Shown piece by piece: positions 1 through 64,000 of a DNA stretch of 64,000 nucleotides. The stretch is from Deinococcales bacterium (GTDB lineage Bacteria > Deinococcota > Deinococci > Deinococcales > JAAFIG01). Position 1 is the first letter of the stretch, and every line of letters begins with the position of its first letter. The notes under the pieces were generated by a model that made no database searches, was not told where the DNA came from, and saw nothing but the letters and a program-made list of their open reading frames with translations. The translations under genes were made by a program, and so were the position numbers. The DNA lies in assembly GCA_013298595.1 (NCBI GenBank), contig JAAFIG010000003.1, positions 62,001 to 126,000 of the forward strand, read 5' to 3'.

Positions 1-30
1 AATCATTTCCGAAAGAAGACATTCACATGA
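1..30 (+). CDS. 3' end of a probable antitoxin gene (partial)
   Basis: Only the last nine codons are in the window. Frame 1 reads through to a TGA at 28-30 that overlaps the ATG of the toxin-like gene in an ATGA junction. Its position directly before a RelE/ParE-type gene with a 4-nt overlap is typical of an antitoxin gene. The fragment is too short to recognise a family, so the role is inferred from context only. Confidence 0.45.
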   Translation, partial: NHFRKKTFT

Positions 31-353
31 TACCCGAGGAAAACAAATCCAGCATTCGTATCGAATGGTCAGACCGTGCCCGTCAAGACCTCGAGGAAAT
101 CTATGAAAACCTCGAGCAGCATTCAATAGACGCGGCTGACCGTACTGTGCAACGCCTGATTGGTGTAATTGAAGATTTAGTTGCCGATGACACCCTTGGT
201 ATTGCTGTGCCCAATCCACGCCACGAGAACCTCTTTAGTTTTGGTGAACGCCCGTACCGTATGTACTACCGTAAACTCGAGTACAGCCTCGAGATTGTGC
301 ACATCGAAGAAAGCACTAAGCGCGGCACCCTTGCCAATAAACCATTGCGTTAA
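27..353 (+). CDS. RelE/ParE-family toxin of a type II toxin-antitoxin system
   Basis: The 108-residue product has the small size and pattern of the RelE/ParE superfamily: an N-terminal helical hairpin rich in Asp and Glu (residues about 15-45), followed by beta-strands ending in the RPYRMYYR and LEIVHI segments, which match the usual Y-R-[VIM]-x-Y-x and V-E-I-x-x-I core. ParE members poison gyrase and RelE members cleave mRNA; the sequence alone does not decide which. The start overlaps the stop of the preceding partial gene (ATGA), supporting co-translation with an antitoxin. Its 3' end overlaps by 4 nt the stop of the convergent GrpB-like gene. Confidence 0.75.
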   Translation: MIPEENKSSIRIEWSDRARQDLEEIYENLEQHSIDAADRTVQRLIGVIEDLVADDTLGIAVPNPRHENLFSFGERPYRMYYRKLEYSLEIVHIEESTKRGTLANKPLR

Positions 354-922
354 GCGTCCGATGCACCGAGTTGCCAGTTGGTCAAAGTCGCCCATTCCCA
401 AGCACCTGTCATAAACAAATCAAATGCTGGGTCTTTGATATCGTAATAGGCTTCGGCGTTATCGGGAAAATACCGAGCCAATTGGCGTTTAACTTCGGCA
501 TACGCTTCTCGAGTACCAGCATGGGTTCGTAAGTAATCGCGGCATAAAAGGGCATACCGCTGATTAAAACGCCCCTCGAGGCGAATATGCACATTGGCAA
601 AACGTGGCAATAACATCTTGGCAAAACGTTTCTCGAGTTGATCGGGATTAAGCGTCAGACCGGGTGGTATATGGTCAAAAACGGCTTCTTCACGCCAAGT
701 TAAACCACAAGACTCGAGCGCACCTTTCAAGGCTGGGTTATCTAAACTCGAGACAGTGATTTGAATGTCTATCACATCTTTGGCAGCAAGTTCTGGCACG
801 CTGGTACTACCAATATGATCTATTCGCAAAGCCAGATCGCCAAGTGCAGTTCGTAAACTCGAGCCAATGGTTTTAAATTCCCCGAGCCAGCGTGTCTGAT
901 ACGGCATGATTACAATGCTCAT
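350..922 (-). CDS. GrpB-like nucleotidyltransferase-fold protein (UPF0157)
   Basis: About 190 residues with the features of the GrpB/UPF0157 family: an N-terminal MPYQTRWLGEF segment, the IDHIGSTSVPELAAKDVIDI block (residues about 34-53) that carries the GS motif and paired acidic residues of a nucleotidyltransferase-like fold, and the RIDHIGS and KRQLA motifs. The family's function is not well established; a distant link to NTP-binding transferases is known. I place the start at 922 rather than the longer frame because the ATG there forms an ATGA overlap with the upstream minus-strand gene. Confidence 0.8.
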   Translation of the reverse strand: MSIVIMPYQTRWLGEFKTIGSSLRTALGDLALRIDHIGSTSVPELAAKDVIDIQITVSSLDNPALKGALESCGLTWREEAVFDHIPPGLTLNPDQLEKRFAKMLLPRFANVHIRLEGRFNQRYALLCRDYLRTHAGTREAYAEVKRQLARYFPDNAEAYYDIKDPAFDLFMTGAWEWATLTNWQLGASDA

Positions 923-1329
923 GTTTCCTCCCAAAGCACACCCGAGTCTGGTTCGCCTTGTAAAAAATAGTGTTTGACAATCTGCAATGTTTGCTCGAGA
1001 TTCCAAGTGAATCTTTGCTCGGTGCTAAAACCCTGATCGGAAATCCAGAGGTCAAGCATTTCACTCGAGCCGTTCGGATTGACTGCTTGAATCCAGTACC
1101 CATCTTCATCAGCAATTTGAATGTGATACACACTCTCACCACCTGTCACTGCCATCGCATTGGTATCACCAATGCCTTCATTTAAGCAAAGCCAGAGAAT
1201 TGGTTGGTCAAAACGGTGCATGTTCCCAAGCCGTAACTCGAGGGTAGCCCAATCTGGCTCGAGTAGTGTTTCGGTGGTGTATGCCGAGTTATCTCGAAGG
1301 TAGCGAATAATGTCGAGCGAAGCAATCAC
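919..1329 (-). CDS. Immunity-protein-like small protein (Imm1-like)
   Basis: A 136-residue acidic protein without signal peptide or membrane segment. The segment around residues 60-110 (SVYHIQIADEDG, then Trp-rich strands, then a TLQIVKHYF helix) resembles Imm1-type immunity proteins that accompany polymorphic toxins, but no toxin is seen nearby. The start appears to be GTG at 1329, three bases after the stop of the ABC transporter gene, so it is probably the third gene of that minus-strand transcript. It overlaps the GrpB-like gene by 4 nt. The family call is tentative. Confidence 0.5.
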   Translation of the reverse strand: MIASLDIIRYLRDNSAYTTETLLEPDWATLELRLGNMHRFDQPILWLCLNEGIGDTNAMAVTGGESVYHIQIADEDGYWIQAVNPNGSSEMLDLWISDQGFSTEQRFTWNLEQTLQIVKHYFLQGEPDSGVLWEET

Positions 1330-1332
1330 AAA

Positions 1333-3171
1333 TTACACCCCTGCAAGTTCTTGGTCAGCGTATTGCAAGTTGTACAAAGTGGCATAGTATCCGCCGTGTT
1401 GCAGCAATTCATCATGGCTGCCTTCTTCAACAATTTTGCCTTTTCGCATGACAATAATACGGTCGCAGTTTTTAATGGTGCTTAAACGGTGAGCAATGAT
1501 GATGCTGGTGCGTCCGTGCATGACTTTTGCCAGTGCATCTTGGATTTGTAACTCGGATTCTGTGTCTATATTGGCGGTAGCTTCGTCGAGAACAAGTAAA
1601 ATATCTGGATTAGCAATTAATGCCCTTGCAAATGCCAAGAGTTGCTTTTGCCCTGTGGAAAGCGTTGCACCGCGTTCCTTAACCTCGGTTTTATAACCGT
1701 TGGGTAAACTCGAGATAAATTCGTGCACACCCACGTACTTACAGGCTTGAATGATTTTCTCGAGTGGAATGCTTTCATCGTTCATTCGCAAGTTTGATTC
1801 GATGGTGCCACTAAATAAGTAGACATCTTGCAATACCACACCAACATGTTTACGTAAGTCGCGTTGCACAATTTGACGGACATCGGTACCATCTACCAAA
1901 ATACTGCCTTTTTGAATATCGTAAAATCTCGAGACAAGGCTGATGATGCTGGTTTTACCCGCTCCAGTGGCACCAACCAGTGCCACACTCTGCCCAGGTT
2001 TGACATGTAAGTTAATGCCACGCAGCACCCAATCAGTCTCGAGCACCTCTTCGCCAACGGGTTTATAGCTAAACCAGACATCCTTAAATTGTACTTCGCC
2101 TTTAAAACCACCCACGATTTTCTTGGCATTAGCAGCATCGGTAATCACTTCTGGTTCATCAAGAATTCCAAAGATTCGCTCGGCACTTGCCATCGCGGCT
2201 TGTAAGGTATTGAGCACATTGCTTAAATCCTCGAGCGGACGGAAAAAATCAAAAACATAACGGGTAAATGCGTACAACACACCGATACTGACCACATTCC
2301 GCACAGCATCGCCACCACCGACCCAAATCACAATGGCTAATGCACCGTTGCCAATAATGCCAACGGTTGGGAAAAAATAGCTGTACCACTTAACACTTTT
2401 TAAGTAAGCTGCCAGAAATTCGCTGTTGAGTGTGTCAAAATCACGGCGCTGACGCACTTCACGATTAAAGATTTGCACAGTACCCATGCCTGTAATATTT
2501 TCGTTCAGAGCCGTATTAACAATGGCTTGTTTAATCCGAATTTCTCGGTAACTTTTACGAAACTGGGTTTGAAAAAATCGCAATGCCAAAAATAAGATAG
2601 GCACAACTGCCAACGCTACCAATGCCAATTTGGTGTTTAATTGAAACATCAGTACGGCTGTTGCCAGCACCACAAAGGTACTTTGTACCAAGGTCATTAA
2701 ACCATCGGTAATAAAACTATTGATCGCATCTACATCCGAAGTGACTCTGGTAATTAAGCGCCCAACAGGATTGCGATCAAAGTACGCCAATGGCAAGCGT
2801 TGCAATTTACTAAAAATATCGGCACGAATGTCAAACAACACACTCTGCCCCATCCAAGACAACACATAATTAAAACCAAACCGCACCACAAACTCGAGCA
2901 ATGCCACCACAGCTATGATAATGCCGATGGTCACCACACCATTCCAGCGTTCATCCACTGCCAAGGCTGCAAAACTCGAGCCAGCTTTCGGAATCAGGTA
3001 TTGATCGATCACTTGGGCTTGCAAAAATGGGTATAAACGATTGGTGGCACTGTTCAAAAAAGCCAGCAGCAAAGCACCCAAAGCAATCCAAGTGTACGGG
3101 CGTAAATAACCAAAAATACGTTTGGTTAATTGCCAATCAAATTGCTTGGTAAAAGCGTCTTCTTCTCTCAT
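1333..3171 (-). CDS. ABC exporter half-transporter, subunit B (degenerate signature)
   Basis: A 612-residue type IV ABC exporter half: six membrane helices in residues about 25-325 followed by a nucleotide-binding domain with Walker A GATGAGKTS, Q-loop, signature STGQKQ and Walker B LLVLDEATANID, then the H-loop AHRLST. The signature deviates from LSGGQ, while Walker B keeps the catalytic Glu. Together with the upstream gene, whose Walker B has Asp in place of Glu, it forms the typical asymmetric pair of heterodimeric exporters (TM287/288, BmrCD type), in which one of the two ATP sites is inactive. Substrate cannot be told; lipid or drug is common. A GAGGAG Shine-Dalgarno lies 7 nt before the ATG. 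Confidence 0.93.
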   Translation of the reverse strand: MREEDAFTKQFDWQLTKRIFGYLRPYTWIALGALLLAFLNSATNRLYPFLQAQVIDQYLIPKAGSSFAALAVDERWNGVVTIGIIIAVVALLEFVVRFGFNYVLSWMGQSVLFDIRADIFSKLQRLPLAYFDRNPVGRLITRVTSDVDAINSFITDGLMTLVQSTFVVLATAVLMFQLNTKLALVALAVVPILFLALRFFQTQFRKSYREIRIKQAIVNTALNENITGMGTVQIFNREVRQRRDFDTLNSEFLAAYLKSVKWYSYFFPTVGIIGNGALAIVIWVGGGDAVRNVVSIGVLYAFTRYVFDFFRPLEDLSNVLNTLQAAMASAERIFGILDEPEVITDAANAKKIVGGFKGEVQFKDVWFSYKPVGEEVLETDWVLRGINLHVKPGQSVALVGATGAGKTSIISLVSRFYDIQKGSILVDGTDVRQIVQRDLRKHVGVVLQDVYLFSGTIESNLRMNDESIPLEKIIQACKYVGVHEFISSLPNGYKTEVKERGATLSTGQKQLLAFARALIANPDILLVLDEATANIDTESELQIQDALAKVMHGRTSIIIAHRLSTIKNCDRIIVMRKGKIVEEGSHDELLQHGGYYATLYNLQYADQELAGV

Positions 3172-3241
3172 TTATTTGCTCCTCACTCGAGGGTTCATAC
3201 AGGCTCGAGAATCTTGCTGGGAAATACCTGCACCGCCAGCT

Positions 3242-5074
3242 TTAAACACGGGTGGCAACTGGTTCAATTTCAACTTCCAATTCGGTTTGCAGACTTTGTT
3301 TGCGTTCCATCTCGGCGTAATAGCCACCTTGATGAATCAGTTGATCGTGCGTCCCCTGCTCGAGCACCCTGCCGTTCTCGAGCACCACGATATTATCGGC
3401 AAAGCGTAGCGTCGAAACTCGGTGTCCAATCAGAATCACGGTTCGATCCTCGAGCACCTTTTTTAACTCCGATAAAATTCTGGCTTCGGTTTCGGTATCC
3501 ACCGCGCTCATGCTGTCGTCCAGAATCAGAATAGCTGGGTCTCTGGCAATGGCTCTGGCAATGGCAGTGCGTTGCCGTTGCCCACCCGATAAGGTAATAC
3601 CACGTTCGCCAAGCACGGTTTCAAATTGCTCTTTGAAATCGGCAACATCCTTGGATAAACCAGCCACTCGAGCCGCCATTTGTACCCGCTCGAGGTCTGG
3701 GATATTTGGTTCGGTAATTTGCGTACTGTTAGGTAAACCAAAAGCAATGTTTTCCGAAAGTTTATCGGAAAACAAAAATGGTTCTTGTGGCACAAGCCCA
3801 ATGGCACTACGCAGAACTTGAATCGGCACTGTACGGGCATCCTGACCATCTATGAGGATGACACCAGAACTGGGGTCAATTAAACGCCCTATCAGTTGTC
3901 CTAACAAGGTCTTACCACTACCAGTACGCCCAGTTATACCAACGGTTGTACCCTTAGGGATTTTTAAGTTGACATTCGCCAGCAATGTCCGCCCATCAGC
4001 TTTGACCGTCACATCCTTAAATTCAATCAAACCATCCACGGCTTTAATACTCGGGTCAACTCGAGAATCGGTAATCACACTTTTTGCATCAAGGATTTCT
4101 TGCAACCTCGACCAGCTACTCGAGCCTCGTTGGAAGATATTGGTCATCCAACCCACCGCCAGCATTGGCCAGCTCAGCTCGAACAAATACGTAAAGAACT
4201 GCACGAACTTACCCGGCGTTAAACCCGCAAAATTTGCGTTTGCATTACCTGTGGTTGCGCCTTGGAACAACAATTCTCGAGCACCTACCAATAAAACAAT
4301 GACAAAAACTGTGTTCATGGCAATACCAACCGCTGCCCATTCGGGTGCTTCGGAAATTGCTAGTGCCATACTGCGTTTTTTATACTCGGCGTTCATATCC
4401 TTGTACTCGGCAATCTCACGGTCTTCGATGGCGTAACCTTTGACCACCCGAATACCACTAAAATTTTCTTGGGCTTTGGCACTAATCGCACTGCTTTGCT
4501 CTTGCACTGCCACATAGCGCTTAGCAATGATTCGCACCATGATTGCCAGTAAACCTGCAATGATCGGAAAAACCGCCAGCACAATCAAGCCCAGTGTTGG
4601 CGACAACCAAATCATCAAACCAATACTCATAATCATCCGCAAAAGGGTTTGCGAACCAGCGTTGATACCAAAACCTAGCATTTCACGCACCATATTCAAA
4701 TCAGAAGTCAGACGACTCATCAAATCGCCAGTTTTATTCTGATGAAAATACGTTTGATCTAAGTTGGTCAATTGCTCAAAAATCGCTTTACGCACATCAT
4801 ACGCAACCTTAAAGCTCGAGACCACATTAAATTGGCGCTGAGCAAACACCACAGCATTGGCTAACAACGTAGCCAACATAATATAAAACGCATTCCAACC
4901 AACCGTCTCGAGGGTTGCCCGACCAGCGTAGAGTTCATCAATCACAAAACGCACAAAAAACGGTGGTCCTAACAACGAAATCGCCACCGAAAAAAACACA
5001 CAAGTCATCCCCAATGACCACTGCACCCGATACTTTAAAAAGAAAAAACCAAGTCCCCGAAAACCCTTGAGCAT
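3242..5074 (-). CDS. ABC exporter half-transporter, subunit A (Asp at the catalytic Glu)
   Basis: About 610 residues with an N-terminal six-helix membrane domain and C-terminal nucleotide-binding domain: Walker A GRTGSGKT, consensus signature LSGGQRQR, Walker B LILDDSMSAVD, H-loop GHRVST. The residue after the Walker B Asp is Asp instead of the catalytic Glu, marking the degenerate site of a heterodimeric exporter; its signature is canonical and would complete the active site of the downstream partner. The genes are 70 nt apart on the same strand. The frame is open to 5158, but the first 28 residues are unlike the family, so the ATG at 5074 (MLKGFRGL) is preferred; its Shine-Dalgarno is weak. 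Confidence 0.9.
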   Translation of the reverse strand: MLKGFRGLGFFFLKYRVQWSLGMTCVFFSVAISLLGPPFFVRFVIDELYAGRATLETVGWNAFYIMLATLLANAVVFAQRQFNVVSSFKVAYDVRKAIFEQLTNLDQTYFHQNKTGDLMSRLTSDLNMVREMLGFGINAGSQTLLRMIMSIGLMIWLSPTLGLIVLAVFPIIAGLLAIMVRIIAKRYVAVQEQSSAISAKAQENFSGIRVVKGYAIEDREIAEYKDMNAEYKKRSMALAISEAPEWAAVGIAMNTVFVIVLLVGARELLFQGATTGNANANFAGLTPGKFVQFFTYLFELSWPMLAVGWMTNIFQRGSSSWSRLQEILDAKSVITDSRVDPSIKAVDGLIEFKDVTVKADGRTLLANVNLKIPKGTTVGITGRTGSGKTLLGQLIGRLIDPSSGVILIDGQDARTVPIQVLRSAIGLVPQEPFLFSDKLSENIAFGLPNSTQITEPNIPDLERVQMAARVAGLSKDVADFKEQFETVLGERGITLSGGQRQRTAIARAIARDPAILILDDSMSAVDTETEARILSELKKVLEDRTVILIGHRVSTLRFADNIVVLENGRVLEQGTHDQLIHQGGYYAEMERKQSLQTELEVEIEPVATRV

Positions 5075-5288
5075 GACACCCCAACGACTCGAGTTGAGCG
5101 ATCTCGAGCCTGATTGGGGTGAAGCGTAACACCAAGGCAACTTGCAGTACATACGCAAATTGAACTATGGAAAATCAGAAGTCGCTCAAGTAGACTATTC
5201 TCAACCGATTATTCGTAGCCCCTACGGCTGCGTCCCAGACAGTGTTAGCTTTGAATCTCGAGATAGTTATACAAAAGACTGCAATTTG

Positions 5289-5783
5289 CTACTTACGTGG
5301 TTTAAGGGTCTGCTTTGTCCTTCTAACCCATTTGGGTGCTGATTGTGTTTGTTGACGCAACAAGAGATTGAGTTGGGCTGCATGGTGCTGTACATGACGC
5401 AATGCGTACAACATCAACTCGAGAACAGTAAATGTCATGCCTTCTGAGACAAATTTTTGTTGCACATTTTCTTCAGTCAGGTTTTGCATACGATTACGGC
5501 ATTTGTTGCGTCCAAACTCGAGATAGCTTAGTAATTCTGCTTTGCTGTACGCATATTTGGGAATAGCATTATTAAAAGGTACAGGTGGTGCAAATACCTC
5601 GGAGGATGCCGACATATCATTGTCAAACCAGTACAACGTATGAAAAACCAAATACCAGAATTCTGTTTTGCTCGAGGTATTCGTTCCCCAAACAGCTTCT
5701 GGACATGCTTGAATGGCATTCTCGAGCATGTCCAGAGAGGCACCTATTTGTTGCCAAAGATTAGTGCGAAGTGTTTGTATCAT
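5289..5783 (-). CDS. DinB-superfamily four-helix metal-binding protein
   Basis: A 164-residue protein with the DinB fold pattern: an N-terminal helix, the FHTLYW motif (residues about 46-51) giving one metal-ligand histidine, and the C-terminal HVQHHAAQL motif (residues about 131-139) with the paired histidines. DinB-like proteins include YfiT and bacillithiol transferases; the specific reaction here is unknown. It is a monocistronic minus-strand gene between the ABC exporter and the RND operon. Confidence 0.8.
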   Translation of the reverse strand: MIQTLRTNLWQQIGASLDMLENAIQACPEAVWGTNTSSKTEFWYLVFHTLYWFDNDMSASSEVFAPPVPFNNAIPKYAYSKAELLSYLEFGRNKCRNRMQNLTEENVQQKFVSEGMTFTVLELMLYALRHVQHHAAQLNLLLRQQTQSAPKWVRRTKQTLKPRK

Positions 5784-5835
5784 GGGTAAAATGTAGCATT
5801 GTTCTACTAATGTGTCAGCGTGTTCAGCTCACAAT

Positions 5836-8800
5836 CTATGCTGGCTGTGCGTTGCTCGAGATGGCAACTGATTGTTTGGCAAAACGTTTATTCTCGAGTA
5901 AGTAAAATAAAGCTGGCACAACATACAAGGTTAAAATGGTAGTGGTGATTAACCCACCTAGGATGATGATGCCCAGTCCTCTGCGGAGTTCTGCACCTTC
6001 GCCAGCCCCTGTGATTAAAGGAATACTGATGACCATAACAGTTAAGGTGGTCATGATGATGGGTCTGAGACGCAAACCAGCCGAGGAAATCAGGGCTTCG
6101 GTGAGTTTCATGCTTTTGGCTCGTTCGACCACAAAGTCGAGCAGCAAAATAGCATTTTTGGTACTTAACCCAATCAGAACAACCATACCCAACACACCAA
6201 TCACATCAAAACCAACTCCAAAAATATTCAGTGCCCAGACTCCACCAACGATGGCAAGTGGCACAGGTGTCAGTAAGTAAATCGGGTAGCGGAAACTATT
6301 AAATTGTGCACCTAAGACTAAGTAATTCAGAATCAGCGCCAGCCCAATGGCAATCGGCGCATAGCGTACCAAATCGCCTGTCAGGGCAGCATCTGAGCCA
6401 GATTCGCCAGTGGCAAATCGAACGCGATCATCCAAGGTTTTTTGCTCGAGTAGGCGTTGCTCGGTATCTTGGGTAAACGTGCTGGTGTCCTCTACATTAG
6501 CGCGAAAATTGACATTGATACGGGCACTGTACGCTTTGTTGTTACGGTTGATGGTGGTTGGTGCTTCACGCAGTTCAAAACGCCCTAATTCGCCAATTGG
6601 TAAGCTCGAGTTCAGGGTCGGTGCAAAAATCGGTAAGCTCAGCAAGGCTTGGGTATCGGTGAGGCTGTCGGATCGTAAACCAACTTGAATCGGCACACTT
6701 TCGCCACTGCTATCGCGCATATCGCCAGCTCTGCTGCTCTCGAGCGCTTCTCGCAAATTGTTAGCAACATCGGTTGAAGTTAAACCTGTGCGTTGTAATT
6801 GGGTGCTATCTGGAATAAAAACTCGTTCTGGTGCACTTTCACCTAAGCTACTACGGCTACTTGCTACTCGAGCATCGGAGCGAATTTGTTTGAGTACCGC
6901 GCCATGTCGGGACTCGAGTAATTCTTGGGTTGGCGCAGTTAAAGTGATGGTAGTGCTGACACCTGTTGCGCCTTCGTCACCCGCCAATACGCGAATTTCG
7001 GCTTCGGGGTTTGAGGCAAATAAAGGTTTAATTTGGGCACGCCATGCCTCGACCAACACAAAAAGATTACGGCGTTGGCTTGGCGAAATTAACTCGAGGT
7101 TAAGATTAGCACTGGCAGCATTGACAGTGGTAGTAACACTTTTAACTTCGGGTTGTTTTTGGGCAAATTTTTCAAAACGATTGGTTAAGGCATTGGTGAT
7201 TTCGAGGTTGGTACCTGGTGGCATATTCAGTTGAATGGTGGCAATGCTGTTATCGCTGGCAGTTTGGAACGTAAATGGCACATTACCAAAAGCAATCACC
7301 CCAGAACCAAGGAATACCACAGCCAGCAGCAAAACCGCCCATGAAAAACGCAGTGCAAAACGCAGGCTACGTTCGTAGAAACCACGAATCCACTCGAGGA
7401 ATCCAGTCGTAACCACAAACGAAGCATTGACCCAAGTGGCAAACAGATTAAAGAAAAAGACCACTAAATGACGCAGCAACCAAAGCATCAGTGGGTATAA
7501 AATAATGCCTAGCACAGCCCACGGACTGATTTGAAAAAGTATGTAGCCAAAAGCAATCGCGCCAAGCCAACTGAGCCAATTTTTCAGAAAACCCAGTGTC
7601 CAAGTGGTACTCGAGCGCCAATCTAAAAACGATCTAAAACTGGCTTGCCAACTTTTTGGTTCTGGGTCTGGGGTATATGCCATCCGCACAGTCAGGAAAA
7701 AAATTGCCTCGAGCCAACTAAAGAAAATCGCGGCTGATAAACCCAACGCAAACTCTCGAAAGAACTGCCCGACAATACCGGGTAAAAAACTAATTGGAAT
7801 CAGCACAGCTAACAAAGACCAAGTGGCGGCACTGACAGCGCTAAAAATTTCGGACGCGCCTCGCAACACAGCATCGGTTCTCGAATAACCCATGTGGATA
7901 TACCGCTCGACGTTTTCGGCAACCACGATGCTATCGTCTACAACAATACCCATAGCAACAATAAGTGCCAGCAGTGTGATGATATTGAGACTAAAACCCA
8001 TGATCTGAAACAACAAAGGCGCAGCTGCTAAGGAAATCGGGATTGCCAGAATCACCGCAAAAGCCGTATTGACTTTTCCGAGTGCCAATAAGCAAATAAT
8101 AGCCACTGCCACAGCGACTAACACACCTTCTTTGACAGTATCGTCCACACTGTGTTGGATATAGCTGGCTCCATCACCAACGGTGGTCAGGGTATACCCC
8201 GCTGGCACAACCACACTGGCAAGGGCAGCTCGAGAGTCGCGCACCACACCAACGGTATTGGAAATACTGGTTTTACGAATACTTAAAAGCACCACAGCTT
8301 TACCGTTGACTCGAGTGTACGATTCAAGTTTAGATTCGCTGTCGCGCACTGAACCAACATCAATAATCCGTAAACCTCGAGTGGCATCCACTTCAATGGC
8401 TTCGATATCCTGAACCGATTGCGGAATGTTACGGGTGGTGATACCAATGCGTCTGCCATTGGCATCCAGATTGCCCGCTGGCAACTCGAGACTCTGGGTT
8501 TGAATGGCACTACTCACTTGCGAAGAAGTTAAACCATACGCACTGAGTTTATTGGGGTCTAAACGCACTTGCACTTCGCGTCTAGGCGCACCAAACACCT
8601 GAACTGCACTGACACCCGAAACTCGCTCGAGTACAGGTTTGAGATTTCTTTCTGCCCAATCTCGAGCCACTTGTAAACCCTGCGGACTGGCAACCGCTAT
8701 TTGCAAAACTGGCGCAGCTGCTAAATCAAATTTTTCGACAATCGGTGCATTGGCAGCACTGGGTAAATCTCCGCGTAAACTCGAGATTCGACCGGCTAAT

Positions 8801-9144
8801 TCGTTGGCAGCGCTATCAATATTGGTACCATTACGAAAATTGATAATCACCTGACTAAAACCCGCGCCGGATGTAGAGCTGACATCGGTCACACCTGCTA
8901 GGGTAGAAATATTATCTTCGATGATTTTAGAAACACGGCGATCTAAATCTAAGGGTGTACCACCTGGGTAGGTTGTGGTCACAGACAAAACTGGAATACT
9001 TAATGTCGGGTACAGATTCAAACCCAAATTTGGCACTGCCACAAAACCAAACAAAACAATTGCCACAAACATGCCAATGGCAAGCACATAGCGTTTGAGC
9101 ATAAACCCAATGGCTGCATTGGTTTTTATTGGTTCGGTGTTCAT
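5836..9144 (-). CDS. RND multidrug efflux permease (AcrB/HAE1 type) with an extra central segment
   Basis: A 1102-residue inner-membrane proton antiporter. The family start (hydrophobic TM1, then NLGLNLYPTLSIPVLSVTTTYPGG), the TM4 proton-relay segment with MGIVVDDSIVVAENVE, and the TM10 segment GLSTKNAILLLDF are all present. It is 50-70 residues longer than AcrB, owing to a stretch after TM6 (residues about 490-590) that contains two or three additional hydrophobic segments before the second repeat starts. It is the last gene of a minus-strand operon; its start codon overlaps the adaptor stop at 9144. With the adaptor and outer-membrane factors it would form a tripartite pump; substrates are not predictable. 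Confidence 0.93.
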   Translation of the reverse strand: MNTEPIKTNAAIGFMLKRYVLAIGMFVAIVLFGFVAVPNLGLNLYPTLSIPVLSVTTTYPGGTPLDLDRRVSKIIEDNISTLAGVTDVSSTSGAGFSQVIINFRNGTNIDSAANELAGRISSLRGDLPSAANAPIVEKFDLAAAPVLQIAVASPQGLQVARDWAERNLKPVLERVSGVSAVQVFGAPRREVQVRLDPNKLSAYGLTSSQVSSAIQTQSLELPAGNLDANGRRIGITTRNIPQSVQDIEAIEVDATRGLRIIDVGSVRDSESKLESYTRVNGKAVVLLSIRKTSISNTVGVVRDSRAALASVVVPAGYTLTTVGDGASYIQHSVDDTVKEGVLVAVAVAIICLLALGKVNTAFAVILAIPISLAAAPLLFQIMGFSLNIITLLALIVAMGIVVDDSIVVAENVERYIHMGYSRTDAVLRGASEIFSAVSAATWSLLAVLIPISFLPGIVGQFFREFALGLSAAIFFSWLEAIFFLTVRMAYTPDPEPKSWQASFRSFLDWRSSTTWTLGFLKNWLSWLGAIAFGYILFQISPWAVLGIILYPLMLWLLRHLVVFFFNLFATWVNASFVVTTGFLEWIRGFYERSLRFALRFSWAVLLLAVVFLGSGVIAFGNVPFTFQTASDNSIATIQLNMPPGTNLEITNALTNRFEKFAQKQPEVKSVTTTVNAASANLNLELISPSQRRNLFVLVEAWRAQIKPLFASNPEAEIRVLAGDEGATGVSTTITLTAPTQELLESRHGAVLKQIRSDARVASSRSSLGESAPERVFIPDSTQLQRTGLTSTDVANNLREALESSRAGDMRDSSGESVPIQVGLRSDSLTDTQALLSLPIFAPTLNSSLPIGELGRFELREAPTTINRNNKAYSARINVNFRANVEDTSTFTQDTEQRLLEQKTLDDRVRFATGESGSDAALTGDLVRYAPIAIGLALILNYLVLGAQFNSFRYPIYLLTPVPLAIVGGVWALNIFGVGFDVIGVLGMVVLIGLSTKNAILLLDFVVERAKSMKLTEALISSAGLRLRPIIMTTLTVMVISIPLITGAGEGAELRRGLGIIILGGLITTTILTLYVVPALFYLLENKRFAKQSVAISSNAQPA

Positions 9145-10373
9145 TATTTCACCACCGATACCGCAGCACCAGGCTCGAGCGCGGTTGGCACAGGATAAAC
9201 CACCGTTGCACCTGCTGGAATACCAGTCACTGCCACCCGACCTGTACTTTCGGCAAGTACCCGCACAGCAGCCCGACCAGCGATGTTATTTTTGACAAGG
9301 TAAACAAAGTAATTCTGCCCATCAGCTCGCAATGCCGCCGATGGCAACAACACACCTTTAGCCAATTGCAAAGTGTACTCGAGCCGTGCCGCCGTACCAA
9401 TACCCAGCCCAGCCGTGTTCTGATTTGGCAAAATACGTCCACGTAAACGCACCAAACGATTCTCCGAAGGCACTCGAGCATCCTGAGAAACCTTAGCGGC
9501 AATACTTCGCCCCTTAAAAACCAGCCGTAAAGGGCTACCCGTTTTTAATAAATCAGCATCCGCTGCAGGCACTTGAAACACCAATCGCAAACTGCTTGGG
9601 TCTACCAAACGCAGCACTCGAGTTCCAGCAGCAGCAAACTCGCCAGTTTCAACAAATAACTCGGCAATTTCACCAGCAAACGGAGCTTTGACACTGGCTC
9701 GAGCCACATCTGCTTGTAACTGCGCCACTCGGTTTTGAGCTTGAGCCACAGCAATTCGTTGCGATTCTAAACCCTCAGAAGCGGCTCGAGTCACCCGCGC
9801 CAAAGCAGCCACTGCCGCATCTTGTTCGGTTTGAGCTGTTCGCAAAGCCGACTTGGCGTTTTGTAAATCAACTAAAGAAACACCACCCATGCTGTACAAT
9901 TTTTGATTAGCTGCCTCGATACGAATCGCTTCTCGCAATGTTGCCTGACTCGAGGTAACCCGCAACTGTGCCGAACGCAAGTCTTCTGGGTTTTGGCGTT
10001 CAGCCGAACGCAACGCCACTTGTGCCGAAGCCAAAGCCAAACGAGCATCCTCGAGACTATTGCTGATTTGTTGTGCTTCTAGTTGCAAAATGATCTCGCC
10101 AGCGTTGACCGTTTCGCCAGCTCGCTTAACAATTTTTAACACCCGCCCCGAAGCCTCGGCAACCACATTGGCATCCGTTCCTGCATTCAGTGTCGCACTA
10201 ACCCCTCGAGAAGTATTCAACGCACCATCTCGAGCAGTGATCACCTGAACTGATGTACGCTCGATTGCCACAGGCTTAGCTACCTCAGGACTCGAGGCAA
10301 CCGCTTCTGGTTCGGCACTACACGCCAACAAACTCGAGGCGAGTAATGCAGCTAGTAAAAACTGGGTTTTCAT
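9144..10373 (-). CDS. RND efflux periplasmic adaptor (membrane fusion protein), lipoprotein
   Basis: A 409-residue HlyD/AcrA-type adaptor. The N-terminus is a lipoprotein signal with lipobox SLLACS; next come the biotinyl-lipoyl half (VVAEASGRVLKI with the AGETVNAGE turn), a long alpha-helical hairpin rich in Ala and Gln (residues about 110-215), the second lipoyl half (VKAPFAGEIAEL) and C-terminal beta-barrel domains. It couples the inner-membrane RND permease to the TolC-like channel. It overlaps the preceding outer-membrane gene by 4 nt and abuts the permease gene. Confidence 0.92.
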   Translation of the reverse strand: MKTQFLLAALLASSLLACSAEPEAVASSPEVAKPVAIERTSVQVITARDGALNTSRGVSATLNAGTDANVVAEASGRVLKIVKRAGETVNAGEIILQLEAQQISNSLEDARLALASAQVALRSAERQNPEDLRSAQLRVTSSQATLREAIRIEAANQKLYSMGGVSLVDLQNAKSALRTAQTEQDAAVAALARVTRAASEGLESQRIAVAQAQNRVAQLQADVARASVKAPFAGEIAELFVETGEFAAAGTRVLRLVDPSSLRLVFQVPAADADLLKTGSPLRLVFKGRSIAAKVSQDARVPSENRLVRLRGRILPNQNTAGLGIGTAARLEYTLQLAKGVLLPSAALRADGQNYFVYLVKNNIAGRAAVRVLAESTGRVAVTGIPAGATVVYPVPTALEPGAAVSVVK

Positions 10374-11416
10374 TGCCCTTTCACCAACCCTGTCACGTCC
10401 ACACCAGCCGCTAAACTCAGACCAGCCAAAGCCCGCAAGTACCCATTCTCGGCTCTCGCCACCGATTGACGCGCTTGAATTTCCGCAAATTGGGTCGCCT
10501 CGAGTTGCAACTTGGCAATCAAACCTTGCTTCAAACGCTCCTCATCGTTCTTGGTGTTCCGCATAGCCACCGTCAAATTTTGCTTAGCCACACTGACACC
10601 ATCAGCCGCCGCATTGACACCTCGAGCTGCATCCCGAAAGGTATTTACAGCCCGACGTTTTGCGGTTGCTAAAGCCCGACGAGCATTCTCAAGATTACTC
10701 GCTGCTTCACGTTGTTGCTGAGCAGGGGTGTAATCATTATCCGAAATTTTCACACTCAGCTCGGCAAATTCCACTGCCTGTACTGCCTGCACCAACTGCG
10801 GCGCACGATCCTCAAGATTTTGCTCGAGTTCGGCAATATTAAGTTTCCGCAAAGCAAACGCAGGAGCCTCGGCGATAGTCACTTCCGCACCTCGAGCCAA
10901 ACCAAGCACTCGAGCTAACCGAGCCACAATCACAGGACGAGTTGCCCTCGCATCCGACAATTGCTGTTGCACACCAGCCACATCGGTTTCGGCACGTTGC
11001 ACATCCACAGGTGTCGCTGTTCGAGCCTGCAAACGCGCCTTAGCAATATCCAAAGTACGATTTGCCAACTTCAACTGTAGCTCGAGCGCTTCAATCGAAT
11101 CCTTCGCCTCGGTTAAATTTAAGAATTCAGAAATCGTTTCATTGGTCACCTCCAAACGCGCACTGGTCAACTGCGCCACAGTCAACTCAGCCGCCTGACG
11201 AGCCTGCAACAAATCGGTAATCAAAGCCGTCGGATCAGCATTTCGTGCTGTTAAAGTCCGATTTGCCAAAGTCACAGCATTCTCTGCATTTTTCACATCA
11301 CTATTTGCCTCGAGTGCCATCAACACACCACGCTCGAGGGTTAACGCAGGTGATTGAGCCACAACAACAGCCGAGAGGGCGACAAACGCAACAGCCAGAA
11401 CTTGATTGATTTTCAT
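10370..11416 (-). CDS. TolC-like outer-membrane efflux factor, short form
   Basis: About 348 residues after a clear signal peptide ending in VVAQS. The rest is almost entirely heptad-rich helices with repeated A-x-x-x-L patterns, as in TolC-family outer-membrane factors. It is short for the family (usually 420-500), suggesting reduced beta-barrel segments. The ATG at 11416 is chosen over the longer frame because an AGGAG Shine-Dalgarno lies 7 nt before it and the signal peptide starts there. It is co-transcribed with the adaptor (4-nt overlap). Confidence 0.82.
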   Translation of the reverse strand: MKINQVLAVAFVALSAVVVAQSPALTLERGVLMALEANSDVKNAENAVTLANRTLTARNADPTALITDLLQARQAAELTVAQLTSARLEVTNETISEFLNLTEAKDSIEALELQLKLANRTLDIAKARLQARTATPVDVQRAETDVAGVQQQLSDARATRPVIVARLARVLGLARGAEVTIAEAPAFALRKLNIAELEQNLEDRAPQLVQAVQAVEFAELSVKISDNDYTPAQQQREAASNLENARRALATAKRRAVNTFRDAARGVNAAADGVSVAKQNLTVAMRNTKNDEERLKQGLIAKLQLEATQFAEIQARQSVARAENGYLRALAGLSLAAGVDVTGLVKGQ

Positions 11417-11658
11417 AATAGAACTCCTGAGGAACTGCAAAGAATTTTTTCGTAAGGGCAGGCGTACCTCGCCCTATGACCAGCTAACAATTTTCTGTGA
11501 TGCTCAGTAACCAGTAATTTTTCGTAACGTCCGTAATTGAAAAACCTTTTATGATTCCCTTTTATCTCGAGTGAGGCTCACCTCACAACTACGATTTTTT
11601 TGTTGTTACCTTTTCGGTTTCGGGCGGGTTGGACAAGGCATGCTTCGCCCTATGGATG
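11417..11658. repeat. Intergenic spacer with REP-like palindromes
   Basis: No gene is seen here. At 11455-11475 an imperfect palindrome (AGGGCAGG, loop CGTA, CCTCGCCCT) belongs to a family of intergenic repeats found several times in the window. At about 11629-11652 a related piece (AAGGC, ATGCTT, CGCCCTA) occurs. Between them CTCGAGTGAGG faces CCTCAC, a further small inverted repeat near 11567-11590. The spacer separates two outer-membrane-factor genes and may carry the promoter of the short one. Confidence 0.5.
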
Positions 11659-13068
11659 TTAAGGGATTTTGTTTAGCTCGACGGGTTTGAGACTGCTGCT
11701 TAATCGGTAAGCAGCAAGAACGGTTTGGTTACTGGCATTTTGTACTTCTCGAGTGGCTTGGGCTTCTTGTAATTTGGCTTGTTCTAACTCGAGGGTATTC
11801 GTTAATCCTGCCTCGAGTCTGGCTTGGGTGTCGGTGGTTCGGCGTTGAGCAGTGCTGAGGTTGGCTTTGGCAACTTCTTGTTGAGCAGCAATAGCTAGAT
11901 ATTCATAGTATTTGCTTTCGATATCCAGAGCAGCAGTATTTTCGGCATTCTCGAGGTTTAACTTGGCGGCATTTAAGCTGACTTGGGCAGTATCTATGCG
12001 GGCATCGTTGCTTGGTGCAACCAGCGGAATACTGATTTGTAAACTGATAGTGGTAGCTGTTGCGTTGCTGGTGGTCGGTGCGTAACTGCCATTGACTCCG
12101 ATTGTGCCAGTGCCTAAGTTGAGATTTGCACCGACTTGTGTACCTGTTGGTCTGCCATCTGCTCCAACACCTGCAATGCTGGCATTGATACCTAGATTAG
12201 GCAGCCAACGGTCACGTTGAGCTATGGTCAGTGCATCTTCAGCTTCACGAACCGCTAGTATTGCTCGACGCACGTCTGATCTGGTGGCTCGAGCTTGGAT
12301 GATTTTGTTACCAAGGTTGTTTTCGGTAATCTCGAGTTTTGGTGCATTGATGACACTGCTAAACACCGCATCTCGAGGGGGTAAACCAATGGTTGCAAAG
12401 AAGCCACGAATACTCAGGTTCTGGGCGTTCAGGGCGGCTCGAGCATTGGTTTGAGCACTTCGGGCGGTTGCCTCGGCACTTAATACAGCTTCTCGAGTCG
12501 CGGTACGAGCCTCGAGTTGCGCTTGGGTTATTTTTAAGCGTTGCTCGGCGAAGTTTTGGTTTTGCATAGCAAGTTTGACATCGGTGGTGGCTAATTGCAC
12601 TTGCAAGTACTGACTAAACAGTTGCAATTGCAAATTGCTACGATTCTCGAGTAAATCAAGTCTGGCACGTTCAAGGTTGCGCTCGGCAGCTCGAACAGCA
12701 TCAAAAGTCGGACTCCATGGTAACACTGTGATGCTGGCTTGTGCATTGATTGAACCTGTGAATGCCGTGCCATTCAGGGCAGGGTCGGCACTCGAAACTT
12801 GACTACGATTGGCTTCGCCACCAACTGTAACACTCAGACCCGCTGCACCTCGAGCCACATTGACACTGCGCTCAGCAATCAAAAAAGCTTGGTCAGAAGC
12901 TCGCCATGCTGCACTTTGTGGTAAAAGCCGTAAGCTTTCCTCGAGTGTAAAAACTGTTTGTGCGGATGCTTGTGGAACAAAAAAGAACATAGCACTGGTC
13001 AATAATGCCTTGAACGATTTGCTTTGAAAAAATAGGGGGTTACCCTTAGACAATAAGAAACTCTGCAT
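11659..13068 (-). CDS. TolC-family outer-membrane efflux protein
   Basis: A 469-residue TolC-family protein. The N-terminus is a signal peptide ending in PQASAQ; two related halves follow, each with a long helical hairpin (residues about 60-220 and 290-460) and beta segments rich in Gly, Asn and Thr (for example around GTIGVNGSY). The family forms trimeric channels through the outer membrane for RND or type I exporters. The start at 13068 is fixed by an AGGAGGT Shine-Dalgarno 4 nt upstream. It lies upstream of the short outer-membrane factor, adaptor and permease on the same strand, so the pump has two candidate exit channels. Confidence 0.9.
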   Translation of the reverse strand: MQSFLLSKGNPLFFQSKSFKALLTSAMFFFVPQASAQTVFTLEESLRLLPQSAAWRASDQAFLIAERSVNVARGAAGLSVTVGGEANRSQVSSADPALNGTAFTGSINAQASITVLPWSPTFDAVRAAERNLERARLDLLENRSNLQLQLFSQYLQVQLATTDVKLAMQNQNFAEQRLKITQAQLEARTATREAVLSAEATARSAQTNARAALNAQNLSIRGFFATIGLPPRDAVFSSVINAPKLEITENNLGNKIIQARATRSDVRRAILAVREAEDALTIAQRDRWLPNLGINASIAGVGADGRPTGTQVGANLNLGTGTIGVNGSYAPTTSNATATTISLQISIPLVAPSNDARIDTAQVSLNAAKLNLENAENTAALDIESKYYEYLAIAAQQEVAKANLSTAQRRTTDTQARLEAGLTNTLELEQAKLQEAQATREVQNASNQTVLAAYRLSSSLKPVELNKIP

Positions 13069-13142
13069 CAACACCTCCTGATACAGAGTTTCTAATAGTA
13101 TTTTCAAGTTTTACTCGAGACTTTTACAAGATTTCGTCAAGA

Positions 13143-13643
13143 TTACTGCCAATGGTATGTTTCGCGTTGCTTAGCGGGTTGTACCCGCAGCCAAGAACGA
13201 ATAGCTAAAAGAAAAACAGCCAGTACGGGCAGCACACCAAGGGCATAAATAATACTCGAGTTTGGTCCTGTTGGGCGTTCACCGACAATAAATTCGATTC
13301 TTCCTTTACCTACACCTTGGATATTCAATTCAAAAACCCTTTTTCCTGGTGAATTAAACGCAATATTATCAAAACCCCAAACTTTGCGATTACTCGGAAA
13401 ACGCGAAAGTGGAAAAGCATTGGATGAGCCAATAAATTGACCTGTGGCTTTCAAGCCTTCGATACCACCTTCGGGTTGAAAAGTGATATGTAAAGATCGT
13501 TCTGCCCGCACAGGGTAATCTGTAAAATGCACTGTGACTTTACGTGAACCAACTTGGATGATTTGATTGTGCATAGCTTGGGCATTAACCACACTCGAGC
13601 CAATTATCAACAGCGCGAAAATTGCAGTATAAAGGTATTTCAT
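13143..13643 (-). CDS. Secreted, C-terminally membrane-anchored beta-sandwich protein (YtkA/FixH-like, tentative)
   Basis: A 166-residue protein with a signal peptide ending in NAQA, a predicted beta-rich middle (residues 30-125; segments RKVTVHFTDYPVRA, RSLHITFQPEGG, KRVFELNIQG) and one C-terminal hydrophobic helix (about 132-150) with a basic cytoplasmic tail. The layout resembles YtkA-like or FixH-like periplasmic domains, which often relate to copper or oxidase assembly, but no metal motif is clear. It is 4 nt overlapped by the upstream ten-helix membrane protein gene, so the two products probably act together. Confidence 0.5.
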   Translation of the reverse strand: MKYLYTAIFALLIIGSSVVNAQAMHNQIIQVGSRKVTVHFTDYPVRAERSLHITFQPEGGIEGLKATGQFIGSSNAFPLSRFPSNRKVWGFDNIAFNSPGKRVFELNIQGVGKGRIEFIVGERPTGPNSSIIYALGVLPVLAVFLLAIRSWLRVQPAKQRETYHWQ

Positions 13644-14734
13644 GCGGCTCCTCGAGCTTCAAGAGCAACAATTTCTTGATTTGCATTTCTAGCCACGACA
13701 CCAAGTTTCCAGCCTAGCCAACCCATGCCTAGCCCAAGAACAGCAATCATTGGCAGTGCCCAAAGTGCTTGTAGAATAAACTGTCCAAGTAAGGGGTCTA
13801 TGTATAAAACTGGGGCGCTGAGTGCCGCCGCCACATAAATACTCGGGACAAGTTTCCAAGCTCGAGTTTGGGCAAATTTAAGAATAGCAAAAATAATTAG
13901 TGATGCTATTGGTACAAGGATTGGGATAAAAAAAGACATAGCAACAATTGGTTCGTTATCATCGCGCAAAGACAAACCAGATACGTCTGCGTAAGCTTGG
14001 GTCATACTTGGAAAAGCCAATTCACAAAGCATTCTTAACATAAAGATAAAAGCACCCGTGTATAAAACCGTGCTTAGTTGCCGAGTAACAGACAAGGAAA
14101 ACAGCAATGCTAAGGGGATAATCATTGCAGGAAAAATCAATACCATAATTTCCCAACCGAGTTCAAAGAAATTCTGCATTGCCACAGGCATACAAAAACT
14201 AATCGCCAAAGCAATCATCAAAGCCAGTGGAATTGGTCGCACATTCTTACCTTCAGCAAAGATCATCACACCGCCAACTGTCACCAAAATATCCGATAAC
14301 AATAAGCCCACATGCGGCGCAGAAGAAATAGCAACATCAAAGCCAAAAATGGTATGCCACCATTGATCGAATAAGCCAAATAACAAGAATCCAAAAGCAC
14401 CAAATCCTGCCATGACAAAACCAATGGGTGCTCGAAAAAAACCTAACACTGGAATCATATTGGCTTGTTGCCGACGATCTACAAAACTCGAGAGTAACAC
14501 CACCACCAAACTGGTGACACCAGCTAAAGCTGCGCCGCTGTAGACAAAAATATGGGGTAATGTCCAGAATGTATCTGGTCCAACATCAGAATGCCATTCG
14601 ATATCCCAACCAATACCAATAAACGAACAAAAGATGCCAATGAACATCAATACACTACCGATTTTTTGGTATTGCGCCCACTCGAGTGCCGATATTGGTT
14701 GTATTGCTTGCTGCTGAGTTATTGGTGTGTTCAT
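13640..14734 (-). CDS. Polytopic membrane protein of unknown function (about 10 TM)
   Basis: A 364-residue integral membrane protein with roughly ten hydrophobic helices. Conserved-looking polar residues sit inside or next to helices: DIEWHSDVG and PDTFWTLPHIF near residues 40-65, and DQWWHT near residue 125. The repeated Trp-His pairs suggest metal or heme binding, which is inference. I do not recognise the family. It precedes the secreted YtkA-like gene (ATGA overlap). The neighbouring intergenic region upstream (14735-15034) contains no gene I can support. Confidence 0.6.
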   Translation of the reverse strand: MNTPITQQQAIQPISALEWAQYQKIGSVLMFIGIFCSFIGIGWDIEWHSDVGPDTFWTLPHIFVYSGAALAGVTSLVVVLLSSFVDRRQQANMIPVLGFFRAPIGFVMAGFGAFGFLLFGLFDQWWHTIFGFDVAISSAPHVGLLLSDILVTVGGVMIFAEGKNVRPIPLALMIALAISFCMPVAMQNFFELGWEIMVLIFPAMIIPLALLFSLSVTRQLSTVLYTGAFIFMLRMLCELAFPSMTQAYADVSGLSLRDDNEPIVAMSFFIPILVPIASLIIFAILKFAQTRAWKLVPSIYVAAALSAPVLYIDPLLGQFILQALWALPMIAVLGLGMGWLGWKLGVVARNANQEIVALEARGAA

Positions 14735-15034
14735 ATTCTCTCCTGTGTTCTATTTTGGGCAAGAAAACTCAAGATCTTACCAAGGTATTATCAAGAAATC
14801 TTGTAAGTATTTGTATGAATCCTAATCGTTTCTAAGCAGCAGAATAGTTTGAACCACTTTCTAACAGTATGGCTGTAGCTGATGTGACAATCACTCAAAT
14901 TCCATGAATCAACTTATAAAAATCAGTTCAACATCACAAGGTACTTTGGATATAGCTACCCAAACTGGGCAGTTCGAGAAGATAAGCTTGTCTCGAGTGA
15001 AATTAATCATCTCATTTTTTGTTAAAAATTATAC

Positions 15035-15063
15035 TTCACATAAATAAAGTTACCTACTATAAT
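15035..15063 (+). promoter_or_regulatory. Sigma-70 type promoter of the astacin-like protease gene
   Basis: TTCACA at 15035-15040 (5 of 6 to TTGACA), a 17-nt spacer and a perfect TATAAT at 15058-15063. Transcription would start near 15070, giving a leader of about 160 nt before the chosen ATG at 15229. The leader contains a strong AAAGGAG at about 15117-15123 that is not placed before any convincing start, so a short leader peptide is possible but unproven. Confidence 0.65.
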
Positions 15064-15228
15064 CTAAAGCAGCTATTGCGATTTATTACTGCGGCTTATT
15101 TACATTGTCAATGCAGAAAGGAGTAGCAAAAAACTTATTGGCTTGTGCTGCGATTTTGCGTGTCAGTCAACCTTGAACCAGAGACGATTCAAGATCGTCT
15201 CGAGTATAAAAGAATGAGGTTATTGCTT

Positions 15229-16065
15229 ATGAAATGGAAACTATTTACCATAGCAGCCAGTCTTGCCGCCGTATTGGCTGCATGTCAAGCAACAACACCA
15301 CAATCAGAAACAAGGCGTGTGCCTTTCTCGTATCCTTTAGCCAATGGCAATGTGTACAGCGGCACTGGTGTTCAACTCAAGTCTCATATCTTGGCTGGTC
15401 AAGACATTTTATTACCACTTTCGGCTGCACAAAATACGAGTAAACTCACACCACAAGCCAATGTAACGTATTCCACATGGTGGGATGGGGTGATTCCTTA
15501 TGTCTTCGATGCCAGTGTCAGCGAAGACATGAAAGCTCGAGTGCTCGAGGCGTTTAATCCGTGGCGAGGTTTAGGGGTGCGTATCCGACCACGCACCACA
15601 GAAGCCCAGTATTTGACAATTAGAACCTATTTTGACAATTACTATATCTACAATTGGCAGTGTGCTTCTGTGGTCGGCATGCAAATGGATAATAATAACA
15701 ACCAAATGTATGCTAATCCAAATTGTCGCCGTCGTGATCTTGTCCACGAATGGGGACATGCGCTGGGTATGTTTCATGAACACACCCGACCTGACCGAGA
15801 TAGTTATGTAGCACTCAGTAGTTTTGATGAAATCAGAGGTTCAAGTTTAGGTGCTTATGATTTTGGTTCAATCATGCACTACGACGCATATAACCGCAAT
15901 GTGGATGGTTCAATCAATTATGCCAGTGTATTTATTCAACCACTTGATGGACGACCCTTGGATTCTTTTGGTTTTAACGAAGCCCCCAGTGACACAGATC
16001 GTACAGCGATTCGTGCATTATACCCGCGAATTATCGAACCGCCTTGTCGCCCAATTTGTCCTTAA
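15229..16065 (+). CDS. Astacin-family (M12A) zinc metalloprotease, lipoprotein
   Basis: A 278-residue protein with lipoprotein signal and lipobox VLAACQ. The catalytic domain (residues about 80-270) begins with a TWWDGVIPYVFD segment typical of astacins and has the extended zinc motif HEWGHALGMFHEHTRPDRD, with the astacin-specific third His and following HExxRxDR pattern, and the Met-turn SIMHYDAY supplying the Tyr. It should be anchored to a membrane facing the periplasm or surface and cleave proteins. The start at 15229 gives the signal peptide directly; the frame is open upstream from 15145 with a GTG. The gene is single, with its own promoter and terminator. Confidence 0.92.
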   Translation: MKWKLFTIAASLAAVLAACQATTPQSETRRVPFSYPLANGNVYSGTGVQLKSHILAGQDILLPLSAAQNTSKLTPQANVTYSTWWDGVIPYVFDASVSEDMKARVLEAFNPWRGLGVRIRPRTTEAQYLTIRTYFDNYYIYNWQCASVVGMQMDNNNNQMYANPNCRRRDLVHEWGHALGMFHEHTRPDRDSYVALSSFDEIRGSSLGAYDFGSIMHYDAYNRNVDGSINYASVFIQPLDGRPLDSFGFNEAPSDTDRTAIRALYPRIIEPPCRPICP

Positions 16066-16085
16066 ACTCGAGTGGTGGATTGTGG

Positions 16086-16115
16086 AACAGGGTAAATTTT
16101 ACCCTGTTCTTTTTT
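16086..16115 (+). terminator. Intrinsic terminator after the astacin-like gene
   Basis: Stem AACAGGGTAA (16086-16095), loop ATT, stem TTACCCTGTT (16099-16108), then C and six T. It lies 20 nt after the protease stop codon. Confidence 0.9.
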
Positions 16116-16234
16116 AAACAACATTCTCGAGCAATTATCATAATGAGCAATTCAACCAAAAAATGGGTAAGCTCTAGCTTTCACATAAACCCAAATATCA
16201 AAGTACACCCAAACGCCGATGTTCATACCAATAG

Positions 16235-16261
16235 AAAAAGATGCCCAGTTCTTGGGCATCT
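16235..16261 (-). terminator. Intrinsic terminator of the minus-strand secreted-protein gene
   Basis: On the minus strand a 9-bp stem AGATGCCCA / TGGGCATCT (16239-16261) is followed by a run of five T (complement of the A run at 16234-16238). It sits 17 nt beyond the stop of the gene at 16279-16752. Confidence 0.8.
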
Positions 16262-16278
16262 CGAGCACTGCAAGAATC

Positions 16279-16752
16279 TTAATTACGAACAACGACACTA
16301 AACGCAATCGAACCTTGTTGCTTGGTCAGTGGGTTCGTCACATTCATCACCATTGGGTACGTTCCACGTTTGACACCTCGCTCGAGGTTGATGGTTAAAC
16401 GAATCACGTCATAATTAGATTGAGATTCAGCCAATCTGAATTTCACGTCTATACCTTTGTACTGATTGATGTTTTCTGTTTCTAAAGCTTGGCTAAGACG
16501 GCTGGTTTCGATAGCTCCTAAAGCAAATTTGGGAATTCGCACTGGTAACTCAACTTTTCTAGCACGGAACAATTCACCAAAAGCGAATTCGGCGGAATCT
16601 CGAGCATCGCCATTAGGAATACCAAGACTGACATTGATCCGAGCTGGGTCTGAACCATTGAGGTCTCGAGCTTCTAAGACAGGAAAGGCTTGGGCAAGTG
16701 CACTAATTCCAAGGGCGAGGCTGATAGCAGCGGCAGTTAAAATCTTTTTCAT
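16279..16752 (-). CDS. Secreted beta-sandwich-like protein of unknown function
   Basis: A 157-residue protein with a standard signal peptide ending in ALAQA. The mature part alternates short strands and ends with a KRGTYPMVMNVTNP segment, a pattern (K-x-GTYP followed by a strand) typical of Ig-like periplasmic domains such as those of the NEW3 or CARDB kind. The same K-x-GTYP motif occurs in the secreted protein at 22441-22914, so the two may be distant relatives. No catalytic residues are evident. It has its own terminator; an AAGGAG-like Shine-Dalgarno precedes the ATG. Confidence 0.65.
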   Translation of the reverse strand: MKKILTAAAISLALGISALAQAFPVLEARDLNGSDPARINVSLGIPNGDARDSAEFAFGELFRARKVELPVRIPKFALGAIETSRLSQALETENINQYKGIDVKFRLAESQSNYDVIRLTINLERGVKRGTYPMVMNVTNPLTKQQGSIAFSVVVRN

Positions 16753-16935
16753 AAGAACTCCTTAGTGTTACTCGAGGTTTTCCCTCGATGGCTATCAGTT
16801 TGCATGCCATCCGCCAAGACTCTGCGAGGGTTTGTACAAGACTTCAACAAGTGCACTTGCTTTGGGTGGTTAGCTGTTACTAAGCCATCAAAACAGCATT
16901 TGAACCAATCATCTTGGCAGAATCTTGAATATTTC

Positions 16936-16966
16936 TTGACCAAGCCTTGGAGAAAACACTTAGACT
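16936..16966 (+). promoter_or_regulatory. Promoter giving a leaderless response-regulator mRNA
   Basis: TTGACC at 16936-16941 and TAGACT (a TANNNT hexamer) at 16961-16966, 19 nt apart. The -10 ends 6 nt before the ATG at 16973 and no Shine-Dalgarno is present, so the transcript would start at or next to the ATG. The spacer is long for sigma-70, so the -35 is less certain than the -10. Confidence 0.55.
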
Positions 16967-16972
16967 AAAGCC

Positions 16973-17653
16973 ATGAACGCTCATCCTTTAGTCTTAATTG
17001 TCGAAGACGAACCCGATATTGCCGATTTACTCGAGGCATATTTGCGCCGTGATGGTTTCCGCACTGAACGCGCCTCCGATGGCTCGAGTGCTGTTAGTTT
17101 GCATCGGGTTGCACGTCCTGATTTGGTGTTACTTGATGTTAATATCCCAGATTTCGATGGTTTTGAAGTGCTGCAAAAAATCCGCGCCAGTGCCCAAACA
17201 CCTGTGATTATGGTGACAGCCATGGCTGAGGATTTAGATAAATTGCTTGGCTTAAAACTCGGTGCCGATGATTACGTGGTGAAGCCATTTAGTCCGTTAG
17301 AAGTAGTGGCTCGGGTCAAAGCTGTGTTGCGCCGCGTTGGAATGCAAGCAGCGGCGCAACCACTACGATTTGCCGATCTCGAGTTAGACCCATTAGCAGT
17401 GCGAGTACGGGTTGGTAATACTCGAGTAGACACCACCCTGACCGAGTATCGTATTCTCGAGCATTTGTTGCGTCACCCAAATCGAACATTTACCCGAGGT
17501 GAATTGCTCGATGTGGCATTACCCGAATCCGATGCGCTTGAAAGAGTGATTGATACGCACCTTGGGAATTTACGTAAAAAGCTCGAGCAAGCTGGTATGC
17601 CAGATATCATTGAAACAGTGCGTGGCATGGGTTTTAGATTATGTCTCGAGTAA
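16973..17653 (+). CDS. OmpR/PhoB-family response regulator
   Basis: A 226-residue two-domain regulator. The receiver domain (1-120) has the acidic pair EDEPD, the phospho-acceptor in LLDVNIPD and the conserved Lys in DDYVVKPFSP; the C-terminal winged helix (130-226) has the TEYRILEHLLRHPNRTFTRGEL pattern of OmpR-type DNA-binding domains and ends in VRGMGFRL. It is encoded just before a sensor kinase with a 13-nt overlap, so the two are translationally coupled. Its target genes are unknown; the following lptF/G-like gene is a possible neighbour in the transcript. Confidence 0.95.
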   Translation: MNAHPLVLIVEDEPDIADLLEAYLRRDGFRTERASDGSSAVSLHRVARPDLVLLDVNIPDFDGFEVLQKIRASAQTPVIMVTAMAEDLDKLLGLKLGADDYVVKPFSPLEVVARVKAVLRRVGMQAAAQPLRFADLELDPLAVRVRVGNTRVDTTLTEYRILEHLLRHPNRTFTRGELLDVALPESDALERVIDTHLGNLRKKLEQAGMPDIIETVRGMGFRLCLE

Positions 17654-18837
17654 ACAGTGTTTGGGTCTATTGGCGCAGAAAGTTGCGTTCGATTGGTTTT
17701 GATTTGACATGGACAATGTTTGGCTTGGCTGCTTTTACAGCTATTTCTGTGATGATGGTGGTTGGTTATATTTTTGTGATTTATACGGATGCTTTACTCA
17801 AATATAGTGCTGAAATTTTGGTCAAACGCTATAAAATTCCTGATGCAGCCCTAAATCAATTAATCGAGGAAGCCAGTTTACGAGTTGAACGCAAATTAGA
17901 TTTACAATTTCTTGACCCTTCAGATCGCAATTTTTTATTGGGCTTAACTGTGCTGACAGTTCTCTTACCGCTGATTTTAGCGTGGTGGTCTTCACGGCGT
18001 TTTGCTCGTCCATTAACCGATTTATCAAAAGCTGCCCATCAAATTACTTCTGGTGATTTTTCGGCTCGAGCAAAATTAACCAAAAGCCTCGAGCGCCGCG
18101 AGGACGAAACAGCCTTGTTGCTTCAAGATTTTAATCAGATGGCGCAATCGCTTGAAAATCTCGAGCGTGAGCGAAAGTACAGTGTTGCCGCGATTGCACA
18201 TGAGTTACGTACTCCAGTGACGGTGTTGCGCGGACGGCTTGAAGGTGTGCGCGATGGTGTTTTAGTTGCCGATAACACCGAAATTGAGAAGTTACTGGGT
18301 CATGCCGATTTACTCTCTAAATTAATTGAGGATTTGCAATTACTCTCGCTGGCTGAAGCTGGTGAGTTACGGCTCGAGAAAAAGAATTTTGTGCTGCAAG
18401 ATTTACTTATCAGAATCCAAAGCGATTTTATGCAAAAAGCCGAGCAGCAAAAGCTTGAATTACTATTAGAGCAACCACCCCAAGCTGCTCAGGTGCATGG
18501 CGACCAGCAACGCTTATACCAAGTTTTAAGTAACATCCTTAACAATGCTTTGCGCCACACACCAGCGTATGGTTTAATCAAAATGCAATTGCGTATTTTT
18601 GAGCAAACCATACAACTCGAGATTCAAGATACTGGAGCAGGTTTTTCGGCAGAAGCTCAGACGAGGGCTTTTGAACGTTTTTACCGCAGTGCCGACCGAA
18701 GCAGAAAAAGTGGTGGGAGTGGCTTAGGTTTAAGTATCTCAAGATCGTTAATCGAGGCTCACAACGGGACAATCGAATTATTACCCAGCCAGCAAGGGGC
18801 TTGTGTGCGTCTGACCCTGCCAAAAGTCTCATCGTAA
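17641..18837 (+). CDS. Membrane sensor histidine kinase
   Basis: A 398-residue sensor kinase. Two membrane helices (about 25-48 and 103-120) flank a short periplasmic loop of roughly 55 residues; then come a HAMP linker, the phospho-accepting H box with IAHELRTPVTVL, and a catalytic ATPase domain with N box NILNNALRHTP, G1 box DTGAGF and G2 box GSGLGLSIS. It pairs with the OmpR-type regulator whose gene it overlaps. The small sensory loop suggests sensing of membrane state or a small ligand. Confidence 0.95.
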   Translation: MSRVNSVWVYWRRKLRSIGFDLTWTMFGLAAFTAISVMMVVGYIFVIYTDALLKYSAEILVKRYKIPDAALNQLIEEASLRVERKLDLQFLDPSDRNFLLGLTVLTVLLPLILAWWSSRRFARPLTDLSKAAHQITSGDFSARAKLTKSLERREDETALLLQDFNQMAQSLENLERERKYSVAAIAHELRTPVTVLRGRLEGVRDGVLVADNTEIEKLLGHADLLSKLIEDLQLLSLAEAGELRLEKKNFVLQDLLIRIQSDFMQKAEQQKLELLLEQPPQAAQVHGDQQRLYQVLSNILNNALRHTPAYGLIKMQLRIFEQTIQLEIQDTGAGFSAEAQTRAFERFYRSADRSRKSGGSGLGLSISRSLIEAHNGTIELLPSQQGACVRLTLPKVSS

Positions 18838-18866
18838 GTTTGCACTGAACAAGTTAGGATGCACCT

Positions 18867-19976
18867 ATGACGCGACTCGAGCGTATGGTAGCCCGCGAAG
18901 CCATTCCCAATTTTTTGATTGGCACTGGTTTGTACGTTGGTGTTTTTTTGTTATGGCGGATTCTGGCGCAACCGTTTTTATCGGCGTTACCAGCCCAAGC
19001 TTTTCTACCGTGGATATTGTACCAAATCCCCAATTTTGCTTTGCAGGCTTTTCCAATTGCGTCGGTTTTCACAGCACTGATTGTCTTTGGGCGTTTAGCC
19101 AGAGAGAACGAATTACTGGCAGCCCAAAGTGGTGGTATTAGTTTAACCCAAGTGGCAAAACCTGTGCTGATTTTCGGAGCCGTCATTACGCTGCTTGGCT
19201 TTGTGGTTGCCGAATGGATTGCACCAAAAGCTAACGAGCAAGTCAGTGTCACTTGGTGGGAGGGGGTTTCAGGCAATGCGCTCAGTCGAATTGCTGGTAA
19301 ACGCCTTGACTTAGATGGTCAGACACTTTTTTTTGCTGGGGTCAAAGGCAACCAACTCGAGAATGTCAGACTCGAGGAATGGAAAGGCAATGTCCAAACA
19401 ATTACCTTGGCACGAACTGCCCAGATTATAGACAAACGCCTCGAGATGGTTGGTTTTCGTAAGTACAGCGTTAATCACGATTTTTTTCCACCACCTGATG
19501 AAATTACAGCCGAATGGACGCAAAACGCCTTTACCGAAGTGGTTCGGGCTTCGGTAAACCCGAACGCTAAAACCAGTGTGCCAATCAAAAAAACCACGGA
19601 TCGGTTAATTGCTGAAAACGATGGAAGTGGCTTTGAAGATCCACGTAGCATCTCGGATTTGTACCTCGAGCATCAAAAAGCCACAGGTGCAGCCCAACGC
19701 GATGTTGCCGCACAACTGGGATTAAAAACTGCTTTGCCCTTTGCAAGTTTTATTATTTTGCTCTTTGGTGTGGCAGTAGCTGCCAGTGGTTCTCGCAACT
19801 CGAGCACTGCCTTTGGGTATGCTGTACTGATCGCCATTGGTTTTTATGCAGCCTTGTTTTTAGGTCGTACCCTTGGGCAAATTGGTCTGTTACCTGCTTT
19901 TCTCGCACCGTGGTTAGCCAATGTTGGTTTTTTAGTGGCAGGTGTGTGGTTACTGCGCTCGAGACAGACCCGTTAG
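18867..19976 (+). CDS. LptF/LptG (YjgP/YjgQ) family permease
   Basis: A 369-residue member of the LptF/LptG permease family: three N-terminal helices, with ENELLAAQSGGIS between helices two and three (the usual R-E-x-E-x-x-A-x-x-x-G-x-S motif), a beta-jellyroll periplasmic domain (about 120-250), and three C-terminal helices. LptF and LptG with LptB drive lipopolysaccharide export across the envelope in diderms; a single paralogue is seen here and the Lpt partners are not in the window. It starts 29 nt after the kinase gene and is overlapped at its 3' end by the frame of the next gene. Confidence 0.88.
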   Translation: MTRLERMVAREAIPNFLIGTGLYVGVFLLWRILAQPFLSALPAQAFLPWILYQIPNFALQAFPIASVFTALIVFGRLARENELLAAQSGGISLTQVAKPVLIFGAVITLLGFVVAEWIAPKANEQVSVTWWEGVSGNALSRIAGKRLDLDGQTLFFAGVKGNQLENVRLEEWKGNVQTITLARTAQIIDKRLEMVGFRKYSVNHDFFPPPDEITAEWTQNAFTEVVRASVNPNAKTSVPIKKTTDRLIAENDGSGFEDPRSISDLYLEHQKATGAAQRDVAAQLGLKTALPFASFIILLFGVAVAASGSRNSSTAFGYAVLIAIGFYAALFLGRTLGQIGLLPAFLAPWLANVGFLVAGVWLLRSRQTR

Positions 19977-19990
19977 CGTTATACTTTTTT

Positions 19991-22069
19991 ATGCCAATTC
20001 ATGCCACTGCCACTGCTTGGGTGCTCGAGACAAATCAAACAGCGTATGTCTTGGGTTTGAATGCTAAGGGAATGCTAGTTCATTGTTACTGGGGGGTTAA
20101 ACTGCCTCGAGTTAGCGATTACCCTGTGCCAGCCGAGTCTGAAGGATGGTCTTCGTTTAATGCTGGTGGTGGATTACTCCCCGAGGAGTTCCCTACTTAT
20201 GCAGGAGCAAAATACATCGAACCCTGTCTTAAACTGACCTTTGCCGATGGTGTGCGCGATACCGTGCTCGAGTTTGACAGTGCCAAAGTCGAGGGGAATG
20301 AATTACAAATTCATCTGCGTGATACGTTTTATGCTTTGCGAATTACACTGCATTACCACGTTCTCGAGAATGTAGATTTACTCGAGCGATTTGTCACTGT
20401 GCACAACCAAAGCGACACGGCTATTACCGTTGAGCGATTCTTCTCGGCTCAATTTCACCCACCACTGCACAGCAATTATCGTTTGCACCATCTCGCTGGG
20501 GCGTGGCTCAAAGAAACCCAAGTGCAGCACGAAACTTTAGGGATTGGCACTAAAGTACTCGAGTCTCGGCGGATCACCACAGGTCATCAACACCAACCTT
20601 GGTTTGCTCTGGATAACCTCGAGCAGCCCGCCACTGAAACCACTGGGCATGTCTGGTTTGCTGCTTTGGCATGGAGTGGTAATTGGAAATTAACAGCAGA
20701 AAAAACCATTTTTGGTGGTACTAGAGTCAGCTTAGGTTTAAACGATTGGGATTTTGCACTGCGTCTCGAGGCAAAACGAAGTTTTAGCTCACCCAAGTGC
20801 ATTGCAGGATTCTCGAGTGCTGGTTTTGGCGCTGCCAGCAGAGCTTTTCATGGGTATGTACAAACCATTTTGCCACACCCAGAAATTACTCGCAAAGTGC
20901 TGTATAACTCGTGGGAAGCAACCGCTTTTCATGTCAACGAAGCTGACCAAGTCAAACTTGCCGAGATTGCTAAAGGCATTGGTGTGGAATTATTTGTTTT
21001 AGACGATGGCTGGTTCCACAATCGCCATTCGGACAATGCTGCCCTTGGCGATTGGTGGGCAGACAAAAGCAAATTCCCTAACGGCTTAAATCCACTGATC
21101 GAAAAAGTCAATGCGCTTGGCATGGATTTTGGCTTGTGGCTCGAACCTGAAATGGTCAGTGTAGATTCGGAGTTGTACCACGCTCATCCCGATTGGGTGA
21201 TTCATTTTCCAACTCGAGCCAGAACCGAAATGCGAAACCAACTGATGCTGAATTTAGCCAAAAGCGAAGTCCAAGATTACTTGATTGGCATCCTCGACAA
21301 GCTCCTCGAGCAGCACAACATCACCTTTATCAAATGGGATATGAACCGCAACGTCTCCGAACCGGGTTGGCTGGAGCATCACGAACCCAAAGAAATCTGG
21401 CTGCGTTACGTTGAAGGTCTGTACCGAGTTTGGGGAACACTGCGTCAAAGACACCCAGATGTGATCTGGCAATCATGCAGTGGTGGTGGTGGACGTGCCG
21501 ATCTTGGCATATTGCAATTTGCTGATCAAATCTGGATTTCTGATATGACCGAACCAACTATGCGCCTTCGCATTCAAGAAGGTTACTCGCAGATTTACCC
21601 AGCCAACACTATGGAAGCATGGGTCACAGACATGGGAGCGAAACACTTACCGCTCGAGTTTCGCTTTCATGTCTCGATGGCAGGTTTACTTGGCATCGGC
21701 ACAAATTTACACCATTGGTCAGAGACCGAAATCGCCACCGCAACGCGTCTTGTCCAAGCGTACAAAACTGTGCGCCACGTCATTCAATTTGGCAATCAAT
21801 ACCGCTTACGCAGCGTCTTTATCAGCAATTTCTCGAGTTTAATGTATGTGACCAAAGACCAATCCGAAGCTGTGATTTTTGCTTTCCGCACCCACATCCC
21901 CGACCCCGTCAAACTACCCGCAATTCATCTGCAAGGACTCGAGCCAACAACACAGTACGAAATCAACGGCACGATTCGCTCTGGAAGTGCATGGCAACAC
22001 GTTGGACTCGAGGTTAACCTCACTGATTTCTCGAGTGTCATGCTGCATATAAAACGTGTAGAACCGTAA
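19991..22069 (+). CDS. Alpha-galactosidase, glycoside hydrolase family 36
   Basis: A 692-residue cytoplasmic protein with no signal peptide. It has the N-terminal beta-supersandwich of GH36 and a central TIM barrel with LFVLDDGWFHNRH, FGLWLEPEMVS, the nucleophile Asp in FIKWDMNRNVSEPG (about residue 460) and the acid/base Asp in the WISDMTEP block (about residue 520). It should hydrolyse alpha-1,6-galactosides such as melibiose and raffinose. The frame is open to 19910, but the ATG at 19991 (MPIHATATAW) avoids overlap with the permease gene and fits the family start. No sugar transporter is adjacent. Confidence 0.93.
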   Translation: MPIHATATAWVLETNQTAYVLGLNAKGMLVHCYWGVKLPRVSDYPVPAESEGWSSFNAGGGLLPEEFPTYAGAKYIEPCLKLTFADGVRDTVLEFDSAKVEGNELQIHLRDTFYALRITLHYHVLENVDLLERFVTVHNQSDTAITVERFFSAQFHPPLHSNYRLHHLAGAWLKETQVQHETLGIGTKVLESRRITTGHQHQPWFALDNLEQPATETTGHVWFAALAWSGNWKLTAEKTIFGGTRVSLGLNDWDFALRLEAKRSFSSPKCIAGFSSAGFGAASRAFHGYVQTILPHPEITRKVLYNSWEATAFHVNEADQVKLAEIAKGIGVELFVLDDGWFHNRHSDNAALGDWWADKSKFPNGLNPLIEKVNALGMDFGLWLEPEMVSVDSELYHAHPDWVIHFPTRARTEMRNQLMLNLAKSEVQDYLIGILDKLLEQHNITFIKWDMNRNVSEPGWLEHHEPKEIWLRYVEGLYRVWGTLRQRHPDVIWQSCSGGGGRADLGILQFADQIWISDMTEPTMRLRIQEGYSQIYPANTMEAWVTDMGAKHLPLEFRFHVSMAGLLGIGTNLHHWSETEIATATRLVQAYKTVRHVIQFGNQYRLRSVFISNFSSLMYVTKDQSEAVIFAFRTHIPDPVKLPAIHLQGLEPTTQYEINGTIRSGSAWQHVGLEVNLTDFSSVMLHIKRVEP

Positions 22070-22440
22070 AGACGCGGTAAGTCTGTATATTTGGCAGATC
22101 ATCGTTCGTAACAATTTCTTAGCGACAATCCAAATTATGCCGTCCCAAAGGGCGATCACAAGGATCGCCCCTACCAAATTCAAACGCTGCGGGCGCAAAA
22201 AATCAGAACATCTCCAAAGCTATTGGCGGCAAATCCAACCGAACAACCCTCCCCGCGCCGTTTTTGGCGGGGGAGGGTGACGAGCCTAAGGCGAGTCGGG
22301 TGAGGGTGTGCACCACGTCAGAAACAACTCTATTCCCAAGAATCTCTTTAATTACCTAAAATGTCTATTGACTACAACTGCCTCAAAAACAATATTGTTT
22401 ACATTTCTCAAGAAAATTGCAATTTACTACACGTAGTTAC
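22070..22440. repeat. Intergenic region with REP-like hairpins
   Basis: No gene is seen in these 371 bases. A perfect 8-bp palindrome GGGCGATC / GATCGCCC lies at 22150-22170. A longer imperfect hairpin at about 22246-22279 pairs ACCCTCCCCGC with GGCGGGGGAGGGT around a T-rich loop and is followed by ACGAGCCTAAGGCG. Both resemble intergenic repeats elsewhere in the window and probably act as transcript ends between the convergent neighbours. Confidence 0.6.
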
Positions 22441-22914
22441 CTAGCGTGCAGGACGGCTGAATTCAACTTGCACAGGCACATCTTTACCCGCACCAACTCG
22501 AATCTCGAGACTGCCAGTAGCTCGATCGATGTAACAAACTTTAATGATGTTGTCGCATAAGAATGTTTCACTCGAGACTTTGATTGGGTACGTTCCTGCT
22601 TTTGTGCCAACTGGTACACGAATAGCTGTGTTCACTGGCTCGAGAGTACTGTGGTATTCGTCTGGGGCATCTTTGTAGGGTGCTCCTTTTTCGACTTCGA
22701 GTTCGATTGGTTTTTTATTCCACGGTGTCTCGAGGGTTAAGGTACTGCTGCCCGCGCGGTTAAAGAGTAGGTTTGTTTCGAGTTTGAATTCAAAGCGCAC
22801 TTTGGCATCTGTGCCTGCGGTTGCAAAAAAAGTGCCTGATTTAATATTCGTGCCAGTGGTTGGGGCTGCCATAGCAGCACCGAGGATGAAGGTTAATGCG
22901 ATCAATCGTTTCAT
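22441..22914 (-). CDS. Secreted small beta-rich protein of unknown function
   Basis: A 157-residue protein with a signal peptide ending in AMAAP. The mature part is predicted beta-rich (segments AKVRFEFKLETN, STLTLETPW, KAGTYPIKVS) and has one Cys pair near the C-terminus. The K-x-GTYP motif is shared with the secreted protein at 16279-16752. The function is unknown. The -10-like TACACT 6 nt before the ATG suggests a leaderless transcript. Confidence 0.6.
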   Translation of the reverse strand: MKRLIALTFILGAAMAAPTTGTNIKSGTFFATAGTDAKVRFEFKLETNLLFNRAGSSTLTLETPWNKKPIELEVEKGAPYKDAPDEYHSTLEPVNTAIRVPVGTKAGTYPIKVSSETFLCDNIIKVCYIDRATGSLEIRVGAGKDVPVQVEFSRPAR

Positions 22915-22920
22915 GACTCG

Positions 22921-22926
22921 AGTGTA
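22921..22926 (-). promoter_or_regulatory. Leaderless -10 hexamer
   Basis: On the minus strand TACACT ends 6 nt before the ATG at 22914, with no Shine-Dalgarno between. No clear -35 is visible. Confidence 0.4.
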
Positions 22927-22972
22927 GGGTCTGAGGGTTCAAATTGGATGAGGAAGCTGTTAAGAACTGTAG

Positions 22973-22992
22973 GGGTTAGGTATGCCTAACCC
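22973..22992. repeat. REP-like palindrome
   Basis: A perfect hairpin GGGTTAGG, loop TATG, CCTAACCC, preceded by GTAG. It sits in the divergent intergenic region and belongs to the same family as the elements near 11455, 22150, 36953 and 60833. Confidence 0.7.
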
Positions 22993-23058
22993 ACCTCGGA
23001 TACGTAAAAAGCAGTTTAGCCTCTTGTGTGCGGCTGCGTTTAGCTCGAGAATACGCAG

Positions 23059-23616
23059 GTGAAAATTTATACCAAAACAGGTGATCTTGGCGAGACTGGG
23101 TTGTACGGTGGCGAACGGGTTTCTAAGACTTCGCAGCGGGTCGAGGCGTATGGCACAGTGGATGAGTGCAATAGCGCAATTGGTATGGCTCGAGCAGTCT
23201 TATCTGATGATGCATTAAATGCAGTGTTGGGTAGTGTACAAAATGCGCTTTTTGATGTGGGTGCAGATTTGGCAACACCATCTGGGTCTAAGTACGAGAA
23301 GAATTTGTTACGAATAGATTCGCAGGATGTTGAACATCTCGAGCAGTTAATAGATCAGTTTCAAACCGAGTGCCCTGAGTTTACGAATTTCATTCATCCC
23401 GGTGGTACGCCTGCCTCTGCTGCTTTGCATTTGGCGCGAACCATTGCGCGTCGGGCTGAGCGTGAAGTGATTCGTCTTGAGGCTTTGGAGCCTTGTAATC
23501 ACGATGTGGTTTTGTACCTTAATCGTTTATCCGATTTTTTGTTTATTCTTTCGAGGGTGGTCAATGCTCGAGCGGGAATGTCTGAGGCGGGTTGGCATGT
23601 TAAGGGTCGGCGATAA
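23059..23616 (+). CDS. Cob(I)alamin adenosyltransferase, PduO/EutT-like (ATR)
   Basis: A 185-residue PduO-type ATP:cob(I)alamin adenosyltransferase, which makes adenosylcobalamin. The N-terminal MKIYTKTGDLGETGLYGGERVSK carries the ATP-binding T-K-T-G-D-x-G-x-T motif, and RIDSQDVEHLEQ, FIHPGGTPASAALHLARTIARRAER and YLNRLSDFLFILSR are family hallmarks. The start codon is GTG at 23059. It is followed after 50 nt by the PPK2 gene; a functional link is not obvious. Confidence 0.93.
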   Translation: MKIYTKTGDLGETGLYGGERVSKTSQRVEAYGTVDECNSAIGMARAVLSDDALNAVLGSVQNALFDVGADLATPSGSKYEKNLLRIDSQDVEHLEQLIDQFQTECPEFTNFIHPGGTPASAALHLARTIARRAEREVIRLEALEPCNHDVVLYLNRLSDFLFILSRVVNARAGMSEAGWHVKGRR

Positions 23617-23666
23617 ACTAATCTTAATGCCAGTAGCAAATCGGTTGTTTGGGTGTAAACTCTGGT

Positions 23667-24476
23667 ATGAAAGAATACTTGGTTGGCGGCAAAAAGTGGC
23701 GCTTAAAAGACATTGACCCTGATGACACTGGCAAATTCAAAAGTGAGTCTGGGCGCGAAAAATGCGAAGTAAAAACCAAGAAGTTGTACCAACGCATTGC
23801 CGAATTACAAGAGATTCTCTTTGCCAGTCAGTCTCGAGCTTTGATGGTGGTGTTCCAAGCCATGGATGGCAGTGGTAAAGATAGTGCGATTAAGAATATT
23901 TTTCAGGATTGCAGCCCGAATGGTGTGCGTGTGGCGTATTTCAAAGCACCAACCAGTCTCGAGTTAAGCCATGATTACTTATGGCGGATTCATGCGGCAT
24001 TGCCGCCCAAAGGCATCATTGGGGTGCTAAACCGTTCGCATTACGAAGATGTGCTGATTACTCGAGTACGTGGTTGGGTTTCGGATAAACAAGCTGCTAA
24101 GCGTTTTAAGCAGATTCGTGCTTTTGAAGAAATGTTAACGCAAGAAGGTACAACAGTGCTTAAATTTAATTTTGTTATTTCTAAAGAAGAACAAGCTATT
24201 CAGTTACAAGAACGCATAGACGATCCGAGCAAACGCTGGAAATTTAATCTTGGCGATTTGGATGAACGTAAACTCTGGGATTCCTACATGAATAAATACG
24301 AAGAAGCCATGCTCGAGACCAGTACCGAAACCGCATCTTGGTATGCTGTGCCTGGAAACAAACGTTGGTATCGTAATTATGTGATTGCCAGTGTCATTGT
24401 GGATGCTTTAGAAGCCATGAACCTCGAGTATCCTAAGCGCACAGATATTGATTGGGCAAACTTAAAAGTTATTTGA
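23667..24476 (+). CDS. Polyphosphate kinase 2 (PPK2) family nucleotide phosphotransferase
   Basis: About 269 residues with PPK2 signatures: Walker A in QAMDGSGKDS, the lid arginines in the LPPKGIIGVLNRSHYEDVL block, and LNRSHYEDVLITRV as Walker B region. The family transfers phosphate between polyphosphate and nucleoside mono- or diphosphates; the class cannot be fixed by eye. The ATG at 23667 (MKEYLVGG) is chosen over the in-frame ATG 18 nt upstream as closer to family starts. It lies between the cobalamin adenosyltransferase gene and a receiver-domain gene. Confidence 0.9.
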   Translation: MKEYLVGGKKWRLKDIDPDDTGKFKSESGREKCEVKTKKLYQRIAELQEILFASQSRALMVVFQAMDGSGKDSAIKNIFQDCSPNGVRVAYFKAPTSLELSHDYLWRIHAALPPKGIIGVLNRSHYEDVLITRVRGWVSDKQAAKRFKQIRAFEEMLTQEGTTVLKFNFVISKEEQAIQLQERIDDPSKRWKFNLGDLDERKLWDSYMNKYEEAMLETSTETASWYAVPGNKRWYRNYVIASVIVDALEAMNLEYPKRTDIDWANLKVI

Positions 24477-24481
24477 TGTAT

Positions 24482-24510
24482 TTGCTGCTAGATACCTAAG
24501 ATGTTACACT
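24482..24510 (+). promoter_or_regulatory. Promoter of the single-domain response regulator
   Basis: TTGCTG at 24482-24487, a 17-nt spacer and TACACT at 24505-24510, with a TG one base before the -10. The leader would be about 12 nt and includes the GGGAGAA Shine-Dalgarno before the ATG at 24529. Confidence 0.6.
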
Positions 24511-24528
24511 CCGTAAGGGAGAACCAAA

Positions 24529-24951
24529 ATGAGTCAAAAATCTGTACGTCCGACGGCTTTAGTCGTGGACGATGAACAAAGTATCCGCACATTACTGGAA
24601 GTTGTGCTGAGTGCAGATTTTGATGTGGTTTCACAACCGGATGCTAAAGCAGCAGCCGAGTACCTAAAGAATCACACACCAAATCTGATTATTTTAGATA
24701 TCAATATGCCTTTTATGAATGGTTTGGATTTATGTGCCAAATTACGACGAATGCTGCGTTTTGTGGACACACCTATTATTATTCTTACTGCTAATCAAGA
24801 TCAACGCACCGAAGATCACTCGAGGTTAACCAGAGCCGATGCGTATGTCAGAAAGCCATTAGCCAGTCGGGATTTTGTTGAATTAGCTCGTCGTTTAGTG
24901 CGTGGCAAAGAAGATAAATTAGCGAAATTAGTCAAAGAAACAAATTTCTAG
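24529..24951 (+). CDS. Single-domain (CheY-like) response regulator
   Basis: A 140-residue stand-alone receiver domain: acidic pair in VVDDEQS, phospho-acceptor Asp in LIILDINMPFMNG, switch Thr in IILTAN and Lys in AYVRKPLAS. There is no output domain and no kinase nearby, so it likely works by protein contact with a distant partner. It ends 3 nt before the stop of the convergent SIMPL gene. Confidence 0.93.
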   Translation: MSQKSVRPTALVVDDEQSIRTLLEVVLSADFDVVSQPDAKAAAEYLKNHTPNLIILDINMPFMNGLDLCAKLRRMLRFVDTPIIILTANQDQRTEDHSRLTRADAYVRKPLASRDFVELARRLVRGKEDKLAKLVKETNF

Positions 24952-24954
24952 TGC

Positions 24955-25593
24955 TTACGTATTTTGATTGATATTCTCGAGTAGAAAATCTACGGTTAAT
25001 GTGACAACAAGTTGCTCTGTGGAATTGTATTGCATACCAATTTCAAGTGGTGCGCTTTTGGCTCGGGCAAGACTTTTTATACCTTGTGGTAGAAAATCAG
25101 TTGCTGTGTTTGGCATGGTTTGTGTATCAGAAGCATGGTGCACACCAATCACTTGTGTCTCTGCAGCATGAGCAATGGCTTGGGCTTTACGTTTGGCTTT
25201 TTGCATGGCTTGGGCAGATAAACGCAAACTGGCTTCGTCCACATCGTACACCCACTCGAGTTGTTGTAATTCTGTTTGTTTCTGATGAGCTATCACACCA
25301 AGGGCAACCGCCAGATATTCGGGTTGCAATTCTAAGCGTAACAAAAATTCGGCACGTTGATTTTTTAAAAGTAAACCCTGTTGACTCGAGACTCGTACAT
25401 TGTGTACCGTCAGTAAATTGCTGGGAACACTTTGTGCCCCTAGTTGTGCGATCAGCTCACGAATTTCTTTGGCTTTTTGTAATGCAGCGTTACCAATGGC
25501 AAACGTCTCGCCTTCTATTTTTAAATAGAGTTTAACGGCTATTGGGTGCAGCTCTTCAGATGCGGTACTGGTAACGCGGAGAATTCCAGCCAT
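24955..25593 (-). CDS. SIMPL-domain (DUF541) protein
   Basis: A 212-residue protein matching the SIMPL/DUF541 family: N-terminal strand GILRVTSTASEEL, helix ALQKAKEIRELIAQLGA, and the repeated helix AMQKAKRKAQAIAHAAE, with a C-terminal strand LVVTLTVDFLL. Most family members are secreted, but no signal peptide is visible here, so this copy appears cytoplasmic. It follows the Rieske gene on the same strand, 3 nt apart. Confidence 0.8.
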   Translation of the reverse strand: MAGILRVTSTASEELHPIAVKLYLKIEGETFAIGNAALQKAKEIRELIAQLGAQSVPSNLLTVHNVRVSSQQGLLLKNQRAEFLLRLELQPEYLAVALGVIAHQKQTELQQLEWVYDVDEASLRLSAQAMQKAKRKAQAIAHAAETQVIGVHHASDTQTMPNTATDFLPQGIKSLARAKSAPLEIGMQYNSTEQLVVTLTVDFLLENINQNT

Positions 25594-25596
25594 ATT

Positions 25597-26031
25597 TTAC
25601 GGTACAGCGTAAATGCCATCATCACGAATTTGCAACTTAAAAGCTGGCAATGGTGCTCCTGCTGGTCCTTGTTTAACTGCCCCTGTTTCAAGATCAAAAA
25701 CACTGCCGTGACAAGCACATCCAACTTGGTTATTGACGGGTGCACCAACAATACAACCAACATGGGTGCAAACTGTTGAACGGGCAAGCAGATGAATATC
25801 TCCTACCGATACACCTTGTGATTGCGGTTTTGCCAATCGGACAAGGATAGCCGGATTACCACTTAAATCTAAATTCTTGCTACTGCCAACATTTGGAAAG
25901 TCACCAAGCACTGCCACTTTTACACCAGCAGCGGCAAGGCTTGCCCCTGGATTTTCACGAACTGGTAAGCAACCTGTCATACCTACCGCGCCAAGGGCGA
26001 CTAAAACTTCGCGTCTCGAGATTTTTGACAT
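25597..26031 (-). CDS. Small stand-alone Rieske [2Fe-2S] protein with Tat-like signal
   Basis: A 144-residue protein with twin-arginine signal SRREVLVALG, ending in a lipobox-like GMTGC. Rieske box 1 is CTHVGC and box 2 is CACHGS, with the usual proline-containing loop. It is therefore an exported, possibly lipid-anchored, high-potential iron-sulfur protein. It is divergent from the oxidase/bc gene block and may donate or accept electrons there. The ATG at 26031 is chosen since the longer frame adds 35 residues before the Tat motif. Confidence 0.88.
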   Translation of the reverse strand: MSKISRREVLVALGAVGMTGCLPVRENPGASLAAAGVKVAVLGDFPNVGSSKNLDLSGNPAILVRLAKPQSQGVSVGDIHLLARSTVCTHVGCIVGAPVNNQVGCACHGSVFDLETGAVKQGPAGAPLPAFKLQIRDDGIYAVP

Positions 26032-26157
26032 CTTTAGATTGTGACATGGTTCAATGTGTTTTCGATGTACGGGTTTGTTCCAAAATCGGTTTGGAAATGT
26101 TTCATTGCGATTAAAATTTAGTGGCTGAATACACATTCGTGAGTAAATCGCTATGAT

Positions 26158-26170
26158 TTGTTGTCAACAA
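26158..26170. promoter_or_regulatory. Candidate operator between the divergent Rieske and oxidase genes
   Basis: TTGTTGTCAACAA is a perfect inverted repeat of six bases around one central T. It lies between the Rieske gene (start 26031) and ccoN (start 26280), where a shared redox or oxygen regulator would bind. The half-site differs from the FNR consensus TTGAT. A possible extended -10 (TGACATAAT) lies nearby at about 26239-26247. Confidence 0.35.
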
Positions 26171-26279
26171 TGATGATTGGGACAATTCTCGGGTTGTGGC
26201 TATGCCTTGTTTCTTCGTATGCTGCATGTATCTTGCCTGACATAATGTTGGGGTTCCTCGAGAGGAAGGCTGGTGGAGT

Positions 26280-27725
26280 ATGAGTATGGTCGAATCTTGG
26301 CGTGACCGTTTGTTTCCGGATACCACGGACTCAGCGGCGAAGCTATGGTTGACTTCTGCTGTGGTTTGGGGCGTAGTGGGTATGACTTTCGGTGTGTTTA
26401 TGGCAATTCTGTTTGTCTTTCCAGAATTTACCAAAGGCGTGCCTTGGTTGTCGTTTTCTCGTATTCGTCCTTCACATGTCAATACTGTGGTCATGTCGTG
26501 GGTTTCGATGGCAAGTATTGGTTCAATGTTTTATATGTTGCCACGCTTAGTCAAAACTCCGCTGCATAGTGAACGTTTAGCCAATATCGTCGGTTGGTCG
26601 TGGAATGCGTTTGCATTATGTATTCCTCTAACGCTTTTAAATGGTTTATCTGAAGGGCGCGAGTGGGCAGAGTTGATCGCACCAATGGACTGGTGGATGC
26701 TTGTTAACCTTGGCTTAGTGGGTTACTTAACCTTTGCCACAGTAGCAAACCGCAAAGAGCCACAACTCTACGTTTCGGTCTGGTACTGGATGGGTTCGAT
26801 GGTTGGTATGACCTTAGTCTGGATTGTTGGGAACCGAACCTTCATTCCGTTAGATGGCTTAAACGATGCTATTGCTAATTGGTTCTATGCTCACGATGTG
26901 CTCGGGCTTTGGATCACCACAATGGGTATTGGCATTATTTATTACTTATTACCAAAATTAACGGCTGGCAAAAATGGCGAACCAGGCAATCCTGTGTTTT
27001 CCCACAAAATGTCTTTAATTGGTTTCTGGGGCAATTTTGCTTTTTACACTGGTATTGGTGCTCACCATATTATTCAGTCCCCTGTTCCAGAATGGCTGAA
27101 AGCCTTTGCGATTGCCTCGAGCGTTCTCATGAGTATCCCTGTGTACTCGGCAAGTGCGAATTTCTTTTTGTCCACTCAAGGTCGTTGGGAAAACCTCGCT
27201 TGGAATTTACCACTGCGTTTTGTGACTTTTGGTTGGATTATGTACGCTTTATCCAGTTTCCAAGGTAGTTTACAAGCGGTACGCTCAATCAACTGGTATC
27301 AACACTTTACTGGCATCGTTTCGGCACACGCTCACTTAGCCATGCTTGGTGGTTTTAGTGTGGTGCTGTTCGCCAGTATTTATTATTGTATTCCGCGTTT
27401 ATACAATGTCGAATGGTACTCTAAGAAATTGGTTGTGGTGCACTTTTGGACTTTTACTGTTTCCTTTGTCATGTTTTTCTTGGTCTGGACAACCATGGGA
27501 TTTGTGCAAGCCACCAGTTGGGTGATGGGCATTAACGTTCAACAAACTGTGCCTTTTTTACAACCATTTACTTTCACTCGTATGATTGCTGCGGTTTCAA
27601 TGATTTTCTCGGTGTACATTTTTGCCTATAACTTATTGCAAACTGTTCGCTCTGCTAAACGTGCCCAAGCCACTTCTCGAGTAATATTTCCTTCACCAGT
27701 TGCCCCAGCAGCGGCGGACGATTAG
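26280..27725 (+). CDS. ccoN: cbb3-type cytochrome c oxidase, catalytic subunit I
   Basis: A 481-residue heme-copper oxidase core with about twelve membrane helices. Visible ligands are RPSHVNT (heme), YAHDVLGLW and the GAHHIIQSP pair (CuB region), and SAHAHLAMLGG (heme b and b3). The TGIGAHHIIQSPVPEW stretch is typical of CcoN rather than of aa3 oxidases. It reduces oxygen to water in the membrane with high affinity. It is the first gene of a plus-strand operon of at least twelve genes. The Shine-Dalgarno is GGTGGAG. Only two CTCGAG sites occur in 1.4 kb, far below the window's norm. Confidence 0.93.
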   Translation: MSMVESWRDRLFPDTTDSAAKLWLTSAVVWGVVGMTFGVFMAILFVFPEFTKGVPWLSFSRIRPSHVNTVVMSWVSMASIGSMFYMLPRLVKTPLHSERLANIVGWSWNAFALCIPLTLLNGLSEGREWAELIAPMDWWMLVNLGLVGYLTFATVANRKEPQLYVSVWYWMGSMVGMTLVWIVGNRTFIPLDGLNDAIANWFYAHDVLGLWITTMGIGIIYYLLPKLTAGKNGEPGNPVFSHKMSLIGFWGNFAFYTGIGAHHIIQSPVPEWLKAFAIASSVLMSIPVYSASANFFLSTQGRWENLAWNLPLRFVTFGWIMYALSSFQGSLQAVRSINWYQHFTGIVSAHAHLAMLGGFSVVLFASIYYCIPRLYNVEWYSKKLVVVHFWTFTVSFVMFFLVWTTMGFVQATSWVMGINVQQTVPFLQPFTFTRMIAAVSMIFSVYIFAYNLLQTVRSAKRAQATSRVIFPSPVAPAAADD

Positions 27726-27733
27726 GGGTTTGT

Positions 27734-28657
27734 ATGTTAAATGCCAAAAATGCAATTATTGGATTGATGTTTATGCTACTGGTCACAGGTGTTACCAGTT
27801 TAGTGGTGGTTGTACCAGCAGCCACCTTTAACCCAGAACCAACCCCTGGTTTACGCAATTATACCCAAGCTGAGTTGCGTGGACGAGAAGTCTTTAAGCG
27901 CGAGAATTGCTATGTGTGCCATAGCCAATTTGTGCGTTTCCAAGACGAAGGTGTTGGACCAACTTCTCAGGCTGGCGATTTTGCTTACGATAATTCCAAC
28001 CTTTTAGGCACGTTACGCAATGGACCTGATTTATCTTACGAAGGTGGTTTATACCCCGACGAATGGCACATTGGTCACTTAAAAGCCCCTCGTTCGTACT
28101 TACCAGGCAGTTATATGCCAAGTTATAGTTACCTCTCCAACACCGATATCAAAGACCTTGTCGCCTTTATTCAAAGCCTTGGGACACGTAACACCCGAGC
28201 TTGGGATACCAAAGATGTCAATGTGCCAGAAAAGTACCGCAACCTCAAATCGCCTTTGGGGCAAAGTGTGGCAAATATTGGTGCTGGACGCGGTATTTAC
28301 GCCCAAAATTGTCAGGCTTGCCACGGCTTTGAAGGTCGCGCCGATGTGCCATTGGCAAAAATGTTTTACCCAAAACCGGCTGCTAATTTTCACTTACCTC
28401 GTTACAAGGATTTCACCGATGGTCACTGGTTCAACAAAGTGGCTCGAGGTGTGCCTGGTACCCGTATGCCCCGTTGGGATCTCATTCTCAATTCTGAGCA
28501 AATCTGGTATGTCGTTACTTACTTAAAATCTTTAGCCGCTGACCAAGATTTGGTACCTAAAGCTGGACGCGAGAAGTACTACGATAAGAGCGTTCTGCAA
28601 CCTGGCGAGATCGAACGTGATTACAAAGATGCTCCTAAAGCAGGTAAAGGACACTAA
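27734..28657 (+). CDS. CcoO-like subunit fused to a second cytochrome c domain
   Basis: A 307-residue protein with an N-terminal membrane anchor, a CcoO-like domain with heme motif CYVCH (Cys59, Cys62, His63) and the CcoO hallmarks LRNGPDLSYEGG, WHIGHL and MPSY, followed by a second cytochrome c domain with CQACH (about residues 193-197) and axial Met in GTRMPRW. The second domain resembles the heme domains of CcoP. Canonical cbb3 oxidases have separate CcoO (one heme) and CcoP (two hemes); here one diheme protein seems to replace both. The start lies 9 nt after ccoN. The next gene overlaps at TAATG. Confidence 0.88.
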   Translation: MLNAKNAIIGLMFMLLVTGVTSLVVVVPAATFNPEPTPGLRNYTQAELRGREVFKRENCYVCHSQFVRFQDEGVGPTSQAGDFAYDNSNLLGTLRNGPDLSYEGGLYPDEWHIGHLKAPRSYLPGSYMPSYSYLSNTDIKDLVAFIQSLGTRNTRAWDTKDVNVPEKYRNLKSPLGQSVANIGAGRGIYAQNCQACHGFEGRADVPLAKMFYPKPAANFHLPRYKDFTDGHWFNKVARGVPGTRMPRWDLILNSEQIWYVVTYLKSLAADQDLVPKAGREKYYDKSVLQPGEIERDYKDAPKAGKGH

Positions 28658-28926
28658 TGCAACGCTTTTTTCGTGCAGCATTGCTCTCGAGTCTGTTCTC
28701 GAGTCTTGCCTTTGCCGATCATGTGCCTGGTGTGGGCTTAAATTACAGTGGTACTTGGGTGGTTGTAATTGCAGTGGCTGTGATTTTTTCTTTACTGATT
28801 TTATCTTTGTTATGGGCGTACTTAGATGGTCAGTTTAGTAATGCCGAACGTGTTAAATATGGTGTGACAGTTGCAGATGATTCGTTTATCCCAAGTATCG
28901 AACGTCCTGAAGTCAAGGCTTCTTAA
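28657..28926 (+). CDS. Small oxidase-associated membrane protein
   Basis: An 89-residue protein with a cleavable-looking N-terminal signal (ending SLAFAD) and one strong membrane helix (residues about 32-55), with a polar C-terminal tail. It lies where ccoQ-type small subunits are found but shows no clear similarity to CcoQ. It overlaps the preceding stop (TAATG). A small structural or assembly subunit of the oxidase is the likely role. Confidence 0.7.
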   Translation: MQRFFRAALLSSLFSSLAFADHVPGVGLNYSGTWVVVIAVAVIFSLLILSLLWAYLDGQFSNAERVKYGVTVADDSFIPSIERPEVKAS

Positions 28927-28940
28927 TCTCGAGGTGATTT

Positions 28941-29105
28941 ATGGCAGACCAAAAAGATAGTTCAACCCAAGATCATGACGATCACACCCACGAGATTGCA
29001 GGTATTCGTGTTGGTGAACGTAATGTTCCTGCATCGGTGATTGCTGTGTTTATTTTCGTTTTGTTTTTTGCATTAATTTCGTGGATTGCACCGCAGGGGT
29101 TTTAA
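28941..29105 (+). CDS. 54-residue single-helix membrane protein
   Basis: ATG at 28941 preceded by a GAGGTG Shine-Dalgarno formed by CTCGAGGTG, stop TAA at 29103-29105 overlapping the next start by one base. The product has a His/Asp-rich N-terminus (QDHDDHTHE), one hydrophobic helix (about 30-48) and ends IAPQGF. The tight spacing on both sides makes it a real gene. It is probably a small subunit of the oxidase; the His-rich segment might bind copper, which is a guess. Confidence 0.75.
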   Translation: MADQKDSSTQDHDDHTHEIAGIRVGERNVPASVIAVFIFVLFFALISWIAPQGF

Positions 29106-30115
29106 TGAAAAAAATCATGCAGTTTCTCCTCATTTCGAGTTTGGCAGCTTGTAGTTTGCCAAGTAAACTCAGTGTGGATACGCCAGATACTTCAGCCGTG
29201 GAAAAAGGTTCGATTTCGTTGCGTGAAGGTGCTAAGAATCTCGAGATCACACCAAAAGAAGGCGAGTATGCTTGGAAGTACCATAAGTACCCCGAGGATT
29301 ACAAAATAGATTTATCAAACCGCGACCCTGACAATAAAACCTATATGTCTGGTCGTGAAATTACCTACCGCGCCAATGCCGAAGGGCAACCAAAAATGGA
29401 TACGGCACTGGCAGAAGCTGGTTCGTATGCAGGTCCGTGGATTGAAGGCGAAGAAGCCTTGTTATTGCCCGTTGGCTACCCTAATGTCGTATTTGGCGAT
29501 GCTTTAATTAAAGTGTTAGGGTCTGAAATCAAACCCGAAATGCTTCCAACGCTCGAAGAAAGTCCATTCCAAGGGTTTTTAAAACTACAAGAATTAGGTC
29601 GGGATGCAGCAGGTAAGTACCGTACTGTGCCTGTGGAAATCAGCGGCGTAACCAACCCTTCAACTGGTAATGCCGAAGTGGCTGTTTATGATGTCCAACT
29701 CGATAAAGAAGCACTGTGGAGTCTGACCTATGCGTTATACCGCAAAATTCAACCTGATTTTTCGGTGCGTATCCCAACAAAAGATGATCCGAAGAAATTA
29801 GTAGATGGCGCTTTGGTTTTTGGTAATTGCAACATGTGCCACGGTTCTGATGGATGGGGCTTAGGCAAAAGTGGGCATAAATTACAACCACACCCAGCCA
29901 ATTTTCACGAACCACGACGTTTATTTAATCGCTCTGATACAAAACTCCGCGAAGTTTTGCGCCACGGTGTTTATGGCAGTGCAATGCCACCTTGGGGTGA
30001 TAAATTATCCGACGCAGAAATTAATCATGTGGTTGCGTACCTCAGAGCTTTTTCTTACTCCTCGAGTCCACCCGTTTTTAATATTAAACCACGTTTTAAG
30101 GGAGGTCAGCAATGA
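29105..30115 (+). CDS. Monoheme cytochrome c lipoprotein
   Basis: A 336-residue protein starting with a lipoprotein signal (lipobox SLAAC). The first 230 residues are an unrecognised soluble domain; the C-terminal domain is a class I cytochrome c with CNMCH and axial Met in GSAMPPWG. It would be tethered on the periplasmic side and carry electrons between the Rieske/cytochrome b complex and the oxidase. The start is the ATG that overlaps the stop of the 54-residue gene; the Rieske gene follows with a 4-nt overlap. Confidence 0.88.
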   Translation: MKKIMQFLLISSLAACSLPSKLSVDTPDTSAVEKGSISLREGAKNLEITPKEGEYAWKYHKYPEDYKIDLSNRDPDNKTYMSGREITYRANAEGQPKMDTALAEAGSYAGPWIEGEEALLLPVGYPNVVFGDALIKVLGSEIKPEMLPTLEESPFQGFLKLQELGRDAAGKYRTVPVEISGVTNPSTGNAEVAVYDVQLDKEALWSLTYALYRKIQPDFSVRIPTKDDPKKLVDGALVFGNCNMCHGSDGWGLGKSGHKLQPHPANFHEPRRLFNRSDTKLREVLRHGVYGSAMPPWGDKLSDAEINHVVAYLRAFSYSSSPPVFNIKPRFKGGQQ

Positions 30116-30777
30116 TTGACCGCAGAAGTGTTCTCAAAGGCTTTGTCAAAAATGCCACCATCTTGCCAATTCTCGCTGTCGTAGGTGGCGTTGGCACAGC
30201 CTTGTTATCGTATCTCAAGCCAACGTGGAAATTTGGTGATTTACCAAGTACCGAAAAACCCTTAAATAAGGATAAAGTTGTCGGTACGCTCGAGGAATTT
30301 GCCAAGGATTACGATTTCAAAGAATTTATTTTCACCCAAGTAACCGTCGAATACTCAGCTCGAGGTCGGGCAGCCACAGATATTCTTGGGTATGCTGTTC
30401 GTATTCCAAACGATAGCTTAAAAGCGGCTGATGTTGGCGTTGGACCGAGTGGTTTACGCCGAGGGTACGGTGAAACCGAGTACAAGGGGCAAAAGTACAG
30501 CATTGTTGTGGTCTCGAGAATTTGTGCACATCTGGGGTGTATTTTTGAGTATCACACACCAGAGCAAGTCTGTTCTGGATTTAATTATTGTGGTGGTAAA
30601 ACACCAATGTTCTCTTGCCCGTGTCATTTGTCAGTTTACGATCCTGCCCAACAACAAGACGTTCCTGGTGCAGGTGTTTTAGCAGGCAAAGTCGTTTCTG
30701 GTCCAGCACCTCGTACCCCGTTCCCTTTTGATTTTGAAATCAAGGGCAATCAGATTGTCGTCAAGAGTTACGGCTAA
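30112..30777 (+). CDS. Rieske iron-sulfur protein of a bc-type complex
   Basis: A 221-residue protein with a twin-arginine motif DRRSVLKG and an uncleaved N-terminal membrane helix, then the Rieske domain: box 1 CAHLGC (ligands Cys138, His140) and box 2 CPCHLS (ligands Cys169, His172), with Cys143 and Cys171 as the disulfide pair. The loop between the boxes carries an insertion with two more cysteines (154 and 160), unusual for bc-complex Rieske proteins. It is the high-potential acceptor of quinol electrons. Shine-Dalgarno GGAGGT and a 4-nt overlap with the cytochrome c gene show coupling. Confidence 0.92.
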   Translation: MIDRRSVLKGFVKNATILPILAVVGGVGTALLSYLKPTWKFGDLPSTEKPLNKDKVVGTLEEFAKDYDFKEFIFTQVTVEYSARGRAATDILGYAVRIPNDSLKAADVGVGPSGLRRGYGETEYKGQKYSIVVVSRICAHLGCIFEYHTPEQVCSGFNYCGGKTPMFSCPCHLSVYDPAQQQDVPGAGVLAGKVVSGPAPRTPFPFDFEIKGNQIVVKSYG

Positions 30778-30793
30778 AAGGAGGAATTGAATT

Positions 30794-32110
30794 ATGGCAG
30801 CTCCCGCAGTTCCAACCAAGAAAGCCACTCCACATGTTGGGCAAAAAATTGCTCAGTGGTGGACAAAAAGTGCTCGTAACTTAGACCTGTTTGATGAAAA
30901 TCAAACTGATCGTGTTTTAACCGACCCTTGGTACATGTTGGGTGGTATGGCATTGTTGTTTTGGTATATCACCATTGCCACTGGTACTGTTTTAATGTTT
31001 TTCTATGTGCCTGATACTTACCAAGCTTGGCGTAGTGTGCGCGGTATTTTTGAAGGCGAACAAGGCTTCTTAGTCGCACTCATCCGCAATATGCACAAGT
31101 ATGGTGCTGATGCTCTGATTATTGCTTTAACCATGCGAATTTACCGCATGTATTTCCGTGGGGAATTCAAAAACTATAATCAGCTTTCCTACATGGTGAC
31201 AATTATTGGTTTGATTCTTGCCATGTTTAGTGGTTTGACTGGTTACTTACTGATTTGGAATCAACGCGCACTTTGGGCAACTAAGGTCTTTGCTACTTTC
31301 CCAACTTTTGTAGATGATTTCCATAGTATTCCAACGATTAAAGTTTTTATGGCACCCGTTGCTTACATCCTTGAACATACTTTATCAAATCTTAAAATTG
31401 GGGCTTTAACAGCTAATTTTATGTTGGCTGGTCAGAGTATTGGTGACGCAACACTAACGCGTTTTTACAGTGCCCATTTTATGCTTTCAATTTTAGCGAT
31501 TGTGGCTATCGAAGCTTACTTTGCTCGTAAAGGACGTGGTGGCAAAATTGGTGAAGCAGCAGCTGGTGGTGGTGCAGGGCGTTTCAAGCGAATTAATATG
31601 CCTTGGTTTGCGGTGCTGTTTTGCTTTATTGTGTTAATTGTCATTTCAATTTGGATGCCAGTAGATACGGGTAGTCCCGCCAATTACAACGTCACACCAA
31701 ACCCAATTTTATCTGATTGGTACTTTTTGGGCTTATACCAAATGATGAAATGGTGGAAACCTGCTGTAGCCACACTGCAAACCATTTTGTTACCACTGGC
31801 AGCATTTGCTGTGGTTTTCCTCGATTACAGCCCAGAACGCAGCCCTTGGAAACGCCCATTCTGGACGATGGTAGGAATTTATGGATTGGTTTCTTGGTTG
31901 GCTTTTAGCATTCTGATTATTCTTAATATTGCTGATATCAAACGCGACCCACCATATGTATATCTGGTCTCGATGATTATGCTGGCTGTTGGCGCAATTT
32001 GGCATTGGGTTTACAAAGCAGGCGAACGTCGCACACGCAAGAAACTCGAGGCAGAAAAAGCGGCAAAAGCAGCCCTTGCTGCGGCTGCAACCCCACAAGC
32101 TGCCGATTAA
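30794..32110 (+). CDS. Full-length cytochrome b lacking both heme bH histidines
   Basis: A 438-residue membrane protein aligned by eye with mitochondrial and b6-type cytochrome b: four N-terminal helices plus the C-terminal domain with a PEWY-like Qo motif (SDWY, residues 307-310). Helix B keeps the p-side heme ligand His101, but the position 14 residues later, normally His, is Arg115; helix D keeps His228, but the position 14 later is Tyr242. Both ligands of the n-side heme bH are thus replaced while heme bL ligands remain. The C-terminus is an Ala/Lys-rich tail. Only one CTCGAG occurs in the gene. Confidence 0.9.
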   Translation: MAAPAVPTKKATPHVGQKIAQWWTKSARNLDLFDENQTDRVLTDPWYMLGGMALLFWYITIATGTVLMFFYVPDTYQAWRSVRGIFEGEQGFLVALIRNMHKYGADALIIALTMRIYRMYFRGEFKNYNQLSYMVTIIGLILAMFSGLTGYLLIWNQRALWATKVFATFPTFVDDFHSIPTIKVFMAPVAYILEHTLSNLKIGALTANFMLAGQSIGDATLTRFYSAHFMLSILAIVAIEAYFARKGRGGKIGEAAAGGGAGRFKRINMPWFAVLFCFIVLIVISIWMPVDTGSPANYNVTPNPILSDWYFLGLYQMMKWWKPAVATLQTILLPLAAFAVVFLDYSPERSPWKRPFWTMVGIYGLVSWLAFSILIILNIADIKRDPPYVYLVSMIMLAVGAIWHWVYKAGERRTRKKLEAEKAAKAALAAAATPQAAD

Positions 32111-32140
32111 CCTCTCCCCTATTTATTAAAGGAAACCATC

Positions 32141-32446
32141 ATGAAAGGAAGCACTTGGCTCGTTACGTTGGTCACATTTGTGGCAGGCATTGTTGTGTTC
32201 TCGAGTGGGTATGCCGAAGTAGTGCGGTATCTCGAGCGTCCAACATGGGTTGGGTTGGCTTTGATTGCTTTCTGGTTTGTTTTGCTAATTTTTCTAGTGG
32301 TGAGTCTTGGTTTTATTATGTACGCTGTGGATCGTAAAGCAGGCAATGTGAAAGTGAAAATTTCTGTATTTGAAAAATTACTTGGGTACAAAGCAGATGC
32401 TGTTCTGCCTGAAGCTCGAGTGAAAAGTGATAAGGAGCAAGCATGA
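32141..32446 (+). CDS. Small two-helix membrane subunit of the respiratory complex
   Basis: A 101-residue protein with two hydrophobic helices (about 7-24 and 38-64) and a basic, Val/Lys-rich cytoplasmic end. I recognise no family. An AAAGGAAA-type ribosome site precedes it and the next gene overlaps by 4 nt, placing it firmly within the operon. Confidence 0.7.
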   Translation: MKGSTWLVTLVTFVAGIVVFSSGYAEVVRYLERPTWVGLALIAFWFVLLIFLVVSLGFIMYAVDRKAGNVKVKISVFEKLLGYKADAVLPEARVKSDKEQA

Positions 32447-32811
32447 AGACCATTTTTGCCATTTTGCTGGTGTTAGCTGCGTTGGGATTCGCACCTCTCA
32501 CCATTGGTGCGTTTGCACATAGCAACCCAGATTTTGGCACCGTAGAAACTGCTTTAACCAGCAGCAACCCATATATTGTTCGTGCTGACGCTGCCCCTGC
32601 CTTGCCAGGCTTTGTGGTCAGTATTGTCAAAGGTATTCGTGATCTCGAGGGAGCCATTTCTAATGCTGCATTGCCGCAACTTAAAAGCAATCCATTTGAA
32701 CGTGGTTTTGCTTATATGGGTATCACTGTTTTACTGACAGCTATTGCTTCGGCTTTACTGGCAGATACTCGTAGTCAAACGCTGGTTAAACCCGGCAGAA
32801 AGGCGGCGTAA
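32443..32811 (+). CDS. Small membrane protein of the respiratory complex
   Basis: A 122-residue protein with a hydrophobic N-terminal segment (1-25), a polar loop of about 65 residues and a second membrane helix (about 90-110). The loop would face the periplasm. No heme or iron-sulfur motif is present. It ends one base before the ATG of the cytochrome b-ferredoxin gene. Confidence 0.7.
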   Translation: MKTIFAILLVLAALGFAPLTIGAFAHSNPDFGTVETALTSSNPYIVRADAAPALPGFVVSIVKGIRDLEGAISNAALPQLKSNPFERGFAYMGITVLLTAIASALLADTRSQTLVKPGRKAA

Positions 32812-33999
32812 ATGGCAGGCTATAGTGCAGATCAAGCGCCAACCAGCCGCGATAAGGGATTTGACGCTGGCTTAGATGGTATCCACAAAGCTGTGGTATC
32901 TGTAGATAAAGCCATTAATAAAGTCATTCCCGAAGAATTCAACCCATTTTATTATCTTGGTGGAATCACCAATTTGTTATGGGTTTTACTGGTGCCATCA
33001 GGTATTTTTCTTTGGTTTTATTACAAACCAACCACAGCTGAGGCTTTCTCGAGCGTGGATTACTTAACTGCTCAGGTGTTCTTTGGTGGTGTGATTCGTG
33101 GTATTCACCGTTACGCAGGTAATGGCATGATTTTGATGGCGATACTGCATATGTTACGGAATTTCTTTACTGACCGTTACCGAGGCTTCCGTGATATTCC
33201 TTGGGTTTCGGGTGTTATCTTGTTATTCCTAACAGGCTTTATCGGTTTAACTGGTTACTTACTGGTCTGGGATCAACGCGCCTTAGTAATTACCGACGCT
33301 TTGGTACAAATCCTCAAAAGCCTTGACTTGGTGATTGCTGGACTGGGCACTTGGTTTGCCCAAGCCTTGATTGGTGGCGACGAACCCAATAACCTAACCT
33401 TAGCCCGCATGTTATTTTTACACGTTGGACCAGCAGTTATGGTTTTCTTTTTCTTGTGGGTGCATTACTTGCGTTTGCACCGACCAAAAATCTGGCCTCC
33501 AATGTTTGTAACCTTACTAACTATCGGTGCAGTGTTATTAGCCGCTGGTCTTGCTCCACTCGAGAAAACCTTACCAGCCACGCAGCCCTTTGTTGAAGGT
33601 CAAACCGCATTGGTTTACGATATTTTCTACTTGTTACCTGTATTGGCACTCTCGAGTCTGAGTGCTCCTGCTGTGATGGCAATTTTGCTGGCATTGTTTG
33701 CTGTGATGTTTATTCTGCCTTGGCTACCAGCTAAAAAGCACCGTTACATCAATGTGGCAACGGTTACCCCAGAAAACTGCACTGGTTGCCAACTTTGCGC
33801 CATAGATTGCCCTTTCGATGCCATTATTATGGTTCAAGGCTCAAACCCGAATCCGCGTTATAGCGAATTAGCTGTGGTCAACGATGACAAATGTGCTGAG
33901 TGTGGAATTTGTGTTGGCGCTTGCCCTTTCCATGCAATTAACCTTCCTTTGATGGATGAATACGCGATACGCGATAAGGTGGTGGCATTACTTAAATGA
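32812..33999 (+). CDS. Cytochrome b fused to a 2x[4Fe-4S] ferredoxin domain
   Basis: A 395-residue protein. The membrane part has four helices with all heme ligands: His99 and His113 in helix B, His204 and His218 in helix D, so two hemes b are expected. Three further hydrophobic segments follow, but where the PEWY motif should stand the sequence reads YDIFYLLP, so a normal Qo site is unlikely. The C-terminal domain (about 312-380) is a bacterial ferredoxin with CxxCxxCxxxC twice (Cys323/326/329/333 and Cys361/364/367/371). The clusters would face the cytoplasm. It overlaps the following MvhD-like gene by 4 nt. Confidence 0.93.
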   Translation: MAGYSADQAPTSRDKGFDAGLDGIHKAVVSVDKAINKVIPEEFNPFYYLGGITNLLWVLLVPSGIFLWFYYKPTTAEAFSSVDYLTAQVFFGGVIRGIHRYAGNGMILMAILHMLRNFFTDRYRGFRDIPWVSGVILLFLTGFIGLTGYLLVWDQRALVITDALVQILKSLDLVIAGLGTWFAQALIGGDEPNNLTLARMLFLHVGPAVMVFFFLWVHYLRLHRPKIWPPMFVTLLTIGAVLLAAGLAPLEKTLPATQPFVEGQTALVYDIFYLLPVLALSSLSAPAVMAILLALFAVMFILPWLPAKKHRYINVATVTPENCTGCQLCAIDCPFDAIIMVQGSNPNPRYSELAVVNDDKCAECGICVGACPFHAINLPLMDEYAIRDKVVALLK

Positions 34000-34484
34000 C
34001 AAGCACATCTGATACAACTCAACCCAATGTCCTAGCCCAAAATGGCAAACCAAAAATCCTTGGTTTCTTATGCGAATGGAGCTTAGGACGCACCGATCAT
34101 ATCCACGAAGATGGCACAGTCAAAGGTATGGAGCACATCAAAACCATTAAAATTCCATGCAGTGGTTTTGTTAAAACCGAATGGGTGACAGTTGCTTTTG
34201 AAAATGGCGCACAAGGCGTTTTTATTCTTGGATGTCCACTAGGCGATTGCCATTTTAATGAAGGCAACTTCATTATTAACGGACGACTCGAGCAACACGT
34301 TGGACGTTTAGTCAACCGTAAAATTGTGGACGATTCAGGTCGGGTTGCCGAACTGTACTTAGGCGCAACGGGTAACAACGATTTCTTTGGTCAACTCGAA
34401 GATTTTACTAAGTACATTGAAGCCTTGCCGCCATTGGTGGTGGCTGCTAAAAAACCACGCGCTGCTGCCGCGAAAAAGGAGTAA
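33996..34484 (+). CDS. MvhD/FlpD-like iron-sulfur protein
   Basis: A 162-residue cytoplasmic protein matching the hydrogenase iron-sulfur subunit family (MvhD, FlpD), which hands electrons between a dehydrogenase and heterodisulfide reductase in methanogens. Visible motifs are FLCEWS (Cys26; the usual second Cys of CxxC is Ser29), IPCSGFV (Cys55) and LGCPLGDCHFNEGN (Cys80, Cys85). Four cysteines remain, enough for one [2Fe-2S] cluster. An Ala/Lys-rich tail ends the protein. Its 4-nt overlap with the cytochrome b-ferredoxin gene suggests direct contact with the ferredoxin domain. No hydrogenase or HdrA is in the window. Confidence 0.85.
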   Translation: MTSTSDTTQPNVLAQNGKPKILGFLCEWSLGRTDHIHEDGTVKGMEHIKTIKIPCSGFVKTEWVTVAFENGAQGVFILGCPLGDCHFNEGNFIINGRLEQHVGRLVNRKIVDDSGRVAELYLGATGNNDFFGQLEDFTKYIEALPPLVVAAKKPRAAAAKKE

Positions 34485-34487
34485 GCC

Positions 34488-34706
34488 ATGAGCGATATTT
34501 CTTTAGAAGCCCGAACCCAAGAAGGCAAGATTCTCGAGTCTAATGGTGAATCTGGTTTAACGGTACGCCCGGAACTCGAGCAGGTCGCCACAGTTGAAAA
34601 AGATGCTCGAGGTATTGGTTATGTGATGAATTGGATTAGTCTGATTGTCTTGTTTGTTGTTTCAATGGCAATTATTGCTTGGTTCGGTCCGTTCAGTGAA
34701 GTGTGA
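34488..34706 (+). CDS. Small single-helix membrane protein, last gene of the operon
   Basis: A 72-residue protein with an acidic soluble N-terminus (about 40 residues) and one C-terminal membrane helix (about 47-66). AAGGAG Shine-Dalgarno and 3-nt spacing to the previous stop tie it to the operon. The family is unknown; it could anchor the MvhD-like protein to the membrane complex. Confidence 0.65.
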   Translation: MSDISLEARTQEGKILESNGESGLTVRPELEQVATVEKDARGIGYVMNWISLIVLFVVSMAIIAWFGPFSEV

Positions 34707-34766
34707 TTTGATACACAAATCCGCTACTTAACAGCATATTTTGTGAAAAAACTCATATTAATACCG

Positions 34767-34808
34767 TAGAATCATGGTCTATCAGGGGCGACTCCAACCG
34801 AGCCGCCC
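34767..34808 (+). promoter_or_regulatory. Possible promoter -10 and leader hairpin of the kinase gene
   Basis: TAGAAT at 34767-34772 could serve as -10 (no clear -35). Just downstream, GGGGCGACTC (34783-34792) pairs with GAGCCGCCCC (34798-34807) to make a GC-rich hairpin like the other REP-type elements. The Shine-Dalgarno GGAGAA and ATG at 34834 follow. The hairpin may also end read-through from the respiratory operon. Confidence 0.4.
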
Positions 34809-34833
34809 CTCGAGTCTTCGCATCGGAGAAGCC

Positions 34834-35622
34834 ATGTGTGCCCAACTGAGTATCCAAGCTGTAGAACCCGCGAACGGAATTAGTCATATCCAACTTATTG
34901 CCAGCACAGCCCAAATTCTTTTAGAACGCGCCCATTGGAACGGTATACCTGTTTGGGTTAAGCGTGTTAAACCAACATTGCTTAGCAACATAGAAATTCT
35001 TGAACGTTTCGACCGTGAAGGCGATGTTCTCGAGCGTTTAGATCACCCCAATATTCCGCGTTTAGTGCATCGTGACCGTGGCATTCTGATGCGTGAATAC
35101 ATCGAAGGTAATTCCTTGCATCATTACCTCGAGCACACCAATATTGATTATGCCAGCACCTTACATATTGCTAAAGGTGTCTTATCAGCATTGGTGCATT
35201 CGCATGTCCGCGAAATTCTGCATTTAGATGTTAAACCTTCTAATGTTTTACTGAGCGCAAACCGCCGTGTGCATCTGATTGATTTTGGTTCAGCTAAGGA
35301 TTTAACCGTTGAAAGTATCACCCAAGCTGATGTCCGATTAGGCACACCACATTACATGGCACCAGAACAATACCAAGGTATCCGAGACGATCAACGCAGC
35401 GATGTCTACAGTGTTGGGGCTTTACTCTACGAATGCTTAATGGGAAAACCATTGCATAAAGACCCATTCGCTTGGTTAGCCGGACGCGGACAATTACCCA
35501 CCGACCTACCCAACCATCAAGGTTTAGCCAAAATTATTCTTAAAGCCGTGCAACGCAACCCAGAAGACCGTTATGCAGAAGCCTTAGATATGCTCGAGGC
35601 ACTTGAAGGTTTATACTTTTAA
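34834..35622 (+). CDS. Serine/threonine protein kinase (soluble)
   Basis: A 262-residue single-domain Hanks-type kinase. Seen motifs are the ATP-lysine segment VWVKRV, the catalytic loop HLDVKPSNVLL (HRD replaced by HLD, Asp kept), the DFGSAK metal-binding loop, LGTPHYMAPEQY activation segment and DVYSVGALLYE. There is no membrane helix or sensor domain, unlike PknB-type kinases. The ATG at 34834 is chosen because it has a Shine-Dalgarno and follows the putative start of transcription. Its stop overlaps the stop of the convergent next gene by 4 nt. Confidence 0.92.
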   Translation: MCAQLSIQAVEPANGISHIQLIASTAQILLERAHWNGIPVWVKRVKPTLLSNIEILERFDREGDVLERLDHPNIPRLVHRDRGILMREYIEGNSLHHYLEHTNIDYASTLHIAKGVLSALVHSHVREILHLDVKPSNVLLSANRRVHLIDFGSAKDLTVESITQADVRLGTPHYMAPEQYQGIRDDQRSDVYSVGALLYECLMGKPLHKDPFAWLAGRGQLPTDLPNHQGLAKIILKAVQRNPEDRYAEALDMLEALEGLYF

Positions 35623-36512
35623 AGTCGCCAAACAACAATCTCGAGATCAGGTTCATTCCAGCTTTGCAACACTACCTCAAGCAGAACAATTTGCCGAGGT
35701 GAATACCAAGCTTGTGAATTTTTATTAACCACCAAGCCATTACCAATATAAGCCGCTGCATGAACCATTTTTTGTTGGTCGAGCCAAACCAGCACATCGG
35801 ATTTCTCGAGTGGTACACGAAATACTGCCCTTTTATAGCCTTTACGCTCGAGTTCGCGTTGCAATGTTTCTGGTTGTAACCACAAAGTTTTTAGACGCTC
35901 AGCTCGAGTTGGGTTTTGCTCAATCGCACTGAGGGCAGCAGCAAAACAATTAGCACCACTATTGGCAAACCATTGACCACTAAAACCTTCCAAAGCATCT
36001 TGTGTCACATACCATTCAAGCCAAGCGACTCGCTGTGCAGGTGTTAAAGACCACCACGCATCAAAACGCAAAACAAAAAAATCTGCACTGGCATCTCGAG
36101 TTAAAAACCGATCAGGAACAGCACACTGCCGAGCGACCTCAAGCGGAAATACTAAGCCCCGATTTGCTTTGACTTGTGCAGCATTGAGTTGTTGCTGAAC
36201 AACCAAATCAAGACCAGCGAACTCTACTGACGATAATAAACCCACCCAATCACCCTTAGCCTGCCAAGGCAAAAACGCATCGGAAAACTCAAGCGGTTGC
36301 GAACGCAACCACGCATTAAACTCGGCTCGAGATAAAACCAAACCCTCGAATTCCGCAGCAGATTCTAAAAACACTGGCTCGAGATCAAAAACCATGTGCT
36401 GTTGCCAAACCTCGAGTACAGCATCGGAGAGTGGTACACCCAGTAATTGTCGCACACCCAGTTTTACCCGATGTTGATTGTCCCCGTCATCAGCCGCTAT
36501 GCTTAGCGCCAT
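35619..36512 (-). CDS. Possible NlpC/P60- or papain-like cysteine peptidase, divergent
   Basis: About 297 residues from the ATG at 36512; the frame is open to 36593. The C-terminal third has a Cys in SGANCFAAAL, a His in MVHAAAYIG and an Asn/Asp-rich VVNKNSQ segment in the order and spacing of NlpC/P60-type catalytic triads, with KSDVLVWL before the His as in that family. The N-terminal 180 residues are unrecognised. No signal peptide is visible. The start is uncertain because it touches the ATG of the divergent membrane-protein gene at 36511. Confidence 0.5.
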   Translation of the reverse strand: MALSIAADDGDNQHRVKLGVRQLLGVPLSDAVLEVWQQHMVFDLEPVFLESAAEFEGLVLSRAEFNAWLRSQPLEFSDAFLPWQAKGDWVGLLSSVEFAGLDLVVQQQLNAAQVKANRGLVFPLEVARQCAVPDRFLTRDASADFFVLRFDAWWSLTPAQRVAWLEWYVTQDALEGFSGQWFANSGANCFAAALSAIEQNPTRAERLKTLWLQPETLQRELERKGYKRAVFRVPLEKSDVLVWLDQQKMVHAAAYIGNGLVVNKNSQAWYSPRQIVLLEVVLQSWNEPDLEIVVWRL

Positions 36513-36741
36513 GCAGCCATCAGATAGCAAAAAAATTGGTCCTTTGAATGTCCCAGCTAACATTGTTGCCTTAGGTTCATGGATGACTGGCAACTTTGTA
36601 TTTGCGTTCTTTGTTTACTGGACAGCCGATTCATTCTTTCCTGGCACTGAATTAACACCCACAGCGATGCTTTGGAAACTTGGTACAGCAGGTATTAGTT
36701 TTCTGATTGGGCTTTGGCTGATGCACATCAACCACGATTGA
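36511..36741 (+). CDS. Small membrane protein
   Basis: A 76-residue protein with two hydrophobic helices (about 18-40 and 50-70). Family unknown. A TATGCT hexamer at 36498-36503 lies 7 nt before the ATG, consistent with a leaderless transcript. Its ATG overlaps, on the other strand, the ATG proposed for the peptidase-like gene, so one of the two starts may be wrong. It ends 15 nt before a long perfect hairpin. Confidence 0.55.
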   Translation: MQPSDSKKIGPLNVPANIVALGSWMTGNFVFAFFVYWTADSFFPGTELTPTAMLWKLGTAGISFLIGLWLMHINHD

Positions 36742-36755
36742 ACTCATAAAAAGAT

Positions 36756-36792
36756 AAGACTCGAGCTACGATAAATTCGTAGCTCGAGTCTT
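36756..36792. terminator. 16-bp perfect hairpin, probable terminator
   Basis: AAGACTCGAGCTACGA (36756-36771), loop TAAAT, TCGTAGCTCGAGTCTT (36777-36792). Each arm contains one CTCGAG. On the minus strand the stem is followed by ATCTTTTTA, a usable T-run. It separates the small membrane-protein gene from the spacer before the Nudix gene. Confidence 0.7.
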
Positions 36793-37062
36793 AATTTAAC
36801 GCAAGTTCAGGTTAAAGTTATTTCCGAAACTGAACGCAAAAATTTAGCTCAATATATTGAAACAGGGAGGGTACAAGCGCGAGTAGCCTGTCAGGTGCTA
36901 TCTTACGAGCAAGAAGACCCTCCCCTACATGAAAATCATGGTTTTGACTTTGTAGGGCGCAACCCTTGTAGTCGCCTTGCCCTTATCCCGAACTGACGTT
37001 AATTTATGCTCCTTGAAAGATCAATATGCAGGAAAATGACAAGGGTTTACCGAAAAATTATA
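36793..37062. repeat. Intergenic spacer with two imperfect inverted repeats
   Basis: No gene is seen. GGGAGGGT near 36866 pairs with ACCCTCCC near 36920 around a spacer of about 45 nt. A REP-like element (TAGGGCG, CAACCCTTGTAGT, CGCC...GCCC) lies at about 36953-36986. Confidence 0.45.
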
Positions 37063-37488
37063 CTAGGGCAAAGTTAAACCACTCCAGAAAGCTGAATCTC
37101 GAGGGTTCTGAATTAAATCCCTGAGTGCTTCGGGTTGTAAATTCCATTTTGCCAAATCAGTTATATCCGCCCAGAAAAACTCGAGATGGGCTTCTTTGGA
37201 TTGCAAATTGGTTTGGTTGATACTGGCTGCAAACAAATGATTGATTTCAAAATGCACTGTTTGATCAATTTCTAAACACGCTTCAACTACACCAAGGTAA
37301 CGCCCAACAACCGCAACACAACCTAATTCTTCCTCGATTTCTCGAGCAATAGCAACAGGCACAGATTCCCCTATTTCGACATGACCACCTGGTAAAAACG
37401 TATGTGTTGCACCTTTAGCTCGAGCCAACAAAACTTTATTGTCCAAGCAAACTACAGCCCGTCCAAGCAGATGAAAACGCTGATTCAT
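37063..37488 (-). CDS. Nudix hydrolase
   Basis: A 141-residue protein with a complete Nudix box GHVEIGESVPVAIAREIEEE followed by LG (G-x5-E-x7-R-E-x2-E-E-x-G). The family hydrolyses nucleoside diphosphates linked to another moiety; the substrate cannot be told. It stands alone on the minus strand, separated by about 115 nt from the MFS gene start side. Confidence 0.92.
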   Translation of the reverse strand: MNQRFHLLGRAVVCLDNKVLLARAKGATHTFLPGGHVEIGESVPVAIAREIEEELGCVAVVGRYLGVVEACLEIDQTVHFEINHLFAASINQTNLQSKEAHLEFFWADITDLAKWNLQPEALRDLIQNPRDSAFWSGLTLP

Positions 37489-37603
37489 GAATTACAGTCT
37501 AACAACATTGCTGATTCTCGAGTAAACCTGCTGCTAATACCAAAAAAGACGTAACAAAACACTTTAAAGTATCAATAATCTGCACTTGCAGCCAAACTAA
37601 ACA

Positions 37604-38755
37604 TTACAACCAACGTTTTCCAATAGCAACAAATACAGCCGTCAGCCCAGCCAATAAACCACCTGCACTAAACACCCCATTCAAACCCCAAATAGCCACA
37701 ATGGGTTGTGCCACAATTGGCGAAACAAATTGACCGAGAAAAATCGCGGTGGATAAGCCACCAAAAATTCTGCCTCGAGCTTCTGGAGGTGCTAAATTAG
37801 CAATCCAAGAAGCAAAATTGGGACTGAGCAGCCCGCCACCAACCCCGGAAATAACCATACCGAGTAACACCACAGGCAAATTCGTTGCCACACCAAACAG
37901 CAACCAACCAGCGCCTAACAACGAAAAACCAATTACAGCAATCGAGCGTTCTGGCAAACGCCGACGCAAATTCGAGTACTGCAAAGCCGTTAATGCTCCT
38001 GCCAAGGTAAACACAGCCACCACATAACCTGTCACACTGGGTTGCAAGCCAATCACATTTTGTAACAAAAAAGGCATCTGGGTTGGTCCAAGATAAAACA
38101 CCAACATTTGCACAAATGCCAACGCATACAAAACCCACATCAAACGCGGAAGGCTGCTTTGCTTGTTTGGCAATGTTTGAACTCGAGGTGGTTCAAATAA
38201 CGATAGCCATGCAAACGGCAAAATCAGCAGTGCCGCAAAATAAACAGCGAATGGAACATGCCAACCAATATCGGCAAGCACACCACCAAGTGGCAAAAAA
38301 ACTACACCACCGAAACTGGTAAAAGCACTTTGCAAACTAATAAATCGCCCTCGAGCCTCACCAACAAAGTAATCGGCAACCAACGCACTCGACGCCGTCA
38401 TGATACTCGAGACAGCAATACCAAGCAGCACCCGTCCAAACAACAAGGCAGGCAAAGTCTCGAGGTACAAACCACTGGTTCCAGCGATCACATACAAAAG
38501 TAAACCTGCTATCAGTAATGGTTTACGTCCAACACGATCGGCAATCAAACCCGCAATTGGTGAAAACACTGCCACGGCTAAGGCGACAATCGTTAACACC
38601 AAACGAACCAATAATCCCGCGTCTGGCACAGCCGCAAAATGCACCTGCATTTTAGGTAAACCTGGCGCAATGGTTGCACCTGCCATGATGGTCAGCGTTG
38701 CCACCAATAACAGAGTAGCTCGTAAAATAGGATTTTCGGTTTGACGATTAAGCAC
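37604..38755 (-). CDS. MFS transporter (drug/H+ antiporter-like)
   Basis: A 383-residue protein with twelve hydrophobic segments. The loop between helices 2 and 3 has the MFS motif LIADRVGRKPLLIAG, and helix 5 has the GGVVFLPLGGVLADIGW stretch reminiscent of motif C. It is likely a small-molecule exporter. It is followed downstream on the same strand only by the Nudix gene, and preceded 44 nt upstream by the benE-like gene, so it may be part of the GntR-controlled cluster. Confidence 0.9.
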   Translation of the reverse strand: MLNRQTENPILRATLLLVATLTIMAGATIAPGLPKMQVHFAAVPDAGLLVRLVLTIVALAVAVFSPIAGLIADRVGRKPLLIAGLLLYVIAGTSGLYLETLPALLFGRVLLGIAVSSIMTASSALVADYFVGEARGRFISLQSAFTSFGGVVFLPLGGVLADIGWHVPFAVYFAALLILPFAWLSLFEPPRVQTLPNKQSSLPRLMWVLYALAFVQMLVFYLGPTQMPFLLQNVIGLQPSVTGYVVAVFTLAGALTALQYSNLRRRLPERSIAVIGFSLLGAGWLLFGVATNLPVVLLGMVISGVGGGLLSPNFASWIANLAPPEARGRIFGGLSTAIFLGQFVSPIVAQPIVAIWGLNGVFSAGGLLAGLTAVFVAIGKRWL

Positions 38756-38799
38756 GCGGGAGTCTACGCTGCCAGCAGCAAAAACCGATGTCAGATGGC

Positions 38800-39981
38800 T
38801 TACAGATCAGTTGCCACCACGTTACGCTCGAGAATCGCCGCCACCAAAGCACCTATCACCAAACCCCAAAACGCGCTGCCAAGTCCTAAAAATTCTGCAC
38901 CCGAAGACGTAATAAGCAAAGCAAAAACACTCGAGTCGCGGCGCGAGGATTGCTTAAATGCTCCCTCGAGACACCCTGCAATCGTGCCAGACAGCGCTAA
39001 ACCTGCCATACCAGCCACCAACGGTTTGGGCAGCGCCAAGAACAACGCTACAATGGTTGTACCAAATAAACCCAGCACGATCTTTAAAGCCCCAGCCACA
39101 ATCCCCGCACCATACCGTTTACTCGAGTCTGGATGTGCCTCTGGGCTGTTAGCAAGGGCAGCCGTTATAGCAGCTAACGTTAAACCATGACAAAGCATTG
39201 GCGCAAATAATGCACTGAGTAGCCCAGTACTGACCAATGCACCCTTGGTTGGCGGCTCATACCCAAAAGACCGCATCACTGCTAAGCCAGGGGCATTCTG
39301 CGAAGCCAATGCCAAAGCGGTTAACGGAATCCCCAAGCCCACCAAAGCCTCGAGATGAAACGTTGGCATAATCAGCATAGGTTGCGCCAACGATAACTCC
39401 ACACCACCAAGACTAAACTTACCAAACAACGCCGCACTCGAGAAACCCATCAGTAAAGCCCAGCCCATCGGCACCCGAGATTTCAAAAACTTAGACAGCA
39501 AAAACGCTGCAATCATCAAAACCACCAGCACAGGCTCGAGGGTAGCCGCTGTAAATAATCCCAAACCGAATTTGAATAAAGCCCCTGCCAGCACCGCCAA
39601 AGCCACATTTTGCGGCACCAGTTTCATCAGTTTATCAAACCAACCCAATGCACCCAACAACGCAATGACCACACCAGAAACAATGTAAACACCAACGGCA
39701 TCAGAAATCGGGTACTTACCAAGACTCGAGGCAAGCAACGCCAATCCTGGGGTGCTCCAGGCAGTCAAGACAGGTTGTTTATACCACCACGACAAAACCA
39801 GCGATAAAACACCACTGCCAACGGTGATAGACCAGACCCATGAACTTAACTCAGCACTCGAGAGCTTAGCTTTATCGGCAACATCAAAAGTTAACACCAG
39901 CGAACCCGTAAAACCAACAATCACAATCAGAATACCAGCCAGCACTGTGCTGGTGGTGATACTCTCCTGCACTCGAGTCAT
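38800..39981 (-). CDS. BenE-family benzoate/H+ symporter-like transporter
   Basis: A 393-residue membrane protein with about twelve helices resembling BenE and related NCS2-like carriers: WKP-like AWSTPGLALLASS, GLGIPLTALALASQNAPGLAVMRSFGYEPP, and HGLTLAAITAAL blocks are typical of BenE. It would import aromatic acids with protons. The start overlaps the stop of the EamA-type gene by 4 nt (ATGA), and a GntR regulator is first in the cluster. Confidence 0.85.
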   Translation of the reverse strand: MTRVQESITTSTVLAGILIVIVGFTGSLVLTFDVADKAKLSSAELSSWVWSITVGSGVLSLVLSWWYKQPVLTAWSTPGLALLASSLGKYPISDAVGVYIVSGVVIALLGALGWFDKLMKLVPQNVALAVLAGALFKFGLGLFTAATLEPVLVVLMIAAFLLSKFLKSRVPMGWALLMGFSSAALFGKFSLGGVELSLAQPMLIMPTFHLEALVGLGIPLTALALASQNAPGLAVMRSFGYEPPTKGALVSTGLLSALFAPMLCHGLTLAAITAALANSPEAHPDSSKRYGAGIVAGALKIVLGLFGTTIVALFLALPKPLVAGMAGLALSGTIAGCLEGAFKQSSRRDSSVFALLITSSGAEFLGLGSAFWGLVIGALVAAILERNVVATDL

Positions 39982-40856
39982 AATTTCCTTTCTGTGACAA
40001 CCAAAGCAACCCCAATCATGGTTAAGAACAAACCCAGAATTGCCAGAACACCAAGTTGCTCGCCAAAAAGCACATAGGCTTCTATGGCAGTAAACGGTGG
40101 CACCAAATAAAACAAACTCGAGACTTGGGTGGCGCTGTTATGCCGAATCAGCCAAAGCAGCAATAAAATTGCCCCTAAAGAAATAACTAAAATAAACCAC
40201 AGCATTGTCCAAAGCAGCGTGGCATTCCAAACAATACGGCGTTGCTCGAAAGCAAACGCTGCCATAACAAACACCAGACTGGAAGCAGCATATTGCACCG
40301 CAGTACCCGTTAACAACGGAATACCTTGAGCAAATTTCTTTTGATAAATCGTACCTGCTGTACTCGAGAACAAAGCAACAAAAGCAGCCACCACACCCCC
40401 AAAGGCAATTGTTTGCCCAAGCAAATTCGATGATTTCTCGAGGATCGCTAAAGCAACACCCACAAAGCCCAAACCCAAACCAAGCCACTGCCGACTCGAG
40501 ACTTTTTCGCGCAACAAAAACGCAGCAACACTAGAGGTTAGCACTGGTTGCAAATTGACAATAATTGCACTTAGACCCGCTGGCACGCCAAGTTTGATAC
40601 CAGTAAATACCCCACCTAAATACCCAGCATGCAACAGCAATCCAGCCACACTGGCATGTTGCCACTCGAGACCTTGCAACCAACGCTGTTGCAAAACTGT
40701 TGCCAAAACAGCCAGTAAAACCATCGCAATCGATAAACGAATGGCTAAAAAAGTAAACGGTTCAATAAACGGCAAGCCAAACTTTGCACCAATGTACCCA
40801 GTGCTCCATAACAACACGAAAACAAACGGCGCAAAACGCAACACTATGGCTTTCAC
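39978..40856 (-). CDS. EamA/DMT-family transporter
   Basis: About 292 residues, ten hydrophobic helices in two EamA repeats; the first includes LLWSTGYIGAKFG, the second a Tyr/Gly-rich TIYQKK segment. Drug/metabolite transporters usually export amino acids or metabolites. I choose the GTG at 40856 because it makes a GTGA overlap with the GntR stop; the ATG at 40889 would overlap that gene by 37 nt. It is overlapped at its end by the benE-like start. Confidence 0.85.
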   Translation of the reverse strand: MKAIVLRFAPFVFVLLWSTGYIGAKFGLPFIEPFTFLAIRLSIAMVLLAVLATVLQQRWLQGLEWQHASVAGLLLHAGYLGGVFTGIKLGVPAGLSAIIVNLQPVLTSSVAAFLLREKVSSRQWLGLGLGFVGVALAILEKSSNLLGQTIAFGGVVAAFVALFSSTAGTIYQKKFAQGIPLLTGTAVQYAASSLVFVMAAFAFEQRRIVWNATLLWTMLWFILVISLGAILLLLWLIRHNSATQVSSLFYLVPPFTAIEAYVLFGEQLGVLAILGLFLTMIGVALVVTERKL

Positions 40857-41509
40857 GATTTTGCCCAACGCGCCAAAGCTCGAGTCCAATGTGCCTCGAG
40901 TTCTCGTTTTGCCACTTCTAAATTGTTTTTCTCGAGCGCTGCAATTATTTTTTGGTGCTCAGCAACACTTTTTGCCGCTGCTTTACCACCGCGCCAATAA
41001 TGAATCTCGAGGCGAATGTGATTGGTTTTTAGATTCGCAATAATGCCCAATAACTCGGAATTCTGACAACGCCGAGTCCATAAATTATGCAACGCTGTAT
41101 CCTCGAGCGCAGCGGCTTTAGCACTCCCCTGCTCGAGATGCAATTGCACAGCTTTGTTACGTGTTTTCATTTCCAAAAAATCTGCAACCATAAGCGAAGC
41201 AAAACCCAGTTCTAATGCCAGCGGCTCGAGCAAACGCAAAATTGGATACACCCGAGCTGCCAAACTCGCATCCACACCAGCCACTCGAGTCCAGGCATTA
41301 ACCTTCGTTTCGACCAAACCTTCATCCTCGAGCCGTCGTAGTGCCTCACGAACAGGCGTGCGACTGACCCCAAGCTGCACTGCTAAATCGGCATCACGTA
41401 ATTTCTCAAGTGGCTCGAGTGTGCCGTACACAATCCAATCTTTGATCGTGCTGTACACATCCTCGCGGAAAAGACGTTTCTCGAGCGGCAGAGAATCTGG
41501 AATTGGCAT
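40853..41509 (-). CDS. GntR-family (FadR/FCD subgroup) transcriptional regulator
   Basis: A 218-residue regulator with an N-terminal winged helix (DADLAVQLGVSRTPVREALRRLEDEGLV) followed by an FCD-type helical effector domain with histidines (for example HNLWTRR, HYWRGG, and a C-terminal H). It is the first gene of a minus-strand cluster with two or three transporters and probably controls them in response to an organic acid. Confidence 0.92.
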   Translation of the reverse strand: MPIPDSLPLEKRLFREDVYSTIKDWIVYGTLEPLEKLRDADLAVQLGVSRTPVREALRRLEDEGLVETKVNAWTRVAGVDASLAARVYPILRLLEPLALELGFASLMVADFLEMKTRNKAVQLHLEQGSAKAAALEDTALHNLWTRRCQNSELLGIIANLKTNHIRLEIHYWRGGKAAAKSVAEHQKIIAALEKNNLEVAKRELEAHWTRALARWAKS

Positions 41510-41650
41510 AAAAGTAGTATATCAGATATTACACTGCTCTCAAGTCTGAACCTCTACTATGTTCCTCAAGTTCTAAGCCTAGTAACCCAGTATCTCGAGA
41601 ATTTTGTCTAATTCAGCAACCCAATTTTTGCATCACCCAAAGATTTGATA

Positions 41651-42832
41651 TCAAACCAACCCAGCCAGAACCTCTGCCAAACGTTCATAATCACTGATTT
41701 GGTTATACACCTGTGCTGCCAGACGGGTATACAAACGCCCACGAACCTCGAGAATCGGCACTTCGATTTTGTGTTGATACAAAAGCAGGTGCTGCAACTT
41801 AAACGCATCTTCGGCACTCGAGCCAACCGAGATGGGCAACGGCACAGTTGCCATGCAACTGGTCATGGATTTCGGTACGGCATACCGTGTACCAAGGCGA
41901 CTGGCAACCAAATGGGCTACCTCCCAAACCAGTTCGTGGTTGTGCTGGCGCATAGCTTGTTCGTTCAACATGCCCATAAACTCGAGCGCCGCAGGTGCGG
42001 CTAAAAAAGCCGTTGGGTCTTTGGTGCCTAGCAAATCAAATTCTTGAGTAAACCCTTTGTCTAGCCCCCAAGAAATCACGGTGGGGTGCAAATCAACTTG
42101 GCGTTCCTTGGCTACCCAAAGAATAGCGCAACTGCGTGGTGCGAACGCCCATTTATGCAAGTTGCCAACATACCAATCCACACCTAGTTCGGCAATGTTC
42201 AATGCCAAAGCACCTGGTGCGTGCGCCCCATCGATCAAAACAGGTACGCCTTTGGCATGGCACATCGCAGCGATTTCCCGCACAGGTAAAACCAATGCGG
42301 TACTCGCTGTAATATGATCCAGCACAACAATTTTGGTGCGACTCGAGATCGCAGCCGCAAAGCTCGCAATCACTGCTTCTGAGCTGGTATCTGGGAATGG
42401 TGGTTCGAGCCGCACCACTCGAGCTTGGGATTGTCTGGCAACGTATTCGGCGGTATTACTCACCGCCCCATATGCCAAATCGGAAATCACAATTTCGTCA
42501 TCTTTGGCAAAAGAGAGCGAGCGCATGACAGCATTGATTCCTGTGGTGGCATTATCCACAAACACAAGGTCATCGCCTTGCACACCAAAAAAAGCGGCGA
42601 CCAGATCTGCCGCCCGACGCACACGTGGTACGTGAGCAGGTGGTGTACGACTATGATGCTCGAGTTCACGCAACATAAAACGAGCCGGTTGGCGCTCGAT
42701 TTCATCACGCAATTGTTGTTGCACATGCATAACCGCGTTCGGTGTGACCCCAACAGTTCCGTGGTTGAGGTACAAAATTTCAGGGTCGAGCGACCAATGC
42801 TCGAGCATGGCGTGTCCAAATTGATGATTCAT
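41651..42832 (-). CDS. Class V aminotransferase (isopenicillin-N-epimerase-like)
   Basis: A 393-residue PLP enzyme. Hallmarks are YLNHGTVGVTP near the N-terminus, DNATTGINAVMRSL, DGAHAPGALALNI, and the PLP lysine in YVGNLHKWAFAPR. This subgroup resembles isopenicillin N epimerase and cysteine desulfurase-like lyases, but the substrate is unknown. The start at 42832 is fixed by a GAGGAG Shine-Dalgarno. It stands alone. Confidence 0.88.
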   Translation of the reverse strand: MNHQFGHAMLEHWSLDPEILYLNHGTVGVTPNAVMHVQQQLRDEIERQPARFMLRELEHHSRTPPAHVPRVRRAADLVAAFFGVQGDDLVFVDNATTGINAVMRSLSFAKDDEIVISDLAYGAVSNTAEYVARQSQARVVRLEPPFPDTSSEAVIASFAAAISSRTKIVVLDHITASTALVLPVREIAAMCHAKGVPVLIDGAHAPGALALNIAELGVDWYVGNLHKWAFAPRSCAILWVAKERQVDLHPTVISWGLDKGFTQEFDLLGTKDPTAFLAAPAALEFMGMLNEQAMRQHNHELVWEVAHLVASRLGTRYAVPKSMTSCMATVPLPISVGSSAEDAFKLQHLLLYQHKIEVPILEVRGRLYTRLAAQVYNQISDYERLAEVLAGLV

Positions 42833-42902
42833 GATTGACTCCTCAAGGTTTATCCCAAACACAGGCTGACCAAGAGAATATCACTCACAACCAATCAGGT
42901 AC

Positions 42903-43298
42903 TTACGAGCGGCGCAAGAACCAAGTTAAACCCAAAGCTAAAACCCCAACCAGTCCTGCCACCAACACCATGATATTGCGAACAAACTCGAGGGTTTTCC
43001 ATTGCAACGGATAGATATTCTTCTCGAGTAAATACGTTTCGGAAACCATTTTTGCCCCATCTGGACTTGTACCTGCAACAAAAGCTTGTTCATCAAAAAT
43101 CAGTAAGCGTTGCGGCGAACCAATCGGCGTACCCGCTTCGCCGAGTAGCGCAGCTAAATCGGCTGGGTGCGGGTCTATGCGTTGCACATTGACTGCTCGA
43201 GATTCAAACCAAGCCCCAAAACCCAATGCCAGCACCACAGTGATACTGGCAAGGATAGCAACCACTCGAGCCGATTTAAGCCAAAAGGGCTTTTTCAT
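42903..43298 (-). CDS. Small membrane protein, two helices with an extracytoplasmic domain
   Basis: A 131-residue protein with an N-terminal helix (about 12-32), a periplasmic part of about 70 residues, and a C-terminal helix (about 108-127). Family unknown. Its ATG overlaps the stop of the upstream YceI-like gene (ATGA), so the two form a unit. Confidence 0.65.
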   Translation of the reverse strand: MKKPFWLKSARVVAILASITVVLALGFGAWFESRAVNVQRIDPHPADLAALLGEAGTPIGSPQRLLIFDEQAFVAGTSPDGAKMVSETYLLEKNIYPLQWKTLEFVRNIMVLVAGLVGVLALGLTWFLRRS

Positions 43299-43873
43299 TG
43301 ATTACTGGCAAAAACATTCAGTGTCACAGTTGGAGTTTGCGACACAGCAGGCGAGCTGATCTTAACCCCGAAATCTGGCAGGTTAATTTGGAATCGGGTA
43401 CGAAGATTAACCACATCGCCTTGCAAACCAAGTTCCTTTGTGGCAGCACTCGCCTCGAGTAAACGCAAGGTCGCAGGAATAGTTAAAACAATGGTTTTGC
43501 CGCTCATGCTCATACGCCCCACTATTTCGTAATCATCACCGCTTTTATGGGTCACTTTAGTGGTTTCAAAACGAATCTGAGGATGCTGATTAAAGTTCAT
43601 GTACTTATCGCTTTTCATGTTGCTATCACGCCCACCAATACCCGTGGTGATGCTTAACGCATCCACAGTGATGCTACCACTACCTGTTTTCGCACCAGCA
43701 TCAAAACGAATTTCACCCGTTACCTTACTGGTACGCCCAGTGAAATTCTCAACACTGGTATTGTTTTCCACTGTCGCAAGGTTGCGAGTACCGCCAACCT
43801 TAAAAGTTTGTGTGGCTGCTAACACCGAACCCAGCAACAACGCACCAAAAACCAAAGCCAAAGTTGTTTTCAT
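43295..43873 (-). CDS. YceI-like lipid-binding secreted protein
   Basis: A 192-residue protein with a signal peptide ending in VLAATQ. The pattern FTGRTSKVTGEIRFD, the GSITVDALSITTGIGGRDSNMKSDKYMNF block and HPQIRFETTKV are hallmarks of the YceI beta-barrel that binds isoprenoid or lipid molecules in the periplasm. The start is set at the signal peptide Met (43873), five residues inside the open frame. Confidence 0.9.
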   Translation of the reverse strand: MKTTLALVFGALLLGSVLAATQTFKVGGTRNLATVENNTSVENFTGRTSKVTGEIRFDAGAKTGSGSITVDALSITTGIGGRDSNMKSDKYMNFNQHPQIRFETTKVTHKSGDDYEIVGRMSMSGKTIVLTIPATLRLLEASAATKELGLQGDVVNLRTRFQINLPDFGVKISSPAVSQTPTVTLNVFASNQ

Positions 43874-44438
43874 AAAACCTCCAAACAAATACGTATAGCG
43901 ATTAACTCGAGCGGATCAATTGAAAGCAGACAAGGAAAAGTTGTGCAACGAGGTTTCTCGAGAATCAATAGCTTTACTTTTCCAAATTAACACTATTATT
44001 TTGAGTGAACTCAAAATAATTTACAGCAAGGTACAACCTAGTTGGCGTGTCACTCAATGAACATTCAGCATGTAGCCCCAAAGCAAATCTCACGTTTTTC
44101 ACAAGAAAATAAAACATATCTCAGCTGATCTGAACGCACAAAACCATTCAGCAAATCCCTAAAGAGCATAAAATCCTCAGTCCGTGAATCTTGATAATAC
44201 TGGTGATGCTCAGCGATATTGACACTATGCTCGTCTTGAGGTGATGCGTTTTTGCTACAATCAACAAACAACCCCAGGCTCGAGACAAAGCCGTGAGACT
44301 CGAGAAAATTTTGGAATTTCGGTGCAGTAAAATTGGAGCCGAAAAGCGACTAATGGCATATCATAAGTGCAATCGAATCAACTCAACAGCTAGCACTTAG
44401 TCGTTGAATGCGAAACGTGTACCTGTAACATTAAGCAG
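43874..44438. other. AT-rich intergenic region, no supported gene
   Basis: About 565 bases. A 68-codon minus-strand frame exists at 44065-44271 but has no Shine-Dalgarno or recognisable domain and I do not call it. A small inverted repeat AACACTATTATTTTGAG/CTCAAAATAATTTAC lies at about 43989-44021. CTCGAG is scarcer here than in flanking genes. Confidence 0.4.
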
Positions 44439-45497
44439 TTAGTCATTATTTTGTTTTGGTTCGACAAGAATTATATCTTCTGCATTTGAGTCGCTCGCTA
44501 CAAAAAGCTCAGGAGTATCTTCTTCTGGTATTCCTTCAAGTGCGAGGGCAGCTTTTGCTTGCGAAAATGCTTGACTCAAATGTTTTCCAAATCCAATGGC
44601 AGAATAAAATTGTGCCGCAAAAATTCGGGCTGCCTCATCTCCAATAGCTGTACTCATCCCAATTGCAGCACGAACCGATTTCACACAAAGCTCTGCCTGA
44701 TCTCGAGAAAAGCAAGTATTGAAATACACCAGCTGAACATTTGAACCAGCTGCAATGGTTTGGACTATTGCCTCTTTGGAGACAAGTTTTGCATTGCCCA
44801 TTTCATCTTGGAAAACTATCTCGTTATTTGGAGACCCATGTCCACTAAAATGAACAATACTAGGATTACACTCATTGATTGCTTGTAAAACGTCTAAGGG
44901 TCGAACTGCCCAACGTGATTCAAGCACAACAGAATCTCGATGTTCTGATTTCCTAATCATCTCCCCAATAGCTCGAACTTCTTCATCGAGTCGCAGATTA
45001 TTTTGGTCTATCGGGTTAGATGCCAGAAAAAGCACAGTAATTTTTTTCTTGGGTTGCACAAGTTGGCGAATTGCTAAATTTGCCGTGTTGTGCATTCTTT
45101 GGTGATTTGCTAGTTTCACATTTATTGTTCTGAGATTATTTTGTTGTTGAGAATCACGATTTTTTCGTTCACGCTCTGCACGCTCAGCTTCATTTTGTTT
45201 AGCTCGAGCAAGCTTTTCTTCTGCTCGAGCTAAATCTTGATGTTCGCGAGCAATTCTTGATTCATAATCTGCAACAGACTGTTCATAACGTACTGCATCA
45301 TTTTCGTATCGCGCAGCATTCGTTAAATATGATTTAACTGAAGATAAATTTGAACTACGAGAAGCCGATTGTTTCTCGGAAACAGCCCTTTTTCGGGCAT
45401 CTGCCACGCGGGAGGCTTCACCGGCTTTATCTTTTTGGAGTGAGGTTATTTTTTCTCTATGTCGTTGAACATCACGTTGAAGGCTATCCGTAAACAT
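44439..45497 (-). CDS. CHAT-domain (caspase-like) protein with N-terminal coiled coil
   Basis: A 352-residue protein. Residues about 8-125 are a long charged coiled coil; residues 150-350 are a CHAT peptidase domain: TVLFLASNP strand, the His in VHFSGHGS (His220) and the Cys in YFNTCFSR (Cys262) form the caspase-type dyad. CHAT proteases are used in antiphage and programmed-death pathways, usually with a sensor or substrate gene nearby; none is evident here. The ATG at 45497 has an AGGAGA Shine-Dalgarno. CTCGAG is rarer in it (three sites in about 1.06 kb), hinting at later acquisition. Confidence 0.85.
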   Translation of the reverse strand: MFTDSLQRDVQRHREKITSLQKDKAGEASRVADARKRAVSEKQSASRSSNLSSVKSYLTNAARYENDAVRYEQSVADYESRIAREHQDLARAEEKLARAKQNEAERAERERKNRDSQQQNNLRTINVKLANHQRMHNTANLAIRQLVQPKKKITVLFLASNPIDQNNLRLDEEVRAIGEMIRKSEHRDSVVLESRWAVRPLDVLQAINECNPSIVHFSGHGSPNNEIVFQDEMGNAKLVSKEAIVQTIAAGSNVQLVYFNTCFSRDQAELCVKSVRAAIGMSTAIGDEAARIFAAQFYSAIGFGKHLSQAFSQAKAALALEGIPEEDTPELFVASDSNAEDIILVEPKQNND

Positions 45498-45941
45498 CTT
45501 GTGTATCTCCTGTCTGGCAAATTCTGCGACCATGCACTTATAGTCGATTCAGTGTATGTCTAAATTGCTATTCTGTCTACTGCGTATTTTGGCTTACTAT
45601 TCTTTCGGAATTTTAGTTAAAGTCTTTCAGATCGCAAGAATTAGGAAACTCGAGGTTAATCACACCATCCTCGAGTTTCTTTTTGAAATTATGCAGCAAT
45701 TAAACAATTTTGCAAAGCAAAAACACGCTTACCATTTCCATTTCAAAACTCAAACCATTCGCCAAATTTCATTAGCATTCGCATATCGCCAGAAACGCGT
45801 AGCTTGCCAGTCATCATGACTCAAGTCCCAACTAACCTGCCCTCGAGTCCTTTTTCAAAAATCAACAAAATCGCTTTTTCTTACAAACGGTCAAGCCGTC
45901 TGCAACATCAAACAACCGTATCATTTTCTGGCTACTGACTT
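45498..45941. other. Intergenic region, no supported gene
   Basis: About 440 bases. An 87-codon plus-strand frame at 45556-45819 has no domain, Shine-Dalgarno or promoter that I can recognise and is left uncalled. Sequence before it might hold the CHAT gene's promoter. Confidence 0.35.
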
Positions 45942-46907
45942 TCACGTCTCGAGAATTCGTTGTTCTATTTCGGTTGCACCTGTCTCGAGAACCCATGTTT
46001 CAAAATTTGTAAACTGCGCTTTGAATTGCGTGATGAACGCACCTAAAGCTTTCCCCTCGAGTTCTGGTCGTAAACGCATAACCAACTGCCCACTAAATTT
46101 TTCGGCAAAGGCTATGGCTTGTTGCTCGAGGCTTTGCTGTTGTTTTATTTGCTCAAGCAGCTTACTTTCTGGGAAAGCATTTGCAATAAACTCGATGTAT
46201 GCGTGTCGCTCGAGGAAATCTACGCGCTTTTGAATGTTATTTTGCACCAAGAAATCATGAAATCGTTGCATAGTCGGGCGCGTCTCGAGACGTTTCTCGA
46301 GCTTGATGATGCTTTCATCAAAATAAGGTGCAACACTAAAGTACTTACTTTCAATCACCCAGTTAAACATTTGATCTAAGGTGTCAAAACCTTGTTGCCA
46401 CGGGGTAGCATCTAACCCCAGAAACTCGAGAATCTGCTGCATATCGGTGCTGACTGGTAAATCTTGCTTGTAATGCTCGTTAGAGGCTCGGCGGTACATG
46501 TACGACAAACCGAACTCGCCGTATTTCAAGTTAAATCGGCGAAAAATTTTGCCAATAATATTGCCCAGATCATTAAAACTCATGTAATTGTACATTGGCT
46601 CGAGGTGCTGTGGTTCGACACTAAAAAAATCCACTTGCAATTCTTTGTAGACCGTACTAAACACATGCCCAACAATTCTGGTTTGGGTTATCCCAAGTTC
46701 TTTGGCAATTTCAAAACGCAAACTTTGCCAATCGGCTCGAGTAGACACCAGAATGTCCATATCCCCAAAATCGGGTTTAGACGCGTAAAAACGCGGAATA
46801 CGAAAGCCAGTACCCAGTTTTTGCTCGAGGTACACTCGCAATTCGTTTTCGCGCTCGAGATACGCAGCCCGTGGCATTCTTGGTAAGTTAAAAAGGTTTC
46901 CACCCAT
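45942..46907 (-). CDS. DNA-polymerase-beta-like nucleotidyltransferase
   Basis: A 321-residue protein with a pol-beta nucleotidyltransferase core: FGDMDILVS (the G-D-x-D acidic pair, about residue 49) and the third acidic residue in ELQVDFFSV (about residue 95), followed by a helical C-terminal half. Function is unknown; relatives add nucleotides to RNA, proteins or small molecules, and some act as toxins or in phage defence. It is not next to a HEPN partner. The start follows a weak ribosome site. Confidence 0.75.
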   Translation of the reverse strand: MGGNLFNLPRMPRAAYLERENELRVYLEQKLGTGFRIPRFYASKPDFGDMDILVSTRADWQSLRFEIAKELGITQTRIVGHVFSTVYKELQVDFFSVEPQHLEPMYNYMSFNDLGNIIGKIFRRFNLKYGEFGLSYMYRRASNEHYKQDLPVSTDMQQILEFLGLDATPWQQGFDTLDQMFNWVIESKYFSVAPYFDESIIKLEKRLETRPTMQRFHDFLVQNNIQKRVDFLERHAYIEFIANAFPESKLLEQIKQQQSLEQQAIAFAEKFSGQLVMRLRPELEGKALGAFITQFKAQFTNFETWVLETGATEIEQRILET

Positions 46908-46947
46908 GAAAAGCAGTTTACTCGAGCCTACCGATCAGCCACATGGT

Positions 46948-46953
46948 TAAAAT
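46948..46953 (+). promoter_or_regulatory. Leaderless -10 hexamer
   Basis: TAAAAT ends 5 nt before the ATG at 46959 and no Shine-Dalgarno is present, implying transcription starting at the start codon. Confidence 0.45.
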
Positions 46954-46958
46954 AGCGT

Positions 46959-47369
46959 ATGTACTACTTCTCCCACAGCCTCGAGATTCGCTTTCGGGAC
47001 ATCGACGCATTAGGGCATGTCAACAACGCCGTGTACTTATCCTACATCGAACAAACCCGAGCCAAATACCTCGAGGGTTTAGGTTTGCGCGGTTCGCATC
47101 CAACTACGATTTTAGTTGGCAACGAAATAGATTATCTTCGCCCAGTGTTGCTGCATGAAAGTCTCGAGGTGAAAATGCGTTGCACAGAGATTGGACGTAA
47201 AAGCCTCAAGTTTGAATACGAAATTCATGCCAACAACGAACTAGCCGCTCGAGCCAAAAGTACCCATGTTTGGTTTGATTTTGCAGCCAATACCAGTGTG
47301 CCTGTATCACCCGAAGCCATTGCCAAACTCGAGGCACTCGAACAAAAAAAGCTAGTCGCTAGAAGCTAG
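46959..47369 (+). CDS. Acyl-CoA thioesterase, YbgC/4HBT hotdog family
   Basis: A 136-residue hotdog-fold protein with the 4-hydroxybenzoyl-CoA thioesterase signature RFRDIDALGHVNNAVYLSYIEQTRAKYLE, including the catalytic Asp and the H-V-N-N segment. It hydrolyses acyl-CoA thioesters; chain specificity is unknown. It precedes an SDR gene by 18 nt on the same strand. Confidence 0.92.
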   Translation: MYYFSHSLEIRFRDIDALGHVNNAVYLSYIEQTRAKYLEGLGLRGSHPTTILVGNEIDYLRPVLLHESLEVKMRCTEIGRKSLKFEYEIHANNELAARAKSTHVWFDFAANTSVPVSPEAIAKLEALEQKKLVARS

Positions 47370-47376
47370 AAGCTGT

Positions 47377-47382
47377 TAAGCT
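47377..47382 (+). promoter_or_regulatory. Leaderless -10 hexamer before the SDR gene
   Basis: TAAGCT (TANNNT) ends 5 nt before the ATG at 47388. The short direct repeat GCTAGAAGCTAGAAGCT lies just upstream. Confidence 0.35.
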
Positions 47383-47387
47383 ATGGT

Positions 47388-48170
47388 ATGTCTTATAAAA
47401 ACCTGTTTTCGCTCGAGGGTAAAACCGCCGTAGTGGTTGGCGCAGCCAGTGGTATTGGTCAAGCAGCTGCCAAAGGACTGGCAGATTTTGGCGCAAAAGT
47501 CATTGTGGCAGACATGAATCTCGAGGGTGCAAATACCACCGCCCAAATGATTCGAGAGGCTGGTGGCACTGCCGAAGTTCGCATTGCCAATTTATCGGAT
47601 GCCTCGAGTGTCACCGCGCTGTTTGATGGTTTAGAAAAAGTCGATGTGATGGTTTGCACCCCAGCTATCAATGTTCGCAAGCGTTTACTGGATTACACCG
47701 ATGAAGAATTTGACAAAGTGGTTGGCTTAAACCTCAAAGGGAATTTTCGCTTACTGCGCGAAGCAGGACGCTTCATGAAAAACCAAGGCTCTGGCGGCAG
47801 CATCATTGTTTTCTCGAGCATCCGCAGTTTAGTGGTCGAACCCGGACAAGGCATTTATGCCGCCACCAAAGCAGGCGTACTGCAAATTGTCAAAACCTTA
47901 GCAGCCGAACTTGCCGAGTACGGCGTGCGCGTCAATGCAATTGGACCCGGTGTGGTCAATACGCCATTAACTGCACCAATCAAAGCCAATAAAGAATGGT
48001 ACGAAGCGTACTCGAGAAAAAGTGCTTTGGGACGCTGGGCAGAGGTAGATGAAATGGTCGGACCTGTTATTTACCTCGCCAGTCAAGCCTCGAGTTTTGT
48101 GACTGGAACTATTCATTTTGTGGATGGTGGTTGGACTGCAATAGATGGACGATTTACCCCGCCTTTGTAA
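47388..48170 (+). CDS. Short-chain dehydrogenase/reductase
   Basis: A 260-residue classical SDR: NAD(P)-binding GAASGIGQAA, catalytic Ser in IVFSSIRS, Tyr and Lys in YAATKAGV, and the C-terminal FVDGGWTAIDG. An acidic residue after strand 2 (VADMN) suggests NAD(H) preference. The substrate is unknown. It lies after the thioesterase gene; a shared catabolic role is possible. Confidence 0.93.
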   Translation: MSYKNLFSLEGKTAVVVGAASGIGQAAAKGLADFGAKVIVADMNLEGANTTAQMIREAGGTAEVRIANLSDASSVTALFDGLEKVDVMVCTPAINVRKRLLDYTDEEFDKVVGLNLKGNFRLLREAGRFMKNQGSGGSIIVFSSIRSLVVEPGQGIYAATKAGVLQIVKTLAAELAEYGVRVNAIGPGVVNTPLTAPIKANKEWYEAYSRKSALGRWAEVDEMVGPVIYLASQASSFVTGTIHFVDGGWTAIDGRFTPPL

Positions 48171-48181
48171 GGAAGGAAATG

Positions 48182-48595
48182 ATGTTGAGCTGGCATGTTA
48201 TGCCTAAAAATTGGTATTCTAGGGGCGATTTTTATCTGAAAAGTGCTTCAAATTGCTTCTTTCCAGATTTCAATATTCAGTATGAATTACTTTCATATTT
48301 TGAAACGGAAAAGATTAAAATTGATGATTACGATGGTGCATCTTTTTATGACACCGACCTAGACGAATTTGAAACTAAAATAAAAGCATCCTTTGCAGTT
48401 TTTTCAGATTATCCTGAATCTTGGAAAGTTCCTGCGTCTTTTTCAAAATTTAATCCAACAACTCAGAAACATGAAACGTTCCTTCATTTGTATACACTCG
48501 AGAAAAAAATTGTTATGGAATTATTCCAAAAAACTCTTGAAATGATCTCGGAAGCTCGAACAATAAATGCAGGAATTTATTTTTTGGGTGATTGA
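48182..48595 (+). CDS. AT-rich hypothetical protein
   Basis: About 137 residues, acidic and rich in Phe, Tyr, Lys and Glu, no signal or membrane segment, no recognised domain. A GGAAGG Shine-Dalgarno at 48171-48176 supports the ATG at 48182 (an ATG at 48179 is adjacent). Its base composition is clearly more AT-rich than its neighbours and it has one CTCGAG, suggesting recent transfer. Confidence 0.55.
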   Translation: MLSWHVMPKNWYSRGDFYLKSASNCFFPDFNIQYELLSYFETEKIKIDDYDGASFYDTDLDEFETKIKASFAVFSDYPESWKVPASFSKFNPTTQKHETFLHLYTLEKKIVMELFQKTLEMISEARTINAGIYFLGD

Positions 48596-48730
48596 CAAAC
48601 TAAACTCACTTTGCATTTGGTGAAACGCCTGCTGAGTTTTTACGTGAACTCGAGATTGCAAAGAGCTTATAGTTAGCTGAAAAAGAAGTAGCTTTAAAAA
48701 TTTCTCAGCTAAATTCAAACAGTCTCGAGG

Positions 48731-48736
48731 CATAAT
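48731..48736 (+). promoter_or_regulatory. Leaderless -10 hexamer
   Basis: CATAAT ends 5 nt before the ATG at 48742, with no Shine-Dalgarno between. Confidence 0.4.
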
Positions 48737-48741
48737 AAAGC

Positions 48742-49860
48742 ATGGACATTGCTGCCCTCAAAAAAGAAGCGAAGTCAAAGAAAACCCCGCCACATCGTTT
48801 ATCGGAATTAGCTCGATTTGTCGATGCTGGTGTGCAAACTGCTGTGGCAAATAATCCGAGCGCACCACCTGATGCCCTCGAGTATTTAGGCGGGCATGGC
48901 AAATTTATGATTCTCAAAGCTGTGGCAAAAAACCCGAGTGCGCCAAATGCAGTGCTCGAGCGTCTAGCGGTGCATAAGCAACTCAGTGTACGTGAGGCAT
49001 TACTCGAGCATCCACAACTGCCACCAAAAGCACTCGAGGCTTTGGCACTTGATCTCGAGTTAAAAGGTTTTTACTTTGTAGCTAAGCAAAAACAAAACCT
49101 CGAGTTAGCACCAAAGGCTGTGGAGCGATTATTGCGAAGTTCTGATGTTGGTCGTCGGGCTGGTGTGGCAAGTTATTTGAAACTGAGCGCAGCTTGGTTA
49201 CAGCAGTTATTGGCAGACCCCGAACCCGAAGTAAAAGCTTCTTTAACCCGCAATGATGCTGTGCCGCTGGCTGTACATGAAGATATTTTGTATCAGGCTG
49301 ATGTTCCAACTCGAGGTTTAGCTATTTATCGTGGTGCTTGGACTTCAACACAACTCGAGCCTTTAGCAACGGATCCCAACCCTGTGATTCGTGCGGCGGT
49401 GGTCGGTAATCGGACATTACCACTAGAATTTCAGATTCAATTATCTCGAGATACTGATGTGCGAGTTCGCGCGAGTGTTGCCAAAAGACTTTCTTGGCTA
49501 TCATTACCTAAAGAGATCGCTCAAGTCCTAACAAATGATCTCGAGCCGTGGGTTCGGGCTGGTGTTGCCACCAACACAGCCGATGCTCAACTGCTAAACA
49601 CCCTTGCCCAAGATCAACATGTGACTGTGCGTTTTTGCGTAGCTTGCAATTGGAAAACACCGACTAAAACACTCGAGATATTAGCCAAGGATGCGGACGC
49701 AACTACTTTCAAATATCATCATGACCAATATGGCAAAAACGAAGAAATTATGCACTTAACTGTTTCTGCTCGAGCAACATGGCATTTACAGCAACGCAAA
49801 AACCCTAAAATTGCCGAGAGTTTTAGTCACCCAGATATTGACGAGATTTTTGCTGTGTAA
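48742..49860 (+). CDS. Leucine-rich-repeat-variant / HEAT-like repeat protein
   Basis: A 372-residue protein built of about a dozen repeats of 22-26 residues, with pattern A-x-N-P-[SN]-x-P-x-x-x-L-x-x-L-A-x-x (for example VAKNPSAPNAVLERLA and VVGNRTLPLEFQIQLS), the signature of LRV (leucine-rich repeat variant) solenoids such as the Azotobacter protein. No Cys cluster for the LRV iron-sulfur cap is seen at the N-terminus. It probably is a protein-binding scaffold. It is convergent with the AAA ATPase gene, ending 3 nt away. Confidence 0.75.
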   Translation: MDIAALKKEAKSKKTPPHRLSELARFVDAGVQTAVANNPSAPPDALEYLGGHGKFMILKAVAKNPSAPNAVLERLAVHKQLSVREALLEHPQLPPKALEALALDLELKGFYFVAKQKQNLELAPKAVERLLRSSDVGRRAGVASYLKLSAAWLQQLLADPEPEVKASLTRNDAVPLAVHEDILYQADVPTRGLAIYRGAWTSTQLEPLATDPNPVIRAAVVGNRTLPLEFQIQLSRDTDVRVRASVAKRLSWLSLPKEIAQVLTNDLEPWVRAGVATNTADAQLLNTLAQDQHVTVRFCVACNWKTPTKTLEILAKDADATTFKYHHDQYGKNEEIMHLTVSARATWHLQQRKNPKIAESFSHPDIDEIFAV

Positions 49861-49862
49861 AT

Positions 49863-50582
49863 TCACTCGAGTAAATTGCGTAACCAGCGCTCTGGAGCGT
49901 TCAAAAAACTTTTCCAATCGCGCAGTAACTCGAGGTCTTGGCTGCTGCTTCCTCGGATGCCCCAAGCGCCAAACTCGAGAATACTGGCATTAGGTAACGA
50001 TAACAGTATAGGCGAATGCGTGGCGCAAAGCACTTGTGCTCCTCGAGCCGCTAAGTTGTGCAATAAGCCCAGCAATGCTAATTGCGATTGAAAAGATAAA
50101 GCGGTTTCGGGTTCGTCGAGTAAGTAAAAGCCGCTCGAGTCAAAGTGTTCGTTAAGAATATGCAGTAATCGCTCGCCGTGCGAACGAGAAGTGTATCCAC
50201 GTCCGTTGCGTTTGGCGCGAGTGGATTCTAAATCCGAAACCAATTCGGTCAGGGTGCTGGCTCGCAGGAAAAATCCTTCTGGCGAAGCTTCATTGGCAGT
50301 ACTGAGTTTGGTGTTCCATGCCAACGGTGCATCCTCGAGCGAGAGTTCTGTGCCTGTGCGCCGAAGGTATGGTGTAGCAGCCCCGACGCGTTTATACCGC
50401 ACGGCAATACTCTCAAGGACAGTGGTTTTGCCACTGCCATTCTCGCCAACAAAAAAAGTGATTGGACTCGAGAATCGCAAACCTCGAGCACGAATTTGTT
50501 CTACGGCTGGGATGTTGTACGGGTAAGCATTGGCTTGCCAAGGTTCGCCTTCGTATTGCAAAGCAAACAAGTGCAATTTCAA
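49863..50582 (-). CDS. AAA-type ATP-binding protein (ABC/SMC-like predicted ATPase)
   Basis: A 239-residue ABC-like ATPase with Walker A FFVGENGSGKTTVLES, signature-region SRSHGERLL, Walker B GFYLLDEPETALS and H-loop ATHSP. These single-domain predicted ATPases resemble OLD or SMC-type heads and several are found in defence loci, but others are housekeeping. No nuclease domain is fused and no TOPRIM gene is next to it. It overlaps the upstream epimerase gene by 4 nt. Confidence 0.85.
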   Translation of the reverse strand: MKLHLFALQYEGEPWQANAYPYNIPAVEQIRARGLRFSSPITFFVGENGSGKTTVLESIAVRYKRVGAATPYLRRTGTELSLEDAPLAWNTKLSTANEASPEGFFLRASTLTELVSDLESTRAKRNGRGYTSRSHGERLLHILNEHFDSSGFYLLDEPETALSFQSQLALLGLLHNLAARGAQVLCATHSPILLSLPNASILEFGAWGIRGSSSQDLELLRDWKSFLNAPERWLRNLLE

Positions 50583-51613
50583 GGCAGAACCTCGAGTGGA
50601 TTGAGTTTTTTGACAAAACCTGAGCGTTGTTTGACCAGTTCGCGTTCATCTTTAATGGCATCCACCCACATGTCCCGCGCACTGCGAAAAGACCAACCGA
50701 GTTCTCGCACAGCTTTATCAGCCACGTAATTAAGATGCACTCGTCCTGCGTCCACAATATCCCTCGAGAAAACCGCTGGCAGCCCAATAGCGCGTTGCAC
50801 TGGCTCGAGTAGCATAAACATGGCTTTCATAACAGGTACGGGTAAGTACGCCCTAAATTTTGCGCCACCTGCTTGGGTTTGCCAAATCTCGAGCATATCG
50901 CGGCGTGTGTGGGTTTGACCACAAAGAAAATAAGTTTCGGCTTTGCCTTTTTCGACTACTAAGGCAATCCCTTCGACCAAATCGCGGATGTCTACAAGGG
51001 TTAAGAACACATCTGGCGACCAAGCCAGCGGCGGCAATAATCCTTGCACGTATAAACGCAATAAATACCCAAACACCGAGTGATCGTTGGTACCAATAAC
51101 TGCACTTGGGCAGATAATCGAGAGTGGTGCGCCACTGCGTTGCAACTCGAGGGCAAAATTATGTGCCTCGGTTTTGCTGCGCTCGTAGGCTGTCAGAATT
51201 GGTGTGTTACGCATAAATGTTTCGTCTCGAGGGGTTGCGCCACTATCACCCAATGCCCAAATTGTTGAGATATGAATAATTTTTGCCACGTTTAATTCTC
51301 GAGCTAAGTTCAGCGTATTTTTCGTACCTTGCACATTCACTTCGGTCATACGGGCTTGCAAGGCAGCATCTGCGCCGAGTTCGTACAAACCCGCGTTGTG
51401 AATTACCACATCGGCTTGCTGCATTGGTTGGCGCATACTGGCAACTTCGAGCACATCGCCTTGAACCAGCGTTGCACCCATGCCAGCAATTTGCTTTGCT
51501 GGCACACTGTTCGGGTTTCGTACCAGCACCGACACAGCCCAACCTCGAGCAAGGAGCACCTTTGTCAGTGCCTGACCAATAAACCCAGTACCGCCAGTTA
51601 AAAACACACGCAT
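50579..51613 (-). CDS. NAD(P)-dependent epimerase / dihydroflavonol-reductase-like SDR
   Basis: A 344-residue extended SDR: nucleotide-binding FLTGGTGFIGQAL at the N-terminus, VIHNAGLYELG, and Tyr/Lys pair in TAYERSKTEAHNF. Related to hopanoid-associated sugar epimerase HpnA and dihydroflavonol 4-reductase. The substrate is unknown. Its end overlaps the ATPase start (ATGA). Confidence 0.9.
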   Translation of the reverse strand: MRVFLTGGTGFIGQALTKVLLARGWAVSVLVRNPNSVPAKQIAGMGATLVQGDVLEVASMRQPMQQADVVIHNAGLYELGADAALQARMTEVNVQGTKNTLNLARELNVAKIIHISTIWALGDSGATPRDETFMRNTPILTAYERSKTEAHNFALELQRSGAPLSIICPSAVIGTNDHSVFGYLLRLYVQGLLPPLAWSPDVFLTLVDIRDLVEGIALVVEKGKAETYFLCGQTHTRRDMLEIWQTQAGGAKFRAYLPVPVMKAMFMLLEPVQRAIGLPAVFSRDIVDAGRVHLNYVADKAVRELGWSFRSARDMWVDAIKDERELVKQRSGFVKKLNPLEVLP

Positions 51614-51687
51614 GATGCTTAGTTTACCTCGGGACGATGATGATATTCGTCAAGAAAATCTTTGGACTTTCACGCAGTGCAAAAAAC

Positions 51688-51924
51688 TTAGAAAATCCCT
51701 CGAGCCACAATCGAAGCCACTCGAGCTTCGCTGATTGCACCTTTGGCTAGTTCTTTACCACTCGAGTCGGTCAGGACTGGGATTTCAAAAGCATACAATG
51801 CCATGCTTGGCGCATCCTCGAGGATATTTATTTCTGTGAACTCGAGTTTAGCTTGTTGCAGCAGCGCTTTGGCTTTGTCGCATAAGCCACAACCAGGTTT
51901 GCTGTACAAAATAAATTTAGTCAT
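51688..51924 (-). CDS. Glutaredoxin-family protein (DUF836-like)
   Basis: A 78-residue thioredoxin-fold protein with active-site CGLC in [16 protein letters not shown] and the cis-Pro in EIPVLTD. It likely handles dithiol exchange in the cytoplasm. The ATG at 51924 overlaps the stop of the upstream ABC ATPase gene by 8 nt, so it is the second gene of that unit. Confidence 0.88.
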
Positions 51925-53479
51925 GAGCCGCTGGTTGATGGCTGGTGGTACTGGGCACATGGTTATCGTGCACGCCTGCCATTAGCAAACCAAGTTTTTC
52001 TTCGGTGGCATCTTTTTGCAGCATCTCACCAACGATTTCGCCTTCGTACATGACCAAAATTCGATCCGATAAACTCATCACTTCGCCTAAATCAGCACTG
52101 ACCAATAGCACCCCAAGCCCTTTGTCTCGAGCTTCCACAATGCTCTCATGAATAAATTCAATCGCTCCAATATCCACGCCTCTGGTTGGTTGTGAAGCCA
52201 CCAAGATTTTCGGATCTCGAGTCATTTCCCTTGCCACAATGATTTTCTGGGCATTACCACCACTGTAACTTTTGGCTGGGTTTTCGATGCTCCGAGGACG
52301 CACATCAAACTCTTCGATTAACGCTCGAGCATTTTTTTCGATAGCATCAAATTTCAGTAAACCAAGCGCACCACAAAATTCATCGGTAAAATGATCGCCA
52401 AGAATCAAGTTTTCTTGTGTGCTGTACTCGACCACCAACCCGCGTTCGTTACGATCCTCGGGAATATGCGACACACCCGCCAAGCGCACCGCTCGAGCAT
52501 CAGCATGGACTTTTTGTCCGCTGTACACAATCTCACCAGTGTACTGCTCTAACCCTGTAATCGCTTCAACCAATTGCGATTGCCCGTTACCTTCGACCCC
52601 TGCAATACCCACGATTTCGCCCGCATGAACCGTAAAAGTTACATTGTTGACTTTAGGACGTTCGCCTTTATGTCCAACCGTCACCGCTTTTAACTCGAGG
52701 GCAGCCCCAGCAGGTTTGGCTTCGGTTTTTTTGACTTGCAACACCACTTCGCGCCCAACCATCATATTGGCAATTTGGGGCGGGGTAATACCGGGGGTTG
52801 GCACTGTCCCAATCATTTTGCCATTTCTCATCACACTGATACGATCAGACACTTCGATGACTTCGCGCAGTTTATGGGAAATAAAAATTACGGCATTACC
52901 TGCGGCGGCGTACTCTTGTAAAAATTTAAACAATTCCTCGGTCTCGAGCGGTGTTAAGACCGCAGTTGGTTCATCCAGCACAAGGATATTACTTTCTCGG
53001 TACAGCATTTTTAGGATTTCAACTTTTTGCTGCAAACCCACAGGTAATTCCTCGATAATATCGTCTGGGGAAAGCTCGAAATTAAATTGTTTAATTAACT
53101 TAGCCACTTTAGCTCGAGCCGTTGTATAATCCACACTGAACTTCGAGCCTGGCTCGAGACCCAAAATAATGTTCTCGGTCACAGAAAGCGGTTCAAGCAG
53201 CATAAAATGCTGATGCACCATGCCAATACCAGCGTTAATCGCATCGTTCGGATTATGCAAAACCGTTTTTTTGCCATCAATGATAATTTCACCAGTATCA
53301 GGCGATTGCATGCCATACAAAATCTTCATCAGGGTGCTCTTACCAGCACCATTCTCACCGACCAACGCTTTGACTTCACCCCAACGCACATCAAACGACA
53401 CATCGTCGTTTGCTAGTACCAAAGGAAATTGTTTACGAATACTTCGCATATCCACAGCGAGTTCGGCATTGTGCTTCAT
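51917..53479 (-). CDS. Nucleoside/sugar ABC importer ATPase with two NBDs (RbsA/NupO-like)
   Basis: A 520-residue protein with two ABC domains. The first has Walker [37 protein letters not shown] and Walker [11 protein letters not shown]; the second has a deviant Walker [20 protein letters not shown] signature and a weak Walker B (LVASQPTRG). This is the usual form in Bmp-type nucleoside importers. The permeases and binding protein are not downstream (only a glutaredoxin), so they may lie elsewhere. Confidence 0.92.
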
Positions 53480-53521
53480 AAACCCATTCTTGCACTCGAG
53501 CCAAAAGAACGCAAATGCTCT

Positions 53522-54148
53522 TTAGCGTTTACGTTCAACTTCTAGTATGTACACCTGCCGAGGCTGCTCGAGCCGCTTGGTTTCACGTAAATTAACCACG
53601 CTATTCTCGAGCATCTGAGGATTTTTAGCTGTGGCTCTTAACCCCGCAATTAACGCAGCAAAAGACCTTGCCCACGGAATTTTCAAGTAAAACTTACCAA
53701 GTTTCCAATGCTCGAGAATCAGTAAATCCCCAGCGCCAATACTTTTTAATTCCACAAAACGAAACGCGTACTTCTCGAGGTGCGTCCCCTCAGAAGGTGC
53801 ACCTCGAGTCGCCCCAGATTTGGTGTACGAACCAGCGCCAATCATTAAACGCACAAACTTATCCGTGACCAGAATCGCTGCCGCCCCAGCACTCGAGAAT
53901 TCGCCAAGCGCATTAACCCCGTGGTAAATCGTGCCCACCCGATGAGCAAACCATAATTCGCTCGGCTCGAGATGCCACGCTACGTTATAGACCGTTGGTG
54001 GCATGGATTCATGTCCAAAAATAGTAAATTCGGCTTCGTTGACAGGAAAATCTGCATGACCTAAAAAAAATGCTGTGATACGCTCCGATAACACCTCATC
54101 TCGAGAGCGTTCAAACGAACCAACAGGTGGCAGCTTATCAAGCCTCAC
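53522..54148 (-). CDS. Hypothetical protein
   Basis: A 208-residue soluble protein, predicted alpha/beta, rich in aromatic residues (for example SELWFAHRVGTIYHGV and DLLILEHWKLGKFYL). I recognise no family. It is divergent from pheS, with about 190 nt between the coding starts that hold the pheS promoter. Confidence 0.55.
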   Translation of the reverse strand: MRLDKLPPVGSFERSRDEVLSERITAFFLGHADFPVNEAEFTIFGHESMPPTVYNVAWHLEPSELWFAHRVGTIYHGVNALGEFSSAGAAAILVTDKFVRLMIGAGSYTKSGATRGAPSEGTHLEKYAFRFVELKSIGAGDLLILEHWKLGKFYLKIPWARSFAALIAGLRATAKNPQMLENSVVNLRETKRLEQPRQVYILEVERKR

Positions 54149-54178
54149 AATGCCATTCTAATCCCAATGGCGTATACC

Positions 54179-54207
54179 TTGACAGCATCCAAAGTCACAG
54201 GTAATTT
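54179..54207 (+). promoter_or_regulatory. pheS promoter
   Basis: Perfect TTGACA at 54179-54184, 17-nt spacer, TAATTT at 54202-54207. Transcription would start at about 54213-54215, exactly at an ATG that begins a 12-codon leader frame. Confidence 0.75.
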
Positions 54208-54213
54208 ATGGGT

Positions 54214-54252
54214 ATGGTCAATGCACTTTCGCCATTTACAAGATTCGCGTAG
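54214..54252 (+). CDS. Possible pheS leader peptide (12 codons)
   Basis: ATG at 54214, TAG at 54250-54252, product MVNALSPFTRFA with two Phe codons near its end (54235-54237 and 54244-54246). It would be translated leaderlessly since the -10 ends 6 nt before the ATG. Its stop lies in the 5' arm of the first leader hairpin. The E. coli pheST leader peptide PheM is likewise short and Phe-containing, so ribosome stalling control is plausible. Confidence 0.5.
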   Translation: MVNALSPFTRFA

Positions 54253-54306
54253 AACCTCCCAAAACGGTTCTGCGCGTTCACTTCGGCTATTTTGCCGAAG
54301 TTTTTT
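54246..54306 (+). terminator. pheS leader hairpin and attenuator-type terminator
   Basis: First hairpin: CGCGTAGAACC (54246-54256) with GGTTCTGCGCG (54266-54276), one G-T pair. Second: CTTCGGC (54281-54287), loop TATTTT, GCCGAAG (54294-54300), then six T (54301-54306), a textbook intrinsic terminator that lies between the promoter and pheS. No obvious alternative antiterminator pairing was found and there is no T-box core sequence. Confidence 0.75.
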
Positions 54307-54337
54307 ATTATCTCAAACCACACAAGAGGAGCAAATT

Positions 54338-55348
54338 ATGGTCAACGAAGCAAAACTCGAGATGGAAACAGCCTCGAGCTTACAAGGGTTACAAGAAATC
54401 AAAGTCAAGTACTTAGGCAAAAAAGGCTTACTGACCAACGAGTTAAAAACTCTTGGGAATCTCACACCCGAAGATCGAAAAATTCGCGGCGCAGCTCTCA
54501 ACTTAGTCAAAACTGAACTCGAGGTTTTGTTTGACAACAAAGAAGCCGCCTTAAAAAACGCGGCACTCGAGGCAAAACTGGCGTCTGAAAGTTTAGACGT
54601 GACCTTACCCGGAACTGCCTTTCAAACAGGTGGATTCCACTTGCTGACCCGCATTATTGATGATTTAAGTACCATCTACAAAGGGCTTGGGTATCAAGTG
54701 GTACAAGGACAAGAAGTCGAAACTGAACTCTACAACTTCGATGCCCTGAACATCCCCAGTTGGCACCCCGCTCGAGACCTCTGGGATACCTTCTGGCTCA
54801 CCGATGGCAGGTTACTACGCACTCACACCAGCCCCATGCAAGCACGATTCATGCAAACCTATGAACCACCATTTCGGATAGTCGTACCCGGCAAAACCTA
54901 CCGCTTTGAAGCCGTAGATGCCACCCACGAAGCTATGTTCCACCAACTCGAGGGCTTAGCAGTTGGCAAAAACATCACCATGTCCGACCTCAAAGGCACA
55001 CTCGAGGAAATGGCAAAAGGCTTATTTGGCGAAACCAGCAAAGTACGATTCCAACCCAGTTACTACCCATTCACCGAACCCAGCGCCGATTTTGCTGTCT
55101 ACTGGGAAAACAAACGCACAGGACAAGCCAAATGGCTCGAGTTAGGCGGCAGCGGCATGGTACACCCAAGAGTCTTTGAAGAAGTCTGCAAACTCCGCAA
55201 CGACGAAGTCTATGCTGGGCAACGCGGCTTTGCCTTTGGTTTAGGTATTGAGCGCGTGGCAATGATTAAGTACGGTGTACCAGATATTCGGTACTTTTTC
55301 CAGAATGATTTACGGGTGTTAAAGCAATTCAGGGGAGCACTCGAGTGA
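54338..55348 (+). CDS. pheS: Phenylalanyl-tRNA synthetase alpha subunit
   Basis: A 336-residue class II synthetase subunit: N-terminal coiled coil (1-85), motif 2 region RTHTSPMQARFM and motif 3 GFAFGLGIERVAMIKYG, plus the FHQLEGLAV segment. With PheT it charges tRNA-Phe. The ATG at 54338 follows an AGAGGAG Shine-Dalgarno; the longer open frame includes the terminator and is not coding. pheT, usually adjacent, lies 2.9 kb downstream. Confidence 0.96.
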   Translation: MVNEAKLEMETASSLQGLQEIKVKYLGKKGLLTNELKTLGNLTPEDRKIRGAALNLVKTELEVLFDNKEAALKNAALEAKLASESLDVTLPGTAFQTGGFHLLTRIIDDLSTIYKGLGYQVVQGQEVETELYNFDALNIPSWHPARDLWDTFWLTDGRLLRTHTSPMQARFMQTYEPPFRIVVPGKTYRFEAVDATHEAMFHQLEGLAVGKNITMSDLKGTLEEMAKGLFGETSKVRFQPSYYPFTEPSADFAVYWENKRTGQAKWLELGGSGMVHPRVFEEVCKLRNDEVYAGQRGFAFGLGIERVAMIKYGVPDIRYFFQNDLRVLKQFRGALE

Positions 55349-55367
55349 GAAACGTGGTGCAACTCCC

Positions 55368-55411
55368 CCCGCCGCAAGCGGCGACCCCCTCGAAAAAGAG
55401 GGGGTTAGGGA
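55368..55411. repeat. REP-like double hairpin
   Basis: CGCCGCAAGCGGCG and ACCCCCTC/GAGGGGGT hairpins stand in tandem 20 nt after pheS. They resemble the repeat-rich stretch at 22246-22310 and may end part of the pheS transcript. Confidence 0.55.
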
Positions 55412-55590
55412 GTTTGGGATTGTGGTTTTGTTTCGTTCTCAATTTTTTGACAGACACTTTTAAAGTTATTTATGACTTCTTGGTTGGTAAAACGAATTAC
55501 TTTCAAGCCAAAACTTTCGAGAAACGCGGTTCGTTCGGCATCTCGAGCCAAACCTTCTAGTCTTTTTCGAGGGGACCGCGGAGTGCGTAG
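55405..55590 (-). pseudogene. Remnant of a DUF559-type endonuclease-like gene (C-terminal part)
   Basis: On the minus strand a frame ending at TAA 55405-55407 reads ARDAERTAFLESFGLKVIRF followed by TNQEVINNF, the characteristic end of DUF559 (very-short-patch-repair-like, PD-(D/E)XK fold) proteins. Family members are about 110-130 residues; only about 60 remain and no start codon or N-terminal half is present before the LD-carboxypeptidase gene. It is a truncated relic. Confidence 0.7.
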
Positions 55591-55601
55591 GAGCTAAACC
55601 C

Positions 55602-56648
55602 ATGAATCTAATTAAACCAAAACGCTTAAAACCTGGCGATATCCTCGCGGCGATTTCCTTGTCATGGGGTGGCGCTGGTTTATTACCCCATCGTTATGAA
55701 ACTGGTGTGCGTCAAATCGAGGCTGCTTTTGATGTGCGTGTTATACCGACACGTCACGCTTTACGCGACCCTAGTTGGTTAGCTAAAAATCCTCAAGCTC
55801 GAGCCGATGATTTAATGGAGGCATTGTCTGACTCGAGTATTGCTGGAATTATTTCTAATATTGGTGGCGATGAGTCCATTCGGACTTTGCGACACATAAA
55901 TTTAAGTGTGATTCGAGATAATCCAAAAGTATTTATGGGTTATTCGGACACAACCATCACCCATATGGCATTTTACAAAGCGGGAGTCAGTTCGTTTTAT
56001 GGTCCAAGTATTTTATCTGGTTTTGCGGAAAACGGTGGACTGCATGATTACTTGAAGACAAGCGTTAAAAAAACACTGTTCTCGAGTGAACCCGTTGGAC
56101 ATATTCTCGAGAATAATGCTGGTTGGACAGTTGAACGTCTTGATTGGTTTGATCTTGATTTGCAATCCCAGAAACGCAAACTCGAGCCTTGCACGGGTTG
56201 GCAATGGATTCATGGTTCTGGTGTGGTTGAAGGGCGTTTGATTGGTGGCTGCTTCGAGGTTTTTGATTGGTTACGAGGGACTGAATTCATGCCTGATTTG
56301 CACGATTGGGATAATGCCATTTTGTTTCTCGAGACAAGTGAAGAAGCTCCACCTCCAGTTCTGCTGACGTATTTTCTTCGAGTACTGGCTGCTAACAGCA
56401 TTCTTGGGCGAATTGGGGCAATTTTGCTCGGACGACCCGGTGGTCAATTAAATCCTAGTGATTTCGCCGAGTACAACAAAGCTATTTTAACCGTTGTGCG
56501 TGATGAAGAAAATCTCGAGATTCCAGTTATTACCCATATGGATTTTGGTCATACCGATCCGATGTTTGTATTGCCATATGGGTTATTAGCTCGAGTGGAT
56601 GCAACCAATAAAACGCTTGAGTTTCTTGAATCGGCGGTCAGCGAATGA
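55602..56648 (+). CDS. S66 peptidase (LD-carboxypeptidase / MccF-like)
   Basis: A 348-residue S66-family serine peptidase: N-terminal PGDILAAISLSWGGAG, the nucleophile Ser in VFMGYSDTTITH, and C-terminal IPVITHMDFGHTDPM with the His of the Ser-Glu-His triad. Family members recycle murein tetrapeptides (LdcA) or cleave microcin C (MccF); the long form with LSWGGAG is nearer to MccF. It opens a block of genes linked by 4-nt overlaps that ends with pheT. Confidence 0.9.
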   Translation: MNLIKPKRLKPGDILAAISLSWGGAGLLPHRYETGVRQIEAAFDVRVIPTRHALRDPSWLAKNPQARADDLMEALSDSSIAGIISNIGGDESIRTLRHINLSVIRDNPKVFMGYSDTTITHMAFYKAGVSSFYGPSILSGFAENGGLHDYLKTSVKKTLFSSEPVGHILENNAGWTVERLDWFDLDLQSQKRKLEPCTGWQWIHGSGVVEGRLIGGCFEVFDWLRGTEFMPDLHDWDNAILFLETSEEAPPPVLLTYFLRVLAANSILGRIGAILLGRPGGQLNPSDFAEYNKAILTVVRDEENLEIPVITHMDFGHTDPMFVLPYGLLARVDATNKTLEFLESAVSE

Positions 56649-56722
56649 CCATCCGCCCTGCTATACAATCCGACGCTCGAGCCATTGCTGAGATTCTGCG
56701 TAGTCTCGAGGTGAATTTATGA
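56645..56722 (+). CDS. 25-codon GNAT N-terminal fragment (remnant or coupling ORF)
   Basis: ATG at 56645 overlaps the previous stop and TGA at 56720-56722 overlaps the next start, both as ATGA. The product MTIRPAIQSDARAIAEILRS... resembles the first 20 residues of the following GNAT protein (MIIRLALESDIQAITELLLS). It looks like the remnant of a tandem duplicated acetyltransferase gene, reduced to its N-terminus and kept in the overlap chain. Confidence 0.55.
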   Translation: MTIRPAIQSDARAIAEILRSLEVNL

Positions 56723-57180
56723 TAATTAGACTTGCTTTAGAATCCGATATACAGGCTATTACCGAGTTGTTATTAAGTCTCACTGAGTACCCAAGTTTTC
56801 AAAAAATGGGTTTGGAAGCTGTTCGTGCTCGAGTTACCCAGAGTTTTGCGGCACATCATGAGCAACAAGTTATTTTTGTAGCTGAACTCGAGGGGCGTGT
56901 TGTTGGTTATACCGTTGTTTATTGGATGACTTTGTTATTTATGGCAACTGAGGGTTATATCTCCGAGTTATTTGTACATTTAGACGCTAGTGGTCAAGGT
57001 GTTGGCACAGCATTACTCGAGAAATTAAAGCAAGAAGCCATACTTCGAGGATGTAAGCGTTTAACTCTGATTAATTTGATGGATAAAGAGTCGTATCGAA
57101 GACAGTTTTATGCAAAGCAAGGTTGGACTGAACAAAAAAACACGGTGCGATTTGTACTTAATCTCGAGGGGAATTTATGA
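56719..57180 (+). CDS. GNAT-family N-acetyltransferase
   Basis: A 153-residue GNAT: N-terminal MIIRLALESDIQAI, strand VIFVAELEGRVVGYTV, acetyl-CoA loop VHLDASGQGVGTALLEKL (Q/R-x-x-G-x-G/A) and C-terminal YRRQFYAKQGW. The acceptor substrate is unknown. It is coupled by ATGA overlaps to the flanking genes, with junction CTCGAGGTGAATTTATGA supplying the ribosome site. Confidence 0.9.
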   Translation: MIIRLALESDIQAITELLLSLTEYPSFQKMGLEAVRARVTQSFAAHHEQQVIFVAELEGRVVGYTVVYWMTLLFMATEGYISELFVHLDASGQGVGTALLEKLKQEAILRGCKRLTLINLMDKESYRRQFYAKQGWTEQKNTVRFVLNLEGNL

Positions 57181-58232
57181 AGCCAAAGAAAGCTGTTTCT
57201 TTTGATCTTCTTGTCTCGAGTATTGTCGAAGTCGACTCAGAGCTACGTGTCCAAGCAGCTCGAGCTGTGAATGTGAGTTTGACTGTACGCAATTGGTTGA
57301 TAGGTTTTTACATTGCCGAGTTTGAGTTGTCTGGTATGGATCGAGCGCAGTACGGTAAGAAGTTATTGGTGTTGCTGTCTGAACAATTGGAGCAATTGGG
57401 GTTAAGCAATGTTGCGCGTCAACAGTTGTACCGATATGTTCGGTTTTATCAAACGTATCCTTTGTTAATTCAATTTTCCGAAGGACAGATTGTGGGTACA
57501 CTGTACCCACAATTAAACTCGAGTTCAGATAATTTGCTGCAATGTCTTTCTTATGGTCATTTTGAACGTCTGATCATGGCTGATTCGGATCAGCAACGCA
57601 TTTTTTATGAACAACAATGTATCTATGGTCTTTGGTCTGTGCGTGAATTAAAACGACAAATGAGTAGCTTTCTTTTTGAACGTACTGTCACTACAACCAA
57701 TCCGCAAAGAACTATTGATTCAGATTTAACAAGTACCAAACTCGAGATTCGAGACCCCTACATCTTCGAGTTTCTTGGTATTAAACCATCTGAAAGTGCG
57801 ACTGAAACCGCAGTTGAACATGGTTTACTTGAGAAAATTCAGGACTTCATTCTCGAGCTTGGTCATGGTTTTTGTTTTGAAGCTCGACAGAAACGAATTT
57901 TAATTGGACATGATCATTTCTTTGTGGATTTAGTTTTTTATCACCGCATTTTAAAGTGCCATGTGCTGATTGAACTGAAAGTTGGTGATTTTACACATGA
58001 ACACATTGGGCAATTGAATACGTATGTGACGTGGTATAAACGGCATATGATGAGTGAGGGGGATAATCCTCCGATTGGTGTTTTGTTGTGTAATCAAAAA
58101 AATCAAGCATTGGTCGAGTATGCCTTAGCAGGTTTGGACAATGATTTATTCGTCTCGAAATACCTACTCGAGTTACCGAGTAAAGAAATTATTCAGCGTT
58201 TCTTAGAAGAAGCGCTTCAGGAGAACTTATGA
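57177..58232 (+). CDS. DUF1016/YhcG-type PD-(D/E)XK nuclease
   Basis: A 351-residue protein of the DUF1016 (YhcG) family: an N-terminal helical DNA-binding half with ARAVNVSLTVRNWLIGFYI, YGKKLLVLLSEQL and YRYVRFYQTYP, and a C-terminal nuclease half with IGHDHFFVDLVFYHRILKCH and ELKVGDFTHEHIGQLNTYV (Asp and E-x-K of the nuclease core). Such genes accompany restriction-modification or defence loci, but here it sits directly before pheT with ATGA overlaps on both sides. Confidence 0.9.
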   Translation: MKPKKAVSFDLLVSSIVEVDSELRVQAARAVNVSLTVRNWLIGFYIAEFELSGMDRAQYGKKLLVLLSEQLEQLGLSNVARQQLYRYVRFYQTYPLLIQFSEGQIVGTLYPQLNSSSDNLLQCLSYGHFERLIMADSDQQRIFYEQQCIYGLWSVRELKRQMSSFLFERTVTTTNPQRTIDSDLTSTKLEIRDPYIFEFLGIKPSESATETAVEHGLLEKIQDFILELGHGFCFEARQKRILIGHDHFFVDLVFYHRILKCHVLIELKVGDFTHEHIGQLNTYVTWYKRHMMSEGDNPPIGVLLCNQKNQALVEYALAGLDNDLFVSKYLLELPSKEIIQRFLEEALQENL

Positions 58233-60757
58233 AAATTCCGTATTCTTGGCTGGTCGAACTATTACCTGACCTTCCTCAAACAATTGATAACAATCCGTAT
58301 AATCTCGAGCCTATTCTGGCAATGCTTGGTACTGGTGTTGAGGAGATTGTGGCATTTCCTGCGCCTCCCAAGGGTGTAATTTTTGGTGTGGTACTCGAGT
58401 GTATTGCCATTCCCGAAACGCATTTGTACAAACTCCAAGTGGATGTTGGTCTCGAGTTGCCTAAGCAAGTTGTGACGGGCGCATCGAATGCCAAAGCTGG
58501 TGTTGGTGTGGCAGTTGCACCTCCTGGCACGACGATTCAGGGAAAATTGCTCGAGGAACGCGCAGTGCATGGCGAAATCTCGTGGGGTATGGCATGTAGT
58601 CCTAAGGAACTCGAGATTGGTGATTTTGGTGGTGGTTTGCTCGAGTTACCAGTCAGCAATGCAAAAGCTGGTACACCGCTCTCGAGTTTGTGGGCAGCCG
58701 ATGATGTGTTAGATGTTGAAGTCACACCAAATCGGGCAGATGCACTTTCGGTGTTGGGTGTGGCTCGAGATTTAGCTGCAAAACTCAAACTCGAGTTAAA
58801 GCTGCCTTCGCTTGGTCTCGAGTCGGTACATGATGATCATTTCCCTGTACAGGTCGAGCTTGATCCAAATAAAGGCTGCGATCGTTTTGTGGCTCGAGCC
58901 ATCAAAGGTGTGAAGAACCAACCCAGCCCTGCATGGTTGCAACGCCGTCTAAGCTTGTGTGGCATGCGTCCGATTTCGGCACTGGTGGATGCCAGTAATT
59001 ATGTGATGCTCGAGCTTGGACAGCCAAGTGCCGCGTATGATGCCAGAGATTTACCTGAGAATAAAATTGTTGTGCGTGATGCGCTTGAAAGCGAGAAAGT
59101 GCTTGGCTTAGATGGTCTCGAGTACACATGTAGCCCCAAGGATTTACTGGTCACAACCCTTGTCAATGGGGAATCTCGAGTGGTTGGTATTGGCAGTATG
59201 CTCGGTGCGAAATACTCGAGTATTCAAAGCGATACAACCGATGTGATTCTCGAGGTAGCACATTGGAATCCTGTGCGGATGCGTTTAACAGGTCGGCGGT
59301 TAGATATTGCCACGGATGCTTTGTATCGTTATGAGCGTGGTGTTGATCCAAATTTGCCTGTGTGGGCTGCGAATCGGTATATGGAAATTGTACTCGAGGC
59401 TTGCGGCGGTAAGGTTCTCGAGGGGCATCGTGATGTTGGTGGTGAAAAACCTCGAAATGTGATTGAGCTTCGACCTGATTTTGTGAACGAATACCTTGGA
59501 ACGCATTTTGATGTTGCCGAAATGAAAGGCGCACTCGAGCGACTTGGGTTTTTTGTACAAGATCAATCAGTCAACATATCGGAATCAGTGACTTCAAAAA
59601 CCATTTTGGCAGATTCGATGATTTTACCAATTCGTGGTGAAAAACCTAATCCAGACTTATTGAATGAATTGGCATCCTTACAAGCTCGACTTCAATCAGA
59701 ACTATCACAAATCTGGCGAGTTCACGCCCCAACATACCGTGTCAACATGGATATTCCCGAGGATTTAACTGAGGAGATTGCTCGAGTACTGGGGTACGAT
59801 GCGATTCCTGAAACACTGCCAAATATGAAGGTCAACGATCTGACTCGTAGCACTTCGCAAGCCTACAACCGAACTCGAGAACTGAAAAACGCGCTTGTGG
59901 GTTTGGGTTTCCAAGAAATTGTTTCCTATAGTTTCACTAACCCTGAAGAAATGCGAATCATGAAACTCCCCGAGCCTGTGCTCGAGTTGCGGAACGCTCA
60001 GAGTTCGGAACGCACGCATCTTCGTCCTTGTTTAATTGGCAGTTTGCTGAACGCGGCAAAAACAAATTTGCATGCCAAAAATGTTTTGCTGTTCGAGGTT
60101 GGTCGGGTTTTCCCATTGGTGGATCTCGAGGAGGAACGGCTTGGTGCTTTGCTGATGGGTGATTTAGCTGCGAAGTCTTGGCAAGCAGGAATTGCTGGTG
60201 GTTTTTATAGCTTCAAAGGTCTGCTCGAGTCTATGGCGGCTAAATTAGGCGATGAATTAAAGGTGGTTCCGATAGAAAAGCACGTGGCGCAAAAGCCTGA
60301 GTGTTTGCATCCCGGTATTGCTGGAGCACTCGAGTATAACCAGCAATTCGTTGGCATCATTGGCGCGGTACATCCGAGTGTGACAGCTGCACTCGAGTTA
60401 CCAAGTAACATTGTGATTGCTGAAATTCGTTTGCCGTTGCCGCCTCGAGCGTGGAGTTTTGCCGATCCGAGTCGTCAACCAGCTGCTATTCGGGATTTAG
60501 CAATTATTGCTCCGAAAAGCATTGCGTACTCGAGACTCGAGGAAATTACAAAAAACGCGGCTGGGAGTTACCTCGAGAGTGTGCAACCATTTGATGTCTT
60601 TGAATCTGAACGTATTGGTGTTGGTAAGCGCAGCACTGCCATTACCATGACTTGGCGAGCACAGGACAGAACGCTGAACGATGATGAGGTCGGGGCTGCT
60701 TTCCAAAATGTGATTACAGCCATGAAAAACGCGGGTCTCGAGATTCGAGATTCATAA
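58229..60757 (+). CDS. pheT: Phenylalanyl-tRNA synthetase beta subunit with an insertion in B5
   Basis: An 842-residue protein with the PheT order: B1 and tRNA-binding OB domain (VLECIAIPETHLYKLQVDV, VVTGASNAKAG), B3/B4 editing domain (VARDLAAKLKLEL, ISALVDASNYVMLELG), B5 (DVAEMKGALERLGFFV), core and C-terminal anticodon-binding domain (PAIRDLAIIAP). Between the two halves of B5, residues about 443-490 form an extra segment not normal for the family. pheT is the last gene of an overlap-coupled block that starts with the S66 peptidase; 31 CTCGAG sites occur in it. Confidence 0.96.
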   Translation: MKIPYSWLVELLPDLPQTIDNNPYNLEPILAMLGTGVEEIVAFPAPPKGVIFGVVLECIAIPETHLYKLQVDVGLELPKQVVTGASNAKAGVGVAVAPPGTTIQGKLLEERAVHGEISWGMACSPKELEIGDFGGGLLELPVSNAKAGTPLSSLWAADDVLDVEVTPNRADALSVLGVARDLAAKLKLELKLPSLGLESVHDDHFPVQVELDPNKGCDRFVARAIKGVKNQPSPAWLQRRLSLCGMRPISALVDASNYVMLELGQPSAAYDARDLPENKIVVRDALESEKVLGLDGLEYTCSPKDLLVTTLVNGESRVVGIGSMLGAKYSSIQSDTTDVILEVAHWNPVRMRLTGRRLDIATDALYRYERGVDPNLPVWAANRYMEIVLEACGGKVLEGHRDVGGEKPRNVIELRPDFVNEYLGTHFDVAEMKGALERLGFFVQDQSVNISESVTSKTILADSMILPIRGEKPNPDLLNELASLQARLQSELSQIWRVHAPTYRVNMDIPEDLTEEIARVLGYDAIPETLPNMKVNDLTRSTSQAYNRTRELKNALVGLGFQEIVSYSFTNPEEMRIMKLPEPVLELRNAQSSERTHLRPCLIGSLLNAAKTNLHAKNVLLFEVGRVFPLVDLEEERLGALLMGDLAAKSWQAGIAGGFYSFKGLLESMAAKLGDELKVVPIEKHVAQKPECLHPGIAGALEYNQQFVGIIGAVHPSVTAALELPSNIVIAEIRLPLPPRAWSFADPSRQPAAIRDLAIIAPKSIAYSRLEEITKNAAGSYLESVQPFDVFESERIGVGKRSTAITMTWRAQDRTLNDDEVGAAFQNVITAMKNAGLEIRDS

Positions 60758-60761
60758 CCGT

Positions 60762-60852
60762 AGGGGTTGGGCTTCTTGATTCTGAACACGCACCTTTCGG
60801 GCAGAATCGCTTGCCTAACCCTATTTTGTTAAAGGCGAGGCATACCTCGCCT
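60762..60852. repeat. REP-like element pair
   Basis: An outer imperfect palindrome (TAGGGGTTGGGC near 60762 with GCCTAACCCTA near 60813) and a perfect hairpin AGGCGAGG, loop CATA, CCTCGCCT at 60833-60852. The second equals in form the element at 22973-22992. Confidence 0.65.
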
Positions 60853-60894
60853 CTACGATTAAGTTCTGTCACAGAACATATATGGGAGAATCTG

Positions 60895-61545
60895 ATGCGC
60901 CCTCGAGTTATTCTTTTTGATTTAGACGAAACGCTGCATGATCGTCGTGCCAGTGTCGAAGCGTTTATCCCAACACTGTATGGGTTTCTCGAGCCGTGGT
61001 TATCTCATGTCTCGCTCGAGGATTTTCGTGCGACTTTGCATCGTGTGGATTATGGCGGTTATGTACCTCGAGAGGTATTTATGCAGCGGCTGCTCGAGGC
61101 GTTTGATGCAAGAAATTTTGATGCGGTTGCACTAGCAAAATTTTGGCGTTCCGAATTTGCTAAGTTTGCTCAGCCTATGGCTGGGGCGTATGAATTGCTC
61201 GAGTTTTTGAAGTCAAAGGGCATTCAAACAGGCATTGTTTCTAATGGCACAGTGCAATTGCAACAAGCCAAAATTGATGCGCTGGGTTTGCAAGTGGATG
61301 TGGTGGTCATTTCTGAGGCTGTTGGTGTGAAAAAACCTGCGGCTAAACCGTTTCTCGAGGCGTTGCGTTTACTCGAAGTTCAGCCTTCCGAAACTTGGTT
61401 TGTTGGTGACCATCCTGTCAATGATATTCAGGGGGCAGTAGCTATTGGTATCAAAGCTTTTTGGCTCGAGCGAGAAACGGCTTGGTCTGGTAATGCACCG
61501 CATGTCAGACTCGAGCGATTACTAGATTTACAAAAGTTTCTCTAA
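60895..61545 (+). CDS. HAD-superfamily hydrolase (YjjG/HAD-IA type)
   Basis: A 216-residue phosphatase: motif I LFDLDETLHD, motif II TGIVSNG, Lys of motif III in VGVKKPAAKPF, motif IV VGDHPVNDIQGA. Likely a nucleotide or sugar-phosphate phosphatase. The ATG at 60895 follows GGGAGAA; the longer open frame would run through the repeat and is not used. Confidence 0.93.
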   Translation: MRPRVILFDLDETLHDRRASVEAFIPTLYGFLEPWLSHVSLEDFRATLHRVDYGGYVPREVFMQRLLEAFDARNFDAVALAKFWRSEFAKFAQPMAGAYELLEFLKSKGIQTGIVSNGTVQLQQAKIDALGLQVDVVVISEAVGVKKPAAKPFLEALRLLEVQPSETWFVGDHPVNDIQGAVAIGIKAFWLERETAWSGNAPHVRLERLLDLQKFL

Positions 61546-61562
61546 TTTTGTTGGTTCAAAAC

Positions 61563-61592
61563 AAAAAAGACCGAAGTGAATGCTTCGGTCTT
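61563..61592 (-). terminator. Intrinsic terminator of the minus-strand RNA
   Basis: Stem AAGACCGAAG / CTTCGGTCTT (61567-61576 and 61583-61592), loop of 6, followed on the minus strand by TTTTTTGTTTT. Confidence 0.85.
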
Positions 61593-61775
61593 CTCAGTAC
61601 CCGCTGGAATTGGGGATTCTAATCCCACCACTCGGGTTTTCGGGTTTTAGAAATTTTTTTCTAAAACTCGGTTGCAAACGCTAAGCGTTTACAGGGTTAG
61701 CCCCGACGGGCACCTCCACCAACTAATTTATTATGTAACAGCTGGATCACCTCCTTTTTGGTATGAAAAAAGTGT
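61563..61775 (-). ncRNA. Candidate structured small RNA whose 5' end is complementary to the 16S rRNA tail
   Basis: On the minus strand an extended -10 (TGTGCTACACT, about 61774-61784) would start an RNA near 61770. It begins with a perfect 17-nt complement of the 16S 3' end (complement of 61741-61757) and contains hairpins: GCCC/GGGC (about 61700-61711), AAACGC/GCGTTT (61676-61690), TTTTAGAAA/TTTCTAAAA (61645-61666) and GGGATT/AATCCC (61613-61626). It ends at a 10-bp terminator stem (61567-61592) followed by six T on the minus strand. No frame or downstream minus-strand gene follows, so a non-coding RNA is favoured. It matches no RNA family I know. Confidence 0.55.
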
Positions 61776-61852
61776 AGCACAAGTTGTGACTAAAAGTGTA
61801 AGACAACTTGCTAATGCGTGGCTAAGCAATCTGACTTAATCAAATTATCTGA

Positions 61853-61858
61853 TAGCCT
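61853..61858 (+). promoter_or_regulatory. Leaderless -10 hexamer
   Basis: TAGCCT (TANNNT) ends 5 nt before the ATG at 61864; CTGACT at 61831-61836 is a possible -35 (16-nt spacer). Confidence 0.45.
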
Positions 61859-61863
61859 AGCGT

Positions 61864-62343
61864 ATGATTCGCGCTGCTGTAACTGCTGATATTCCTTTTC
61901 TGGCTCGAGTCCATGTGCAATCGTGGCAGGAAACATACGCTGGTTTAATTCCCGAGGATGTCTTGTATAACATCATTACTACCGAGTCTCGAGAGTTGCA
62001 GTGGCAGCGGACATTAGCCAATCCTGCCATTACGGTCTTTGTGGCTGAAGTCGCGGGTAGTATTGTTGGTTTTTGTAGTTTGGCGGTGCGCGGACGGGAA
62101 GCCAATTTGTTTACGTTGTACTTGTTACAAGCACAGCAAGGATTAGGGTTAGGTAAGGCATTATGGGTAGCCGCACTCGAGTATGCTCGAGCACAAAAGG
62201 CGAAGGAGCTTTCCTTATGGGTTCTCGAGGGTAATCCAACTCGGGGGTTCTATCAGCATATGGGTGGGGTGCTTGATGATTCACGCACAGAAACCATTGG
62301 TGGTACGGATTTGCTCGAGGTTTCGTATTTGTTTGAACTTTAA
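61864..62343 (+). CDS. GNAT-family N-acetyltransferase
   Basis: A 159-residue GNAT: MIRAAVTADIPFLARVHVQSWQ at the start (typical of the HxxxWxxxY type with QSWQETYAGLIP), strand VFVAEVAGSIVGFCSL, acetyl-CoA loop LLQAQQGLGLGKALW and C-terminal FYQHMGG. Substrate unknown. It lies between the small RNA and cimA. Confidence 0.92.
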   Translation: MIRAAVTADIPFLARVHVQSWQETYAGLIPEDVLYNIITTESRELQWQRTLANPAITVFVAEVAGSIVGFCSLAVRGREANLFTLYLLQAQQGLGLGKALWVAALEYARAQKAKELSLWVLEGNPTRGFYQHMGGVLDDSRTETIGGTDLLEVSYLFEL

Positions 62344-62423
62344 GGTTCAATATCTGAAAACTTGGTAGACTGCGTACTCTTGAGCAGTAGGCTCGAGATT
62401 TCCCTTGAAAGGAGGGATGTTGA

Positions 62424-64000
62424 ATGCTTTCAAATCAGGAAAAGGTGGCGTTAGCAATTTATGATTGTACACTGCGCGATGGTACGCAAGGCGAGGGCTT
62501 TAACCTCTCCTTGGAGGATAAACTCGAGATTGCTAAGGCGTTAGATCGTTTTGGGATGCACTACATCGAAGGTGGCTGGCCTGGTTCTAACCCTAAGGAT
62601 GCACGTTTTTTTGAAGCCATGAAAAGTGTCAAACTCGAGCGGGCAAAATTGGCTGCCTTTAGTTTCACAAGGCAAAGCCATATTGTGCATTGCGAAGATG
62701 ATGCGAATTTACGTTCGCTGACCGAAGCTGAAACCCCTGTCATTACCTTGGTGGCAAAAACTTGGGATAAACACGCCATTCATGCGTTAGGTGTAACCCT
62801 CGAGCAAAACTTAGCCATGATTCGGGATACAGTCAAGTATTACAAGAACCTTGGGCGCGAAGTGATTTTTGATGCTGAACTGGCTTTTTTGGGTTTTCGC
62901 CATAACCCCGCCTATGCCCTCGAGGTATTGCGAACAGCGGCTGGTGAAGGTGCAGATTGCTTAGTGCTATGCGATACCCTTGGCGATGTGATGCCCGAAG
63001 AAGTGACAAAATATGTGACCCAAAGCCTCGAGTTAGGTGTGCCCGTAGGAATCCATACCCATAACGATCTCGAGATGGCAGTAGCAAATGCGTTGGTGGC
63101 TGTACGCAGTGGTGCCACCCAAGTTCAAGGCACAGTCAATGGTGTTGGTGAACGCGTTGGCAATATGAACTTGATGACGTTTATTGGTTTGATGCAAGCC
63201 AAACTAGGAATAAATTGCGTGCCTGATTTAACAAAATTAACTGAACTCTCGAGGTTTGTAGATGCCAGAGCGAACCGTACTCCACAAAATAATCAAGCTT
63301 TGGTTGGCTCGAGTGCCTTTGCCCATAAAGGTGGAATGCACGCCAGCGCCGTTGCCAAAGACCCAAGTCTATACGAGCATATGCAGCCCGAGAGCATTGG
63401 TAATCATCGGCGTATTCTGATGTCCGATTTATCTGGACGAAGCAATTTAGTTGCCACTGCCAAACAATACGGTGTGGAATTAAGTGGCAAAGACCCAGCT
63501 GTTGCCCAAGCTGTGATTAAACTCAAAGAACTCGAGGATGAAGGTTTTACCTTTGAAGGCGCTGATGCCAGTGTTTTAATGCTGTTGCGTCAAGCCAAAG
63601 GCGAACCCGAATTTTTTAAGGTATCGGTTTTTAGAGCACAAATAGATAGTTTTGATGGTTTTGAAACCGAAGCCGAAGCCAGCGTGCAAGTCTTTGTAGG
63701 CGATACTCGAGAACATGCTGCTGCCTTAGGTGATGGACCTGTCAATGCGCTCGATAAGGCTTTACGTGTCGCCCTCGAGCGGCACTACCCAGCTTTACAA
63801 GATGTCGAATTACTCGATTACAAAATGCGGGTACTCGAGGGTTCGCAAGGCACAGCGGCTCGAGTGCGGGTACTCATTACCTTTGGTGATGGTCAGAGTC
63901 AATGGACAACGGTTGGGGCTGGAGTCAACAGCATCAAAGCCTCGTTTATTGCATTGTGCGATGGTTTATCGTTTAAGTTAGCTCGAGATGGTGTGCCAGC
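62424..64000 (+). CDS. cimA: (R)-citramalate synthase (partial, runs off the window end)
   Basis: 525 codons are visible and the frame is still open at 64000. It is a LeuA/CimA-family acyltransferase: catalytic-site YDCTLRDGTQGEGFNLS, GMHYIEGGWPGSNPKD, metal histidines in GIHTHNDLEMAVANAL, GVGERVGN, and FAHKGGMHASAV; the C-terminal regulatory domain (from about residue 395) follows. The GWPGSNPKD motif is typical of CimA rather than of 2-isopropylmalate synthase. It condenses pyruvate with acetyl-CoA for isoleucine synthesis. AAAGGAGG Shine-Dalgarno 8 nt before the ATG. Confidence 0.9.
   Translation, partial: MLSNQEKVALAIYDCTLRDGTQGEGFNLSLEDKLEIAKALDRFGMHYIEGGWPGSNPKDARFFEAMKSVKLERAKLAAFSFTRQSHIVHCEDDANLRSLTEAETPVITLVAKTWDKHAIHALGVTLEQNLAMIRDTVKYYKNLGREVIFDAELAFLGFRHNPAYALEVLRTAAGEGADCLVLCDTLGDVMPEEVTKYVTQSLELGVPVGIHTHNDLEMAVANALVAVRSGATQVQGTVNGVGERVGNMNLMTFIGLMQAKLGINCVPDLTKLTELSRFVDARANRTPQNNQALVGSSAFAHKGGMHASAVAKDPSLYEHMQPESIGNHRRILMSDLSGRSNLVATAKQYGVELSGKDPAVAQAVIKLKELEDEGFTFEGADASVLMLLRQAKGEPEFFKVSVFRAQIDSFDGFETEAEASVQVFVGDTREHAAALGDGPVNALDKALRVALERHYPALQDVELLDYKMRVLEGSQGTAARVRVLITFGDGQSQWTTVGAGVNSIKASFIALCDGLSFKLARDGVP

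Follow-up and report, generated by a model that had tools for sequence, protein, structure and literature searches.

Where do the low-potential electrons of a Rieske/cytochrome b complex go when its genes lie beside those of a terminal oxidase, a second and unlike cytochrome b carrying a ferredoxin domain, and an MvhD-like protein? The question is raised by a DNA window of 64,000 nt (the whole stretch analysed here: positions 62,001–126,000 of the forward strand of contig JAAFIG010000003.1, assembly GCA_013298595.1) from a Deinococcales bacterium.

A twelve-gene operon and its distribution

A sequence-only reading had described a tightly spaced unit of twelve genes encoding an oxidase, three c hemes, a Rieske protein, two cytochromes b, a ferredoxin domain and an MvhD-like protein. 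The operon is real: all twelve ORFs were recovered on the + strand (positions 26280–34706 of the window), separated by 8, −1, 14, −25, −4, 16, 30, −4, 0, −4 and 3 nt in succession, with overlaps as small as −1 and −4 nt, and Pfam and motif matches confirmed each family on this list. The genes, with three internal features, are as follows.

26280..27725, + strand: CcoN-like catalytic subunit of a C-family (cbb3-type) heme-copper oxidase, 481 aa (PF00115, 238 bits)
27734..28657, + strand: CcoO-like (FixO) domain fused to a class I cytochrome c, 307 aa, two CXXCH motifs (PF02433 and PF00034)
28657..28926, + strand: small membrane protein, 89 aa, one TM segment by hydropathy, conserved in the Deinococcales family, weak match in G219 (a genome of another phylum)
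28941..29105, + strand: small membrane protein, 54 aa, one TM segment by hydropathy, conserved in the Deinococcales family and G219
29105..30115, + strand: monoheme cytochrome c with a lipoprotein-type N-terminus, CNMCH (PF13442/PF00034)
30112..30777, + strand: Rieske [2Fe-2S] protein with N-terminal RRSVLKG anchor, C138/H140 and C169/H172 (Rieske matches)
30794..32110, + strand: cytb1, cytochrome b with a Qo motif and bL ligands H101/H228 (PF00033, PF00032)
31136..31138, + strand: R115 codon of cytb1, in place of the helix-B heme bH histidine (alignment column)
31511..31513, + strand: E240 codon of cytb1, two residues before the lost helix-D bH histidine position, Y242 (alignment column)
32141..32446, + strand: small membrane protein between cytb1 and b-Fd, 101 aa, two TM segments (hydropathy, synteny)
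32443..32811, + strand: small membrane protein, 122 aa, two hydrophobic segments (hydropathy, synteny in the Deinococcales family)
32812..33999, + strand: b-Fd, cytochrome b (H99, H113, H204, H218) with a C-terminal dicluster ferredoxin (PF00033 plus Fer4)
33754..33990, + strand: 2x[4Fe-4S] ferredoxin domain of b-Fd, residues 315–393 (Fer4 matches)
33996..34484, + strand: MvhD/FlpD-like soluble protein, 162 aa, four conserved Cys at 26, 55, 80 and 85 (PF02662)
34488..34706, + strand: small membrane protein, 72 aa, one TM segment by hydropathy, in conserved position behind MvhD, including in G219

The ORF listed for the monoheme cytochrome c begins at a GTG at 29081 (its CXXCH stands at residue 250 of that frame), but the ATG at 29105 is the more likely start and turns the −25 overlap into −1. 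An orphan Rieske gene upstream (25597–26136) was rejected as a second Rieske subunit, since no counterpart was seen at that place in relatives.

The four genomes of an uncultured Deinococcales family all have the complete 12-gene order (split over two contigs in G001), and so does G219, a recurrence that is not due to chance. A core composed of the cytochrome c, Rieske, cytb1, small TM, b-ferredoxin and MvhD-like genes was found in 39/43 genomes of a third phylum. The search for conserved gene order proposed in the sequence-only reading thus recovered the order well beyond the window, and otherwise identical operons without b-Fd and MvhD, named there as counter-evidence, were not seen where the contig permits checking. 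Cytb1, Rieske, b-Fd and MvhD co-occur in 41 genomes from three phyla, wherever contigs permit checking. A scan of genome contigs with the b-Fd alignment, based on narrow peptide patterns, matched only three other Deinococcales MAGs and one chance ferredoxin, and a scan of viral sequences was empty. The gene set, its synteny and the retention and loss of ligands described below are direct observations at the sequence level.

The oxidase, the cytochromes c and the Rieske protein

CcoN aligns to the solved cbb3 CcoN (E 4e-62) with all ligands present (H66, H205, Y256, H262/H263, H350, H352), and the seven positions formed by the heme/CuB His set and the helix-VII Tyr are kept in the window, G001–G003 and G219. 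The presence of this Tyr and of all CuB ligands rules out a nitric oxide reductase. The operon thus shares with cbb3 oxidases a complete CcoN and a CcoO-type cytochrome c, but it differs from them in that a shortened CcoO is joined in one protein to an additional cytochrome c (CYVCH and CQACH at residues 59 and 193) and the genes are embedded in a b-complex operon; profile searches of the operon detected no separate diheme CcoP gene. They detected a class I cytochrome c lipoprotein and no cytochrome c1 or f, and the c hemes encoded by the operon amount to three.

The operon enzyme is the only heme-copper oxidase found in the genome of the window, and no bd oxidase was found in the four genomes of the Deinococcales family, so quinol oxidation must be the direction in which the complex turns over; it is the only quinol-to-O2 route found in this family. 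Family f80 keeps a CcoN in the operon, with every ligand lost, which suggests a structural role for the protein beside the b complex. Most genomes of the third phylum have no oxidase homologue within the stretch read around the core genes, and the oxidase is therefore not part of the core.

The Rieske protein scores just under the Pfam cut-off, but its CxH..CPCH motif is complete and the four cluster ligands (two Cys, two His) are invariant (38/38). The second-sphere Ser (38/38) and Tyr (37/38; CPCHLSVY in the window) are those that raise the cluster potential (PMC12954380). In ordinary Deinococcota Rieske proteins, a Gly usually stands at this Ser position. Futalosine (menaquinone) genes are present in 4/4 genomes of the Deinococcales family; such high-potential Rieske residues together with menaquinone genes favour electrons leaving to the cytosol, a direction that we infer.

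Two non-equivalent cytochromes b and a proposed iron-sulfur wire

The two cytochromes b have unlike heme ligands, a feature missed by the sequence-only reading. Cytochromes b of bc1 and b6f complexes carry four heme His; b-Fd has all of them and cytb1 does not. The helix-B bH position is occupied by Arg in 36/36 cytb1 sequences, against His in 34/34 b-Fd, 15/15 b-Fd-FlpD fusions and 14/14 ordinary Deinococcota cytochromes b. The helix-D position is mostly Tyr/Phe in cytb1, with no bH His in any of the 36 sequences and a Glu close by (E240) in 35/35. Both bL His are kept throughout (36/36), as is a Qo motif, SDWYF (35/35), in which Ser replaces the Pro of PEWY/PDWY. Having lost its heme bH site, cytb1 must pass its low-potential electrons to a partner.

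In b-Fd, the four heme His and the eight Fe-S Cys (C323, C326, C329, C333, C361, C364, C367, C371) are invariant (34/34). Its PEWY equivalent is relaxed (Pro lost in 34/34, Trp in 16/34), but the Asp persists in 33/34 and the Trp in 18/34, so that this second Qo site may not be dead. The residue five positions after the bH His (H or R) was considered as a sign of a retained Qi site and set aside as non-diagnostic, most cytb1 sharing the Arg. The complementary losses, with cytb1 keeping SDWYF and b-Fd keeping four His, would support a heterodimer. In the tree, the two proteins form separate families (support 1.0 and 0.68). AlphaFold2 models of b-Fd and cytb1, built from 3–4 sequences, reached a mean pLDDT of 37–38 and were set aside.

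The predicted even number of TM helices preceding the ferredoxin domain, followed by a KKHR stretch, suggests that this domain is cytosolic. The adjacent MvhD-like protein (PF02662, 79 bits for a cut-off of 22.3) matches the solved MvhD (E 1e-17), and its four Cys are conserved in all 34 sequences (with one X at C55); the wire cysteines, eight in b-Fd and four in MvhD, are thus invariant across three phyla. The ferredoxin-MvhD pair matches a contiguous C-terminal part of HdrA2 (profile 571–640, then 644–772), and in other phyla a ferredoxin and MvhD/FlpD pair is fused to cytochrome b in a single protein. Profile searches of the operon genes detected no flavoprotein. Complex I is present in the genome of the window, and its PF01512 protein is the only one there.

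Possible routes for the low-potential electron

We give even weight, for and against, to the reading that the operon encodes an asymmetric Rieske/cytochrome b complex with one Qo site and an iron-sulfur wire leading outward, tied to the C-family oxidase. Cytb1 and b-Fd would form a heterodimer with its one working Qo site in cytb1. The first quinol electron would reach CcoN/O2 by way of the Rieske cluster and the c hemes, and the second would go to heme bL of cytb1, from which, bH being absent, it would cross the dimer to bL of b-Fd. It would continue through bH of b-Fd to the two [4Fe-4S] clusters on the cytosolic side, the MvhD-like [2Fe-2S] cluster and a soluble partner encoded elsewhere, which might be a flavoprotein that reduces NAD(P)+ or some other acceptor of low potential. 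The outward net direction and the physical union with the oxidase are likewise presumed. More tentatively, this would be an evolved heterodimer with obligatory bL-to-bL transfer and three b hemes, in which menaquinol oxidation by O2 pushes the other electron through the ferredoxin clusters and the MvhD-like protein to a cytosolic low-potential carrier. Electron transfer from the p-side to the n-side works against the membrane potential, so the potential reached at the n-side may be too high for NAD+ or ferredoxin. Furthermore, b-Fd may have a cytosolic quinone site that keeps an ordinary Q cycle, which would count against the asymmetric wire. The sequence-only reading had proposed a single supercomplex whose low-potential branch leaves through ferredoxin clusters or runs in reverse to oxidise ferredoxin, and it is supported in part: the composition and the cytosolic Fe-S path gain from the invariant wire and the loss of bH in cytb1. 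Union of all twelve products in one supercomplex, electron export driven by bifurcation and delivery to ferredoxin are conjectural, and flavin-based bifurcation of the Hdr-Mvh kind is ruled out, since the operon has no flavoprotein.

No published complex of this composition was found in the open-access literature, in line with the sequence-only reading, in which no named complex with this set was known. The clear conceptual precedent, and the closest published idea, is that of the anammox complexes Kuste4569-4574 and Kustd1480-1485, for which a low-potential electron is proposed to leave to the cytoplasm through a cytosolic NAD(P) oxidoreductase (PMC12954380). Both systems combine a high-potential Rieske protein and menaquinone with a negative-side iron-sulfur path. 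The anammox complexes have a homodimeric b6-like b with subunit IV, heme cN, a FAD-containing NAD(P) oxidoreductase with four clusters and hexa/octaheme c (PMC12954380), whereas the present operon encodes two paralogous b (one without bH), a ferredoxin fused to the other and an MvhD-like protein, these two in place of the FAD-containing subunit, and a linked C-family oxidase. With bc1/b6f it shares the Rieske protein, the cytochrome b family, the bL ligands, the Qo motif and a nearby class I cytochrome c, but not the pairing of non-equivalent b subunits, the bH loss in one of them or the n-side clusters, and no c1 or f was found. Transfer between bL hemes alone sustains an engineered cross-inactivated bc1 dimer (G158W/H212N fusion, PMC4330944), in which one half has no working Qo and the other no bH; that dimer is a mutated homodimer, whereas here the asymmetry apparently evolved and is conserved across phyla, with only the bH loss complete at the sequence level. 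HdrA2 and the Mvh/Hdr complexes have the same dicluster ferredoxin and MvhD domains in the same order; here the module sits on a membrane cytochrome b, and the operon has no HdrA flavin domain, hydrogenase or HdrBC. Finally, eNOR-like operons (e.g., Defluviimonas NZ_CP156080) encode a four-His cytochrome b, dicluster ferredoxin and FlpD module as one fused protein, with no Rieske or cytb1; their subunit I has HSSQQ where A/B type oxygen reductases have HPEVY.

The same architecture could also run with its wire inward, from a cytosolic low-potential donor (reduced ferredoxin, or NADH through a flavoprotein) via MvhD and the ferredoxin domain to heme bH, a quinone near bH on the cytosolic side being reduced by one Qo electron and one cytosolic electron. 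We consider this unlikely, although it is thermodynamically downhill and resembles the ferredoxin-to-b6f route proposed for cyclic electron flow. MvhD lets electrons into Hdr complexes, and the b-Fd-FlpD fusions could do likewise in eNOR-like operons, where Rieske and cytb1 are missing. Against it, complex I is present and conserves energy as it passes electrons from NADH to quinone, a Rieske motif of high potential paired with menaquinone fits a low-potential branch that runs uphill, and the Qi-position residue lends no help. Improbable is the alternative of two co-transcribed machines, each a homodimer: a bc-type complex with cytb1 as its cytochrome b, and a ferredoxin/quinone oxidoreductase, formed from b-Fd and MvhD, that faces the cytosol. 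Gene order alone is no proof of a complex, and b-Fd-FlpD proteins do occur without cytb1; however, cytb1 was not seen without b-Fd where contigs permit checking, and a cytb1 homodimer without any bH would leave its Qo site no outlet for the second electron, the corresponding bH knockout in R. capsulatus showing no functional connection between Qo and Qi (PMC4330944). An ordinary bc complex that runs a conventional Q cycle through b-Fd, with the ferredoxin domain and MvhD as structural elements or redox-state sensors, would fit an operon that encodes no soluble substrate site and the only quinol-to-O2 route found, but it appears more improbable still, as conservation of twelve cluster-ligand Cys in all 34 sequences is unusual for decoration.

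Within the literature covered, the locus appears to represent an undescribed version of the cytochrome bc complex common to several uncultured bacterial lineages. Why bc complexes are dimeric, and whether transfer between the two bL hemes is part of their normal operation, has been debated on the basis of engineered asymmetric mutants; a naturally occurring complex with the bH site lost from one cytochrome b would make the bL-bL step testable in an evolved system. If the asymmetric wire is the correct reading, respiration in these bacteria may trade electrons directly with the cytoplasm, and the complex would add to the design proposed for anammox bacteria a second one, of independent origin, in which low-potential electrons are taken or given at the cytosolic side of a Rieske/cytochrome b complex.

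Operon content and its oxidase

The following features are found at this locus:

25597-26136, minus strand: second Rieske gene, transcribed away from ccoN and carrying the motifs CTHVGC and CACHGS; none was seen at the corresponding place in the relatives' loci
26280-34706, plus strand: twelve-gene operon
34774-35622, plus strand: Ser/Thr protein kinase gene just after the operon, retained in G001 and G003 (same family); the observation also covers loci L078 and L079

The tight packing of twelve genes reported in the sequence-only reading is borne out: neighbouring genes are 0-30 nt apart or, in four or five cases, overlap slightly. From its first gene to its last, the operon encodes a CcoN-like oxidase subunit and a CcoO-cytochrome c fusion; two small membrane proteins; a monoheme cytochrome c of lipoprotein type, the Rieske protein and a first cytochrome b (cytb1); two further small membrane proteins; a second cytochrome b with a dicluster ferredoxin at its C-terminus (b-Fd); an MvhD/FlpD-like protein; and one more small membrane protein. 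Three CXXCH motifs are present. The oxidase can be read as a C-family oxygen reductase, since its CcoN aligns to CcoN chains of solved cbb3 structures (E 4e-62) and retains all heme and CuB ligands and the helix-VII tyrosine.

Heme and Qo sites of the two cytochromes b

Our alignment comprised 36 cytb1 and 34 b-Fd sequences, 15 b-Fd-FlpD fusions (most of them encoded in eNOR-like operons) and, from other Deinococcota, 14 ordinary cytochromes b. All 99 sequences have both heme bL histidines; both heme bH histidines are found in every b-Fd, fusion and ordinary cytochrome b and in no cytb1. At the bH ligand positions, cytb1 carries Arg in helix B (36/36) and mostly Tyr or Phe in helix D (30/35, the others being Leu, Met or Trp), with an invariant Glu two residues before the latter (35/35). 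SDWYF stands as the Qo motif in 35/35 cytb1 sequences; the motif of b-Fd never has the Pro (0/34), nearly always has the Asp (33/34) and has the Trp in 18 of 34. Conservation extends to the eight Fe-S cysteines in b-Fd and to the four cysteines in MvhD (one X). By these residues, the two cytochromes b are complementary in their heme and Qo sites. A tree built on the N-terminal b domain places cytb1 in a single clade (support 1.0), separate from a b-Fd clade (0.68). The loss of the bH site is therefore ancient and maintained, not the mark of a decaying gene; perhaps the Arg and Glu occupy the vacant heme pocket.

In such fusions, a single polypeptide joins cytochrome b, dicluster ferredoxin and FlpD. 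At L048:11995-13575 (NZ_CP156080.1) and at L065-L069, L071 and L074-L076, from several phyla, the fusion is a regular member of operons for an eNOR-like subunit I, SCO and a COX2-like protein, some of which also encode heme O synthase. In the Defluviimonas eNOR-like subunit I, HSSQQ replaces HPEVY. Kinase-like ORFs adjoin the fusions in genomes G172 and G313.

Distribution across three phyla

A collection scan gave no named relatives beyond three MAGs, each labelled Deinococcales bacterium. The window's family has four genomes in the whole-genome set. The complete operon is present with identical order in all of them (divided between two contigs in G001), and they are also exactly the four of the phylum's 111 genomes that have a FlpD protein. 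A cross-phylum search led to G219, from a second phylum, and to G185 and G327. G219 has the twelve genes in the same order (41% identity for ccoN, 42% for cytb1, 34% for b-Fd, 31% for MvhD; small membrane proteins matched weakly or by position).

In the third phylum, that of G185, a cytb1 homologue was found in 38 of 43 genomes, and a 39th genome, G397, shows one truncated at a contig end. In 32 loci, the cytb1, b-Fd and MvhD genes are grouped on one contig. Contig breaks divide the unit in G397, G407, G416 and G422, with b-Fd and/or MvhD at matching ends or adjoining the cytb1 piece, and the contig stops ahead of b-Fd in G395, G403 and G410. The remaining genus lacks cytb1 in 4/4 genomes; at L126, the one locus inspected there, FlpD lies outside any cytb1/b-Fd unit. 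Across the three phyla, 41 genomes provide no counterexample to the co-occurrence of cytb1, b-Fd and MvhD. An oxidase homologue was not found within the stretch read in most genomes of the third phylum, and the conserved core is therefore cytochrome c, Rieske, cytb1, a small transmembrane protein, b-Fd and MvhD, without the oxidase.

Eight genomes, from family f80 and its nearest relative G432 (L063, L064, L091-L096), encode a CcoN that has lost all seven heme, CuB and Tyr positions although its gene still adjoins the b complex genes. This CcoN is, as judged from its residues, a catalytically dead subunit that is still retained, which fits a scaffold beside the b complex and indirectly supports, without proving, an oxidase/b-complex supercomplex. 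At L063 and L064, in family f80, cytochrome c maturation-like genes (CcmC-like, CcmE-like, ABC transporter), read by eye, lie directly upstream of the operon.

Proposed electron path and respiration

At the Qo site, quinol gives one electron to the Rieske cluster and the other to heme bL, which usually hands it on to bH within the same monomer. Lacking bH, cytb1 would therefore need another outlet for its bL electron. In bc dimers the bL-bL distance is 14 Å, and an engineered dimer with that route alone is still functional (PMC4330944). The co-encoded b-Fd could offer bL, bH and clusters predicted, from helix count (hydropathy) and a positively charged stretch after the last helix, to lie on the cytosolic side; the ferredoxin-MvhD pair matches the contiguous C-terminal part of HdrA2, and other bacteria have this pair joined to cytochrome b in one protein. 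On these grounds, we propose that cytb1 and b-Fd may pair as a heterodimer in which electrons would pass from Qo through bL of cytb1, bL and bH of b-Fd, 2x[4Fe-4S] and [2Fe-2S] to a soluble partner. For the low-potential exit through ferredoxin clusters suggested earlier, the cluster ligands are conserved and their cytosolic placement is predicted; the path between these sites we infer.

Outward flow through this asymmetric architecture seems to us evenly balanced between right and wrong. In its favour, the complex must oxidise quinol, and its Rieske proteins carry second-sphere Ser (38/38) and Tyr (37/38), residues that raise the potential (as cited in PMC12954380), ordinary Deinococcota Rieske proteins having mostly Gly for the Ser. 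Menaquinone is the likely quinone, so that, by the symmetry argument of PMC12954380, the bL potential should be very low, which also counts for outward flow. Against it, electrons can reach the negative side only at the cost of the membrane potential. Inward flow, with a cytosolic donor feeding b-Fd and quinone through the same architecture, would be downhill and agrees with MvhD, a known electron entry port, acting as such here; we regard it as rather unlikely.

We found no paper in the open-access literature describing a complex of this composition. The closest published idea is that of the anammox Rieske/b complexes, which have a cytosolic NAD(P) oxidoreductase attached and are homodimeric, b6f-like and flavin-containing (PMC12954380). 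The present complex is a Rieske/b variant in which one subunit lacks one defining feature.

All four family genomes, MAGs of 91-94% completeness, have MqnA/D-type menaquinone genes, and the genome containing the window has a complex I operon. Since that genome has a single heme-copper oxidase and no cytochrome bd oxidase was found in any of the four, the operon is the only quinol-to-oxygen route found in these MAGs.

Follow-up and report, generated by a model that had tools for sequence, protein, structure and literature searches.

Electron crossing between the haems of the two halves of complex III has long been argued over and has been tested with engineered mutants (PMC4330944). In the sections of that report on which we draw, a cross-inactivated bc1 complex is described as turning over through electron transfer from one haem bL to the other, over 14 Å edge to edge. 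Another relevant case is that of the anammox bacteria, for which the parts of the source consulted argue that a high-potential Rieske protein allows a very low-potential b haem and hence the reduction of NAD(P) (PMC12954380); the same parts state that a Ser/Tyr pair raises the potential of the Rieske protein.

In the window, by which we mean the whole stretch of 64,000 nucleotides analysed, an operon on the forward strand encodes, in this order, a c-type cytochrome, a Rieske protein, a first cytochrome b (cytb1), two small membrane proteins, a second cytochrome b fused to a ferredoxin domain (cytb2), a FlpD/MvhD-like protein (FlpD hereafter) and a last small membrane protein. Genes for a cbb3-type oxidase lie just upstream on the same strand. 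As read from its sequence, the operon works like a Rieske/cytochrome b complex, yet none of its chains has both b haems together with a Qo motif. The complementary equipment of cytb1 and cytb2 makes it very probable that they form one complex, each contributing the half that the other lacks. The gene set as one assembly looks secure; the heterodimer and the direction of electron flow are what we infer from it. The features of the locus are as follows.

26280..27725, + strand: CcoN-like catalytic subunit of the adjoining terminal oxidase, of cbb3 type (PF00115, 1.9e-70)
27734..28657, + strand: oxidase subunit, FixO/CcoP-like c-type cytochrome (PF02433, 2.1e-35; Cytochrom_C, 1e-19)
29081..30115, + strand: c-type cytochrome with one CxxCH in its C-terminal part and a lipoprotein-like start (PF13442, Cytochrome_CBB3, 3.7e-11)
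30112..30777, + strand: Rieske 2Fe-2S protein with CAHLGC and CPCHLSVY, Ser174/Tyr176 (TIGR01416, 2e-7)
30794..32110, + strand: cytb1, cytochrome b with Qo motif SDWY and ligands for haem bL only (PF00033, 1.3e-22; PF00032, 1.2e-4)
31712..31723, + strand: Qo motif SDWY of cytb1, residues 307-310 (from the sequence)
32141..32446, + strand: small membrane protein 1, two hydrophobic segments (hydropathy; place in the operon conserved)
32443..32811, + strand: small membrane protein 2, two hydrophobic segments (hydropathy; found in relatives)
32812..33999, + strand: cytb2, cytochrome b with bL and bH ligands and a fused two-cluster ferredoxin (sequence, Pfam, alignment)
33106..33465, + strand: codons of cytb2 for H99 and H113 (helix B) and H204 and H218 (helix D) (sequence; 44/44 conserved)
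33619..33630, + strand: degenerate Qo position DIFY of cytb2, residues 270-273 (sequence; D in 43/44)
33778..33924, + strand: two 4Fe-4S motifs of cytb2, residues 323-333 and 361-371 (sequence; eight Cys conserved)
33996..34484, + strand: FlpD/MvhD-like protein with invariant Cys 26, 55, 80 and 85 (PF02662, 3.8e-22; MvhD 5odc_D, 1.2e-17)
34488..34706, + strand: 72-residue protein with one hydrophobic segment, end of the operon (hydropathy; similar ORFs in loci L013, L014 and L015)

The start listed for the c-type cytochrome gene is a GTG, and translation may in fact begin some codons downstream of it. Profile searches gave no family match for the 72-residue protein and detected no FAD NAD(P) oxidoreductase domain among the operon proteins, nor did Pfam reveal among them the NrfD-like membrane subunits of alternative complex III. 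The operon itself contains no gene for an acceptor or donor enzyme and no HdrA flavoprotein partner. Around it, a second, unrelated Rieske-domain protein is encoded on the - strand just before the oxidase genes (25597-26136; PF00355, 4.4e-9), and a serine/threonine protein kinase gene follows directly (34774-35622; PF00069, 6.7e-33), as do ORFs of similar size and sequence in L013 and L015.

The 395-residue cytb2 is a cytochrome b of b6 type with a C-terminal domain carrying two 4Fe-4S motifs, and the open reading frame assigned to it in the initial annotation is exact in coordinates, frame and length. It matches the Cytochrome_B family at residues 36-224 (1.7e-29), Fer4 families at approximately 315-383 and, as nearest solved chains, cytochrome b6 (3.3e-34). 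The histidines H99, H113, H204 and H218 occupy the residues at which they were first placed and are kept in all 44 aligned relatives (window included); the cluster cysteines (323/326/329/333 and 361/364/367/371) likewise lie where the two motifs had been located, seven of them being kept in 44/44 sequences and the eighth in 43/44, with one Ser. Because it is kept throughout this alignment of 44, the ligand pattern is not a product of chance. At the PEWY position the protein indeed reads YDIFYLLP, with D at residue 270. However, to describe cytb2 as without a Qo motif was too strong, as the acidic residue is kept in 43/44 sequences and is followed by W in 21/44 (VDWFYL, for example); judged by this conservation, the motif is a worn P(E/D)WY, degenerate rather than absent. 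The cysteine of haem ci/cN in helix A (position 48) was found in 0/44 cytb2 and 0/39 cytb1 sequences, a comparison for which we took C35 of cytochrome b6 to be the haem ci ligand. Single-chain AlphaFold models of cytb2 and cytb1, with 4 and 3 close sequences in their alignments, had mean pLDDT values of 36.3 and 38.4 respectively and, both being below 40, were discarded as evidence.

The bH-less paralogue mentioned in the initial annotation is real and corresponds to cytb1 (30794-32110), which in the window has H101 and H228 as bL ligands and R115 and Y242 in place of the bH histidines. All 39 cytb1 sequences, counting that of the window, keep the two bL histidines, whereas the bH histidines are kept in 0/39. 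The bH position of helix B is Arg in every one of the 39, and that of helix D is F in 18, Y in 14, L in 3, and M, W or V in one each, with one gap; counting from each bL histidine, positions +10 to +18 hold no histidine in this set, in which L106 is cut at helix D. The Qo motif is (S/A)DWY in all 38 readable sequences. The complementarity between the paralogues, already proposed from the window, is thus conserved in three phyla, with bL and no bH ligands in cytb1 and four histidines in cytb2. A control alignment comprised 42 rows, four of which were fragments unreadable at the ligand positions; 12 rows with a ferredoxin domain and 23 other cytochromes b all read HHHH, and three cytb1 rows read HRHY. 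In every locus long enough to tell, the loss of bH accompanies a neighbouring cytb2. As cytb1 lacks bH, cytb2 reads HHHH and all 23 of the ordinary controls do so too, these alignments indicate that cytochromes b which have lost bH occur together with a ferredoxin-fused neighbour that has it.

A quick maximum-likelihood tree of 71 rows with SH-aLRT support, marked by long branches and a poorly resolved deep order within cytb2, recovered cytb1 as one clade (98) and the ordinary cytochromes b as another (95); cytb2 falls on the same side of a branch (98) as the single-chain cytochrome b-ferredoxin fusions. Since cytb1 forms one clade, the loss of bH looks like a single old event. The phylogeny of fused proteins, suggested at the outset as a check, groups cytb2 with other cytochrome b-ferredoxin fusions and indicates that it is part of a wider family of such proteins; in the loci read, these other fusions stand beside heme-copper oxidase-like genes, with no Rieske protein or cytb1. 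The single-chain cytochrome b-2[4Fe-4S] proteins are approximately 675-705 residues long and lie beside heme-copper oxidase-like genes (L050:7738-9801; L053:7758-9872; L054:7216-9318; L057:7531-9558; L058:9099-11129), in a gene order that, as we take it, resembles the norSY-senC-orf1 clusters of ammonia oxidisers.

Among the 111 genomes of the window's own phylum, four, which belong to a single Deinococcales family and repeat the layout, contain the full-length fusion, and FlpD is found in these same four; a cytb1-like match of some kind was obtained in 68/111, weak outside the family. A survey of 293 genomes, a large number of them belonging to other phyla, added two loci, from G185 and G219, in which the genes are arranged alike; these two genomes share only the domain with the window's genome, and neither appears in the phylum search of the other. 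Within the phylum of G185, cytb2 is present in 38/43 genomes (E<=1e-40), which takes it beyond the curiosity of one MAG; of the five remaining genomes, G296 has a Rieske protein, and in G300-G303, all of one genus, none could be detected. Of the genomes in the phylum of G219, 3/4 have cytb2. When 385 genomes were surveyed with cytb1, 15 matched, including six members (G219, G185, G327, G328, G336 and G337). Of the nine non-member matches, six loci were read and G126, G417 and G474 were left out; the weak cytb1-like matches at L136, L138 and L140-L143 were rejected as members, as they have a KPEWY motif and keep the helix B pair, KPEWY being on a separate subunit-IV-like gene in L138. Narrow peptide patterns run against named genome collections matched three Deinococcales MAGs and, in the ferredoxin part only, one Bacteroidales sequence. 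A plasmid search yielded 29 records, a single one of which aligns over 80% or more of the query (28.7% identity).

Gene order was established from 44 fetched loci (window not counted) annotated with purpose-built profiles, and the counts refer to 43 of them, L106 being left out because its contig ends before cytb2. FlpD follows cytb2 in 43/43 loci, and cytb1 precedes it in 40/43, the other three being cut by contig ends. A Rieske gene precedes cytb2 in 34/43, with seven loci cut and two truly without it (L104 and L105); a c-type cytochrome lies upstream in 35/43, several others being cut, and a CcoN-like gene falls inside the fetched stretch in 13/43. The two loci without a Rieske gene contain a divergent operon (L104:900-5125 and L105:1-4177, from G337 and G336) with cytb1 (ADWY), cytb2 and FlpD; no Rieske protein was detected between its cytochrome c and cytb1 or elsewhere in the genome at the sensitivity used, an absence that falls short of proof since the Rieske-domain protein encoded at 25597-26136 in the window escaped the same profile.

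The palindrome CTCGAG, presumably a HIP1-like iterated palindrome, occurs 429 times in the 64 kb of the window against approximately 13 expected from base composition, with a median spacing of 107 bases and 372 of the 429 copies within long ORFs. The family relatives (L013, L014, L015) have 5.2-6.2 copies per kb, against 0.3 per kb for L049 and L052 and 1.2 for L016.

Six cytochrome b helices precede the ferredoxin domain of cytb2 according to the cytochrome b fold, and Lys plus Arg number 3, 3 and 3 in the BC, DE and post-F loops versus 1, 2 and 1 in the AB, CD and EF loops. Together, the helix number and the positive-inside count support a location of the ferredoxin domain on the bH side of the membrane, which would be the cytoplasm; the helix number itself rests on homology, since a hydropathy scan missed helix B and called some extra segments. 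Of the transmembrane wire to cytoplasmic iron-sulfur clusters that had been suggested for cytb2, it is thus the cytoplasmic placement of the clusters that gains support. The clusters of cytb2 and the FlpD of the window match consecutive stretches of HdrA2 (571-640 and 644-772 of 777), with similar limits in L049 and L052. FlpD, which the initial annotation did not include, scores 79 bits with PF02662 against a curated cut-off of 22.3, making it a member of the FlpD/MvhD family, and its four cysteines are kept in 44/44 sequences (with one X at one place). It is likely to be the next carrier after the two clusters. In hydrogenase-Hdr complexes FlpD is the electron input, passing electrons that come from hydrogenase or formate dehydrogenase on to HdrA, and the clusters of typical 2[4Fe-4S] ferredoxins are very low in potential.

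From these elements, we propose the following working. Quinol would be oxidised at the Qo site of cytb1; the first electron would pass to the Rieske protein, the cytochrome c and the cbb3-type oxidase, and the second to haem bL of cytb1 and from there to haem bL of cytb2. As cytb1 is without bH and offers no other known exit, the electron would have to make this crossing, and we consider that bL-bL transfer is probably obligate. In cytb2, it would continue from bL to bH and to the two fused 4Fe-4S clusters on the cytoplasmic side, then through the cluster of FlpD to a candidate soluble acceptor. The electron wire is the same whether electrons run outward or inward.

A net flow outward to a cytoplasmic acceptor is put forward tentatively, and what favours it is the Rieske protein together with the anammox argument. 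The two Cys and two His ligands and the disulfide cysteines of the Rieske protein are kept in 36/36 sequences, as is the Ser of the high-potential pair, the Tyr being kept in 35/36; among 14 other Rieske strings collected by pattern search from control loci, the Ser occurs in a single one, which has Phe at the Tyr position. Only by analogy would the high-potential argument made for anammox carry over to this protein. Against outward bifurcation, L104 and L105 have the pair of cytochromes b without the detectable Rieske protein that bifurcation would need, and low-potential clusters and an input role of FlpD would suit the reverse direction. POR_N, from ferredoxin-linked enzymes, says nothing on direction since it is found in 61/64 genomes, with and without the complex, and the NuoF family of complex I, present in 19/20 genomes, is equally uninformative. 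The whole chain, from the asymmetric complex through the bL-bL step, the clusters and FlpD to an outward delivery, could in our judgement equally well hold or fail, with direction as its weakest link. That it constitutes an aerobic, membrane-bound and quinone-based bifurcating enzyme, with oxygen as the high-potential sink and an obligatory bL-bL step that would drive the second electron onto low-potential clusters and FlpD in the cytoplasm, producing reduced ferredoxin or NAD(P)H instead of running a Q-cycle, we hold to be rather doubtful.

Whatever else it does, the pair probably does the work of complex III. In G000, there are no cytochrome b matches other than cytb1 and cytb2, and no NrfD-like protein (PF03916) was found in G000, G005, G006 or G007, all four genomes of the window's family; as far as sequence matches reveal, the pair is the only quinol:cytochrome c oxidoreductase recognised in G000. 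Other members may have alternative routes, since NrfD-like proteins occur in 12/20 genomes tested.

The same chain could instead feed electrons inward, the complex running a Q-cycle via bL-bL to a quinone site by the bH of cytb2 and the clusters with FlpD serving as an entry port, so that electrons from reduced ferredoxin or a docked dehydrogenase would pass through FlpD, the 4Fe-4S clusters and bH to quinone. This arrangement, the chief alternative to outward flow, is a serious possibility even if we think it doubtful: it would agree with the FlpD/MvhD homology and the carrier role toward HdrA, would be energetically downhill and easier than outward flow, would have cytoplasmic ferredoxin-linked enzymes at hand and would befit a complex that replaces ordinary complex III in the window's family. 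On the other hand, it does not need the high-potential Rieske pair, and its donor enzyme is absent from the operon; a weak further objection is that the Qi-site Lys and Asp positions of bc1, which we placed on cytb2 by eye, hold T/V/W and L/M/F, menaquinone sites differing anyway. A more modest role, in which FlpD and the iron-sulfur domain serve an asymmetric complex III, itself running an ordinary Q-cycle via bL-bL, for sensing or as a structural appendage, would fit the cell's need for complex III function and an operon that has neither acceptor nor donor gene. It is unlikely, as the eight cysteines of cytb2, the four of FlpD and the 43/43 adjacency of FlpD point to a complete redox relay that is maintained.

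That cytb1 and cytb2 belong to two separate complexes, such as homodimers, and merely share an operon could be argued from the cytb2-like fusions found elsewhere, beside heme-copper oxidase-like genes and without Rieske protein or cytb1. However, a cytb1 homodimer would leave the bL electron no exit, and the loss of bH is confined to one clade (98), always with a neighbouring cytb2 where this can be told, which makes such a separation quite improbable. The genome to which the window belongs is a draft assembly in 68 contigs, but degenerate genes or an assembly artefact can hardly account for a ligand pattern that is the same in three phyla, including four-contig assemblies (G219, G293).

For the asymmetric complex of cytb1 and cytb2, we found no natural counterpart in the open-licence PMC literature in which a Rieske protein is joined by a cytochrome b lacking bH and by a partner fused to ferredoxin, and its novelty is provisional, referring to that literature only; a match to 'heterodimeric cytochrome b' concerned cytochrome bd (PMC6606698). 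If the proposal is true, the complex would be a natural enzyme with bL-bL transfer as the only exit from its Qo site, meaning that evolution relies on this crossing and offering a direct system in which to test it. It would also be a second design, beside that of anammox bacteria, for quinol bifurcation to the cytoplasm, here next to an oxygen reductase.

The engineered cross-inactivated bc1, in which one half of the fused Rhodobacter cytochromes b bears the mutation G158W and its partner half bears H212N (PMC4330944), resembles the operon in having a Qo site without bH in one half, bH with a disabled Qo site in the other, and a bL-bL crossing; as described in the sections cited, it differs in being a mutated ubiquinol enzyme with a Qi exit and no ferredoxin domain or FlpD. 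The anammox complexes of Kuenenia (Kuste4569-4573 and Kustd1480-1485) also join a Rieske/cytochrome b core to a cytoplasmic redox module, and they likewise have a high-potential Rieske protein and a proposed quinol bifurcation for cytoplasmic reduction, but their module, in the parts of the source consulted, is an FAD NAD(P) oxidoreductase and they have a b6-like cytochrome b with subunit IV, multihaem c and haem cN (PMC12954380). The operon has instead two unlike cytochromes b, a fused ferredoxin and FlpD; its c subunit carries one or two CxxCH, and there is no haem-c cysteine. With HdrA2 and MvhD-FlpD of methanogen heterodisulfide reductase it shares the order of a C-terminal ferredoxin followed by FlpD, although in the operon this module is attached to a membrane cytochrome b and the HdrA flavin part is absent. 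The single-chain cytochrome b-2[4Fe-4S] fusions, which are the nearest relatives of cytb2 in the tree (98), have the same domain order but longer chains, and neither Rieske protein nor cytb1 stands beside them in the loci read. Finally, ordinary b6f/bc complexes, including the menaquinol complexes of other Deinococcota, have in common with the operon the Rieske protein, the c-type cytochrome, the Qo site and the bL/bH fold, yet they carry Qo, bL and bH on one cytochrome b (four His in 23/23 readable sequences) that has no ferredoxin domain.
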